In this document: one piece after another, positions 1 to 45,488 of the stretch
Numbering within the stretch: position 1 is the first letter of the stretch
Layout of the letters: every line of letters starts with the position of its first letter
Assembly (NCBI GenBank): GCA_017431345.1
Contig: JAFRLH010000034.1
Span: 1-45,488, forward strand
Direction: 5' to 3'
DNA: 45,488 nucleotides
Origin: Lachnospiraceae bacterium
Lineage (GTDB): Bacteria > Bacillota > Clostridia > Lachnospirales > Lachnospiraceae
Notes under the pieces: model-generated
Databases searched by the model: none
What the model saw: the letters and a program-made list of their open reading frames with translations, nothing else
What the model was told of the DNA's origin: nothing
Made by a program: the position numbers and the translations under genes

Positions 1-45
1 GTGCGGGAGGGTCACCAGCGCTTCAAGAAAGAATTGACGAAATAA
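1..45 (+). CDS. possible 3' end of an upstream gene
   Basis: Frame 1 is open from the window edge for 14 codons and stops with TAA at 43-45; the peptide ends RFKKELTK, a charged tail typical of a protein C-terminus. Nothing more can be seen, so both its reality and its function are uncertain. Confidence 0.35.
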   Translation: MREGHQRFKKELTK

Positions 46-162
46 AGATGCATGGTAGAATGAGTGTATTCTAAATCACATCCATTAGCTCATCAAGAGG
101 TCTCTCATTCCCCATCAACTGATGATTAGTTTACGCCGTCCTTTGCAGGCAGTCCACTTGTC

Positions 163-191
163 TTTACAGTCTGATTTTGATAATATATTAT
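163..191 (+). promoter_or_regulatory. sigma-A-type promoter for the symporter gene
   Basis: TTTACA (163-168), a 17-bp spacer and TATTAT (186-191) precede the symporter start at 221. The -10 lies in a perfect 14-bp palindrome, GATAATATATTATC (179-192), which may be only AT-rich promoter sequence or may be a repressor site. No CcpA-type cre site was recognised. Confidence 0.5.
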
Positions 192-220
192 CACAATTTA
201 TATCTGTAAGAGGTTACAGC

Positions 221-1612
221 ATGAACACCAGAAGACTTACCAAAAAAGAAATGTGGATCTTTGCCGTCGGACAGCTCGGATGGTCTACCTTGGGCGGGAT
301 CATTAACACATGGCTTGTCACTTTTTATCTTCCCACGACCGGATCTGTGGAAGCGGGCGCGAAGTTCTATATTCCCACGGGACTTGTGATCGGCGGCGTG
401 CTGACGGTCCTGGGACTGATTTCCTTTATCTGCAGGATCTTTGACGCAGTAACAGATCCCCTGATCGCTTCCCTCTCGGACCGCAGCAATAATCCGAAAG
501 GCCGCAGGCTTCCGTTCATGAAGGTAGCAGCAGTTCCTTTTGCGGTCATAACCGTGGTGATTTTTTTCGCACCGGTCGAAGCGATCAGCGGAATAAACAT
601 TGCCTGGATCCTCGGCTTCCTGATCCTGTTCTATCTGTTCATGACGATGTACTGCACGCCTTATAACGCCCTCATTTCCGAGTTCGGAAAGACGCAGGAT
701 GACCGCATGTACATCTCAACGGCTATCTCACTGACCTTCTTCTTCGGCACGCTGATGGCATATCTGCCTTTTATCTTCGCAGGGCCGCTCCAGAAGACCG
801 TCACCTATGCGATGAGCTATCGGATCTGCTTCATCGTGCTTGCCGCGATCGCGCTTGTCTGTATGCTGATTCCGGTCATAAAGCTGAATGAGAAGGATTT
901 TGTAGATGCCGAGCCCAGCCATACTGATACGATCAAGAGTCTCGCGGCAACATTCAGGAATCGTGAATTCCTGAAGTTTGCAGCATCCGATATCGCTTAC
1001 TGGATCGGGCTGACACTGTTCCAGACAGGACTGCCGTTTTTTGTGAAAGTATCCATGCAGCTGGATGAATTCTATACCACTGTATTCCTGGGCAGCATGA
1101 CCATTCTGTCTGCATGCTTCTATCCAGTGGTTTCGAAACTGGTAAAGAAATTCGGGAAGAAGCGGCTGGTCATCACCGGATTCCTCGGCCTTGCCTGCGC
1201 CTATGTCATTACCGCACTTGCAGGCATCCTGCCTCTTCCGGGCATTGTTTTCGGCGTTCTGATTGTTCTGATCGCAGCATTTCCGATGGCGCTTCTCGGT
1301 ATTATTCCGCAGTCTATTGTTGCTGATGTAGCTGAGCAGGATTCCATTGTTACCGGTGAGAAGCGCGAAGGCATGTTCTTTGCAGCCAGGACATTCTCCA
1401 TGAAGTTCGGCCAGTCGGTCGCCATGCTTACCTTTACCTCTCTCGCAGTCCTCGGCACCACGCAGGATCTTACCAGCAATGATCTTACGGCCTCCCCCAT
1501 TGGTCTGCGCATCGTTGCGATTACGGCTGTGGTCTTCTGTATTCTCGGCGCCGTGATTCTTGGCGGATATAATGAGAAGATGGTAATGGAGACGCTCGAG
1601 AAGAAAAAATGA
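221..1612 (+). CDS. GPH-family sugar:cation symporter (MFS)
   Basis: A 463-residue polytopic membrane protein with about 12 hydrophobic segments. The glycoside-pentoside-hexuronide (GPH) family signature is visible near the N-terminus: a WIFAVGQLGW-type first helix, then FDAVTDPLIASLSDRS with the conserved D-x-x-TDP motif and basic residues after it. The family couples uptake of galactosides, pentosides or glucuronides to Na+ or H+. The ATG at 221 was preferred over an in-frame ATG at 122 because AAGAGG lies 7 nt upstream and because the extra 33 residues are not family-like. A GH36 alpha-galactosidase starts 49 nt after the stop, so the pair probably imports and cleaves an alpha-galactoside such as melibiose or a raffinose-type sugar. 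The substrate itself is inference. Confidence 0.85.
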   Translation: MNTRRLTKKEMWIFAVGQLGWSTLGGIINTWLVTFYLPTTGSVEAGAKFYIPTGLVIGGVLTVLGLISFICRIFDAVTDPLIASLSDRSNNPKGRRLPFMKVAAVPFAVITVVIFFAPVEAISGINIAWILGFLILFYLFMTMYCTPYNALISEFGKTQDDRMYISTAISLTFFFGTLMAYLPFIFAGPLQKTVTYAMSYRICFIVLAAIALVCMLIPVIKLNEKDFVDAEPSHTDTIKSLAATFRNREFLKFAASDIAYWIGLTLFQTGLPFFVKVSMQLDEFYTTVFLGSMTILSACFYPVVSKLVKKFGKKRLVITGFLGLACAYVITALAGILPLPGIVFGVLIVLIAAFPMALLGIIPQSIVADVAEQDSIVTGEKREGMFFAARTFSMKFGQSVAMLTFTSLAVLGTTQDLTSNDLTASPIGLRIVAITAVVFCILGAVILGGYNEKMVMETLEKKK

Positions 1613-1661
1613 TCCCGGCGGCAGCAAATGCAGCTCCCCGTTCTATAACAGGAGAACAGAC

Positions 1662-3302
1662 ATGAATCTTTCGATAGAATACATTACCAACGGCACGATC
1701 AAACAGACCAGCGGCTCCGGAAACGGAGATATCTCCGCGGAAGTCATGGTCTCCGGAAACAGGACCAAAGTCAAGGTAAGTGCAAAGCGCGATCTTCGGC
1801 TGCTTTCTGCAAAACTGACAGAGCCCTATGACTATGCGCCGGACTGCCGGATCTTTGTGAACGGTTATCAGTCCTGGACGGATACAAGGGAATTCCGGCT
1901 TCCGGAGGAACTGCATACTGTCCTGGACAAGCCGGAAGTTATCCGTTATAAGAGCCATTACGCCGGGCACGGCGATGAGCGGTTCCGCAAATACCGCCGC
2001 GGCTGTCTGCACGGCTACACCTACGGCTATGTCCGGCAGGCGTCCGGCGGCGCTGAACTGTTCGGTTCTTATAATGAAGAAAATGCCTGGCTCGTGACAG
2101 TGTTTGACAAAAGACATCACAAGCTGATCCTGGAAAGCGATTGCGACGGAAAGGATGTCCGCGCGGGAGAAGAATTCATTCTCTATGATTTCATCCGCCT
2201 GAAAGGCCGGCTTGCGGATATCTCCAGAGAGTATTTTTCCGGCTTCGGAAAATGCGAACGAGAGCCGATCCGCGGCTACACGTCCTGGTATCTTCATTAT
2301 CAGGATATCGATCTTGAAAAAATGAACACGGCGCTGTCCCAGCTGGATCCTGCGGACTATGATCTGTTCCAGATCGATGACGGCTATCAGACCTATGTCG
2401 GCGACTGGATGGACGTGGACGGATGGAAGTTCCCGGAAGGGCTGGACGAACTGGTCAGGAAGATCCACGGGAAAGGTCTTCTGGCCGGCCTCTGGATGTC
2501 TCCTTTCCTCTGCGAGAAAGAAAGCCGCATCCATAAGCTGCATCCTGACTGGATCTACCGGGAGAACAATGAAGAAGTGCTCGCCGGAAACAACTGGAGC
2601 GGTGCAGTGATCCTGGATATCCGGATTCAGGAGGTGCGCGATTATATAAAAGAATGCCTTGCCTTTTACAGCAATATGGGCTTCGATCTTTTCAAGCTCG
2701 ATTTCCTTTACGCAGCGGCATTGATCCATGAGAATACGGGGATCACCCGGGCGGAAATGATGCGCCAGGCGATGAAATTCCTGCGGGAATGCCTCCCGGA
2801 CAAGCTGATCCTCGGCTGCGGTGTCCCGCTTTCAGCAGCCTTCGGCCTGGTCGATTACTGCCGCATTGGAACGGATGTATCGCTGAAGTTCGATGATGAT
2901 CCTTACATGCGGCTCATGCACCGCGAGAGAGTGTCAACAAAACGGTGCCTGGTCAATACCATTTTCCGGAGTTTCATGGACGGTTATGTTTTCCGGAACG
3001 ACCCGGATGTCTATCTGCTGCGGGATAAGGATATTGAACTGTCGAAGGATCAGCGGCGCGCGCTGGTCATGCTCAATCATCTCTTCGGCGCGGTCTATAT
3101 GACAAGCGATAATGTCGGAGAGTATAATGATGAGAAACGGCAGCTGCTGGCGGAGGCCCAGAGACTGACTGCAGCGGAAGTGAAGGATATTAGGATGAAC
3201 GGGAAGATCGTGCGGATCGAATATGTGCTGGACGGGCAGAATGAGACGATTATCTATGATACAGGAAAAGGTATTCTGGAAGAAAATATGGATATGATCT
3301 GA
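1662..3302 (+). CDS. alpha-galactosidase, GH36 short form
   Basis: A 546-residue cytoplasmic protein (no signal peptide) that should hydrolyse terminal alpha-galactosides. It matches the short GH36 type known from Thermotoga maritima GalA (about 550 residues): an N-terminal beta domain, a (beta/alpha)8 barrel starting near RGYTSWY, the substrate-binding FQIDDGYQ with a following GDW, the nucleophile in FKLDF (Asp347) and the acid/base in RIGTD (Asp405). It lies 49 nt behind the GPH symporter with its own ribosome binding site (AGGAGAAC), so the two form a likely operon. Other GH36 activities (alpha-N-acetylgalactosaminidase, raffinose synthase-like) cannot be excluded, but the length and motifs favour alpha-galactosidase. 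No terminator is evident after the stop; a repeat-rich gap follows. Confidence 0.9.
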   Translation: MNLSIEYITNGTIKQTSGSGNGDISAEVMVSGNRTKVKVSAKRDLRLLSAKLTEPYDYAPDCRIFVNGYQSWTDTREFRLPEELHTVLDKPEVIRYKSHYAGHGDERFRKYRRGCLHGYTYGYVRQASGGAELFGSYNEENAWLVTVFDKRHHKLILESDCDGKDVRAGEEFILYDFIRLKGRLADISREYFSGFGKCEREPIRGYTSWYLHYQDIDLEKMNTALSQLDPADYDLFQIDDGYQTYVGDWMDVDGWKFPEGLDELVRKIHGKGLLAGLWMSPFLCEKESRIHKLHPDWIYRENNEEVLAGNNWSGAVILDIRIQEVRDYIKECLAFYSNMGFDLFKLDFLYAAALIHENTGITRAEMMRQAMKFLRECLPDKLILGCGVPLSAAFGLVDYCRIGTDVSLKFDDDPYMRLMHRERVSTKRCLVNTIFRSFMDGYVFRNDPDVYLLRDKDIELSKDQRRALVMLNHLFGAVYMTSDNVGEYNDEKRQLLAEAQRLTAAEVKDIRMNGKIVRIEYVLDGQNETIIYDTGKGILEENMDMI

Positions 3303-3338
3303 AACAGACTGCAGATGACTGCTTTATACAGTGCCGGG

Positions 3339-3449
3339 TGTTTGTGCGAGGAAATACATTTTCAGGGAGAGAAGGTACCCCAACAACCTCTGTGAAATGA
3401 TGAAAATGGGGTACCTCTGGAAGTTGGAATCCCGGTATTCGCACAAACA
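3339..3449. repeat. 111-bp element with 11-bp terminal inverted repeats
   Basis: The sequence begins TGTTTGTGCGA (3339-3349) and ends with the exact inverse TCGCACAAACA (3439-3449). Inside lies a second inverted pair, AGGTACCCC (3373-3381) and GGGGTACCT (3408-3416), set symmetrically at about 33 nt from each end. It has no coding potential that I trust. It could fold as a long interrupted hairpin or be a MITE-like remnant. A third half-unit follows at 3491-3539. Confidence 0.6.
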
Positions 3450-3490
3450 GATATTTTCTTATGTGCAAACTGCAAAAATACCGGAAAAAC

Positions 3491-3539
3491 GGGGTACCTG
3501 CTTCAATTTTTAGAAGAAATTTTCGCACAGGTCGAACTG
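3491..3539 (+). repeat. third copy of the GGGGTACCT...TTCGCACA module
   Basis: GGGGTACCT (3491-3499) and TTCGCACA (3532-3539) repeat the ends of the module at 3408-3445, with a different and longer interior. Between the modules, CCGGTATT (3432-3439) is mirrored by AATACCGG (3477-3484). The copies lie in the gap between the alpha-galactosidase and guaB, upstream of the guaB promoter. Confidence 0.5.
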
Positions 3540-3587
3540 TATAAAGCCATAATGGACTACGGATATATGCGATTTTAACAGACTGAC

Positions 3588-3616
3588 TTGACATTGTCCG
3601 CCCGTTTCGATATACT
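3588..3616 (+). promoter_or_regulatory. guaB promoter
   Basis: A near-consensus promoter: TTGACA (3588-3593), exactly 17 bp, TATACT (3611-3616). Transcription would start near 3623, leaving a leader of about 35 nt that holds the AAAGGAG ribosome binding site. The leader is too short for a riboswitch. Confidence 0.85.
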
Positions 3617-3645
3617 CACGAAAAGCCTGCGATTGCTGTCGGTGA

Positions 3646-5112
<1,467 letters not shown>

Positions 5113-5139
5113 TAAACAACAGAAAAGAGAAGATCAGAG

Positions 5140-5168
5140 AACAGGCGGCGCAATGCTGCCTGTTTTTT
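5140..5168 (+). terminator. guaB terminator
   Basis: AACAGGCGGC (5140-5149) pairs with GCTGCCTGTT (5155-5164) around the loop GCAAT, with one G-U pair, followed by a T run. It lies 28 nt after the guaB stop. Confidence 0.85.
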
Positions 5169-5336
5169 ATGATATTCGCGGCACCGATTGAGCAGGATTC
5201 TGTCCGTAAAATCTTTACATTACAGGGTACATTTGATAAAGTCAAAGCAGCAATTGGCGGCAGCAGAGATCGCATGTATGAACCGGCGGCTATACAGGCT
5301 GCGCTGCGATCCGTTTTGTGAAAGGAGATGCGTACA

Positions 5337-6128
5337 ATGACATTGCCTACACTGGGATTTATAGGTACGGGCACCCTTACGACCGCTCTGGTGACCGGAT
5401 TTTGTGAAAGAGCAGCTGATAAACCGTATAAGATCATCGTTTCTCCGCGGAACAGGGACAATTCGAAGATGCTTCAGGAGAAATATCCTGAGCGTGTCAC
5501 TGTGGCGGAGAGCATGCAGGACGTACTGGATCAGGCGGAATGGATCATGATCGCCATCCTTCCCGAAGCCGGAGAAGAGGTATTAAAGGGACTGAAATTC
5601 AGAAAGGATCATAAGGTGATCAATTTTATGTCGGATAAGCTCCTTCCGGATATCCGCTCATGGATAGGGGACACTGAAGTGCTGGTCCATATGATCCCGC
5701 TTACCTACAATGCCTCATTTGACGGACCGATCGTTCTGTCTCCGCCGAATGAGGAAGCGGCAGAAATATTTGGCAGTATCGGAGAAATTGTGCAGCTGGA
5801 GAACCGGTATCATGCAGCTTTATTTGCAGCGGTCACGGGCTGTGAGGCACCTTTCTTCACGCTACTGAATACCATCATAGACTGCTGTATACGGGAGGGG
5901 GTTCCGGCAGACGCTGCATTCCAATATGTTGCGGGCTTTTTTAAGACAACGTGCGATTATGCATGTACACTCGATGCAGACGGCATAAGAGACAAAGCAG
6001 CTCATTCAACGCCCGGCGGGATCAATTATATGGTGAAGCAGGGACTGGCTGAGAGAGGCGCTTTCAAAGCCTGGGATGAAGCGCTGCAGCCTGCCATTGA
6101 AAGACTTGCAGCGAATATACCGCGTTAG
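5337..6128 (+). CDS. pyrroline-5-carboxylate reductase-like oxidoreductase
   Basis: A 263-residue NAD(P)-dependent protein of the ProC fold. The N-terminus carries the dinucleotide-binding LGFIGTGTLTTAL; further on come MIAILPE, a conserved VLVHMIPLTYNA stretch where typical ProC has the R-x-MPN-type segment, and AVTGCEAPFF in place of the AxxGSGPAY region. These replacements make it a divergent family member, so proline synthesis is only one possibility. The start is taken at 5337 rather than an ATG at 5328 because the AAAGGAG at 5321-5327 abuts 5328 directly but lies 9 nt before 5337. There are no other proline genes nearby. trxB follows 45 nt later and may be co-transcribed, since no terminator lies between them. 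Confidence 0.7.
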   Translation: MTLPTLGFIGTGTLTTALVTGFCERAADKPYKIIVSPRNRDNSKMLQEKYPERVTVAESMQDVLDQAEWIMIAILPEAGEEVLKGLKFRKDHKVINFMSDKLLPDIRSWIGDTEVLVHMIPLTYNASFDGPIVLSPPNEEAAEIFGSIGEIVQLENRYHAALFAAVTGCEAPFFTLLNTIIDCCIREGVPADAAFQYVAGFFKTTCDYACTLDADGIRDKAAHSTPGGINYMVKQGLAERGAFKAWDEALQPAIERLAANIPR

Positions 6129-6173
6129 GAACAAGGAAAGCAAATCAATATAAACAACAGGGGGATTCATTCT

Positions 6174-7100
6174 ATGAGAGATGTTCTTATTATCGGTTCC
6201 GGCCCTGCGGGCCTCACTGCTGCCATCTATGCGAACCGCTCCGGCCTTGACACAGCTGTCATCGAGGCGCTTGCCGGCAGCGGCGGCCAGGTCGTCAACA
6301 CTTCCGAGATCGACAACTATCCGGCACTGCCCGGCATCAACGGTTTTGAACTCGGCATGAAGATGCGGGAGCACGTGGATTCGTTCGGCGTCCCGGTCAT
6401 TCAGGACAAGGTGACAGCCATTGATCATTCCGAACCCGGCAGAATGGTGGTGAAGGGAGAAAAGGATTCCTATGAAGCAAAAGCTGTCGTCATTGCGACC
6501 GGTGCGAATCACAGACTGCTGGGCGTCCCCGGGGAAAAGGAACTCGCCGGTATGGGCGTCAGCTACTGCGCTGTGTGCGACGGCGCATTTTACCGCGGGC
6601 TGACAACAGCAGTTGTCGGGGGCGGAAATGTAGCGGTAGCCGATGCACAGTATCTGTCAAGGATCTGTGAGAAGGTGTACCTGATCCATCGCAGGGATTC
6701 CCTGAGAGCAATGGATTCCCTGCAGAAAAAGATCCTTTCCACGCCCAATGTGGAAGTCAAATGGAACAGCATCGTAAAGGAAGTCAGAGGAAAGCAGGAG
6801 GTCGAAGAACTCCTGATCGGCACCAGGCCGGATGCGAACAGCGATTATAATAAGGAAGAGATCCTGAAAGTGGACGGTGTTTTCATGGGTGTGGGCATGA
6901 TTCCGACTGCGGATTTCATTGACGATATTGCCAAAGACGAAGGCGGATATATTATTGCCGGAGAGGACGGCGTGACGAGCATTCCCGGAATCTTTGCGGC
7001 CGGAGATGTACGGGCAAAGAACCTCCGTCAGATCATTACCGCCTGCGGCGACGGTGCAAATGTGATCTCTTCGGTCGAAAACTATCTGGCGGCGCTGTAA
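6174..7100 (+). CDS. trxB: thioredoxin reductase
   Basis: A 308-residue flavoprotein that passes electrons from NADPH to thioredoxin. Visible are the FAD-binding IIGSGPAGLTAAIYANRSG, the redox-active pair in CAVCDG (Cys132, Cys135), the second dinucleotide site VVGGGNVAVADA followed by HRRD, and the C-terminal FAD contact GIFAAGDVRAKNLRQIITACGDG. Length and order are those of a bacterial low-molecular-weight TrxB. One small deviation is AVADA where most members have SAxxEA after the GGGN motif. A GGGGGA ribosome binding site precedes the ATG. The gene ends at a large terminator built from two convergent repeat copies. Confidence 0.93.
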   Translation: MRDVLIIGSGPAGLTAAIYANRSGLDTAVIEALAGSGGQVVNTSEIDNYPALPGINGFELGMKMREHVDSFGVPVIQDKVTAIDHSEPGRMVVKGEKDSYEAKAVVIATGANHRLLGVPGEKELAGMGVSYCAVCDGAFYRGLTTAVVGGGNVAVADAQYLSRICEKVYLIHRRDSLRAMDSLQKKILSTPNVEVKWNSIVKEVRGKQEVEELLIGTRPDANSDYNKEEILKVDGVFMGVGMIPTADFIDDIAKDEGGYIIAGEDGVTSIPGIFAAGDVRAKNLRQIITACGDGANVISSVENYLAAL

Positions 7101-7130
7101 AAATATCTTCTATAATTGAAATGCAAAAAC

Positions 7131-7167
7131 TGTCATTCTGACGCTGAAGGCGGAAGAATCCACCGCG
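7131..7167 (+). repeat. TGTCATYCTGA dispersed repeat, copy 1a
   Basis: TGTCATTCTGA, a short variable stem, then GAAGAATCCACCGCG. It is one arm of the trxB terminator; the inverse copy lies at 7208-7235. The same repeat recurs at 10719, 31754, 32036, 35118 and 41476. Confidence 0.8.
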
Positions 7168-7207
7168 TTGATCATGCGGCTTTTATAAAACCGCAAGTCA
7201 CAGAGCG

Positions 7208-7235
7208 AGGATCCTTCGCAGGCTCAGGATGACAG
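7208..7235 (-). repeat. TGTCATYCTGA dispersed repeat, copy 1b (inverted)
   Basis: Read on the minus strand: CTGTCATCCTGAGCCTGCGAAGGATCC, the cleanest copy in the window. It converges on copy 1a and completes the terminator stem. Confidence 0.8.
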
Positions 7236-7298
7236 TTTTTTTATGTGGCTATAAATATGGATGCTGCCGGATTGTGCAGCAGATACCGTGATCGATAG

Positions 7299-7315
7299 TT
7301 AACATTTATGTAACA
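7299..7315 (-). promoter_or_regulatory. candidate WalR box
   Basis: TTAACA-TTTAT-GTAACA on the plus strand reads on the minus strand as two direct TGTWAH hexamers 5 bp apart, the consensus for the WalR (YycF) regulator of cell-wall hydrolases. A near-match, GTAACA-TAAAC-GTAATA, lies at 7467-7483 just after the -10 of the downstream wall-hydrolase gene. The assignment rests on motif plus gene function only. Confidence 0.4.
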
Positions 7316-7435
7316 TTTAGAACTCGTCGGCATGGAACGACAATAATATTATACAATAATGTAATAAGAAACAGCAAAAACAGGCCCTGATTAAGTGAAC
7401 TTTCCGTGAAAATTCGATTTCTCCGCAAAAAATCA

Positions 7436-7464
7436 TTGACATCTATGTAATAGTTTGCTATATT
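7436..7464 (+). promoter_or_regulatory. promoter of the NlpC/P60 gene
   Basis: TTGACA (7436-7441), 17 bp, TATATT (7459-7464). The start point would be near 7471 and the leader would contain the AGGAGGT site at 7494-7500. The upstream DNA (7299-7380) is very AT-rich. Confidence 0.8.
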
Positions 7465-7506
7465 CCGTAACATAAACGTAATAATTACAACTCAGGAGGT
7501 GCTTTT

Positions 7507-9219
7507 GTGTTCAGTATTAAGCGAATGATAATCCGTGCGACTTGCATCGCGGTAACGGGAACCATGGTTTCCGCAACGCCGATCATGGCTGCCACAGGCG
7601 CAGCACACGCCGGAATTTCCAGTGCGCTTTATCAGGAAAACACGATCGCCGTCGGAGGGATTGCAAATACTGTGAGAATGAGCGAAGCTGCAAGCAATGC
7701 CCATTCCGTCATGTCACAGAATAAATATGAAAAAACAGATGCAGAGAAGGCTGAGAACAGACAGCTTGCCGAGCAGATCGATAAGCAGGCGGAAGAGAAG
7801 AAAGAGCCTTCCCCTTATGCAAATATTGCAATCGCGCAGGTAAAGAGCTGTGTACGGATCCGTACGGCGCCCAATTCCGATGCGAAGATTGTCGGAAAGA
7901 TCTATAATAATGCGGCTGCAAATATTGATGCGATCGTTGACGGCGAGGATGGCGACTGGTACAAGATCCATTCCGGATCAGTGGAAGGGTATATCAAATC
8001 CGATTACTTTGTGACAGGCGAGGAAGCCGAAGCCATTGCCTTTGAAGTTGGTGATGTAAAGGCTACCGTTTCCGCCGAAACATTAAGACTGAGATCCAAA
8101 GCAGATACGGGAAGCTCCATCGTTACACTGCTTTCCGCGGAAGAAAAATATGACGTGATCGGTCAGACAAACGGTTTTGCGAAACTTCGGATCGATGATG
8201 ATGTAACGGGATATGTGGACGATGCCTACATCAAGTATACCGTAAAGTTTGATAAGGCTGTCTCTATTGAGGAAGAACAGGAAGCGCTGAAAGCACAGCG
8301 CAGAGCAGAGGCGGCGGCATCGCGTAAGCATACAAAGAAGAAAGTGCATAAATCGATACAGCGGCAGGAAGAACGGGATGATGCGGACGATGAGGAAGCT
8401 ATAGAAGAACAGCTTGAAGAAGCTGAACCCGGGTACGAAGAGGAAGAAGAGCGCGAAGAAGCCGAACCCGGGTACGAAGAGGAAGAAGAGCGCGAAGAAG
8501 CCGAACCCGAGTACGAAGAGGAAGAGGAACGCGAAGAAGCCGAACCGGAACCCGAACCTGAAGCAGACGATGACGAAGAAGAAGCTTCAGACGACGAGGA
8601 AGAGGAACCGGAAGAGGAAGAAGATCCTGAGCCGGAACCCGAACCTGAAGCAGACGATGACGAAGAAGAAGCTTCAGATGACGAAGAAGAGGAGCCGGAA
8701 GAGGAAGCAGAACCTGAACTGGAAGAGGAAGAAGAGCCTGAACCGGAAGAGGAAGAAGATCCCGAGCCGGAACCCGAGCCGGAACCCGAACCTGACGATG
8801 ATGACGAAGAGGATATTGAATACGAGGAGGAAGAAGAGGAGGAAGAGGATGATTCCTCAAGCTCCAGCAGTTCCACCCGTGAAGCGATCGTTGATTATGC
8901 GCTGTCATTCGTTGGAAATGTTCCTTATGTATACGGCGGAACCAGCCTGTCAAGCGGCGTAGACTGCTCCGGATTTGTACAGCAGGTCTACAAGCACTTC
9001 GGAATCAGTCTTCCCAGAACATCCGATTCCATCGGCGGTTCCGGAAGCAGCGTAAGTTCAGGGGAGAAGCAGCCCGGTGACATCGTTCATTACGACGGCC
9101 ATGTTGCGATCTATATCGGAAACGGCCAGGTGGTGCATGCTTCCAATGAGAAGTCCGGCGTTAAGGTCTCGACCTGGAACTACCGCGGTGTAGACAGCAT
9201 CAGGAACGTGCTCGATTAA
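7507..9219 (+). CDS. secreted SH3-acidic repeat-NlpC/P60 peptidase
   Basis: A 570-residue exported wall hydrolase. It starts at GTG, 6 nt after AGGAGGT. Order: signal peptide (about 1-28, cleavage near PIMAATGAAHA); two bacterial SH3 domains (about 103-170 and 180-245, with VRIRTAPNSDAKIVG and LRLRSKADTGSSIV) that should bind peptidoglycan; a basic stretch (about 265-288); a very acidic spacer (289-449) of tandem repeats; a short serine run; and an NlpC/P60 domain (455-570) with Cys487 in DCSGF, His532 in GHVAIY and His544. The family cleaves peptide cross-links such as D-gamma-Glu-meso-DAP. The promoter and candidate WalR sites suggest control with cell-wall turnover. The acidic spacer is the unusual part: DNA repeats of 39 bp and 87 bp show recent slippage. 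Confidence 0.92.
   Translation: MFSIKRMIIRATCIAVTGTMVSATPIMAATGAAHAGISSALYQENTIAVGGIANTVRMSEAASNAHSVMSQNKYEKTDAEKAENRQLAEQIDKQAEEKKEPSPYANIAIAQVKSCVRIRTAPNSDAKIVGKIYNNAAANIDAIVDGEDGDWYKIHSGSVEGYIKSDYFVTGEEAEAIAFEVGDVKATVSAETLRLRSKADTGSSIVTLLSAEEKYDVIGQTNGFAKLRIDDDVTGYVDDAYIKYTVKFDKAVSIEEEQEALKAQRRAEAAASRKHTKKKVHKSIQRQEERDDADDEEAIEEQLEEAEPGYEEEEEREEAEPGYEEEEEREEAEPEYEEEEEREEAEPEPEPEADDDEEEASDDEEEEPEEEEDPEPEPEPEADDDEEEASDDEEEEPEEEAEPELEEEEEPEPEEEEDPEPEPEPEPEPDDDDEEDIEYEEEEEEEEDDSSSSSSSTREAIVDYALSFVGNVPYVYGGTSLSSGVDCSGFVQQVYKHFGISLPRTSDSIGGSGSSVSSGEKQPGDIVHYDGHVAIYIGNGQVVHASNEKSGVKVSTWNYRGVDSIRNVLD
8416..8532 (+). repeat. three 39-bp tandem coding repeats
   Basis: Units at 8416-8454, 8455-8493 and 8494-8532 each encode EEAEPGYEEEEER (third unit EEAEPEYEEEEER). 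Units 1 and 2 differ at one base. They lie in the acidic spacer of the wall hydrolase and, being in multiples of three, can change number without breaking the frame. Confidence 0.9.
8548..8722 (+). repeat. 87-bp direct repeat in the acidic spacer
   Basis: A segment encoding EPEPEADDDEEEASDDEEEEPEEE occurs twice with an 87-bp (29-codon) offset; for example CCCGAACCTG stands at 8551 and again at 8638. The copies are nearly identical, with small synonymous changes. Confidence 0.85.
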
Positions 9220-9296
9220 ACATTTACAGACAACCAGTTTTGGACACCTGCCGGCTTTGCGCCGTCAGTGGTTTGTCCCAAATGCATATACTTACG

Positions 9297-9326
9297 GCCC
9301 CGCAGCATTCCGCGGGGCTTTTTTTT
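9297..9326 (+). terminator. terminator after the NlpC/P60 gene
   Basis: GCCCCGC (9297-9303) pairs with GCGGGGC (9312-9318), followed by eight T residues. It lies about 80 nt after the stop codon and before the antiporter gene. Confidence 0.85.
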
Positions 9327-9391
9327 GTGCCTGAAATGCGTTATAATGTGAGGCACGGCGCAGAAACATGCCGTGAAAGAAAGAGAGAAAT

Positions 9392-10699
9392 GTGATGAAC
9401 AAAGTAAGACCAAACCCGAAAGCATTGTTTCCCATTCTTGTATTCCTGGTCCTCTATCTGGGCGGGGGCATTTATTTTGAGTACATCAGTCCGGAAGAAG
9501 GCCGGATGGGATTCTATGTAATGTCAGTAGTAGTATCCTTCGGACTGGCGCTGATCGTTGCTTTCCTGCAGAACAAGAGCCTGTCGTTCGATGAAAAAGT
9601 AAGTATCTGCGCGAAGGGCATCGGCGATGACAATATCGTCATCATGCTGTACATCTTTCTGATGGCCGGCGCATTTTCCGGCCTGGCAAAGGAAGCCGGC
9701 GGCGCAGCAAGCACCGCGAACCTGATGCTGGATATTCTTCCCGGCTCCTTTGCGATCCCCGGAATGTTCCTGATCGCATGCCTGATCTCTATGGCGATGG
9801 GTACGAGCGTGGGAACGATTTCCGTTATCGTGCCGATCGCGGCAGAGATCGCAAAGAATACGAATTTCAACATGGCTGTCATTACGGCTGCTGTTGTCGG
9901 CGGCGCTATGTTCGGAGACAACCTGTCTGTTATTTCCGATACGACGATCGCTGCGACGAGGACCCAGGGCGTGGAGATGCGGGATAAGTTCCGGACGAAT
10001 ATTAAGATCGCGATTCCCGCAGCAATCGCGACGCTGGTCATTCTTGTTATTTATACAATGAGAAATCCCGGCGCGGCACTGGAGCATTATGATTTTAATA
10101 TTTTCCTTGCGATGCCGTATTTTATCGTTCTGATCCTGGCCGTTGTCGGGCTGAACGTGTTCTTCGTGCTCGGTCTGGGAATCATTCTGTTCCTGGTGAT
10201 CGGGATTGCCGCAGGGACGATCTCATTCTCCGCTGCCTTCTCAGCGATGGGAACCGGAACAAATGGTATGTTTGAGACAATGATCGTGACCATTCTGGTG
10301 GCGTCGATCAGCTCGCTGATCAAGGCGCACGGCGGTTTTGAGGCGGTGCTTGATTTTATCAGGAGACATGCCAAAAGCGCCAGAGGCGGAAAGCTGGGCA
10401 TTTGCCTGCTTACAGCGCTGATGGATATCTCGACGGCGAACAATACCGTTGCGATCGTTATTGCAGCGCCGATCGCGAAGGATATCTCAGAAGAATACGG
10501 GATCGAACCGAAGGTGACGGCTTCGCTGCTGGATACATGCTCCTGTGTCTTCCAGGGCATCATCCCTTACGGCGCGCAGCTGCTGGTGGCGGCGAGCATC
10601 GCGCAGATCTCCAGTATTTCCATTATCCCGCATCTGTACTATCCATTCCTGCTGGCCGTGTGCATGCTGATTTCCATTCTCTTTGGCAGGAAGAAATAA
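9392..10699 (+). CDS. NhaC-family Na+/H+ antiporter-like transporter
   Basis: A 435-residue polytopic membrane protein with about 11-12 hydrophobic segments. Family-type motifs include FLMAGAFSGLAKEAGG, MAMGTSVGTISVIVPIA, GGAMFGDNLSVISDTTIAATRTQGVEMRDKFR and, near the C-terminus, DTCSCVFQGIIPYGAQLLVA. These place it with the NhaC/CitM-superfamily antiporters, which exchange Na+ for protons or, in some members, coupled organic acids. GTG at 9392 and ATG at 9395 are adjacent candidate starts behind AAAGAGAG. It stands alone between a terminator and a repeat region, so its physiological substrate cannot be read from context. Confidence 0.82.
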   Translation: MMNKVRPNPKALFPILVFLVLYLGGGIYFEYISPEEGRMGFYVMSVVVSFGLALIVAFLQNKSLSFDEKVSICAKGIGDDNIVIMLYIFLMAGAFSGLAKEAGGAASTANLMLDILPGSFAIPGMFLIACLISMAMGTSVGTISVIVPIAAEIAKNTNFNMAVITAAVVGGAMFGDNLSVISDTTIAATRTQGVEMRDKFRTNIKIAIPAAIATLVILVIYTMRNPGAALEHYDFNIFLAMPYFIVLILAVVGLNVFFVLGLGIILFLVIGIAAGTISFSAAFSAMGTGTNGMFETMIVTILVASISSLIKAHGGFEAVLDFIRRHAKSARGGKLGICLLTALMDISTANNTVAIVIAAPIAKDISEEYGIEPKVTASLLDTCSCVFQGIIPYGAQLLVAASIAQISSISIIPHLYYPFLLAVCMLISILFGRKK

Positions 10700-10718
10700 A
10701 CGTGCTGTATAAAGGAGC

Positions 10719-10758
10719 TGTCATTCTGAAGCTGCCTGCAGCTGAAGAATCCACCGCA
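10719..10758 (+). repeat. TGTCATYCTGA dispersed repeat, copy 2
   Basis: TGTCATTCTGA, a perfect AGCTGC/GCAGCT stem, then GAAGAATCCACCGC. It follows the antiporter stop by 20 nt and is followed by CGGCTTTTTG, so it may help end that transcript. Confidence 0.75.
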
Positions 10759-10806
10759 TAAAGACTTCGGCTTTTTGACAACTGATTTCTGACAAAGTGA
10801 CGCCTT

Positions 10807-10970
10807 CCCGGCATAGTATCACCGGAAACAGGGGTCGCTTCGATTGCTTCGATTACGGGACGAAACATCTGCACTCCTTCGATCAAACAAAAAAGGCGTT
10901 TGCTCTCAGTCGGCAGTTTCGCCCGAATCTGTCGCTCTGCACTCTACAGTTTCCGGCAGAACATGCCGGT
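10807..10970. repeat. structured intergenic element, copy A
   Basis: About 164 nt, related along its whole core to 31826-31999 (shared blocks such as GGAAACAGGGGTCGCT, GACGAAACATCTGCACTCC and GTCGGCAGTTTCGCC). The ends are complementary: CCGGCAT (10808-10814) with ATGCCGG (10963-10969) and CCGGAAAC (10822-10829) with GTTTCCGG (10949-10956). An inner hairpin is CAAAC (10884-10888)/GTTTG (10898-10902). Copy B has different sequences at the outer and inner stems but keeps pairing. It ends 34 nt before dctP. It may be a structured RNA, or a DNA hairpin element. Confidence 0.65.
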
Positions 10971-11004
10971 ATGACTGTCCGGTGCGGAAGAAAAGTGGGA
11001 TGGA

Positions 11005-12117
11005 ATGAAAAGAATTATTTTACTGTTTGTGGTTATGATTACTGCCTTAATGATTTGCGGGTGCGGAACGTCAGAAACGATTCAGGAAACACCTGCTCCG
11101 GAGTCTGACGCCGCTGCCGCAGAGGAGCAGTCAGCAGCGGGATCTTCGCCTGCAGCTTCCTCCTCCGACACCATCTGGCTCTCCATGGCCACCTCCGGCA
11201 ACTGGGAGGATATCGCCCGCGGCGAGATCTGGAATGAATACTGCGATAAGCTGGCGGAATGGTCCGGCGGCAAACTCCGGATCCGTTCGTATTTCAACGG
11301 CAGTCTCGGGAATGATCTGGAACTGATCGAAGGTGCGAAAGAAGGAACGCTTTCCATCATAAATTCTGTTCCTTCATACCAGATCAGTGTGGTTCCGGAG
11401 GCAGCGCTTCTGGATGTCCCGGGCCTGTTTGACAGTACAGCGGAATACAATTATTTTGTTCAGAATTACTACATGCCGACGCTGGCAGACTTCTATCTGA
11501 ATCAGGGCCTGCGGCTGCTGTCGAGCTCTGCCTTTGATTTCAGGGTGTTGACTGCAAATACGCCCGTAAAAAGTGTGAATGATCTGAAGGGCCTGAAACT
11601 CCGTACGATGGAGAATCCGTACCACATGGCTTTCTGGCAGGCGCTTGGCGCCTCGGCGATTTCCATGAACTTCAACCAGGTGAGGCTGTCGATCCAGCAG
11701 GGGATCCTGCAGGCGCAGGAGAATCCGCTAGGCTATATGGTCTCCTCGGATCTGCTGGCAGTGCAGGATCAGGTCGTGCTTACCAATCATGTTCCGATGA
11801 TCAACAATTTCCTGATGAACGAGACCCAGTATCAGGCGCTTTCGGAGGAGAACAAGGAGCTGCTTGACAGATTTTTCAGAGAAATGAATGAAGAACTGGT
11901 AAACCGCCAGCCGGATGAGAATGAGAAGCTGGTGAAGGAGCTCAGCGGAAAGGGAATCAACATTTATGATGCTGCGGAGGATATCAAAGGCGCTGTGAAA
12001 AATACGGCGCAGCCTGTCGTGATCGATATGCTTCGGAAAGATCTGGGAGAGGATATCGTAAATGATTATCTGGAGAAAGTGAAGCAGGCCAAAGAAGAGT
12101 TTGCTTCCAGGCAGTGA
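11005..12117 (+). CDS. dctP: TRAP transporter substrate-binding lipoprotein (DctP)
   Basis: A 370-residue extracytoplasmic solute receptor for a TRAP importer, which takes up carboxylates using an ion gradient. The N-terminus is a lipoprotein signal with Cys20 in ICGC, then an Ala/Ser/Glu-rich linker to about residue 52. The DctP fold follows, with LKGLKLRTMENPYH containing Arg200, the position that in this family binds the substrate carboxylate, and SIQQGILQAQENPL. It resembles the three fused binding domains of the downstream DctM in plan but is clearly diverged: it has Leu/Asn/Gln changes in the usually conserved NPTPMAFSEVYTSLQ stretch (here SAISMNFNQVRLSIQ), so its ligand may differ. dctQ follows after 185 nt with a hairpin between. 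Confidence 0.92.
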   Translation: MKRIILLFVVMITALMICGCGTSETIQETPAPESDAAAAEEQSAAGSSPAASSSDTIWLSMATSGNWEDIARGEIWNEYCDKLAEWSGGKLRIRSYFNGSLGNDLELIEGAKEGTLSIINSVPSYQISVVPEAALLDVPGLFDSTAEYNYFVQNYYMPTLADFYLNQGLRLLSSSAFDFRVLTANTPVKSVNDLKGLKLRTMENPYHMAFWQALGASAISMNFNQVRLSIQQGILQAQENPLGYMVSSDLLAVQDQVVLTNHVPMINNFLMNETQYQALSEENKELLDRFFREMNEELVNRQPDENEKLVKELSGKGINIYDAAEDIKGAVKNTAQPVVIDMLRKDLGEDIVNDYLEKVKQAKEEFASRQ

Positions 12118-12200
12118 CAGTTTTTAAAATGATGAACCATTTTTAAGGAAAAAGTGAAGGGAAGTTAGTCCTTTTAAAAGGTTTTTATTTAATCAATGTG

Positions 12201-12244
12201 AAAGAGATGCTAGTTTATATTCTAAACGGGCATCTCTTTTTTCG
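12201..12244 (+). terminator. intercistronic hairpin between dctP and dctQ
   Basis: AAAGAGATGC (12201-12210) pairs perfectly with GCATCTCTTT (12230-12239), followed by TTT. Placed inside the transporter locus it may act as a partial terminator or 3' mRNA stabiliser, giving more dctP than dctQM mRNA. I saw no clear promoter between it and dctQ. Confidence 0.65.
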
Positions 12245-12302
12245 TAGAGAAAATGCCCATCGCTATGCAACCCGTTGTATCTATATTTTAGGAGGAAAGA
12301 AG

Positions 12303-12803
12303 ATGAAGGCAATCAAATGGCTTGACGAAAACCTCGAGGAGATCATCCTGGTCATACTCTGCGGCGTCATGGCCTGCATCATGATCCTGCAGGTTATCAT
12401 GCGTTACGCATTCAGGTCTTCGCTGTCATGGTCGGAGGAACTTACCAGATTCCTGTTTATCTGGTCCGCATTCCTGTCGATCAGCTACTGCACCAGGAAA
12501 CGGCTGAACATCCAGATCACGATGCTTCTGGAAGCGCTGCCGATCCGGATCCGTTACACGCTTATGATCATTGTGGATATCGTTATGGTATGCCTGTTCG
12601 GCTACCTGACACCCGCTGCGATCAACTATCTGGGCCAGACCATTGCGAACAATCAGCTGAGTACCGCGCTGAGACTTCCCATGTCTGTGATCTATCTGGC
12701 ACCTGTTGTTGGATTTATCCTGGCAATTATCCGTCACCTGCAGTCGATCGCTTACGATGTAAGTGAAATGAAGAAGGCTCTCGCTGAGGAAGCCGCGAAG
12801 TAA
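12303..12803 (+). CDS. dctQ: TRAP transporter small membrane subunit (DctQ)
   Basis: A 166-residue protein with four hydrophobic segments and the DctQ family pattern: an amphipathic start (MKAIKWLDENLEEIILV), ILQVIMRYAF, the signature LSWSEELTRFLFIWSAFLSISYCTRK and a final LAPVVGFILAIIRHLQSI. It forms the membrane complex with DctM. The ATG at 12303 follows TAGGAGGAAAGAAG, an excellent ribosome binding site; an in-frame upstream GTG at 12198 lies in the hairpin and is not credible. The large subunit begins 18 nt after its stop. Confidence 0.93.
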   Translation: MKAIKWLDENLEEIILVILCGVMACIMILQVIMRYAFRSSLSWSEELTRFLFIWSAFLSISYCTRKRLNIQITMLLEALPIRIRYTLMIIVDIVMVCLFGYLTPAAINYLGQTIANNQLSTALRLPMSVIYLAPVVGFILAIIRHLQSIAYDVSEMKKALAEEAAK

Positions 12804-12821
12804 GAAAGGAGGAACGAACAT

Positions 12822-15800
12822 ATGTCACCGGCATTATTATTTGTCATCTTTGTCATCTGTCTGTTCGCGTCCATTCCGGTATCCGGTTCCATGGCAATCG
12901 CCTCTCTGGCCCCCGGCCTTATGGGTGTGGATTCGATCACAGCGATCAGCTTTATCCGTAACTGCGTGGAGGGTGTCAACAGCTTCTCGCTGCTGGCGAT
13001 CCCGATGTTCATTCTGTCCGGTATCGTAATGGCCCGCGGCGGCGTTTCCCGTAAGCTGTTCGATTTCTTCACCTACTTTATTGGTAAGATCCCCGGCGGT
13101 ATGCCCTGCGCGGTTATCGTGACCTGCCTGTTTTACGGCGCTATTTCCGGTTCCGCGCCCGCTACTGTTGCGGCTGTCGGTTCCATGACCATCCCGATCC
13201 TGCTGAACCTCGGCTACACCAGAGAATTCACGGTATCGACTGTCTGCGTTGCCGGTTCCCTCGGCGTTATCATCCCGCCTTCGATCCCGATGGTTCTGTA
13301 CTGCATGGCCAACTCGGAAGCGTCCGTCGGTAAGATGTTCACTGCAGGTATCCTTCCCGGATTCCTGATCGCAGGCTGCCTGATGGTTTACGCAGTATTC
13401 TACTGTCTGAGACACGGCGAGGATAAGGAGCGGATCAACAAGGAAGTTTCCACGCTTCGTCAGAGAGGCTTTGTGAAGGTCTTTTTCACCAGCTTCTGGG
13501 CACTGCTTTCCCCCGTTATCATCCTCGGTTCCATTTACGGCGGTATCGCTTCTCCTACAGAAGCCGCTACCATTTCCGTTTTCTATGCACTGATCGTCGG
13601 TCTGTTCATCTATCGTACCCTGAAGGTGAAGGATATTCCCGCGATCCTGCAGGAGACCGTCCAGACATACGGACCGCTGCTGTTCGTGCTCGGTGCTGCT
13701 GCTGCATTCGCGAAGGTCATGGCTATGCTGCAGATCCCTGCTATGGTCAGCGACTTCATGATCGCTACCTTCCATTCGAAATTCATGATCCTGCTGATCG
13801 TGAACATCTTCCTGTTCTTTGTCGGTATGGTCATGGACGGCGGTCCCGCGATCCTGCTGCTGACCCCCATCCTGTGGCCCATTGTGAAGGCTGTCGGCAT
13901 AAACGAGATCCACTTCGGTATCATGATGATCGTCAACCTGGCAATCGGTTTCGTTACACCTCCGATCGGAATCAACCTTTTCGTTGCCAGCCGTGTCGGC
14001 GAACTGCCGGTCATGACGGTCGCAAAGAACGTTATGCCTTATATCTGCCTGTTCGTTGTCGCGCTGGTAGCGATCATCAGCTTCCCCGGCATTTCTCTGA
14101 CACTCGTGGGAGGTTCTGCATCCGGTACTGTTCAGACAGCGTCCGGCGGAGCGGAAGGCGTGGAAGCGATCGAAGCGGAATACAGTACGGACAATCTGGA
14201 GAAACTGGATATTGCTGCTGACAATATCGGCGAATACAACTGGTTCCTCGGCACCGATTCTTCGGAAGATACCGTTACCCAGCTGTATGCGCAGAAGTTC
14301 GCAGAACTCGTAAATTACTATTCCGACGGCAAGATGACCATTACGGTCCAGGCCAACGGAACGCTCGGATCCGACAATGCACTTTGTGAATCCGTAAAGA
14401 CCCAGGACGGCGTGAACTTCGTTGTTCAGACGACCGCGCCCGAAGTGAACTTTATCCCTGAACTGGCTGTATTCGATGCGGCCTGCGTATATGGAGATAT
14501 CTCCGAAGTACGTATGGCGCTGGATGATGCCGAATTCATGGAGACCATCAACGGACTGTATGCAAACGGCGGCTACAAGCTCCTTGGCTTTGCGGATCAG
14601 AACTTCCGTGAACTGTCCACGAACGTGGAAGTATCCACCATGGCTGACCTGAAGGGGCAGAAGATCCGTACGATGGAGAACGACAACCATCTGAAATTCT
14701 GGAGTTCCTGCGGCGCGAATCCTACCCCTATGGCCTTCTCCGAGGTCTACACCTCCCTGCAGAACGGCACCATCGACGGCCAGGAGAACCCTTACGAAGT
14801 TATTGTTGGAAACAAACTGTATGAAGTACAGAAGTACGTTGTTACCACCAACCACCTGCCCCATATCCTTGCGCTGATCACCGGCAACGGTCTGTATGAC
14901 AGCCTGAACGATGATGAAAAGGCTGTTATCGATGCGGCTGTTGACAAGGCGAAGGCTTATGCCCGTAAGCAGGCTGATGCCCGTGCCGGAGAGCGTATCG
15001 AAGCGATCGAAGCCGGCGGCTCCACCGTCCTTCCGTTCAACCAGTCTCTGTTCACGGAGATGCAGGAAGCTGCACAGGATGAATGGGATCAGATCAAGGG
15101 TATCTGCGGAGAAGATCTGTTCAATGCCTACACCCAGTACATGGGTCAGGGCGGCAGCGGCGTAGTCTATGCGGCACCTGAAGTGAACCTTGACAATATC
15201 GGCGAGTACAGCTGGTTCCTCGGCACCGATTCTTCCGAAGATACCGTGACCCAGCTTTATGCCGTGAAGTTCTCCGAACTCGTAAATGAGTACTCCGGCG
15301 GCAAGATGAACATTGTTGTCCAGGCGAATGGAACGCTCGGCTCCGATAATGCGCTCTGCGAATCCGTAAAGGCACAGGACGGCGTGAACTTCGTTGTTCA
15401 GACGACTGCACCCGAAGTCAACTTCATCCCTGAGCTTGCTGTATTCGATGCAGCCTGCGTCTACGGCGACATCGCCGACGTCAGAACTGCTCTTGATGAT
15501 GATACCTTCATGAATACGATCAACGGCCTGTACGAGAAGTCCGGCTACAAGCTCCTTGGCTTTGCCGACCAGAACTTCCGTGAGCTGTCCACAAATGTGG
15601 AAGTAAGCACGCTTGCCGACCTGAAGGGACAGAAGATCCGTACGATGGAGAACGACAACCATCTGAAATTCTGGAGCAGCTGCGGAGCGAATCCTACCCC
15701 GATGGCCTTCTCCGAAGTCTACACCTCCCTGCAGAACGGCACGATCGACGGTCAGGAGAACCCTTACGAAGTTATCGTGGGAAACAAGCTCTATGAAGTT

Positions 15801-17054
15801 CAGAAGTACGTTGTTACCACGAACCATCTGCCTCATATCCTTGCGCTGATCACCGGTGCGGATATGTACAACAACCTGAATGATGATGAAAAGGCTGTCA
15901 TCGACGCAGCTGTCATGCAGGCGAAGGCTTATGCCCGTGAGCAGGCTGACTCCCGTGCGGGTGACCGTATCGCAGCGATCGAAGCGGGCGGCTCCACAGT
16001 CCTTCCTTTCAATGCGGATCTGTTCGCAGAGATGCAGGCTGCCGCGCAGGATGAGTGGGAGCAGATCAAGGGTGTCTGCGGAGAAGACCTGTTCAACGCT
16101 TATACCAAGTACATGGTCAATATCAATACAGAGAACGTCGGCGAATACCAGTGGTTCCTGGGAACAGATTCTTCCGAGGATACTGTTACGCAGCTGTATG
16201 CACAGCGTTTTGCAGAACTGGTGAACCAGTACTCTGACGGCAAGATGAACATCGTTATCCAGGCGAACGGAACACTCGGCTCCGATAATGCTCTGTGCGA
16301 ATCCGTAAAAGCGCAGGACGGCGTGAACTTCGTTGTTCAGACGACTGCACCCGAAGTCAACTTCATCCCTCAGCTGGCTGTCTTTGATACCGCCTGCGTA
16401 TACAGCGATATCAATGATGTCCGCAACGCGCTTGATGATATGGAGTTCATGAATACAGTCTCCGGTCTGTATGAGAGCGCCGGCTACAAGCTGATGGGAT
16501 TTGCGGATCAGAACTTCCGTGAGCTGTCCACAAATGTGGAAGTCAAGACGCTTGCTGACCTGAAGGGCCAGAAGATCCGTACCATGGAAAACGACAACCA
16601 CCTTAAATTCTGGAGCGGCTGCGGTGCCAATCCTACCCCGATGGCCTTCTCTGAGGTCTATACCTCCCTGCAGAACGGCACGATCGACGGCCAGGAGAAC
16701 CCTTACGAAGTAATCGTAGGAAACAAGCTCTATGAAGTACAGAAGTATGTTGTTACCACGAACCATCTGCCGCATATCCTTGCGCTGATCACCGGTGCGG
16801 ATATGTACAACAACCTGAATGACGACGAGAAGGCTGTTCTGGATGCGGCAGTACTTCGTGCAAAGGCGTATGCCCGCGAGCAGGCTGACTCCCGTGCGGC
16901 AGCCCGTATCGCAGCGATCGAAGCCGGCGGCTCCACCGTTCTTCCTCTGAATCCCGATCTGTTCGCGGAGATGCAGGAGGCGGCACAGGCTGAATGGGAT
17001 CAGATCAGAGCTGCAGTTGGCGACGAACTGTTCAATGCTTATACCCAGCAGTGA
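12822..17054 (+). CDS. dctM: TRAP large permease fused to three DctP domains
   Basis: A 1410-residue fusion. Residues 1-430 are a complete DctM permease (IPMFILSGIVMARGG, ISGSAPATVAAVGSMTIP, LGVIIPPSIPMVLYCM, GGIASPTEAATISVFYALIVG, VTPPIGINLFVASRV), ending where DctM proteins normally stop (ISFPGISLTLVGG). A flexible Ser/Gly/Ala/Glu linker (431-466) leads to three tandem DctP domains starting near 467, 791 and 1104 (about 324, 313 and 307 residues). Each has FLGTDSSEDTVTQLY, the carboxylate-binding Arg in KIRTMEN (616, 940, 1253) and DGQENPYEV. The domains are roughly 88% identical by eye and have no signal peptides of their own. One unbroken frame spans the gene, with AGAAAGGAGG before the ATG. 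The arrangement implies permanent tethering of receptors, if the permease C-terminus is outside the cell. Confidence 0.93.
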   Translation: MSPALLFVIFVICLFASIPVSGSMAIASLAPGLMGVDSITAISFIRNCVEGVNSFSLLAIPMFILSGIVMARGGVSRKLFDFFTYFIGKIPGGMPCAVIVTCLFYGAISGSAPATVAAVGSMTIPILLNLGYTREFTVSTVCVAGSLGVIIPPSIPMVLYCMANSEASVGKMFTAGILPGFLIAGCLMVYAVFYCLRHGEDKERINKEVSTLRQRGFVKVFFTSFWALLSPVIILGSIYGGIASPTEAATISVFYALIVGLFIYRTLKVKDIPAILQETVQTYGPLLFVLGAAAAFAKVMAMLQIPAMVSDFMIATFHSKFMILLIVNIFLFFVGMVMDGGPAILLLTPILWPIVKAVGINEIHFGIMMIVNLAIGFVTPPIGINLFVASRVGELPVMTVAKNVMPYICLFVVALVAIISFPGISLTLVGGSASGTVQTASGGAEGVEAIEAEYSTDNLEKLDIAADNIGEYNWFLGTDSSEDTVTQLYAQKFAELVNYYSDGKMTITVQANGTLGSDNALCESVKTQDGVNFVVQTTAPEVNFIPELAVFDAACVYGDISEVRMALDDAEFMETINGLYANGGYKLLGFADQNFRELSTNVEVSTMADLKGQKIRTMENDNHLKFWSSCGANPTPMAFSEVYTSLQNGTIDGQENPYEVIVGNKLYEVQKYVVTTNHLPHILALITGNGLYDSLNDDEKAVIDAAVDKAKAYARKQADARAGERIEAIEAGGSTVLPFNQSLFTEMQEAAQDEWDQIKGICGEDLFNAYTQYMGQGGSGVVYAAPEVNLDNIGEYSWFLGTDSSEDTVTQLYAVKFSELVNEYSGGKMNIVVQANGTLGSDNALCESVKAQDGVNFVVQTTAPEVNFIPELAVFDAACVYGDIADVRTALDDDTFMNTINGLYEKSGYKLLGFADQNFRELSTNVEVSTLADLKGQKIRTMENDNHLKFWSSCGANPTPMAFSEVYTSLQNGTIDGQENPYEVIVGNKLYEVQKYVVTTNHLPHILALITGADMYNNLNDDEKAVIDAAVMQAKAYAREQADSRAGDRIAAIEAGGSTVLPFNADLFAEMQAAAQDEWEQIKGVCGEDLFNAYTKYMVNINTENVGEYQWFLGTDSSEDTVTQLYAQRFAELVNQYSDGKMNIVIQANGTLGSDNALCESVKAQDGVNFVVQTTAPEVNFIPQLAVFDTACVYSDINDVRNALDDMEFMNTVSGLYESAGYKLMGFADQNFRELSTNVEVKTLADLKGQKIRTMENDNHLKFWSGCGANPTPMAFSEVYTSLQNGTIDGQENPYEVIVGNKLYEVQKYVVTTNHLPHILALITGADMYNNLNDDEKAVLDAAVLRAKAYAREQADSRAAARIAAIEAGGSTVLPLNPDLFAEMQEAAQAEWDQIRAAVGDELFNAYTQQ
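14220..15140 (+). repeat. fused DctP domain, tandem copy 1
   Basis: Residues 467-773 of the fusion, from DNIGEYNWF to LFNAYTQYM. A Gly/Ser linker (MGQGGSGVVYAAPEVNL) joins it to copy 2. It differs from copy 2 at roughly 36 of 303 positions by eye count, mostly surface-type residues. Confidence 0.88.
15192..16116 (+). repeat. fused DctP domain, tandem copy 2
   Basis: Residues 791-1098, from DNIGEYSWF to LFNAYTKYM, joined to copy 3 by the very short linker VNINT. The block from GFADQNFREL to HILALITG is almost invariant among the three copies at protein level while the DNA shows scattered silent changes. Confidence 0.88.
16131..17051 (+). repeat. fused DctP domain, tandem copy 3
   Basis: Residues 1104-1410, from ENVGEYQWF to LFNAYTQQ, ending at the stop codon. 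It keeps Arg1253 and the NPTPMAFSEVY segment. Its last helix (IRAAVGDELFNAY) is the most diverged part compared with copies 1 and 2 (IKGICGEDLFNAY). Confidence 0.88.
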
Positions 17055-17080
17055 TCTGGAAGCAGCATAATGGTTCCTGA

Positions 17081-17108
17081 AGCCCGGAGCATCCGCTCCG
17101 GGCTTTTT
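17081..17108 (+). terminator. TRAP operon terminator
   Basis: AGCCCGGAGC (17081-17090) pairs perfectly with GCTCCGGGCT (17095-17104) around ATCC, followed by TTTT. It lies 27 nt after the fusion gene's stop. Confidence 0.9.
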
Positions 17109-17277
17109 CAGAAGGAATAAAGGGTATTTTTCTTTCGGTAAATCGGGAAAGTATTGCGCAGAACAAGCCAGAGAAACTTTTCAGATGAAATAGTATGGCG
17201 GAAAAGTATCTAATCATCGACAAATGTGGTATTATAAATATCGGATATACTGCCCCGGAGAGGGAGGGACTTTGTGA

Positions 17278-17808
17278 ATGAATATTAAGAGACCGGAATA
17301 CGGATTGAGTGAAAAATATCTTGCAAGGCTCAGGAAGGATACCATCCTGAATCTGCTGATCATCTTTATGTTCTGGCTGGTCTTCAATGTCCTTTTCAAG
17401 GATCATCCGAAATACGGCATCATCAAAGTGCTCTTTGTGTTTGTTTTCCTGGCAATCGCAGTTGCCGTGACTATAATGAATGCAAAGAGAGTGAGAAAAG
17501 CGGAAACGATCGGTTTCACACTCACGAAGGACGCTCTGCTTTATTGTGACGGAAAGAAGACCGCGGCCTATCCCTGGCATCATTTTGAGAAGGTCACAGT
17601 CAATGAGAACAGGATCTCCATGCCGTTCCCGTATGAATTTCATACCAAAGAAGGCATGTTCCTGGTGCACAGGCAGCTGGATCGGCCGGAAAAGGTGCTG
17701 ATGGAGATCATCAAGCGCGCCAGGCCGTATGCGCAGATCGATGAGAAGATCCCGGAGGTCATCAAGGAAGATGACAACTGGGTTAAGGGACTTGGAAGAA
17801 TGCTGTGA
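17278..17808 (+). CDS. small membrane protein, YcxB-like
   Basis: A 176-residue protein with a short charged N-terminus, two adjacent transmembrane segments (about 22-40 and 47-66) and a soluble C-terminal part of about 100 residues containing GFTLTKDALLYCDGKKTAAYPWHHFEKVTVNENRI-like beta strands. That plan (two helices then a small PH-like beta domain) resembles YcxB-like/bacterial PH domain proteins of unknown role; the match is by pattern only. GGAGGGAC precedes the ATG. The AraC-type regulator gene begins about 67 nt downstream across a dispersed repeat, so the two may share a transcript. Confidence 0.7.
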   Translation: MNIKRPEYGLSEKYLARLRKDTILNLLIIFMFWLVFNVLFKDHPKYGIIKVLFVFVFLAIAVAVTIMNAKRVRKAETIGFTLTKDALLYCDGKKTAAYPWHHFEKVTVNENRISMPFPYEFHTKEGMFLVHRQLDRPEKVLMEIIKRARPYAQIDEKIPEVIKEDDNWVKGLGRML

Positions 17809-17826
17809 CCGCAGCCGGGAGAGTAT

Positions 17827-17870
17827 GCCTTCCCCTTTAGGGGAGGGTGGCACGTCAGTGCCGGGAGAGG
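17827..17870 (+). repeat. CCTTCCCCTTTAGGGG dispersed repeat, copy 1
   Basis: CCTTCCCCTTTAGGGGAGGG forms a hairpin, then GTGGCACGTCAGTGCCGGGAGAGG forms a second (GGCAC/GTGCC). Its last bases, GGGAGAGG, are correctly placed as the ribosome binding site of the TTG-started regulator at 17876. Further copies lie at 29626 and 29707. Confidence 0.75.
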
Positions 17871-17875
17871 TTACC

Positions 17876-20143
17876 TTGAACATCAAAACCCTTAAAAACC
17901 GCATATCTGCAATATTAAAGAAAGAGAGCCTGTACACACAGACTCTTTTTATGCTGTCCCTGCTGTCCCTCATCACCATTGCCGCCATGTTTGCCTTTGT
18001 CAGCAACATTGTCGTCAGGAACCAGAAAGAAAAGATCGCATCGATCTACAGCGATCAGCTTGAGCGGATCAGTACAGATGCTGATATTCTGATGAACGGG
18101 ATCGAGCAGTCTCTCTCCGAACTGCTTCACGCCAACAGCATGGTCTCCCTGATGGTGAATCCCCGCCTGAAGAGCAGCAGTACCGGTTATGCAGTGGTTT
18201 CTCTGCTTGCCAATGCCGCCCAACAGGACCCTCTGGTAAAACGTGAATTCCTTTATCTTCCTTATACGGAAGAAGTATACAGCTCCGTCGGGAACTATGT
18301 GAGCCTGGAGAACAGTCCGAACAAAGAGGATATCGAGATCTATCTTTCTCTCCGGGAACAGGACAGAGCCGGAGACGCTGAAAGCGAGACCAGACTGTTC
18401 TTTAACAACGGAGAACTATATCTGGCAGGCGATATGTGCGTTCCGAATTTTATCGGCGCCGTGATCTGTCAGATCGACACGGAAGCCTTCTATGACAGGA
18501 TCAACGGCAGCAGCGATGATCCCACAGACTTCTTTATCCTTGACCGTGACCGCAATATTCTGATATCTGCACCGGCTTCGGCAGATAAGATCCGCGCAGT
18601 GCTTGATAAAAAGGGGACCGGAGATCTTCTGTCAGATCCGGAAGAAGGTTTTATTTATACACAGTCCCAGGCATACGGTCTGATCTGCGGTCTGGGAACG
18701 GATTCTCTGTTTGAAAGCGTAAGCCCGCTGACGGTTATCCTGACGCTTCTTCCGTTCATTATTGCCTACGGTATATTTTCACTCCTTTACTCGAGATACG
18801 TCAGCAAAAAAGTCTATGCGCCATTCAATCGTCTGATGCATCTTACCGGACTTCGCGGTCAAAGTGAAGCAGCAGACAGGAATCGGGGCGAGCTGGAGAT
18901 CCTGGAGGAAACGATCGGAAACGCGATGGGAGAAAGTTCCAGGCAGAGAGAACTCCTTGACAGCATTTCTTCCGATGTTACCGAGCAGCTTTTCCGGGGC
19001 ATCCTGATGATGTCGGATACTGACATGGACCATATCAGAGTTACCATGGAAGGCATTGGACGTACGGAATATCTTACAGGGAAATATCAGGCAATGGCGG
19101 TCAGGATCCAGCCGGAGGAAGGCAGGAACCTGAGCGTTGTCGAAGAAGGACTGTATCAGAAGAGCCTGCTTGCGATCCTGCATGAACAGAGTCTGGAGAA
19201 CGGCCTGATCGTTCCCCTGTACATGGACAGCGAGACGCTGGCCGTACTTCTGTGCTTTACGGATGATGTTTCCGTGCTGAGCATTAAGCGGGAACAGGGC
19301 GGACTCGCGGACAATATAGAAAGAGGCGTAAACGGTCTTCCTTATTCTGTCATCATGGGAAAGGGGAAGATCTATAATGAGATAACCGCGCTGAAATTTT
19401 CCTACAGAGAAGCCGCAGAGGAACTACTCGTACCGGAACATGAAATGGAAAATGCAGAAAACCTGCAGGCTGCCGGTTTTGACCGGAGATATTACAGACG
19501 CAGAGCGGAAGAGTATGCGGATATTGCGGAAAAAGCAGGGGCTGAAGAAGCAGAGGCGGCAGCGGGCAGTATTGCTGCCGAACTGTCTGAAAGTACAAAT
19601 GAAAACCGCAGGGAATATCTCGAAGAAGTCCTGGATGTGCTTGTGGAACGTATGATCAAAGCGCATCTGGCACAGGACGATATCCAGAAAATGATGCTGA
19701 GAACGCGTATGGAAACGATCCGCCTGCTGACAGACAGGGATGAGATCAGAGGGAAGATCGCGGAACTTCTGTCTGAGATCGGCAGAGCGCTGAGACAGAA
19801 CAGCGGAAAGAGCAGATACAGATATGTGGATTTTGCGATGGAATATATTGCCGCGCATTATTCAGACGGAAATCTCTCTCTGGATGAAGTGAGCAGGGCG
19901 GTCGGGATCTCCGCACCTTACCTGAGCGGGATCTTCTCGGAAGTCAATAAAGGCGGCTTCCTGGCATACCTGAGCAGCTATCGGGTGGAACAGGCGAAGA
20001 AATATCTTGCAGGAACAGGAGATACTGTGGCTGAGATCGGAAAGGCATGCGGATTCAATTCCGCGCAGAGTTTCAGCCGTGTGTTCAGAAAACAGACCGG
20101 TATGTCGCCGGGACAGTACAGGGACAAAATGAAAGAAACGTAA
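17876..20143 (+). CDS. membrane-bound AraC-family regulator
   Basis: About 755 residues. Two transmembrane segments (about 22-47 and 284-306) bracket an extracytoplasmic sensor region of about 235 residues with a predicted PAS/Cache-like character (inferred from layout). A cytoplasmic linker follows. The C-terminus (about 648-752) is an AraC/XylS double helix-turn-helix: LSLDEVSRAVGISAPYLSGIFSEVNKGGF and VAEIGKACGFNSAQSFSRVFRKQTGMSPGQYR. This plan is common in Firmicutes regulators of carbohydrate or carboxylate uptake genes. The start is taken as TTG at 17876 because GGGAGAGG sits 5 nt upstream and because upstream in-frame ATGs would translate the dispersed repeat. Its position 170-800 nt after the TRAP genes suggests it senses the TRAP substrate outside the cell and activates those genes; this is inference. 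Confidence 0.87.
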   Translation: MNIKTLKNRISAILKKESLYTQTLFMLSLLSLITIAAMFAFVSNIVVRNQKEKIASIYSDQLERISTDADILMNGIEQSLSELLHANSMVSLMVNPRLKSSSTGYAVVSLLANAAQQDPLVKREFLYLPYTEEVYSSVGNYVSLENSPNKEDIEIYLSLREQDRAGDAESETRLFFNNGELYLAGDMCVPNFIGAVICQIDTEAFYDRINGSSDDPTDFFILDRDRNILISAPASADKIRAVLDKKGTGDLLSDPEEGFIYTQSQAYGLICGLGTDSLFESVSPLTVILTLLPFIIAYGIFSLLYSRYVSKKVYAPFNRLMHLTGLRGQSEAADRNRGELEILEETIGNAMGESSRQRELLDSISSDVTEQLFRGILMMSDTDMDHIRVTMEGIGRTEYLTGKYQAMAVRIQPEEGRNLSVVEEGLYQKSLLAILHEQSLENGLIVPLYMDSETLAVLLCFTDDVSVLSIKREQGGLADNIERGVNGLPYSVIMGKGKIYNEITALKFSYREAAEELLVPEHEMENAENLQAAGFDRRYYRRRAEEYADIAEKAGAEEAEAAAGSIAAELSESTNENRREYLEEVLDVLVERMIKAHLAQDDIQKMMLRTRMETIRLLTDRDEIRGKIAELLSEIGRALRQNSGKSRYRYVDFAMEYIAAHYSDGNLSLDEVSRAVGISAPYLSGIFSEVNKGGFLAYLSSYRVEQAKKYLAGTGDTVAEIGKACGFNSAQSFSRVFRKQTGMSPGQYRDKMKET

Positions 20144-20150
20144 AAAAAGG

Positions 20151-20177
20151 AGCCCGCGGGAATTCTTCCCGCGGGCT
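20151..20177. terminator. convergent terminator between regulator and hpf
   Basis: AGCCCGCGGGAA (20151-20162) pairs perfectly with TTCCCGCGGGCT (20166-20177). On the minus strand it is followed by CCTTTTTTT, a good terminator for hpf; on the plus strand it is GC-strong but lacks a T run. Confidence 0.8.
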
Positions 20178-20188
20178 TCATGGATGCG

Positions 20189-20710
20189 TCAGCCTTCCGG
20201 TTCGATCAACCCGTAGGCACCATCCTTTCTTTTATAAACTACACAGACCTGCTCGGTCATCGAATCCCTGAATACATAGAAGCTGTGGCCGAGAAGCTCC
20301 ATCTGCAGGCAGGCTTCTTCGGGATCCATGGGTTTCAGGGCAAAATGTTTTGTTCTTACGATGCGGATCGCATCTTCATCCTCAACGCTCTCTTCGGTAT
20401 ATGTAGGAGTAAAGCCGCTCTGGTAGCGGTCTATAAGTTTGCTCTTATGTCTGCGCAGCTGTTTAATGATGCTTTCCTGAACAAGATCGATGGAAGCATA
20501 CATATCGCTGCTGGATTCTTCCGCGCGGATCACGGTACCCTTGATCGGAATCGTGACTTCCACTTTCTGAAGTTCTCTTTCGGTACTGAGTGTTACCTGG
20601 ACCTCAGGATCTCCCTTGAAATACTTATCAAGCTTCGCTAATTTATGCTCGACCTGATTCTGAAGATTATCTGTGAGCTGGATATTCTTTCCGGAAATTC
20701 TGAAACGCAT
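20189..20710 (-). CDS. hpf: ribosome hibernation promoting factor, long form
   Basis: A 173-residue protein that binds the 30S subunit and pairs ribosomes into inactive 100S dimers in slow growth. The N-terminal domain (1-100) has ISGKNIQLTDNLQNQVEHKLAKLDKYF and the beta strand EVTIPIKGTVIRAEESSSDMYASID; the C-terminal dimerisation domain (about 115-173) has IVRTKHFALKPMDPEEACLQMELLGHSFYVFRD. The length fits the long HPF of Firmicutes. GAAAGGAG lies 10 nt before the ATG. An AT-rich leader (20745-20870) upstream should hold its promoter, with TATAAT-like sequence on the minus strand near 20797 but no convincing -35. Confidence 0.95.
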   Translation of the reverse strand: MRFRISGKNIQLTDNLQNQVEHKLAKLDKYFKGDPEVQVTLSTERELQKVEVTIPIKGTVIRAEESSSDMYASIDLVQESIIKQLRRHKSKLIDRYQSGFTPTYTEESVEDEDAIRIVRTKHFALKPMDPEEACLQMELLGHSFYVFRDSMTEQVCVVYKRKDGAYGLIEPEG

Positions 20711-20883
20711 TTACTTGGTCTCCTTTCAAGTGATCTATCCTCCGGGAACCAAAGGATGAAACAGAACACAAAATACAGAAAAATAAAGAAATTATAAACT
20801 ATATTCTGTATAAAACTGAATTTCATGTTTTGTTATGATTCAATTTTATCATAAATTCCGGAAAATACAAGGGGAAATATTAC

Positions 20884-20934
20884 ATAAGAAAAGAGACCGG
20901 AGCGATTTCGGGGAGATGTGCTGCCGGTCTCTTT
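20884..20934 (-). terminator. bioB-bioY terminator
   Basis: On the minus strand AAAGAGACCGG (20934-20924) pairs with CCGGTCTCTTT (20900-20890), followed by TCTTATG-type T-rich sequence. It starts 3 nt after the bioY stop. Confidence 0.75.
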
Positions 20935-20937
20935 CCC

Positions 20938-21483
20938 CTATATCACTTCCGCCGCCTTCAGCCGTTTTACCAGCATCGGTGCAGCGATCAGTGCTATCAC
21001 GATTTTTACAAGATCGCCGGGGATGAACGGGATCACCCCGGCTGCCAGTGCCGCCTGAAAATCAAGTCCCGCCTGATAGGCAAGCCAGGCTGTTCCGAAA
21101 AGATAACAGGCGGCTGTGCCGAAAAGCATGCCGATCAGGTCTGTGATCCGGCTGTTCCCGTGATCAAAGGCATATCCGCAGATCAGCGCAATGAAAACAT
21201 ATCCCACAAGATACCCCCCTGTCGGTCCAAGCAGTTTTCCGGCGCCGGCTGTAAACCCTGCGAAAACGGGGAGCCCCACAAAGCCGATAAGGAGATAAAG
21301 CAGGACGCTGACCGCGCCGCGCTTCATGCCCAGAATATAACAGGAAAAATAAATGGCGAGATTCACGAGGCTGATGGGGACCGGACTGACCGGGATCGAG
21401 AGTGAGAGCGGTCCCATGATGCAGATAATGGCTGCTATGAGCGCCGTGAGTATCATGGATCTTGTTTTTTCAGAGGAGTTCAA
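20938..21483 (-). CDS. bioY: biotin transporter substrate-binding subunit BioY
   Basis: A 181-residue membrane protein with about six hydrophobic segments, the S component that captures biotin for an energy-coupling (ECF) transporter. The family motif region GPTGGYLVGYVFIALICGY and the preceding GLPVFAGFTAGAGKLLG are clear. The frame opens with TTG at 21483; an ATG at 21456 (MILTALIAAI) is the alternative start, but it lacks a ribosome binding site, whereas GAAAGGA lies about 12 nt before the TTG. It follows bioB by 34 nt in the same direction, so synthesis and uptake of biotin are co-transcribed. No ECF ATPase genes are in the window, fitting use of a shared energising module. Confidence 0.9.
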   Translation of the reverse strand: MNSSEKTRSMILTALIAAIICIMGPLSLSIPVSPVPISLVNLAIYFSCYILGMKRGAVSVLLYLLIGFVGLPVFAGFTAGAGKLLGPTGGYLVGYVFIALICGYAFDHGNSRITDLIGMLFGTAACYLFGTAWLAYQAGLDFQAALAAGVIPFIPGDLVKIVIALIAAPMLVKRLKAAEVI

Positions 21484-21517
21484 TTTCTTCTTTATTCCTT
21501 TCGCAGCTGCAGTTTTT

Positions 21518-22489
21518 TCATATCTCCGGGACCGGTTTCAGCGCATATCCCATCGCTGTCAGCATCGCGCGATCCTGCGCCGTATTATTCCCGACTGTCG
21601 TCAGCATATCGCCGGTCAGTGTTGCGTTCGCACCGGACCGGAAAAGCACCGCGCCGCCATCTTCAAAATAACTTCTGCCTGCTGCAATCCTGATATCAGC
21701 AGTCGGATTGATGTACCGGAACATTGCCACGATCCGGGTGATTTCTTCCGGCGCAAGTTTCTCCCTGTCTCCAAGCGGTGTGCCTTTGACCGGGATCAGG
21801 AAATTGAGCGGGATGGATTCCACATCAAGTTCCGCTAATGTCAGTGCCATGCTGATCCGGTCTTCCCAGGTCTCCCCCATGCCCAGGATACCGCCGCAGC
21901 AGATGGTCATGCCGGCAGCGCGGGCGCGCCGCACTTCTTCCAGTTTGTCGGCGAAGGTATGGGTTGAGCAGATCGAAGGAAAGAACCGCTCCGAAGTCTC
22001 GATATTCGCATGATACATGGTCACGCCAGCGTCTTTCAGACGCCGCAGATCGCCTTCCTCCATCAGCCCGTGGGAAGCACAGAGGATGATGTCCGGACAT
22101 TCTTCGTGCATTCTGCGGTAGCTTTCGACCGCAATTTCAAGATCTGCACCTGTGAGCGTTTTCCCGGCTGTAACGATAGAATAGCGGTCGACGCCTTTGG
22201 CATATATTTTTCGGCAGTCTTCCGTGAACTTTTCAGCGGGAAGGAAACCGTATACTTCACAGTTCGTGTGGTTGTGGGCGGACTGTGCGCAGAACCGGCA
22301 GTCCTCGCTGCAGCGGCCGCCGCGGCCGTTGATGATGCTGCAGAGATCTGCGCGGTCACCGCAGAGTTCTTTCCGGATGAGATCCGCGCCGGCAGCCAGT
22401 TCGGAAAGATTCGCCGTTATAAAAAAGGAAAGATCATCTTCGGCGCACAGTCGTTTTCCGTTGATGATCTCATGAGCAAGATGCAGCAT
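21518..22489 (-). CDS. bioB: biotin synthase
   Basis: A 323-residue radical-SAM enzyme that inserts sulfur into dethiobiotin. The [4Fe-4S]-SAM site is CSEDCRFC (Cys60, Cys64, Cys67); later come YHANIETSERFF, GGILGMGETWEDR and, near the C-terminus, IRIAAGRSYFEDGGAVLFRSGANATLTGDMLTT with the Arg that contacts the [2Fe-2S] cluster in this family. The start at 22489 (MLHLAHEI) is preferred to 22531 because GGAGG lies 6 nt upstream. There is no bioA, bioD or bioF here, so the cell may salvage dethiobiotin or keep those genes elsewhere. Confidence 0.95.
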   Translation of the reverse strand: MLHLAHEIINGKRLCAEDDLSFFITANLSELAAGADLIRKELCGDRADLCSIINGRGGRCSEDCRFCAQSAHNHTNCEVYGFLPAEKFTEDCRKIYAKGVDRYSIVTAGKTLTGADLEIAVESYRRMHEECPDIILCASHGLMEEGDLRRLKDAGVTMYHANIETSERFFPSICSTHTFADKLEEVRRARAAGMTICCGGILGMGETWEDRISMALTLAELDVESIPLNFLIPVKGTPLGDREKLAPEEITRIVAMFRYINPTADIRIAAGRSYFEDGGAVLFRSGANATLTGDMLTTVGNNTAQDRAMLTAMGYALKPVPEI

Positions 22490-22521
22490 AAAAAACCTCC
22501 ATGTCCGGCTGTCACGCAAAA

Positions 22522-22551
22522 TGTCAACCAAAAGACATAAAATAGTTTACA
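22522..22551. promoter_or_regulatory. candidate BirA operator 1
   Basis: TGTCAAC (22522-22528), 16 bp, GTTTACA (22545-22551): an inverted repeat of the BirA box type. It covers the -10 of the bioB promoter (TAAACT on the minus strand, 22549-22544). Confidence 0.6.
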
Positions 22552-22572
22552 ATGAATAAACTGTAATGTCAA
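22544..22572 (-). promoter_or_regulatory. bioB promoter
   Basis: On the minus strand TTGACA (22572-22567), 17 bp, TAAACT (22549-22544). The start point would be near 22537, about 48 nt before the bioB ATG. Both hexamers coincide with half-sites of the two candidate BirA operators. Confidence 0.65.
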
Positions 22573-22595
22573 CTGAAACGGAAATGTGGTTGACA
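22567..22595. promoter_or_regulatory. candidate BirA operator 2
   Basis: TGTCAAC (22567-22573), 15 bp, GTTGACA (22589-22595): a perfect 7-bp inverted repeat with spacing like operator 1. One half lies on the bioB -35; the other faces secA. Binding by biotinyl-AMP-loaded BirA would shut bioB-bioY. Confidence 0.6.
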
Positions 22596-22643
22596 AGAAA
22601 GAGGGAGACAGAGACCATCCCCTGTCTCCGCCCGTTTTCGCGG

Positions 22644-22672
22644 TTGCAAACCCATTCCGATAATGCTATAAT
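22644..22672 (+). promoter_or_regulatory. secA promoter
   Basis: TTGCAA (22644-22649), 17 bp, TATAAT (22667-22672). Transcription would begin near 22679, about 30 nt before the secA start. Confidence 0.8.
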
Positions 22673-22709
22673 TTTACAGCGTGTATGCAAAAATAGGACA
22701 GGAAGGAAT

Positions 22710-25289
22710 GTGAGTTATCCTATGGATCTTGTCAAGCTGTTATTCGGTACAAAGAGCTCCCGCATCTGCAAGAGCATGGAGCCGACAATAAAAAAAATAG
22801 AAAGCTTAAGACCCGGTCTCATGGAGAAGACCGATGATGAATTAAGAGATCTGACAAAACAGTACAAGCAGCGTGTCGCGGACGGGGAATCGCTGGACGA
22901 TCTGCTTCCCGAGGCGTTCGCACTTGTACGGGAAGGCGCCAGACGTGTGCTGCATATGGAACATTATCCCGTGCAGCTCATGGGCGGCATCGTTCTTCAT
23001 CAGGGCCGGATCGCCGAGATGAAGACCGGTGAAGGTAAGACGCTCGTCGCTACGCTTCCGGCTTATCTGAATGCGCTGGAAGGCAGAGGCGTTCATATCG
23101 TTACTGTCAATGATTACCTGGCAGGCCGTGACGCGGAGTGGATGGGCGCGATCCATCGTTTCCTTGGCCTGACCGTCGGCGTGGTACTGAATTCCATGAC
23201 GCCCGACGAGCGCCGGGAAGCCTATAACTGTGACATTACCTATGTTACCAACAACGAACTCGGATTCGATTACCTCCGTGACAACATGGTCATTTACAAG
23301 GAGCAGCTCGTTCTGCGGGATCTCCATTATGCCATCGTCGACGAGGTCGACTCCGTTCTGATCGATGAAGCCAGAACGCCGCTGATCATTTCCGGACAGA
23401 GCGGAAAATCCACAAAGCTCTATGAAGTCTGCGATTACCTTGCCAAGCGTATGCAGCGCGGTGAAGCCACAGAGCTCACCAAGATGGATGCGATGATGAA
23501 GATCGAGTCGGAAGAGACCGGAGATTTTGTTGTCAATGAGAAGGATAAACAGCTGAACCTGACCGCGGAAGGCGTCCGCAAGGTAGAAGAATTCTTCAAG
23601 ATCGACAATCTGGCGGATCCGGAGAACCTGGAGATCCAGCACAATATTATCCTTGCGCTGCGCGCGAACAACCTGATGTTCCGTGACAAGGATTACGTCG
23701 TGAAGGATGACGAAGTCCTGATCGTTGACGAATTCACCGGACGTATTATGCCCGGAAGAAGATATTCCGACGGTCTGCATCAGGCAATTGAAGCAAAGGA
23801 ACACGTAAAGGTAAAACGCGAGAGCAAGACGCTCGCGACCATTACATTCCAGAACTTCTTCAACAAATTTGAGAAGAAAGCCGGCATGACCGGTACCGCC
23901 ATGACGGAAGAAAAGGAATTCCGTGACATCTACGGCATGGACGTTGTGGAGATCCCGACGAACGTTCCTGTCATCCGGAAAGATCTGGAGGATGCAGTAT
24001 ACAAGACCAGAAGAGGCAAGCTCAATGCGATCTGCAACGAGATCGAGGAAGCGCATGCAAAGGGACAGCCCATCCTGGTCGGCACCATCACCATTGAAGC
24101 TTCCGAAGAACTCTCCGCCCTGCTGAAGCGCCGCGGGATCCAGCACAACGTGCTGAATGCGAAGTTCCATGAGATGGAAGCGGCGATCATTGCCGACGCC
24201 GGACTGCACGGAGCAGTCACCATTGCCACCAACATGGCCGGCCGTGGTACCGATATCAAACTGGATGAGGAAGCAAAGGCGGCCGGCGGCCTGAAGGTCA
24301 TCGGCACAGAGCGCCATGAGGCGAGACGTATCGACAACCAGCTGCGCGGACGTTCCGGCCGTCAGGGAGACCCGGGCGAATCCCGTTTCTTCATTTCGCT
24401 GGAAGACGATCTGATGCGTCTGTTCGGCGGTGAGCGCGTGCAGAACATGTTCAATTCCCTGAATGTTCCCGAGGATGAGCAGATCGAGCACCGCATGCTT
24501 TCGGATGCGATCGAGCGCGCCCAGAAGAAGATCGAAGGAAACAACTTCGGTATCAGAAAGAACGTCCTGGAATATGACCAGGTCATGAACGAGCAGAGAG
24601 AGATCATCTACGGCGAGCGCCGCAGAGTGCTGAACGGCGAGAACATGCGTGACGTCGTCATCAAGTTCATTAACGATGTTGCTGAGAGCATCGTTGACAT
24701 CAGCATCCCCGAGGATAAGTCGGCGGATGAATGGGATCTGACCGAGTACAACCAGCTCGTGCAGCCCATCTTCCCGATGCCGCTGTTTGCCCTTACCGAA
24801 GACCAGAAGAAGACCTTCCGCAAGGACGACATGAAGCAGCTCCTGAAGGAGCAGGCAGTCAGACTGTATGAGCGGAAGGAAGCCGAATTCCCGGATCCCG
24901 AGCAGATCAGAGAGATCGAGCGCGTGATCCTGCTCCGTGTCATTGACCAGAAGTGGATGGCGCACATCGACGATATGGACCAGCTGCGTGAAGGTATCGG
25001 CCTGCAGGCATATGGTCAGAGAGATCCTCTTGTGGAATATAAGATGATCGGTTATGAAATGTTCGATGAGATGACCAGCGCCATGAAGGAAGATACCGTC
25101 AAGCTGCTCATGCATATCCGTGTGGAGCAGAAGGTGGAGCGCGAGGAAGTAGCGAAGGCGACCGGCACGAACAAGGACGATACCGCCGTCCGCCAGCCGA
25201 AGCGCCGCGAGAACAAGAAGATCTATCCGAACGATCCCTGCCCCTGCGGATCCGGAAAGAAATACAAGAACTGCCACGGAAGGAAATAA
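22710..25289 (+). CDS. secA: preprotein translocase ATPase SecA
   Basis: About 859 residues; the ATPase that drives secretory proteins through SecYEG. Visible are Walker A in [16 protein letters not shown], the DEAD-type [19 protein letters not shown], the crosslinking and helical scaffold regions, [14 protein letters not shown] and [30 protein letters not shown] of the second nucleotide-binding fold, and a C-terminal zinc site [15 protein letters not shown]. The start is GTG at 22710 with AGGA 6 nt upstream; ATG at 22722 (MDLVKLLFG) also fits the family but has a poor ribosome binding site spacing. In-frame sequence further upstream is not SecA-like. prfB follows by 27 nt, so the genes are likely co-transcribed. 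Confidence 0.96.
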
Positions 25290-25316
25290 GTTCCCGGCAG
25301 ATACAGGTGAATAAAT

Positions 25317-26435
25317 ATGGTAGAACTTGATCAGTTCAAGGCGGATCTCGCTGCAACGAAGCAGCCGCTGAAAGAGGTGGGCGATTCCCTTGATCTTAAC
25401 GGCAAGCGGAACCGCATTGCCGAGCTTGAAAAAAATATGGAAGAGCCCGGATTCTGGGACGACGCGGACCGCGCTGCCAAGATCATGCAGAATCTGAAAG
25501 GCCTGAAGGATACCGTGGAGAAGGTCGAGTCGCTCAACACAGCGTATGATGACATTGAAGTGCTGATCGACATGGCTTATGAGGAAAATGACGCTTCCCT
25601 GATCCCGGAGATCGAAGAGGAACTGACGGCTTACAGGGATTCCCTTGAGGAGCTCCGCATCACGACGCTGCTTTCCGGGCCTTATGACAAAGCAAATGCG
25701 ATCCTGACCCTGCATGCAGGAGCGGGCGGGACGGAATCCTGCGACTGGGCCGGCATGCTTTACCGCATGTACCTGAAATGGGCGGATAAGCATCATTTTA
25801 CCGTGGAGACACTGGACTTCCTGGACGGCGATGAAGCAGGCATCAAATCCGTTACCATTCAGGTGAACGGTGAGAACGCTTACGGCTATCTGAAGTCCGA
25901 GCACGGCGTACACAGGCTGGTGCGCATTTCCCCGTTCAATGCGGCGGGTAAGCGCCAGACATCCTTCGTTTCCTGCGATGTCATGCCGGAGATCGAAGAG
26001 GATCTGGATGTGGAGATCAAAGACGACGATATCAGGATCGATACCTACCGTTCCAGCGGCGCCGGCGGACAGCATATCAACAAGACATCCTCAGCTATCC
26101 GTATCACCCACTTCCCTACGGGAATCGTGGTGCAGTGCCAGAACGAGCGGTCCCAGCATCAGAATAAAGACAAAGCCATGCAGATGCTGAAGGCGAAGCT
26201 GTTCATCCTGAAGCAGGAAGAAAATGCAGCGAAAGCGCAGGGAATCCGCGGTGAACAGTCCGAGATCGGCTGGGGCCGGCAGATCCGTTCGTACGTGCTG
26301 CAGCCGTATACGATGGTCAAGGATCTGCGGACAGACGTGGAGACAGGAAATGTAAATGCCGTTCTGGACGGCAATATCGATATGTTCATGAATGGTTATC
26401 TGAAATGGCTGAGCCTGTCAGCAGATAACAAATAG
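25317..26435 (+). CDS. prfB: peptide chain release factor 2, no frameshift site
   Basis: A 372-residue factor that releases nascent chains at UGA and UAA. It has an N-terminal helical domain, the stop-codon reading tripeptide SPF in RISPFNAAGKRQTSF and the catalytic GGQ in SSGAGGQHINKT. Most prfB genes carry an in-frame UGA near codon 25 that requires a programmed +1 shift; here the corresponding stretch reads TCC CTT GAT CTT (GDSLDLNGKR) without interruption, so the autoregulatory frameshift is absent. AGGTG precedes the ATG. It lies between secA and hom. Confidence 0.96.
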   Translation: MVELDQFKADLAATKQPLKEVGDSLDLNGKRNRIAELEKNMEEPGFWDDADRAAKIMQNLKGLKDTVEKVESLNTAYDDIEVLIDMAYEENDASLIPEIEEELTAYRDSLEELRITTLLSGPYDKANAILTLHAGAGGTESCDWAGMLYRMYLKWADKHHFTVETLDFLDGDEAGIKSVTIQVNGENAYGYLKSEHGVHRLVRISPFNAAGKRQTSFVSCDVMPEIEEDLDVEIKDDDIRIDTYRSSGAGGQHINKTSSAIRITHFPTGIVVQCQNERSQHQNKDKAMQMLKAKLFILKQEENAAKAQGIRGEQSEIGWGRQIRSYVLQPYTMVKDLRTDVETGNVNAVLDGNIDMFMNGYLKWLSLSADNK

Positions 26436-26454
26436 CAGCGACCTGGGGGGAATT

Positions 26455-27651
26455 ATGTATCAGATAGCGATCATGGGATTCGGCACGATCGGTTCCGGTG
26501 TGTTCGAACTTGTAAGAGAGAATAAAGAAGTACTGAAGCGCCATGCCGGCGATGATGTCAATGTCAAATATGTTCTGGATATCAGGCAGTTCCCGGGGCA
26601 GCCCGTGGAGGAAGTGCTGACAAATGATGTGAATGATATCCTGAATGATCCGGAAGTCTCCGTGGTCGTGGAGACCATGGGCGGCATCAATCCGGCTTTC
26701 AAATTCGTTTCCGGTGCACTTGCTGCCGGAAAGAGCGTAGCGACGTCCAACAAGGAGCTTGTGGCGGCAAAGGGAACCGAGCTGCTCGCGCTCGCACGGG
26801 AGAATCATGTGAGCTTCCTGTTTGAAGCCAGTGTCGGCGGCGGAATCCCGCTGCTGCGTCCGGTCATGAACGCACTGACAGCTGACAGACTGGAATCCGT
26901 GACCGGCATTCTGAACGGAACCACAAATTATATCCTTACAAGAATGGATGAAGCAGGAGCGGATTTTGCGGATGCGCTTGCCGAAGCCCAGGCCATGGGT
27001 TATGCCGAGCGGAATCCTTCAGCGGATGTGGACGGACACGACGCGAAGAGAAAGCTGGCGATCATCATGTCGATCATCAGCGGACATTTTGTGGATGCGG
27101 AAGCGATCCCTACCGTCGGCGTTTCCGGGATCACGGCGGCCGATATTGCCGCGGCGAAGGAAGCCGGCTATGATATCAAGCTTCTGGCAAGAGGCGAGCT
27201 GACCGACGGCAGAGTCTATGCGAGAGTATCCCCTTACATGGTGCCGCCGGAGAATCCACTGAATCCCGTACGCGGCGTGTTCAACAGCATCCTGATCCAC
27301 GGGAATATGGTGGACGACGTCATGTTCTACGGCAGAGGCGCCGGCAAGGAAGCGACAGCCAGCGCAGTTGTAGGAGATGTTGTGGACGAACTGAAGCATC
27401 CCGGAGAGACGATTTATCCGGGGTGGAGTGCGGAACCGGCTGCAGTCGTGCCGGATGGCGATGAGAGATGCGCTTTCTTCGTGAGAGTAAGCTCCGTCGA
27501 AGCAGAGGAAGCCTGTAAGATCCTGCCGGCTGTCCGGTGTGTCGGACTGGCGGATAATGAGTGCGGGATCCTGACAGAAGTGATGAAGGAATCCGACCTG
27601 GAGGAAGCCGGGAAGAAGATGGAATTCATCTCCGTGATAAGAGTACTGTAA
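26455..27651 (+). CDS. hom: homoserine dehydrogenase
   Basis: A 398-residue enzyme that reduces aspartate semialdehyde to homoserine for threonine and methionine synthesis. It shows the NAD(P)-binding GFGTIGSG (residues 8-15), SNKELVAAKG, the catalytic-domain stretch GGGIPLLRPVMNALTADR and ILNGTTNYILTRM, then AEAQAMGYAERNPSADVDGHDAKRKLAIIMS. A C-terminal segment of about 65 residues (RCAFFVRVSSVEAEEACKIL...) resembles a short ACT-type regulatory domain. GGGGGGAA stands 6 nt before the ATG. It is 19 nt from prfB and ends at a hairpin at 27725-27753. Confidence 0.95.
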   Translation: MYQIAIMGFGTIGSGVFELVRENKEVLKRHAGDDVNVKYVLDIRQFPGQPVEEVLTNDVNDILNDPEVSVVVETMGGINPAFKFVSGALAAGKSVATSNKELVAAKGTELLALARENHVSFLFEASVGGGIPLLRPVMNALTADRLESVTGILNGTTNYILTRMDEAGADFADALAEAQAMGYAERNPSADVDGHDAKRKLAIIMSIISGHFVDAEAIPTVGVSGITAADIAAAKEAGYDIKLLARGELTDGRVYARVSPYMVPPENPLNPVRGVFNSILIHGNMVDDVMFYGRGAGKEATASAVVGDVVDELKHPGETIYPGWSAEPAAVVPDGDERCAFFVRVSSVEAEEACKILPAVRCVGLADNECGILTEVMKESDLEEAGKKMEFISVIRVL

Positions 27652-27724
27652 GGAAGAGGAAAGGGTTTCCTTTCCGCAAAGATACTGTCGGGAAATTATT
27701 CCCTGTCAATCTGAAAAGCGTTGT

Positions 27725-27760
27725 AAGAGCCGTCTTTTGTATCGACGGCTCTTTATAAGT
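27725..27760 (+). terminator. hom terminator
   Basis: AAGAGCCGTC (27725-27734) pairs with GACGGCTCTT (27744-27753); the T run is short (TTTATAA). Two smaller hairpins precede it, GGAAAGG/CCTTTCC near 27659-27676 and GGGAA/TTCCC near 27690-27703, in an otherwise non-coding gap. Confidence 0.6.
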
Positions 27761-27913
27761 CGTCGAAATGCGCTGATCCGGCAGGTATTATACCCACGCA
27801 TGATGTTGCAGCTTCTTTATGCTGACAGCTGCAAAGAAAGCAAGTCTGCAGGACAAAGGAAGATATATCCCCGCGGGGAACAGCAACATTATATAACAGA
27901 ACAGGAATTATCC

Positions 27914-28354
27914 ATGCAGGAAACATTTATATCAACTACAGTAGAAGAAACTTATGAATTTGGGAAAAAACTTGCCTCCATTGCCTCCCCAGGTGAGATC
28001 TATCTGCTCACCGGCGATCTCGGCACCGGCAAGACCGTCTTCACGAAAGGCTTTGCCGCCGGTCTCGGCGTAAGGGAGTACATTACCAGTCCCACTTTCA
28101 ATATCATCAAGGAATATCATTCCGGCAGGCTGCCGCTCTACCATTTTGATCTGTACCGCCTTTCGGATGAAGATGAACTCTATGTGATCGGCGCGGACGA
28201 ATACTGGAATTCGGACGGCGTCTGCGTGATCGAGTGGGCGGATATGTTCCCGGATATCGTATGGGAAAATGCTGTATCTATTGAAATAAAGAAAGATCTG
28301 TCAAACGGTCCTGACTGCAGGATCATCACGGTCTCAGGAGGAAAAGAATGCTGA
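27914..28354 (+). CDS. tsaE: t6A synthesis ATPase TsaE
   Basis: A 146-residue P-loop protein that drives turnover of the TsaB-TsaD complex making N6-threonylcarbamoyl adenosine in ANN-reading tRNAs. It has Walker A GDLGTGKT (34-41), [17 protein letters not shown] and [10 protein letters not shown]. The ATG at 27914 follows AGGA at 8 nt; in-frame sequence upstream is not conserved-looking. It overlaps tsaB by 7 nt (ATGCTGA), so translation is probably coupled. Confidence 0.94.
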
Positions 28355-29052
28355 TACTTGGCATCGAAAGCGCATCGCTTGTAGCATCCGCAGCGCTGGT
28401 CGAGGATGATGCGGTGATAGCGGAATATACCGTAAACAACAAAAAAACACATTCCCAGACGCTGCTTCCGATGATCGATGAGATCTTTCGGATGACAGAG
28501 CGGATGCCTGAAATGCTGGACGCAGTTGCTGTCGCGGCCGGTCCCGGCTCGTTTACCGGACTGCGGATCGGTTCCGCTACGGCAAAGGGAATCGCGCTGG
28601 CCTGTGATATTCCGGTCATTCCGGTGCCGACGACAGATGCGATGGCTTACCAGTTCTACGGCTGCGCGCACAGGATCTGCCCGATTCTCGATGCCAGACG
28701 CAGTGAAGTGTATACAGGTATCTATCGTTTCGAGAAGAATTTCGAAGTGATCATGCCTGCGTCAGCCATGCCGCTTGCGGAGCTGATGGAAAAGCTGAAG
28801 CAGGAACCGGGTCCGGTCGTGTTTACCGGTGACGGCATCCCGGTCTTCAAAGAACGGATCATGGATGCACTTGGTGAAGATGCAATGTTCGCGCCGCCAA
28901 TGGCAGCCAGACAGCGCGCTGCGGCAGTCGCTTCCCTTGGCGGACAAATGCATAAGAACGGTATCATGCAGACGTCGGATGAACATGTGCCGGAATATCT
29001 CCGGGTATCTCAGGCAGAACGTGTCCGCGCGGAAAAAGAACGGAAGAAGTGA
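28348..29052 (+). CDS. tsaB: t6A synthesis scaffold TsaB
   Basis: A 234-residue member of the ASKHA fold that partners TsaD. The N-terminus [20 protein letters not shown] and the signature AVAAGPGSFTGLRIGSATAKGIA are typical, as is the length. GGAGGAAAAGA precedes the ATG. It overlaps tsaE and is followed, after a degenerate copy of a dispersed repeat, by rimI. Confidence 0.94.
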   Translation: MLILGIESASLVASAALVEDDAVIAEYTVNNKKTHSQTLLPMIDEIFRMTERMPEMLDAVAVAAGPGSFTGLRIGSATAKGIALACDIPVIPVPTTDAMAYQFYGCAHRICPILDARRSEVYTGIYRFEKNFEVIMPASAMPLAELMEKLKQEPGPVVFTGDGIPVFKERIMDALGEDAMFAPPMAARQRAAAVASLGGQMHKNGIMQTSDEHVPEYLRVSQAERVRAEKERKK

Positions 29053-29160
29053 GGTTTTCAGCGCCTTCTTCTTTTTGGGAAGATGGCGCAGCCGGCGCCG
29101 GAAGCGGCAGCTTTTTCTTCCTTTGACGGGAAATCCTCTCCTGAAGGAGAGGGGATAGAA
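29053..29160 (+). repeat. degenerate CCTTC...GCGCCGGAAG repeat region
   Basis: The gap between tsaB and rimI reads as decayed copies of the CCTTCCCCTTTAGGGG family: GCGCCTTCTTCTTTTTGGGAAG with ATGGCGCAGCCGGCGCCGGAAG, then TCCTCTCCTGAAGGAGAGGGG, a perfect CCTCTCC/GGAGAGG hairpin. It is open in the rimI frame, but rimI has its own start at 29170. Confidence 0.5.
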
Positions 29161-29169
29161 AGGAGTGCC

Positions 29170-29610
29170 ATGGATCATTCGGTTACCATTCATCCTATGC
29201 TTCCTGATGAAGCGGAAGCCGTTTCTGCCCTGGAGATCACCTGCTTCCCGGATCCCTGGTCTGTGAAATCCCTCACGGAGATGCTTGCCAACCCGCACGC
29301 GCATTATCTTGCCGCAAAAAAAGACGGCAAGATCATTGGCTATATAGGAACGCTCACTGTGCTGGATGAAGGCGATATCCTGCGGATCGCCGTCGATCCG
29401 GCTGAAAGAAAGCAGGGGATCGGAACAGCACTGGTTAAGGCACTTTTCAGGGAAACGTCGGATATAAAGATCTGGAATCTGGAGGTCCGCGAGAGCAATA
29501 CCGCCGCGGTCATGCTGTACAGGAAAAGCGGCTTTGCATTGCTCACAAAAAGAAAAGCTTACTACCATCATCCGACAGAGGACGCGCTTCTGATGCAGAT
29601 GAAGTTTTAA
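29170..29610 (+). CDS. rimI: ribosomal-protein-S18-type N-acetyltransferase RimI
   Basis: A 146-residue GNAT acetyltransferase. The acetyl-CoA site is ILRIAVDPAERKQGIGTALVKAL (residues 70-91, with Q-G-I-G), followed by NLEVRESNTAAVMLYRKSGF, the standard RimI end segment, then RKAYYHHPTEDALLMQM. The start at 29170 has AAGGAG just upstream; translation from an earlier ATG would run through the repeat. Its place between tsaB and tsaD is the usual one in Firmicutes. Confidence 0.93.
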   Translation: MDHSVTIHPMLPDEAEAVSALEITCFPDPWSVKSLTEMLANPHAHYLAAKKDGKIIGYIGTLTVLDEGDILRIAVDPAERKQGIGTALVKALFRETSDIKIWNLEVRESNTAAVMLYRKSGFALLTKRKAYYHHPTEDALLMQMKF

Positions 29611-29625
29611 ATTGCTGTCCCCACA

Positions 29626-29671
29626 GCCTTCCCCTTTTAGGGGAAGGTGGCGCGATAAGCGCCGGAAGAGG
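29626..29671 (+). repeat. CCTTCCCCTTTAGGGG dispersed repeat, copy 2
   Basis: GCCTTCCCCTTTTAGGGGAAGG, then TGGCGCGATAAGCGCCGGAAGAGG, two adjacent hairpins (CCTTCCCC/GGGGAAGG and GGCGC/GCGCC). A fragment of the second half recurs at about 29681-29702. Confidence 0.8.
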
Positions 29672-29706
29672 TTTGAAATTAGCGCGCTTAGCGCCGAAAG
29701 GAAATG

Positions 29707-29750
29707 CTGTCCCCTTTAGGGGAAAGTGGCGCACCCAGCGCCGAAAGGGG
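29707..29750 (+). repeat. CCTTCCCCTTTAGGGG dispersed repeat, copy 3
   Basis: CTGTCCCCTTTAGGGGAAAG, then TGGCGCACCCAGCGCCGAAAGGGG. The terminal GAAAGGGG lies 4 nt before the rnz ATG and serves as its ribosome binding site. Confidence 0.8.
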
Positions 29751-29754
29751 TCAT

Positions 29755-30669
29755 ATGCTCGATATTTGTCTTCTCGGTACCGGCGGCATGATGCCGCTCC
29801 CGTACCGTTATCTTACCTCCCTCATCGTCCGGTTCGGCGGCTCGTCCGTCCTGATCGACTGCGGGGAAGGCACGCAGGTCACCGCCAAAAAGAACGGCAT
29901 CGCCATGAAGCCCATCGATGTCATCTGCTTCACGCACTATCATGCAGATCACATCAGCGGTCTTCCGGGTCTTCTTCTTTCAATGGGCAATTCCGAAAGA
30001 ACGGAGCCGGTTCTTTTTATCGGCCCGAAAGGCCTGCAGCGTGTAGTGAATGCGCTCCGGATCATTGCGCCCGAGCTTCCGTTTGAGCTTCGTTTTCACG
30101 AAATCAGGGAAAATGAAGAGGTGATCGAGAACAAGGGGATCCGCATCCGGGCATTCCGCGTCAATCACAACGTTACGTGTTACGGCTACAATATCGAGAT
30201 CCCCCGTTCCGGCAAATTCAATGTGGAAAATGCAAAGGCACTCGGTCTTCCGGTCCAGCTGTGGAATCCACTGCAGAAAGGCAATGCCGTGGAATGGGAG
30301 GGGAAGACATACACACCCGACATGGTCATGGGAAAGGACAGAAAGGGTCTGAAGGTCACTTACTGTACGGATACCAGGCCGACGCCGTCTATTACGGAAG
30401 CGGCAAGAGATGCAGATCTTTTTATCTGCGAGGGCATGTACGGCGAGCCGGATAAGCATGAGAAGGCTGTTGAACACAAGCACATGACCTTCCAGGAAGC
30501 GGGAAGGATCGCAAAAGAGGCGCAGCCAAAGGAAATGTGGCTGACCCATTTTTCCCCGGCAATGAATCATCCGGAAGAGTTTATTGACGAGGCCAAAAAA
30601 TTTTTCCCCGACGCAAAGATCGGACGCGACGGGAAGAAGAGAACGCTGAAGTTTTCAGAGGAAGAGTAA
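29755..30669 (+). CDS. rnz: ribonuclease Z
   Basis: A 304-residue metallo-beta-lactamase-fold endonuclease that trims tRNA 3' ends. The zinc motif is HYHADH (His61, His63, Asp65, His66) and later residues include the conserved YCTDTRP and [14 protein letters not shown] with MWLTHFSPA. The N-terminus [17 protein letters not shown] is typical. Translation starts at ATG 29755, using the end of the dispersed repeat as ribosome binding site; in-frame codons upstream are repeat sequence. It sits inside the tsa cluster, giving a local group of tRNA-processing genes. Confidence 0.92.
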
Positions 30670-30734
30670 GGATCACGGACTGCTTCGGAACTCCTGCGGC
30701 AGTGCCTTCAAGAGAAGAGATAAGGGATTTGGAA

Positions 30735-31745
30735 ATGAAAGATATTCTGGTTTTGGGAATCGAATCTTCCTGTGATGAAACAGCCGCATCGGTGGTACGC
30801 AATGGAAGAGAAGTATTAAGCAATATCATATCCTCCCAGGTGCCGACGCATACGCTCTATGGCGGCGTGGTGCCGGAGCTTGCATCCAGAATGCATATAG
30901 AAGCAATCAATCCTGTGATCAGGCAGGCGCTTGCTGAGGCGGATTGTACGCTGGATGATATCGATGCGATCGGGGTGACATACGGCCCCGGCCTGGTCGG
31001 CGCGCTGCTCGTGGGAGTTGCCGAAGCGAAAGCGCTGGCTTTTGCCGCACATAAGCCGCTTGTTGGAGTCAATCACATGGAGGGACATGTGTGCGCGGCG
31101 CTGATCGAACATCCCGAGCTGGAGCCGCCTTTCCTGTGCCTGATCGTTTCCGGCGGACATACGCATCTGGCGGAAATGAAGGATTACGGGGATTTCCGGA
31201 TCCTTGGACAAACGCGGGATGACGCCGCCGGAGAAGCATTTGACAAGGTGGCGCGGGCGATCGGACTCGGCTATCCGGGCGGTCCGAAGATCGAAAAAGC
31301 AGCGCGGGAAGGAGATCCCGAGGCGTTTCATTTTCCGAGAGGAAAAGTCGGAGAATCGATCTACGATTTCACGTTCAGCGGACTGAAATCAGCGGTTTTG
31401 AATACGCTGAACCAGATGGAAATGAAGGGCGAAACGATCGTTCCGGCGGATATCGCCGCTTCCTTCCAGGCGGCAGTGGTGGAAGTGCTGACAGAGCATA
31501 CGATCAAAGCCGTAAAAGAACTGGGCGAGGAACGGATCGTGCTGTGCGGCGGTGTGGCCGCAAACAGCGCGCTGCGGGAAAGCCTGCAGAAAGCCTGCAA
31601 AAAGGCTGGCATCAAACTGTATGTGCCGTCGCCGGTCTTCTGCACGGATAATGCGGCGATGATCGCTGTGGATGCCTATTATCATTACAAGAAGGGCGAG
31701 CGCGCGGGATATGACCTGAATGCGGTCCCGAACCTGGAGCTGTAA
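30735..31745 (+). CDS. tsaD: t6A transferase TsaD
   Basis: A 336-residue ASKHA-fold metalloenzyme that transfers the threonylcarbamoyl group to A37 of tRNA. It has [15 protein letters not shown], the metal ligands in NHMEGH (His114, His118), [30 protein letters not shown] and [12 protein letters not shown] with a late DNAAMIA. The ATG at 30735 follows AAGGGA at 7 nt; the GTG at 30702 has no such site. It closes the tsaE-tsaB-rimI-rnz-tsaD cluster, and a repeat-filled gap follows. Confidence 0.95.
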
Positions 31746-31753
31746 AAGAGGTC

Positions 31754-31790
31754 TGTCATCCTGAGGAGCCATTGCCTGAAGACTGCAGGA
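31754..31790 (+). repeat. TGTCATYCTGA dispersed repeat, copy 3
   Basis: TGTCATCCTGAGGAGCC followed by a diverged CTGAAGACTGCAGG. It begins 9 nt after the tsaD stop and flanks the structured element copy B on its left. Confidence 0.6.
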
Positions 31791-31825
31791 AAGTACATGC
31801 AGCAAGTTGTGGAATTTGAGTGACG

Positions 31826-31999
31826 TTCTGACAGACAGTCTGCATCGGAAACAGGGGTCGCTGCGATTGCTTCGTTCGCGGACGAAACATCTGCACTCCG
31901 CCGGTCAGACGAATAAAGCGTGTCTGCCCTCTGTCGGCAGTTTCGCCGTGAACTGTCGCTCTTCGCTCAACAGTTTCCGCTGCAGACTGTCTGTCAGAA
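31826..31999. repeat. structured intergenic element, copy B
   Basis: A 174-nt element with nearly perfect inverted ends: TTCTGACAGACAGTCTGC (31826-31843) pairs with all of 31982-31999, and CGGAAAC (31846-31852) with GTTTCCG (31973-31979). Inner pairs are CGAAAC (31883-31888)/GTTTCG (31940-31945) and CAGAC (31906-31910)/GTCTG (31922-31926). The core matches copy A at 10807-10970, whereas the arms differ but stay complementary. It lies between tsaD and deoC, flanked by two TGTCATYCTGA repeats. No protein-coding frame through it is credible. Confidence 0.7.
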
Positions 32000-32035
32000 C
32001 TGTATGCGGAAGGTTTGAGATACAATGCGATAGAC

Positions 32036-32112
32036 TGTCATCCTGAGGAGCGGAGCGACGAAGGATCCACGCTCTGACACAGGCGGTTTTAGTAAAGCCT
32101 GTAAGCGGTTTT
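32036..32112 (+). repeat. TGTCATYCTGA dispersed repeat, copy 4
   Basis: TGTCATCCTGAGGAGCGGAGCGACGAAGGATCC, extended by CAGGCGGTTTTAGTAAAGCCTG, which forms a hairpin. The extension matches that of the copy at 35118 (CGGTTTTAGTAAAACCG). It ends about 38 nt before deoC. Confidence 0.75.
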
Positions 32113-32149
32113 ACAAACACTTAGTCATAAAATCCATCAAGGAGAACCC

Positions 32150-32809
32150 ATGAATATCGAAAGAATCCTCGCAGCCTGCGATCACACCTTACTCAAACCC
32201 GAATCCACCTGGGAAGAAATCAAAGCCATCTGCGACGACGGCATGAAATATCACACCGCCTCCGTCTGCATCCCTCCTTCTTTTGTCGGCCTGGCCAAAG
32301 ACTACGTCGGCGATTCTCTCAAAATCTGCACCGTCATCGGTTTCCCGAACGGTTACAGCACCACCGCCGTTAAAGTCTTCGAAGCCGGCGAAGCCGTAGA
32401 CATGGGTGCAGATGAAATTGACATGGTCGTCAATGTCGGCTGGATCAAAGAAGGCAAGTATGATGAAGTACAGAGCGAGATCGGTTTTATCAAGGATGTC
32501 TGCGGCAGGAGGATCCTGAAAGTGATCCTCGAAGTCTGTCTTCTCACGGATGAAGAGATCATCCGGACCTGCGAGTGTGCAGTCAGCGCAGGTGCGGATT
32601 TCGTCAAAACAAGCACCGGCTTTTCGAAAGGCGGCGCAACCCTGCATGCTGTTGAACTCATGAAGAAGACCGTCGGGAACCGCTGCAAAGTCAAGGCGGC
32701 TGGCGGCATCAGTTCGCTGGAAGACGCGGAAGCGTTTCTGGAAGCCGGTGCATCCCGTCTCGGGACCAGCCGCATTGTAAAGCTCGTAAAGGAATCCGAA
32801 GGGAATTGA
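32150..32809 (+). CDS. deoC: deoxyribose-phosphate aldolase
   Basis: A 219-residue class I aldolase splitting 2-deoxyribose 5-phosphate into glyceraldehyde 3-phosphate and acetaldehyde in deoxynucleoside salvage. The Schiff-base lysine is Lys153 in DFVKTSTGF; Asp91 in DEIDMV and Lys182 in KVKAAGGI complete the active site. CAAGGAGAACCC stands before the ATG. No other nucleoside catabolic gene is adjacent. The first 250 bp are noticeably richer in C-ending codons than the surroundings, which may only reflect high expression. Confidence 0.95.
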   Translation: MNIERILAACDHTLLKPESTWEEIKAICDDGMKYHTASVCIPPSFVGLAKDYVGDSLKICTVIGFPNGYSTTAVKVFEAGEAVDMGADEIDMVVNVGWIKEGKYDEVQSEIGFIKDVCGRRILKVILEVCLLTDEEIIRTCECAVSAGADFVKTSTGFSKGGATLHAVELMKKTVGNRCKVKAAGGISSLEDAEAFLEAGASRLGTSRIVKLVKESEGN

Positions 32810-33190
32810 TCTTCATCGGCCCTCAGACAGCTCTCTGTTCTGCGGAAGGATATGAATCCGAAGTTTGTTCATATCGCTGCCGGATCTCAGTTTTTTACAT
32901 CCCTGTTTCCGGTGAAGGAACATAAAAAAACGACGCAATTCGTTGACTTGTTCATATTTTGGAGCTTCACGAAAAATGTACATCCTTTTTTCTTCGCCTG
33001 TTGATGGCTGCTCAGTCCCGGAAGGGATGTAATAAATTCTGAACAGCCTCATTTATGAACAAATCACGGAAGAACGAAGATTTTACATTAATAATCAGTC
33101 TGTGGAGGGGTGTATAATTCCTGAAAAAGCAGAATATATGAACATTTCCTGATTATCCGTCAGCAGCCGGACCAGCGAGAGGTCATTATC
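32810..33190. other. non-coding gap with four TATGAACA motifs
   Basis: The gap between deoC and the ABC-F gene. The 8-mer TGTTCATA occurs at 32866-32873 and 32949-32956, and its inverse TATGAACA at 33054-33061 and 33137-33144. TATAAT at 33113-33118 is a possible -10 for the ABC-F gene, without a clear -35. A 79-codon minus-strand frame (32813-33052) covers part of it but has no convincing start or homology that I recognise. Confidence 0.5.
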
Positions 33191-35128
33191 ATGTTATTAT
33201 CGATCAACAACGCCAGCGTCTCCCTCTCCGGGGAGACCATCCTGGATCATTTCGATTTTGAAATAAAGGGACAAGAGAAGATCGCCGTGATCGGGAAGAA
33301 CGGCGCGGGCAAGACTACGCTCTTAAAGCTGATCGCTGGCGAACTCACGCCTGATCAAAACGATAAGGATCATTTCTCCGGCATAAAGACCAGCCGCAGT
33401 CTGACGATTGAAATGCTTCGGCAGGATCCGTTTGCTGATACGGCAGGTACAGTACGCGAGTGGGCAGCGGGACAGCTGCTCTGTAAAGAGCCGGGTGAAG
33501 AAGGTTCCCGTGAGGCGGAACGCACTGTTTCAGAAGAGCACAATGTGTTTCAGGCGGTTCAGGGAGATAAGCAATATTATGGAAGACAGGCCGAATTCCG
33601 CGCTATACTCACGGGACTCGGCTTTTCGCTTTCGGATCTGGATAAGCCGGTCGCGGATTTTTCCGGCGGCTGGCGGACGAGGCTCGCCCTGGCCGGACTC
33701 ATTTTCAGGGAACCGGATATCCTGCTGCTGGATGAGCCGACGAATCATCTCGACAACGAAGCCTGCGAATGGCTGGAAAACTATCTGAAAAGCTATCCGA
33801 AAGCGGTAGTGATGGTCTCGCACGACCGATATTTCATGGACGAGACAGCTGAATTCATTTACGAGATCGAGAAGAAAAAGCTGATCAGATATGCCGGCAA
33901 TTATTCGGCGTATGTGAAAGAAAAAGCCAGACGTTACCAGGCGGCAGTAAAGGAATACCGCAGGCTGAAAGCGGAAGAAGAGCGTCTCAACGCGCTGATC
34001 GAGAAATTTAAAACGAAACCGAGAAAAGCCGCGTTTGCACGGACCAGGAAAAAATTGCTCCAAAGGATGGATAAGCCGGCCGTGCCGGATGCTTCCGGCA
34101 GAAAAGTGAAGATCCGGCAGACGGAGCCGCGCACGCCCGGACCGAAATGCGTTTTCGATATCAAAGAACTGGTAACGGGATATGATCCGGAGAGACCGCA
34201 GAAACGGATCTCCATGCGCATCAACCGCGGCGTGAAGATCGGGATTTTCGGCCCGAACGGCAGCGGAAAGAGCACCTTTATCAAAACGCTGGCCGGGAGT
34301 ATCCCGAAGATCTCCGGCAGATGTGTGATGGGAGAAGGAATCGACGCGGCTTATTACGACCAGCTGAGTACGGAAAATATGTCTGCGGGAAGGGTGCTGG
34401 AAGTGTTCCGGGAAAGATTTCCGGCATTTACCGAGCAGGAAGCAAGGAGTATTCTCGCCGGGTATCTGTTTTTCGGAAAAGACGCGGGAAAGAAGATCTC
34501 GGATCTTTCCGGCGGCGAGAAGGCGAGATTCACCTTGATGATGATCCTGGAATCCGGCCCGAATCTGCTGCTGCTGGATGAGCCGACGAATCATCTGGAT
34601 ATTCCGTCGAAAGAGATCTTTGAAGACATGCTGCTGGCATACAGCGGCACGCTGCTTTTCGTCACGCACGACAGATATTTCCTGAAGAAATGTGCGCAGT
34701 CGCTGATGTATTTCCCTCCGGAGGAGGAGCCGGTCAGATTCTTTCCGTATGATTATGATCATTATGTCATGAAGCATGCGAAAGGCGCGCGTGGCGAGAA
34801 TCTGTCAGCGGAGCGGCTGATGTATGAGGAGGCGATGATCAGTTCGCTGAAAGCGGTGCCGAAGAAAGAACGGCATGAAACGCATGTTTCGACGGAGGCG
34901 GCGCATATCGACTGGAAGATACAGATGTGCGAGGAGGAGATGGAAGCTGCAGCAGACAGGCTGGAACAGCTGTATGGGAAATATGATGTTCCGCCTGCAT
35001 GGATGGAAGAAGAGGAACGGAAGGCAGCGGAAGAAGCGCTTAAAACGGCGGAACAGCAGTATACCCGCGCCTGCATTGCATGGTTCGAGACCTGGGCCGA
35101 AGATGAAAACAACGGCTTGTCATGCTGA
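33191..35128 (+). CDS. ABC-F family ATPase
   Basis: A 645-residue soluble protein with two ABC ATPase domains and no membrane segments. The first has GKNGAGKT (35-42), DFSGGWRTRLALAG and LLLDEPTNHLD; the second GPNGSGKST, DLSGGEKARFTLMM and another LLLDEPTNHLD, each followed by a VSHDRYF/VTHDRYF switch. Between them lies a basic helical linker (KEKARRYQAAVKEYRRLKAEEERLNALIEKF...) as in ABC-F proteins that act on the ribosome. Members include housekeeping translation factors and antibiotic-resistance proteins; the sequence alone does not tell which this is. GAGAGG lies 8 nt before the ATG. The last residues (NNGLSC and the stop) are encoded by the start of a dispersed repeat. Confidence 0.92.
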   Translation: MLLSINNASVSLSGETILDHFDFEIKGQEKIAVIGKNGAGKTTLLKLIAGELTPDQNDKDHFSGIKTSRSLTIEMLRQDPFADTAGTVREWAAGQLLCKEPGEEGSREAERTVSEEHNVFQAVQGDKQYYGRQAEFRAILTGLGFSLSDLDKPVADFSGGWRTRLALAGLIFREPDILLLDEPTNHLDNEACEWLENYLKSYPKAVVMVSHDRYFMDETAEFIYEIEKKKLIRYAGNYSAYVKEKARRYQAAVKEYRRLKAEEERLNALIEKFKTKPRKAAFARTRKKLLQRMDKPAVPDASGRKVKIRQTEPRTPGPKCVFDIKELVTGYDPERPQKRISMRINRGVKIGIFGPNGSGKSTFIKTLAGSIPKISGRCVMGEGIDAAYYDQLSTENMSAGRVLEVFRERFPAFTEQEARSILAGYLFFGKDAGKKISDLSGGEKARFTLMMILESGPNLLLLDEPTNHLDIPSKEIFEDMLLAYSGTLLFVTHDRYFLKKCAQSLMYFPPEEEPVRFFPYDYDHYVMKHAKGARGENLSAERLMYEEAMISSLKAVPKKERHETHVSTEAAHIDWKIQMCEEEMEAAADRLEQLYGKYDVPPAWMEEEERKAAEEALKTAEQQYTRACIAWFETWAEDENNGLSC

Positions 35129-35190
35129 GCGAACTAAGTGAGTCGAAGCATCCACCGCCTTTCGCTTTCGGTTTTAGTAAAACCGCCTGA
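35118..35190 (+). repeat. TGTCATYCTGA dispersed repeat, copy 5
   Basis: TGTCATGCTGAGCGAACTAAGTGAGTCGAAGCATCCACCGCC, then CGGTTTTAGTAAAACCGCC, a hairpin. The repeat overlaps the 3' end of the ABC-F gene and provides its TGA stop (35126-35128). The paired changes (CATGC/GCATC) keep the repeat self-complementary. Confidence 0.8.
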
Positions 35191-35226
35191 ACCAGGGTTG
35201 TACAGCATCTAACAACAGATATTCGG

Positions 35227-35255
35227 TTGACGAGCCGAACCGCGAAATCTATAAT
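35227..35255 (+). promoter_or_regulatory. promoter of the small secreted protein gene
   Basis: TTGACG (35227-35232), 17 bp, TATAAT (35250-35255). Transcription would start near 35262, directly at a perfect hairpin TCCGGCGG (35263-35270)/CCGCCGGA (35276-35283), so the mRNA would begin with a stable stem. Confidence 0.75.
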
Positions 35256-35311
35256 TAAACTATCCGGCGGAAAAGCCGCCGGAACAGTCAAAACAAAGGG
35301 GGAGAAGATCA

Positions 35312-35725
35312 ATGAAACGTAAGTACGGCCTTGGCATTTTTCTGATGCTTCTTGTTGTGACCGCATTGTCCGTATCAGTACCCGTCAGCGCAAAAACATA
35401 CAGCGAAAACGGTGCCTGGAAGCGCAGGATCGGCAAGACAACATGGTATTTTGATGTAAACGATTACACCAGCAGGGAACCCGGTTCGAAATATTACGGC
35501 GTTGTTTACATCTATAAAGGAAAGAAAAATTACAACAAGCACAACTTCTGTGTCCATGCAGAGTATACAAAACGTGGTAAGAACAAGTATCAGATCAAAT
35601 ACCAGGGCGGCAAGATCCGATTTACAGTCTCGAAAAAGAGCATTAAGCTGCAGCAGAAATCCGGGAAGGTCAAAGGAGTGAAACTGAACGGAAAATTCAA
35701 ACTGGTAAAGAGACATTACGCGTAA
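35312..35725 (+). CDS. small secreted basic protein, unknown function
   Basis: A 137-residue protein with a clear signal peptide (MKRKYGLGIFLMLLVVTALS, cleavage near VPVSA-KTY). The mature part is about 108 residues, strongly basic and rich in Lys, Tyr and Gly, with alternating beta-like segments (TWYFDVNDY, YYGVVYIYKGKKNY, KYQIKYQGGKIRFTVSKKSI). I recognise no domain. GGGGGAG lies 9 nt before the ATG and a good promoter stands upstream. The composition recalls the other secreted protein at 39857, but no specific alignment is claimed. Confidence 0.8.
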   Translation: MKRKYGLGIFLMLLVVTALSVSVPVSAKTYSENGAWKRRIGKTTWYFDVNDYTSREPGSKYYGVVYIYKGKKNYNKHNFCVHAEYTKRGKNKYQIKYQGGKIRFTVSKKSIKLQQKSGKVKGVKLNGKFKLVKRHYA

Positions 35726-35790
35726 TTGCATAAGTGTAAAACGGGGGCACCGCAGACCATAACCTATTTCAGATGACGACGGAGAAAACA

Positions 35791-36681
35791 ATGACCAGAG
35801 CAGATCATTACATGGCAGAAGATATTAAGAATATTCTGAAGAACGGCTACAAGGATGAAAATCCCAGACCGAAGTATGCGGACGGCACGCCGGCGTATAC
35901 ATTTTCAGTGAATCATAACGTCCGGAAATATGATTTGTCGGCCGGTGATTTTCCAGTGCTGACACTGCGCCGCATGGCCTGGAAGACCGGCATCCGGGAG
36001 ATCTTTACAATTTATCAGAAGCCTACCAATAAGATCTCCGAAATGAAGGAGCTCGGCGTGACATGGTGGGATCCGTGGGATATCGGGGACGGAACGATCG
36101 GCCAGCGCTACGGCGCAACAGTGGCCCGTTATGATCTGATCAAAAACCTGATCGCGGATATCGAAAAGGATCCGTACGGCAGACGGAAAGTGGTCTCTCT
36201 CTGGCAGGAAACCGATCTCAAAGAGACGCCCGGTCTGGCTCCGTGTGCATTTCTGACGATCTGGAATGTTCGCGGAAAATATCTGGATATGATGATGACG
36301 CAGCGAAGCGGCGATATGCTGACTGCTTCGGGGGCCGGCGGCATCAACGAGATCCAGTATGCAGCTTTGCTCATGATGATCGCAAGGCATACCGGATATG
36401 AACCGGGGGTGTTTACGCACATCGTTGCCAACGAGCAGATCTATGACAGGCATGTAGAGCAGGCGAATGAACTGCTGCGGAGATATGAGGAGAAGCAGAA
36501 AGAGGAAAATGCCGGCCGGACAGAAAGCGGGGCTGCTGAATCAGCGGGACAGCCGCCTAAACAGCCGCAGCTGATCCTGAAGCCCGAGGCAAAGGATTTC
36601 TACTCCGTCACGATCGATGATTTTGAGATGATCGATTACGATCCCATGACGCCGCAGCTGAAACTGGAACTGGGGATCTGA
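35791..36681 (+). CDS. thyA: thymidylate synthase (ThyA family), divergent
   Basis: A 296-residue enzyme expected to methylate dUMP with methylene-tetrahydrofolate. Family features: DPYGRRKVVSLWQ (phosphate arginines), nucleophile Cys152 in LAPC, TQRSGDML, GINEIQYAALL and the end segment FYSVTIDDFEMIDYDP. Deviations: the usual PCHxxxQ after the nucleophile is PCAFLTI, the HxY pair near the C-terminus reads QIY, and a Glu/Ser/Pro-rich insertion (about 235-260) follows the ELLRRYEEK helix. These differ from Escherichia coli ThyA at residues that help bind dUMP. The start is 35791, with GGAG 6 nt upstream; the ATG at 35773 has none. It may still be the cell's only thymidylate synthase; no thyX or folA is nearby. 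Confidence 0.85.
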   Translation: MTRADHYMAEDIKNILKNGYKDENPRPKYADGTPAYTFSVNHNVRKYDLSAGDFPVLTLRRMAWKTGIREIFTIYQKPTNKISEMKELGVTWWDPWDIGDGTIGQRYGATVARYDLIKNLIADIEKDPYGRRKVVSLWQETDLKETPGLAPCAFLTIWNVRGKYLDMMMTQRSGDMLTASGAGGINEIQYAALLMMIARHTGYEPGVFTHIVANEQIYDRHVEQANELLRRYEEKQKEENAGRTESGAAESAGQPPKQPQLILKPEAKDFYSVTIDDFEMIDYDPMTPQLKLELGI

Positions 36682-36696
36682 GAAAACGAGAATAAG

Positions 36697-36742
36697 AAAA
36701 AAGTCATCCTTCGGAACAAAGGTTCTTCAGGATGACTTTTTT
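36697..36742. terminator. bidirectional terminator between thyA and the mutase
   Basis: AAAAAAGTCATCCT (36697-36710) pairs perfectly with AGGATGACTTTTTT (36729-36742); the interior can pair further (GAAC/GTTC). Convergent genes lie on both sides. The stem is the GTCATCCT core of the TGTCATYCTGA repeat family. Confidence 0.88.
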
Positions 36743-36762
36743 CGGCTTTATCGCAGAGCTTA

Positions 36763-38454
36763 TTACTTCACACTTTCAGCCATCGCCCCGACAGCTTTTA
36801 CCAGCGAAGCGACACGTGCCTGTGAATCCTCTTTGTGATCTGTGACAGTATAGTAATAGAACTTGATCTTCGGTTCCGTCCCGGACGGCCGCATTGCGAA
36901 CCAGCTGCCGTCTGTCATGATCACCTTCAGCGCGTTCTGCGGCGGGATATCTTCATAGCCGCCTATAAAATCGATCACTTCCGCGACTATAAAGTCACCG
37001 TACTTCATCGGCTTCTTATTCCTGAACATGTCCATGATCCGCCCGATGCGTTCCTGGCCTTCTTTGCCTTTCAGCACGATCGACACCTGGCTTTCTGCGA
37101 AATATCCATACTTCTTATAAAGCGCCTCCAGCGCATCCAGCATGCTCATCCCCTGCTTCCGGTAATAAGCTGCCATCTCCGTGATCAGCATACCGGCGGA
37201 GATACCATCCTTGTCACGCACTTCTTCACCCGGCGCACAGCCGATACTCTCTTCATAAGCGAAGAAATAGTTGTAGCCCTCTGCCTGCAGCGGCGGGATC
37301 TTTCCGCACAGATTCTTGAATCCCGTCAGCGCTTCAAATACGGAAATTCCATAGTCCCTGCAGATTGCCGCCCCAAATTCACCGGTCACGATCGACTTGA
37401 TCATCGCATCCTTTCCGGTCAGTTTTCCATGCTCTGATTTCGCCTGTGCAAGATATGCAATGATCATACCGCCGGTCTGATTGCCATTCAGCGGAATATA
37501 ACCGCCGGCACCGTCCGCCACTTCGATCGCCATTCTGTCGCTGTCGGGATCGGTCGCGATCAGCACTTCCGCACCGGTCTCGCGTCCCAGTTTTTCCGCC
37601 AGTTCAAATGCTCTGGAATCCTCCGGATTCGGGTAAGGAACCGAGGTGAAATCCGGATCAGGTTCCTGTTGCTCCGGCACGAGCACAAAATTCTCAAAGC
37701 CTCTCGCTGCCGCCACCTGCCGCATGGGAATGCTTCCTGCGCCGTTCAGCGGCGTATAGACCACCGGTACCGTCAGATCCAGCTCTTCATCCGGCCGTTG
37801 TGCCTGAGAAAGAACATAATTCAGATACTGTTTATCCATTTCTTCACCAAGCATTACAAGCAGCCCGGCTTCCTCCGCATCCGCAAGCGGCATCTTCTTG
37901 AATTCGTCAAACAGATCCAGTTTCAGGATCTCCCGCAGCATCCCTTCTGATACGGCGCCGGAGATCTGCGCACCGTCTTCCCAATACACCTTGTAACCAT
38001 TATATTCCTTCGGATTGTGGCTCGCGGTCATGTTGATTCCGGACACTGCGCCGACTTTTCTGATGGTATAGGAGAGCTCGGGCGTCGGCCGCATCGACGG
38101 GAACAGATATACTTTAATTCCGCTTCCGGTCAGGATCTGTGCAGCCAATTCTGAAAATTCTTTTGAATGATACCGGCAGTCGTAGGCGATCGCCACGCCC
38201 TTCATAGGATCCTCTCCGGAGTGCAGAATATAATTCGCAATACCCTGGGTAGCCCTGCCCACCGTCAGTTCATTCATCCGGTTCGTTCCTGCGCCGCAGA
38301 TGCCGCGCAGGCCGGCGGTACCGAATTCGATCTCCTGATAAAAACGGTCGATGATTTCCGTGTCATTGCCTTCGATCGCGAGTAATTCAGCATAAAGAGG
38401 ATTGTTTTGATCCAGTTTTTCCAACCACGCTTTATAAGTTGTCAATGCATCCAT
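36763..38454 (-). CDS. phosphoglucomutase/phosphomannomutase
   Basis: A 563-residue alpha-D-phosphohexomutase interconverting hexose 1- and 6-phosphates. It has FGTAGLRGICGAGTNRMN, the phosphoserine loop TASHNPKEYNGYK with Ser145, the Mg2+ loop TDPDSDRMAIE (Asp302, 304, 306), the sugar loop FEESIG-type sequence (FAYEESIGC) and the phosphate-binding RPSGTEPKIKFYY near the end. The length suits the larger PgcA-type enzymes of Firmicutes. TTGGAGATTCC precedes the ATG on the minus strand. It is monocistronic here, and its upstream gap separates it from the divergent XRE-Uma2 gene. Confidence 0.94.
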   Translation of the reverse strand: MDALTTYKAWLEKLDQNNPLYAELLAIEGNDTEIIDRFYQEIEFGTAGLRGICGAGTNRMNELTVGRATQGIANYILHSGEDPMKGVAIAYDCRYHSKEFSELAAQILTGSGIKVYLFPSMRPTPELSYTIRKVGAVSGINMTASHNPKEYNGYKVYWEDGAQISGAVSEGMLREILKLDLFDEFKKMPLADAEEAGLLVMLGEEMDKQYLNYVLSQAQRPDEELDLTVPVVYTPLNGAGSIPMRQVAAARGFENFVLVPEQQEPDPDFTSVPYPNPEDSRAFELAEKLGRETGAEVLIATDPDSDRMAIEVADGAGGYIPLNGNQTGGMIIAYLAQAKSEHGKLTGKDAMIKSIVTGEFGAAICRDYGISVFEALTGFKNLCGKIPPLQAEGYNYFFAYEESIGCAPGEEVRDKDGISAGMLITEMAAYYRKQGMSMLDALEALYKKYGYFAESQVSIVLKGKEGQERIGRIMDMFRNKKPMKYGDFIVAEVIDFIGGYEDIPPQNALKVIMTDGSWFAMRPSGTEPKIKFYYYTVTDHKEDSQARVASLVKAVGAMAESVK

Positions 38455-38795
38455 GGAATCTCCAATCCGCCGCCCGTATCCGGCAGCTGTTCAAGGCATG
38501 TTTCGTCTGTTGTTAACTGATATGAAAATGCATAGTATCTGCAAGATGATTTTACTGAATTTTGCAAAATAATGCAACGGATGGAGCGGCAGTGTTTGCG
38601 AAATGGATCCAAAACGGAATTTTCAACGAAACCATTTTGCTGAAAGACTGAAATAAAACCAAATTATATCTTAAAATTATCGCAAAAAGGTTGAAAAATG
38701 ATCTTCCATATAATATGCTTTGTTTGTGGAAGAGACGGCCCGGAACAGAAAAACCAGATGGAAAGCAATCGGTGATACATAGAAGGGAGATACTC
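38455..38795. other. AT-rich divergent promoter region
   Basis: The gap between the mutase (minus) and the XRE-Uma2 gene (plus). From 38520 to 38720 it is very AT-rich, with TATAAT at 38709-38714 as a possible -10 for the plus-strand gene but no good -35. I saw no hairpin, repeat or coding sequence that I would support. Confidence 0.4.
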
Positions 38796-39656
38796 ATGAC
38801 GATCGAACAGATGAAAGCAAGAAAGAGAGAACTCGGCTTAAGCAATAAAGAATTGGCGCAAAGATCCGGCGTGCCGCTCGGTACGGTACAGAAGATCATG
38901 AGCGGTGCAACGGTCTCCCCGCGTATGACGGCGATCCTCAAACTGGAGAAAGTCCTTCAGCCGGCTATGTCAAATCCGGTCCTTTCAGATAGGGAAATCC
39001 CTGCAGATGGTTTCCGGGAAGCCGGGTTCGTTTACGGGACATCCGCAGAGAGAAAATGGCCAGAGGGAAAGGAGCTGCAGCCGGAGAAGAAACAGGGAGA
39101 ATATACGCTGGAAGACTATTATGCAATCCCGGATGACAGACGGGTCGAGCTGATCGACGGCGTGATCTATGATATGGCGTCGCCCGGCAATATTCATCAG
39201 GCTTTATCCAGCGATATTTCCTGGCAGCTCCAGAATTACGTCAGTGCGAATCATGGCAAGTGCATGGTCTACACTGCGCCCTTTGATGTACAGCTGGATA
39301 TGGACAACAGGACCATGGTGGAACCGGATATTGTCGTGATCTGCAATTATGACAGACTGAAGCGCTTTGGTTGTTTTGGCGCCCCGGAATTCGTCATTGA
39401 GATCCTGTCGCCTTCGACCAGAAAAAAAGATGTGACGATTAAGATCCATAAATATATGAATGCGGGGGTGCAGGAATATTGGATCGTGGATCCCCGGGAA
39501 CGGAATGTCACGGTGATCCTGAATGAGGAAGAAGGCCCCGCGATTCACTGGTATACTTTTGCAGACAGCATCCCTGTCGGCATCTGGAACGGGGAATGCA
39601 TGGTGGATTTTGCCGCCATCATGGAGCATATCGGGTTCCTTTTCGATCTGGATTGA
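38796..39656 (+). CDS. XRE helix-turn-helix fused to Uma2-family nuclease
   Basis: A 286-residue protein. Residues about 3-55 are a Cro/C1-type helix-turn-helix (RKRELGLSNKELAQRSGVPLGTVQKIMSG). A charged linker follows to about 100, then a Uma2-type (DUF820) PD-(D/E)xK domain: YTLEDYYAIPDDRRVELIDGVIYDMASPG, the metal-site Asp in MVEPDIVVI, PEFVIEILSPSTRKKD and KYMNAGVQEYWIVDP. Uma2 proteins are predicted nucleases of uncertain role. The catalytic-type Asp and Glu are present, so the domain may be active. The ATG at 38796 follows AAGGGAGATACTC. The HTH could target the nuclease to DNA or autoregulate. A 15-bp perfect inverted repeat lies just downstream. Confidence 0.87.
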   Translation: MTIEQMKARKRELGLSNKELAQRSGVPLGTVQKIMSGATVSPRMTAILKLEKVLQPAMSNPVLSDREIPADGFREAGFVYGTSAERKWPEGKELQPEKKQGEYTLEDYYAIPDDRRVELIDGVIYDMASPGNIHQALSSDISWQLQNYVSANHGKCMVYTAPFDVQLDMDNRTMVEPDIVVICNYDRLKRFGCFGAPEFVIEILSPSTRKKDVTIKIHKYMNAGVQEYWIVDPRERNVTVILNEEEGPAIHWYTFADSIPVGIWNGECMVDFAAIMEHIGFLFDLD

Positions 39657-39703
39657 CAGATGGATATGACAGCTGTATTTATCCCGGGGATATTACATAT
39701 CGA

Positions 39704-39755
39704 CAAAAGTCCTATGACTTTTGCAGTAATTCTTGCATTTGTCATAGGACTTTTG
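39704..39755. repeat. 15-bp inverted repeat after the Uma2 gene
   Basis: CAAAAGTCCTATGAC (39704-39718) is exactly inverted by GTCATAGGACTTTTG (39741-39755), with a 22-nt loop. In addition GACTTTTGCAGTA occurs as a direct repeat at 39716-39728 and 39748-39760. There is no T run, so a simple terminator is doubtful. Confidence 0.75.
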
Positions 39756-39856
39756 CAGTAGCAACTGCGATGTGGCATTTTCTGTCATGATATGTTAAAA
39801 TCCTCTATGGACAGAAAGCAATTCCGAGCGCTGTCCTTTGAAAGGAGAACCTGATC

Positions 39857-40717
39857 ATGCGCAGAAATACTCATCTCAAATCGTTCCTGTTCGTAACAGC
39901 AGTTTTGTGTGCACTGACAGTCCTGTCCGCTGTTCCGATGCAGGCTGACGCCAAAGCCGGAAAAACAACGAAAAAAGCAGTTTCCTTAACGCCGGGTAAA
40001 ACCTATAAAAAGTATGACGTGACCGGCGACGGGAAAGCAGACAAACTGAAGTATACTTCAAAGCATTATTCAGAGGGAACAGAGAGCGGGAATGTAGAAT
40101 ATTCGATCTTCGTCAACGGGAAGAAAAAGCAGATCATTGAAGCCGGCCGCGGCGGCGGAGTCTGGCTGATGGCGCCGAAGAAGAATCGGTCCTATCTGGT
40201 CGTGGACTGGGGGATGTTCGGCGCTTCGGGAGCCAGCATTTATAAATATAAGAACGGAAAGTTCCGTTCCTGCTATAAAAAATTCCTTGGGGAAGACGTA
40301 CTGGATTATTCGGAACCGTATAAAGTTTCAAAGAACGGTTTTTCCGTGATCATTTCCGCCGGAAAACACCAGCGTGATATCGTGACGCCGGACGATTATA
40401 ATTATGACCACGAGTATCCTTCTTTCGTGGTCAATTACAAGATCAGCAAAAAAGGAAAGATCTCCCTGAAATCCCGTTACGGAAAGGCAAAAGGGAAAAA
40501 CACCTACACTGTTGAAAAGCCCTTCAACACCAGCAAAAAAGCGTCTGTCGATGGATATGACGGACCGATGACCAGGCTTGGCGATTCTGTTCAGCTTACC
40601 CGTATTTATATCCGCAAAGACGGAACGGTCGCTTATGAAGCGAAGATCAACGGGTCGAAAAAAGGATGGATCACACCCAAAAACGTATATGGCATGGAAC
40701 AGTATCTCATGTTCTGA
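39857..40717 (+). CDS. secreted protein of unknown function
   Basis: A 286-residue exported protein: signal peptide (about 1-32, ending MQADA-KAG), then a basic mature domain. KYDVTGDGKADKLKY has the look of a calcium-binding-type D-x-D-x-D loop found in FG-GAP/dockerin-like repeats, and the rest is predicted beta-rich (SIFVNGKKKQIIEAG, SYLVVDWGMFGASGASIYKYKNGKF, RIYIRKDGTVAYEAKINGSKKGW). I cannot assign a family. GAAAGGAG lies 9 nt before the ATG. TGTTAAAAT (about 39793) may be an extended -10. A strong terminator ends it. Confidence 0.82.
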   Translation: MRRNTHLKSFLFVTAVLCALTVLSAVPMQADAKAGKTTKKAVSLTPGKTYKKYDVTGDGKADKLKYTSKHYSEGTESGNVEYSIFVNGKKKQIIEAGRGGGVWLMAPKKNRSYLVVDWGMFGASGASIYKYKNGKFRSCYKKFLGEDVLDYSEPYKVSKNGFSVIISAGKHQRDIVTPDDYNYDHEYPSFVVNYKISKKGKISLKSRYGKAKGKNTYTVEKPFNTSKKASVDGYDGPMTRLGDSVQLTRIYIRKDGTVAYEAKINGSKKGWITPKNVYGMEQYLMF

Positions 40718-40767
40718 TCCGGAACGTACCGGATGGTTATATTAAGATAAGACATACAGAAAAATAC

Positions 40768-40800
40768 AGCTGCTGCACTTGATTGTGCGGCAGCTTTTTT
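40768..40800 (+). terminator. terminator of the secreted protein gene
   Basis: AGCTGCTGCAC (40768-40778) pairs with GTGCGGCAGCT (40785-40795), with one U-G pair, around TTGATT; six T residues follow. Confidence 0.9.
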
Positions 40801-40810
40801 ACAAATGTAC

Positions 40811-40838
40811 TTGACATCTTGCGTCATTGCTATATAAT
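40811..40838 (+). promoter_or_regulatory. promoter of the XRE-cupin gene
   Basis: TTGACA (40811-40816), 16 bp, TATAAT (40833-40838). It begins 11 nt after the preceding terminator and directs the regulator and probably potABCD. Confidence 0.85.
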
Positions 40839-40846
40839 ACTGTTCG

Positions 40847-40895
40847 GTTTAGTTTTGCTAAACTTCAGGATTAGAATAATAAACCTGAAGTTTAG
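40847..40895. promoter_or_regulatory. candidate operator of the XRE-cupin regulator
   Basis: GTTTAG (40847-40852) and CTAAAC (40858-40863) form a palindrome at the expected start point. The longer TAAACTTCAGG (40859-40869) is exactly inverted by CCTGAAGTTTA (40884-40894), so GTTTAG occurs three times. This is a fitting site for repression by the dimeric regulator encoded just downstream. Confidence 0.6.
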
Positions 40896-40917
40896 GCAGC
40901 ATTTCAAGCGAGGATTT

Positions 40918-41451
40918 ATGGATATAGGAAGCAAAATCAGAGATTTAAGGATCCAGAAGGCGCTTACGCAGGAAGAACTTGCCGACCGGGCAGAGCTCAC
41001 GAAAGGATTCATTTCCCAGCTGGAACGGGATCTTACATCACCATCCATCGCAACGCTCACGGATATCCTGCAGTGTCTGGGCACCAATCTTTCGGAATTT
41101 TTCTCGGAAGAAGCGGAGGAGCAGATCGTCTTTAAGGATGAAGATTATTTCGAGAAGACCGATCCGGAACTGAAAAATAAGATCGAATGGATCATTCCGA
41201 ACGCCCAGAAAAATGAGATGGAGCCGATCCGGCTCACGCTGGAACCCGGCGGGAGTACGTATCAGGACAATCCGCACGAGGGCGAAGAGTTCGGGTATGT
41301 CATCAGAGGAAGCATTACGCTGATAATCGGTAAGAAACATATAAAAGTGAATGCGGGCGAGTCATTTTATTATATCGCTGAGAAAACACATCATATAGAA
41401 TCGGAAGACGGCGCGGAAGTCATCTGGGTCAGCACACCGCCGTCGTTTTGA
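40918..41451 (+). CDS. XRE-cupin transcriptional regulator
   Basis: A 177-residue regulator. Residues about 5-60 are a helix-turn-helix (IRDLRIQKALTQEELADRAELTKGFISQLERDLTSPSIATL), and about 105-172 a cupin barrel (PHEGEEFGYVIRGSITLIIGKKHIKVNAGESFYYIAEKTHHIES). This two-domain type (PuuR-like) often controls polyamine genes, and here it directly precedes potABCD. The ATG at 40918 has AGGATT close upstream; in-frame sequence before it would cross the operator. The palindromes at 40847-40895 suggest autorepression. The ligand, possibly putrescine or spermidine, is inference. Confidence 0.9.
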   Translation: MDIGSKIRDLRIQKALTQEELADRAELTKGFISQLERDLTSPSIATLTDILQCLGTNLSEFFSEEAEEQIVFKDEDYFEKTDPELKNKIEWIIPNAQKNEMEPIRLTLEPGGSTYQDNPHEGEEFGYVIRGSITLIIGKKHIKVNAGESFYYIAEKTHHIESEDGAEVIWVSTPPSF

Positions 41452-41475
41452 ACCATCAAGCGGTTCGCACAAGTC

Positions 41476-41525
41476 TGTCATCCTGAGCTTGCCGAAGGAT
41501 CTTCGCCCTGAAACAGGCGGCTTAA
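41476..41525 (+). repeat. TGTCATYCTGA dispersed repeat, copy 6
   Basis: TGTCATCCTGAGCTTGCCGAAGGATCTTCGCC, then AAACAGGCGGCTTAACG. It lies between the XRE-cupin gene and potA with no added terminator, so read-through into potA remains possible. Confidence 0.75.
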
Positions 41526-41556
41526 CGATAAATGAAAATGAAAGAGGATAATACAC

Positions 41557-42633
41557 ATGCAGGCAAAAGAGCTTATACATCTTGAGAACATCTCAAAATC
41601 CTTTGACGGAGAGTTGGTACTGGATGAACTTGATCTTACGATCAGGGAAAATGAATTCCTTACCCTCCTCGGCCCGTCCGGCTGCGGCAAATCCACCACC
41701 CTCAGGATCCTGGGCGGATTTATCTTGCCCGATAAAGGCCGCGTGATCTTTGACGGGCAGGATATCACCAATACACCGCCCAACAAGCGCAATCTCAATA
41801 CCGTTTTCCAGAAATATTCTCTTTTCCCGCATATGAATGTGGAAGATAATATCGCATTCGGCCTGCGCATTGCCGGAAAATCGGATGCCTATATAAAGGA
41901 TAAGATCAAATACGCGCTCAAGCTCGTGAACCTGGACGGGTTTGAAAAGCGTTCTCCGCTGCTTCTGTCCGGCGGTCAGCAGCAGCGTATCGCGATCGCC
42001 AGAGCGATTGTTAACGAGCCCCGCGTCCTGCTTCTCGATGAGCCGCTCGGCGCGCTTGATCTCAAGCTTCGTCAGGACATGCAGTACGAACTGATCCGCC
42101 TGAAGAACGAACTCGGCATCACCTTTGTTTATGTAACGCATGATCAGGAAGAAGCTCTGACCATGTCAGATACGGTCGTTGTCATGAACCAGGGATATAT
42201 CCAGCAGATGGGAACGCCGGAAGACATCTACAACGAGCCGGAAAATGCTTTCGTAGCGGACTTCATCGGCGACTCCAACATCATCGACGGTATCATGATC
42301 CGTGACAGAAAGGTCGAGATCCTGGGCGTTACCTTTGACTGCGTAGATACCGGATTCGGCGAATACAAACCGGTCGATGTCGTGATCAGACCGGAGGATG
42401 TTGTCCTGCTCGATCCCGGAAAAGGAAGCATGGACGGTGTGGTCAGCCATATCATTTTCAAGGGCGTTCATTATGAAATGGAAGTGACCGCCGGCGGATT
42501 CGACTGGCTCGTGCAGAGCACCGTCGGCCATCCTGTCGGCACACCGGTCGGCATCTGGGTCGATCCTTACAATATCCAGATCATGAACAAGCCCGAATCC
42601 GACGATGAGAAGGCCGTGGGGGTAGAAGAATGA
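41557..42633 (+). CDS. potA: spermidine/putrescine ABC transporter ATPase
   Basis: A 358-residue ATPase energising polyamine uptake. Walker A GPSGCGKST (39-47), Q-loop FQKYSLFPHM, signature LSGGQ (137-141), Walker B LLLDEP (158-163) and the H-loop in YVTHDQEEALTMSD are intact. The C-terminal 110 residues form the TOBE-type regulatory domain (PVDVVIRPEDVVLLD). AGAGGA precedes the ATG. It overlaps potB by 4 nt (ATGA), so the cassette is translated as a unit. Confidence 0.95.
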   Translation: MQAKELIHLENISKSFDGELVLDELDLTIRENEFLTLLGPSGCGKSTTLRILGGFILPDKGRVIFDGQDITNTPPNKRNLNTVFQKYSLFPHMNVEDNIAFGLRIAGKSDAYIKDKIKYALKLVNLDGFEKRSPLLLSGGQQQRIAIARAIVNEPRVLLLDEPLGALDLKLRQDMQYELIRLKNELGITFVYVTHDQEEALTMSDTVVVMNQGYIQQMGTPEDIYNEPENAFVADFIGDSNIIDGIMIRDRKVEILGVTFDCVDTGFGEYKPVDVVIRPEDVVLLDPGKGSMDGVVSHIIFKGVHYEMEVTAGGFDWLVQSTVGHPVGTPVGIWVDPYNIQIMNKPESDDEKAVGVEE

Positions 42634-43448
42634 CGAAAAGAAAGATGCTCGCCGGGCCTTATCTGGTCTGGGCGGCCGGATTTATCATCCTGCCGCTGTT
42701 CATGATCCTGCTGTACGGATTTACCTCTGAGAGCGGCGGATTTACCTTCAGCAACATTGCTGCCATCGCGGATCCGATCCATCTTTCCGCGCTCGGTCAG
42801 TCGATCGTGATCGCCGCCGGCAGTACGGTCATCAGCCTGCTGGTATCCTATCCGCTTGCTTACATTCTCAGCAAGAGAACATCCGGAAAGACAAGTACGG
42901 TCATCATGATGTTCATCCTGCCGATGTGGATCAATTTCATGCTCCGCGTGCTTGCGCTGCAGATGATCCTTGCGAATACCGGGATCCTGAATGGTATCCT
43001 GGGCTTCTTCGGGCTGGAACCGCTGCACCTTTTATACAGCAGAAAAGCGATTTTGATAGGAATGACTTATGATTATCTGCCGTTTATGATCCTGCCACTG
43101 TACAATGCCATGTGCAAGATCGACAGGGATCTTGTTGACGCCGCAGCAGATCTGGGCGCAGGACGATTTACCATTTTCAGCAAAGTCATCCTTCCGCTGT
43201 CTATGCCCGGCGTGATCTCCGGGATCATTATGGTGTTCATCCCCAGCATTTCCGAGTTCGCAATTGCTGATATCCTGGGCGGTTCGAAGATCCTGCTGAT
43301 CGGAAATGTCATAGAGCAGGAGTTCAATTTTACGAACAACTGGAACCTGGGCTCCGGCCTGTCGCTCGTGCTCATGCTGTTCATTTTCGTCAGCATGGCT
43401 GTCATGAATAAGACCGATGCGGATCAGGAGGCGCAGCTGTTATGGTAA
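42630..43448 (+). CDS. potB: spermidine/putrescine permease PotB
   Basis: A 272-residue permease with six hydrophobic segments and the EAA-type loop DAAADLGAGRFTIFSKVILPLSMPGVISGI that contacts the ATPase. The start PYLVWAAGFIILPLFMILLYGF is typical of PotB. The end overlaps potC by 7 nt. Confidence 0.93.
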   Translation: MTKRKMLAGPYLVWAAGFIILPLFMILLYGFTSESGGFTFSNIAAIADPIHLSALGQSIVIAAGSTVISLLVSYPLAYILSKRTSGKTSTVIMMFILPMWINFMLRVLALQMILANTGILNGILGFFGLEPLHLLYSRKAILIGMTYDYLPFMILPLYNAMCKIDRDLVDAAADLGAGRFTIFSKVILPLSMPGVISGIIMVFIPSISEFAIADILGGSKILLIGNVIEQEFNFTNNWNLGSGLSLVLMLFIFVSMAVMNKTDADQEAQLLW

Positions 43449-44257
43449 GCAGAGGACAGAAATTTCTGGAAAGATTCTATATCGCATTCGTATTTTTCCT
43501 GCTGTATGCACCGATCCTGATCCTGATCGTGTGCTCATTCAATGAATCCAAGGCAAGAACTGTCTGGGGCGGATTCACCTTTAACTGGTATGTGAGCCTG
43601 GCACAGAATGAGGAAGTGATGGCCGCAGTGCGCACATCGCTCGTGCTGACATTCTCAGCAGCACTGATCGCGACGATTCTCGGAACATTGGCCTGCATCG
43701 GAATGACGGTCATGAAGAAGAACAGTCAGAGCGCGATCATGTCTGTGACAAATATTCCGATGCTGAACGCGGATATCGTTACCGGTATCGCGATCATGCT
43801 GCTGTTCGTGCGATTTGCAGGCCTGGGAATGATGTCGATGCTGGCAGCGCACATTACGCTTGGTGTTCCGTATGTAATCCTGAACGTCATGCCGAAGCTG
43901 AAGCAGACCAACCGCAGTGCCTATGAAGCGGCACTGGATCTTGGCGCGACGCCGACCTATGCATTCCGAAAGATTGTTCTTCCGGATATTATGCCGGGTG
44001 TTTTTTCCGGATTTCTGCTGGCGTTCACGATCTCGCTGGATGATTTTGTCATCACCTATTTTACAAAGGGGCCCGGCATCAATACCATTTCGACCATGAT
44101 CTATCAGCAGGTAAGGCGTGGGATCAACCCGGAAATGTATGCGCTTTCGACGATCCTGTTCCTGCTGATCCTGATCGTTCTGTGGATCGTGAACAGGATC
44201 CAGAATGACGATACGGGAAATTACGGTGCGCAGGCGAAAGGCAAGGTGGCGGCATGA
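43442..44257 (+). CDS. potC: spermidine/putrescine permease PotC
   Basis: A 271-residue second permease, six hydrophobic segments, with the coupling loop EAALDLGATPTYAFRKIVLPDIMPGVFSGFLLAFTISLDDFVITYF, the classic PotC sequence. It overlaps potB and potD, consistent with tight translational coupling. Confidence 0.94.
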   Translation: MVSRGQKFLERFYIAFVFFLLYAPILILIVCSFNESKARTVWGGFTFNWYVSLAQNEEVMAAVRTSLVLTFSAALIATILGTLACIGMTVMKKNSQSAIMSVTNIPMLNADIVTGIAIMLLFVRFAGLGMMSMLAAHITLGVPYVILNVMPKLKQTNRSAYEAALDLGATPTYAFRKIVLPDIMPGVFSGFLLAFTISLDDFVITYFTKGPGINTISTMIYQQVRRGINPEMYALSTILFLLILIVLWIVNRIQNDDTGNYGAQAKGKVAA

Positions 44258-45339
44258 AGAGATATATAAAGATCCTTTCACTTGCCGGCATCATGGCTGC
44301 GCTGCTGATCGCACTGGCTGCTTGTTCGGGAAATGATGCTGCTGGTGATAGCGCCGCAGCAGGCGGGGACAATACGCTGGTCGTGTTTAATTACGGCGAC
44401 TATATAGATATTGAAACGCTGGATATGTTTACTGAAGAGACCGGCATCAAGGTGCAGTATGAACAGTATGTTACGCCGGAAGACATGTATACGAAATATC
44501 AGTCTGGTGCTATCCCTTATGATGTCATCTGCACGTCGGATTATATTATCGAGAAGATGATCCAGGCGGGACAGGTGCAGGAAATCGACCGTTCCGGGAT
44601 GGAATATTATGACAATCTGGATCCGGTCTATCTCGATTTCTGCAAAGCGTTTGACCCGGAAAATAAATATGCCGTTCCTTATTTCTGGGGTACGGTCGGC
44701 ATCTGCTACAACACATCCATGGTGGATGAGGAAATCGACAGCTGGGATATCCTTTGGGATGAAAAATATGCCGGGCAGCTGGTCATGGAGAACAGTATGC
44801 GCGATGCGTTCATCGTGCCTTTGAAGCTGGCCGGAAAGTCGATCAATACCACAGAGGAAGGCGAACTGCTGGAGGCGCAGGAGAAGCTGAAAGAGCAGAA
44901 ACGCCTGGTCATGGCTTATATGGTGGATGAGAGCCGTGATGCGATGATTGCAGGCGATGCTGCCATGGCAGTCATTTACTCCGGCGACGCGACAGTTGCA
45001 ATGGAGTACAATGAAGACCTGGCTTACGTAGTGCCGAAGGAAGGCAGCAACATCTGGTTTGACTGCTGGTTCATCCCGGATTCCTGCAAACATAAATCAA
45101 ACGCCGAGAAATTCATTGACTTTATGAACCGAGAAGATATTGCGGCAATGAACTTCGACTATGTCTACTATGGCACCCCGAATAAGGCTTTGTATGATGA
45201 GCTGGATGAGGAGACCAAAGAAGACCAGACGATCTTCCCGGAGGAGGAAGCGCTGATGCGGTGCGAGGTGTATAAGTATCTGGGAGAGAAGACGGAGAAG
45301 TTCTATAACAGGCTGTGGAAGGAACTGAAGGCGTATTAA
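44254..45339 (+). CDS. potD: spermidine/putrescine-binding lipoprotein PotD
   Basis: A 361-residue receptor anchored by Cys24 in the lipobox LAAC, followed by a Gly/Ala/Asp linker. The mature part starts LVVFNYGDYIDIETLDMFTEETGIKVQYEQYVTPEDMYTKY, typical of PotD/PotF, with polyamine-site residues in YDVICTSDYIIEKM, PYFWGTVGICYN, AVIYSGDATVAMEYN and FDCWFIPDSCKH. It overlaps potC by 4 nt and ends the operon. Confidence 0.95.
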   Translation: MKRYIKILSLAGIMAALLIALAACSGNDAAGDSAAAGGDNTLVVFNYGDYIDIETLDMFTEETGIKVQYEQYVTPEDMYTKYQSGAIPYDVICTSDYIIEKMIQAGQVQEIDRSGMEYYDNLDPVYLDFCKAFDPENKYAVPYFWGTVGICYNTSMVDEEIDSWDILWDEKYAGQLVMENSMRDAFIVPLKLAGKSINTTEEGELLEAQEKLKEQKRLVMAYMVDESRDAMIAGDAAMAVIYSGDATVAMEYNEDLAYVVPKEGSNIWFDCWFIPDSCKHKSNAEKFIDFMNREDIAAMNFDYVYYGTPNKALYDELDEETKEDQTIFPEEEALMRCEVYKYLGEKTEKFYNRLWKELKAY

Positions 45340-45425
45340 GTGGGTTGTGTGAGATCCCCATCCCGATCATCCTCATTTTAGCAAATCGGACTAGCGAATA
45401 ATCCTATAACGAAATTAAGATGTTG

Positions 45426-45458
45426 GAGCCTATTGCCAAGCGCAGTGGGCTCTTTTTT
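45426..45458 (+). terminator. potABCD terminator
   Basis: GAGCCTATTG (45426-45435) pairs with CAGTGGGCTC (45443-45452), with two G-U pairs, then six T residues. It lies 87 nt after the potD stop. Confidence 0.8.
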
Positions 45459-45488
45459 GTATGGAGCCTGCCGACTCCGGTTTATAAA

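Follow-up and report, generated by a model that had tools for sequence, protein, structure and literature searches.

GlnPQ and OpuA are ATP-driven importers with a fold unrelated to that of TRAP transporters, and the binding domains of OpuA are fused to the transporter. GlnPQ is described in the cited passages (PMC8025302) as carrying tandem binding domains on the permease C-terminus; the linkers measure 19 and 14 residues, and lengthening them makes transport slower. Each of its two domains binds independently of the other, and their specificities are not the same. OpuA is described, in the part of its literature drawn on here, as using two binding domains. TAXI-GltS, found in Lachnospiraceae, joins a binding protein to a sodium-coupled elevator-type transporter, explained in the cited text as tethering where a conventional periplasm is lacking (PMC12344293). 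In DctP-type TRAP systems (TC 2.A.56; SiaPQM, DctPQM and the isethionate system IsePQM) a receptor (P) on a separate polypeptide is usual but not defining; the section of a 2021 TRAP review cited here notes Q-M fusions and calls Q-P fusions 'rarer still' (PMC8276074). No described M-P or M-P-P-P TRAP protein was recognised among the open-access papers listed, judged mostly by title and abstract, with subscription literature outside the scope.

The locus described here lies in a window of 45,488 nucleotides (the whole stretch analysed) from a Lachnospiraceae bacterium (GCA_017431345.1, contig JAFRLH010000034.1). Like the DctP-type systems it has DctM, DctQ and DctP with the characteristic Arg, but three copies of P are covalently attached to M, and a separate P is also encoded upstream. 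Fused binding domains are shared with GlnPQ and OpuA, a likeness in working without membership that had been proposed from the sequence and is supported by the tandem C-terminal domains reported for GlnPQ; unlike those of GlnPQ, the P domains here apparently do not differ in specificity. TAXI-GltS, from the same family, also fuses a receptor to an elevator-type transporter, but with a single N-terminal TAXI domain on GltS as against up to three C-terminal DctP domains on DctM. TAXI-GltS and GlnPQ are the nearest systems in design.

The M-P-P-P gene and its neighbours

The initial annotation, made from the sequence alone, had placed DctM and three DctP domains in one frame, and a single intact ORF with this architecture is present:

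11005..12117, + strand: separate DctP gene (free P), lipoprotein-like start MKRIILLFVVMITALMICGCGTS; Pfam DctP, E 6.6e-53; 28-33% identity to P1-P3
12200..12242, + strand: terminator-like hairpin between free P and Q, 3' arm running into six T
12303..12803, + strand: DctQ small permease subunit; Pfam E 9.4e-33, 113.3 bits against a cut-off of 28.3; AGGAGG before the ATG
12822..17054, + strand: whole M-P-P-P fusion gene, 1410 codons; Pfam DctM and DctP
12822..14108, + strand: DctM domain, residues 1-429
14109..14231, + strand: linker between M and P1, residues 430-470; rich in Gly, Ser and Ala at first, acidic further on, without a signal peptide
14232..15134, + strand: P1 domain, residues 471-771
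15135..15203, + strand: P1-P2 linker, residues 772-794 (boundary set by us)
15204..16106, + strand: P2 domain, residues 795-1095 (Pfam and our own HMM)
16107..16142, + strand: P2-P3 linker, residues 1096-1107 (boundary set by us)
16143..17042, + strand: P3 domain, residues 1108-1407 (Pfam and our own HMM)
17278..17808, + strand: small protein without an assigned function; homologue after the transporter in 5/5 genus loci compared
17729..20143, + strand: regulator of AraC type (HTH_18), its two hydrophobic segments separated by ~230 residues; homologue in 5/5 genus loci

DctM and DctP are the only Pfam matches of the fusion, which has no ABC permease or ATPase and no TAXI or GltS match: DctM forms one stretch (residues 7-424; E 5.8e-108; 361.8 bits against a cut-off of 23.8) and DctP three (whole-protein E 1e-191). 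Both dctM and dctP also exceed their NCBIfam cut-offs, dctP again as three stretches. Our own HMM places the P cores at residues 471, 795 and 1108, close to the starts near 467, 791 and 1104 proposed earlier, and the KIRTMEN motif reported for each domain is found at 614, 938 and 1251. The source genome has 13 DctP matches, three of them the fused domains. An uninterrupted 1312-aa ORF (12837-16775, - strand) runs antisense to nearly the whole fusion gene, most likely as a by-product of codon usage.

The M-P-P-P observation is confirmed as real. The source assembly consists of 94 contigs with 5.14% contamination, and an assembly or frameshift artefact might on that account be considered, but this explanation is already refuted on present evidence and has practically no likelihood left. 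The P repeats, at spacings of 972 and 939, are 79-85% identical in DNA and 84-88% in protein, differing at 12-16% of residues, and so do not result from threefold assembly of a single copy. The same frame is present in another genome of the genus (G005; 91% identity to the window fusion) and in two 91% full-length copies (P0003 and P0004), one of which is possibly G005's own. Two Blautia producta proteins of 1448 aa, P0015 (M-PPP by domain counting) and P0077, come from contigs 6.16 and 6.35 Mb long, and an M-PPP of 1448 aa is also recorded for B. coccoides (P0018). When the DNA was read, three other M-P pairs in the source genome (L105, twice, and L106) proved to be separate genes, so joining of M and P is no general sequencing fault.

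The DctQ gene ends 18 bases ahead of the fusion gene. RNA folding of the hairpin region upstream of Q (12190-12250) gives -21.6 kcal/mol (z -5.86), and the hairpin could keep Q and M-PPP at a lower level of expression than free P; a simple terminator scanner limited to loops of 3-8 returned none, this hairpin included, and Rfam gave nothing at its gathering threshold within the window. Downstream, the best Pfam match of the small protein, DUF6585, is below its cut-off, and the AraC-type regulator is probably, to judge from its sequence, a membrane one-component sensor. Homologues of Q, M, P, the small protein and the regulator are found in all five genus loci compared (L100-L104) and free P in four, being absent from L101, where the contig is short. 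Free P lies after the regulator in L100, L102, L103 and L104, and ahead of Q in the window. As a separate P stays by the locus, the receptors are not all in cis, and there may be four receptors in the system, the fourth perhaps sensory: free P may serve the membrane AraC regulator as its sensor, as a receptor-regulator pair. Identity between the window and G005 is 91% for M-PPP, 85% for Q, 63% for free P and for the small protein and 48% for the regulator; regulator and free P diverge much faster than the transporter. Elsewhere in the window, a 570-aa ORF (7507-9219) has a very acidic Glu/Pro-rich repeat tract followed by a C-terminal part, which we take to resemble an NlpC/P60 wall hydrolase.

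Receptor domains, linkers and topology

Ligand-contact positions were mapped onto P1-P3 by alignment to SiaP (2xxk), for which the cited part of PMC11550005 describes the roles of R127, R147, F170, E186 and H209. The six positions checked, on one lobe of P, are identical across the three domains (P1, P2 and P3 in that order):

SiaP R127: R596, R920, R1233
SiaP R147 (carboxylate-binding Arg): R616, R940, R1253
SiaP F170: F639, F963, F1276
SiaP E186: E655, E979, E1292
SiaP N187, presumably also a ligand contact: N656, N980, N1293
SiaP H209: H678, H1002, H1315

The carboxylate-binding Arg predicted for each P is therefore present by alignment, with the same contact residues throughout. Among 306 aligned columns 57 vary between P1, P2 and P3, none of them within the contact motifs. 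Over 118 proteins, identity between P domains of one protein is 80-100%: 80-89% in clade A (six proteins, two of which share one sequence), 81-100% in group B (108) and 89-97% in clade C (four; groups as defined by the DctM tree below). Shared contact residues, the lack of variable columns in the contact motifs and the within-protein identity speak for P1-P3 being copies of one receptor rather than different receptors. Binding of different ligands by P1-P3, all feeding one permease, would follow the precedent of GlnPQ, the well-studied tandem system whose domains are described as unlike in specificity, and could draw on the 57 variable columns; given the invariant contact positions and motifs, and the within-protein identity in all three groups, such widening of specificity is improbable.

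Comparison of the window with G005 gives dN/dS values of 0.043 (M), 0.10 (P1), 0.065 (P2) and 0.072 (P3), with dS of 0.62-1.02, and each fusion domain is thus shown to be under purifying selection; pairwise dN/dS among P1-P3 is 0.13-0.14. The closest solved receptors include the sugar-acid receptor 7bbr and SiaP, which at ~28% identity are too distant to name the ligand. Ten chosen neighbour proteins of two group-B loci (L150, L151) and of one G007 locus (L152), all scanned against Pfam and nine against NCBIfam, included no catabolic enzyme and gave no clue to the ligand; they belong mostly to RNA-modification, GTPase and uncharacterised families, with one CitMHS-type and one TauE-type transporter.

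The linkers M-P1, P1-P2 and P2-P3 measure about 40, 23 and 12 residues by our own boundaries, or 41, 35 and 24 by HMM envelopes; between the window and G005 the M-P1 linker is 70% identical and the P2-P3 linker identical at 12/12 residues. Beyond residue 432/433 the fusion has no hydrophobic segment and no hydropathy peak above 1.14. The domains have no signal peptide, and the initial annotation had raised the concern that the M C-terminus must then face outside. This is the orientation described for the homologue PpSiaM by cryo-EM (N-out/C-out, in the part of the report cited), and the authors of the FnSiaQM structure, in the text cited, infer the same.

An AlphaFold2 model of M-P1 with Q absent (pLDDT 90.6, pTM 0.81) suggests a defined placement of P1 relative to M. 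Linker residues 434-442 have low confidence in this model, so the M-P1 linker is probably flexible. The model of the P1-P3 tandem (pTM 0.47, pLDDT 74.5) gives no support for a fixed arrangement or for P2 and P3 reaching QM. A flexible linker would suit export of the whole chain followed by cleavage at the linkers, which would set the receptors free in soluble form, but the linkers carry neither a second signal peptide nor a hydrophobic segment, and a cell that has no outer membrane would lose a binding protein so released; we regard such release as very improbable. The cited part of the TAXI-GltS paper argues similarly on the loss of an untethered receptor (PMC12344293).

Distribution and origin of the fusions

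Of 7997 candidates scored in a homologue search, 673 proteins passed at E <= 0.001. The best 120 were examined and every one is an M-P fusion (67 M-PPP, 47 M-PP and 6 M-P): DctM followed by two or more DctP, suggested earlier as something to look for, occurs widely among them, and the impression of an isolated or rare layout was mistaken. With the query included (121 proteins), domain counting by our own HMM gives 68 M-PPP, 47 M-PP and 6 M-P. Source names among the listed fusions include Blautia producta, B. coccoides, Lacrimispora, Enterocloster and Ruminococcus sp. 5_1_39BFAA. Source databases label several fusions by receptor only or by permease only, and surveys counting P or M genes can miss fusions because of such one-sided names.

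A second search, from the fusion P0007, gave at least 44 proteins, 35 of them new, and 28 of these hold M and P (25 M-P and 3 M-PP, with a short P in P0147-P0149). The remaining seven were rejected as fusions: P0150 (Sinorhizobium fredii, labelled DctM+DctP) is a frameshift artefact, its M being frameshifted and its P keeping its own signal peptide, and P0151-P0156 have P and lack M by our own models.

In surveys of genomes, fusions were counted only from ORFs read in DNA; most open frames of ~770-880 aa, many of which had been taken for M-P fusions, proved to be separate M and P genes. Among 397 genomes of the family, the best 30 loci, all from different genomes, comprise 8 M-PP, 7 M-P and 15 unfused, which with the window puts a fused locus in at least 16 of 397. 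Only the window's locus is fused among the best 30 in each of the class (391 genomes) and phylum (398 genomes) surveys. The layout recurs inside Lachnospiraceae, and reading the class and phylum samples to this depth brought up no further case. At L066, L016, L021, L093, L094, L098, L099 and L122, the stop-to-stop frame of P is that of M and opens just past the M stop, a layout from which fusions could arise.

Within the genus (11 genomes sampled), G000 and G005 carry M-PPP at the locus. G002, G004, G006 and G007 have an M 81-84% identical with a separate P just downstream (Q-M-P), and the other five have no M above 52% identity among the matches listed. A distant M-PP of Blautia type (L113) is present in G006 as well. 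Equal-score matches on opposite strands at mirror positions in G004 (C198, 29936-30880 and 30861-31805; further places too) have the look of a palindrome produced by assembly. The last residues of M are ...ISLCLL or ...ISLALL in the four unfused genomes, whereas the fused M continues as ...FPGISLTLVGGSASG... into the Gly/Ser-rich stretch with no signal peptide. The unfused P of all four starts with a signal peptide and a lipobox-like Cys (AACGSSS in L101 and L103, TACGSSS in L102 and L104). This Cys is present in six of eight unfused P starts (L101-L104, L083 and L087; absent from L066 and L084) and is not universal outside the genus. The fusion thus apparently replaced the lipid anchor of P by the permease C-terminus.

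A DctM tree was built by a quick method with SH-aLRT only, from the window, the fetched loci and 27 hand-picked proteins of the 121, leaving out M matches <330 residues; its 108 rows (63 unfused; 45 fused: 11 M-P, 18 M-PP and 16 M-PPP) include many long branches. Fused permeases occupy three places on it (A, B and C). Five changes between fused and unfused are needed, each of them required by starred branches; for copy number, with four states, the figure is 16. AU tests on 58 of the 108 rows (50 left out as long branches or near copies) reject monophyly of the fusions taken together (p 3e-46), of clades A and C (p 1.8e-5), of clade A and Blautia group B (p 5e-49) and of group B alone (p 2e-4); groups A, B and C were named after the tree had been seen, the 'all fused' set was not. 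The unfused L083, L084 and L087 fall inside group B, so some of the changes may be fissions, and the counts do not distinguish gain from loss of fusion. Gain is favoured by the export signals that unfused P proteins bear, and we infer that fusion was gained rather than lost.

In a tree of P domains (115 of 122 rows, long branches present), all 13 clade-A domains, including P1-P3 of the window, fall together (99*) beside the lipoprotein P of G006 (99*); those of group B lie far off (100*), and both P of P0007 are inside clade C. P therefore multiplied separately in A, B and C. On the evidence of these sequences, the tandem-receptor TRAP variant appears to have more than one origin. The two P of P0005 (M-PP) group with the P1 and P3 copies of clade-A M-PPP proteins, so it is the middle copy that is missing, through loss or through collapse during assembly.

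The frequent copy-number change on the M tree, and copies within one protein that are sometimes identical (domains d1 and d2 of P0054), would also be expected if P copies came and went by recombination, with one working and the extras conferring nothing. Such neutral amplification is a less likely reading, though a more serious one than widened specificity: the P domains of the window have dN/dS of only 0.065-0.10 against G005, three separate groups have tandem copies, and in clade-A M-PPP proteins the P3 copies group by position (99*) and P2 with P3 excludes P1 (96*), P1 and P2 each forming no resolved group.

Proposed working and its meaning

The reading we consider probable is a TRAP importer with receptors in cis, in which copy number sets the ratio of receptor to permease, not specificity. 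DctQ, a separate chain, and the M domain would form the membrane elevator, with P1-P3 hanging outside the cell on linkers from the outward-facing M C-terminus. Each of the three could bind the shared carboxylate ligand and then move down onto QM to dock in cis; QM would import the ligand, presumably with sodium. The fusion would keep P at the membrane, a task that falls to a lipid anchor in unfused relatives, and duplication of P would fix a 3:1 receptor:permease ratio rather than broaden specificity, which is where any benefit of three copies may lie; the lability of copy number (16 changes) also fits drift. The initial interpretation as a whole is partly supported; tethering, as it proposed, may raise the local density of receptors or make hand-over to the permease faster.

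The variant is real and conserved, and the evolutionary series is a stronger finding than the architecture. Tentatively, and with somewhat less than even confidence, TRAP transporters may have become receptor-in-cis systems at least three times in Lachnospiraceae and relatives, P being captured, its anchor discarded and its number tuned between one and three, while in this genus free P was handed to the AraC regulator as a sensor. In the parts cited here, TRAP structure papers treat the receptor-permease complex by modelling and docking; a covalent P-M chain may help to trap it. Related permeases with unfused, one, two and three P form a natural series, which lets one ask if free diffusion is necessary for a TRAP receptor and what reason some importers have for tying receptors to the permease.
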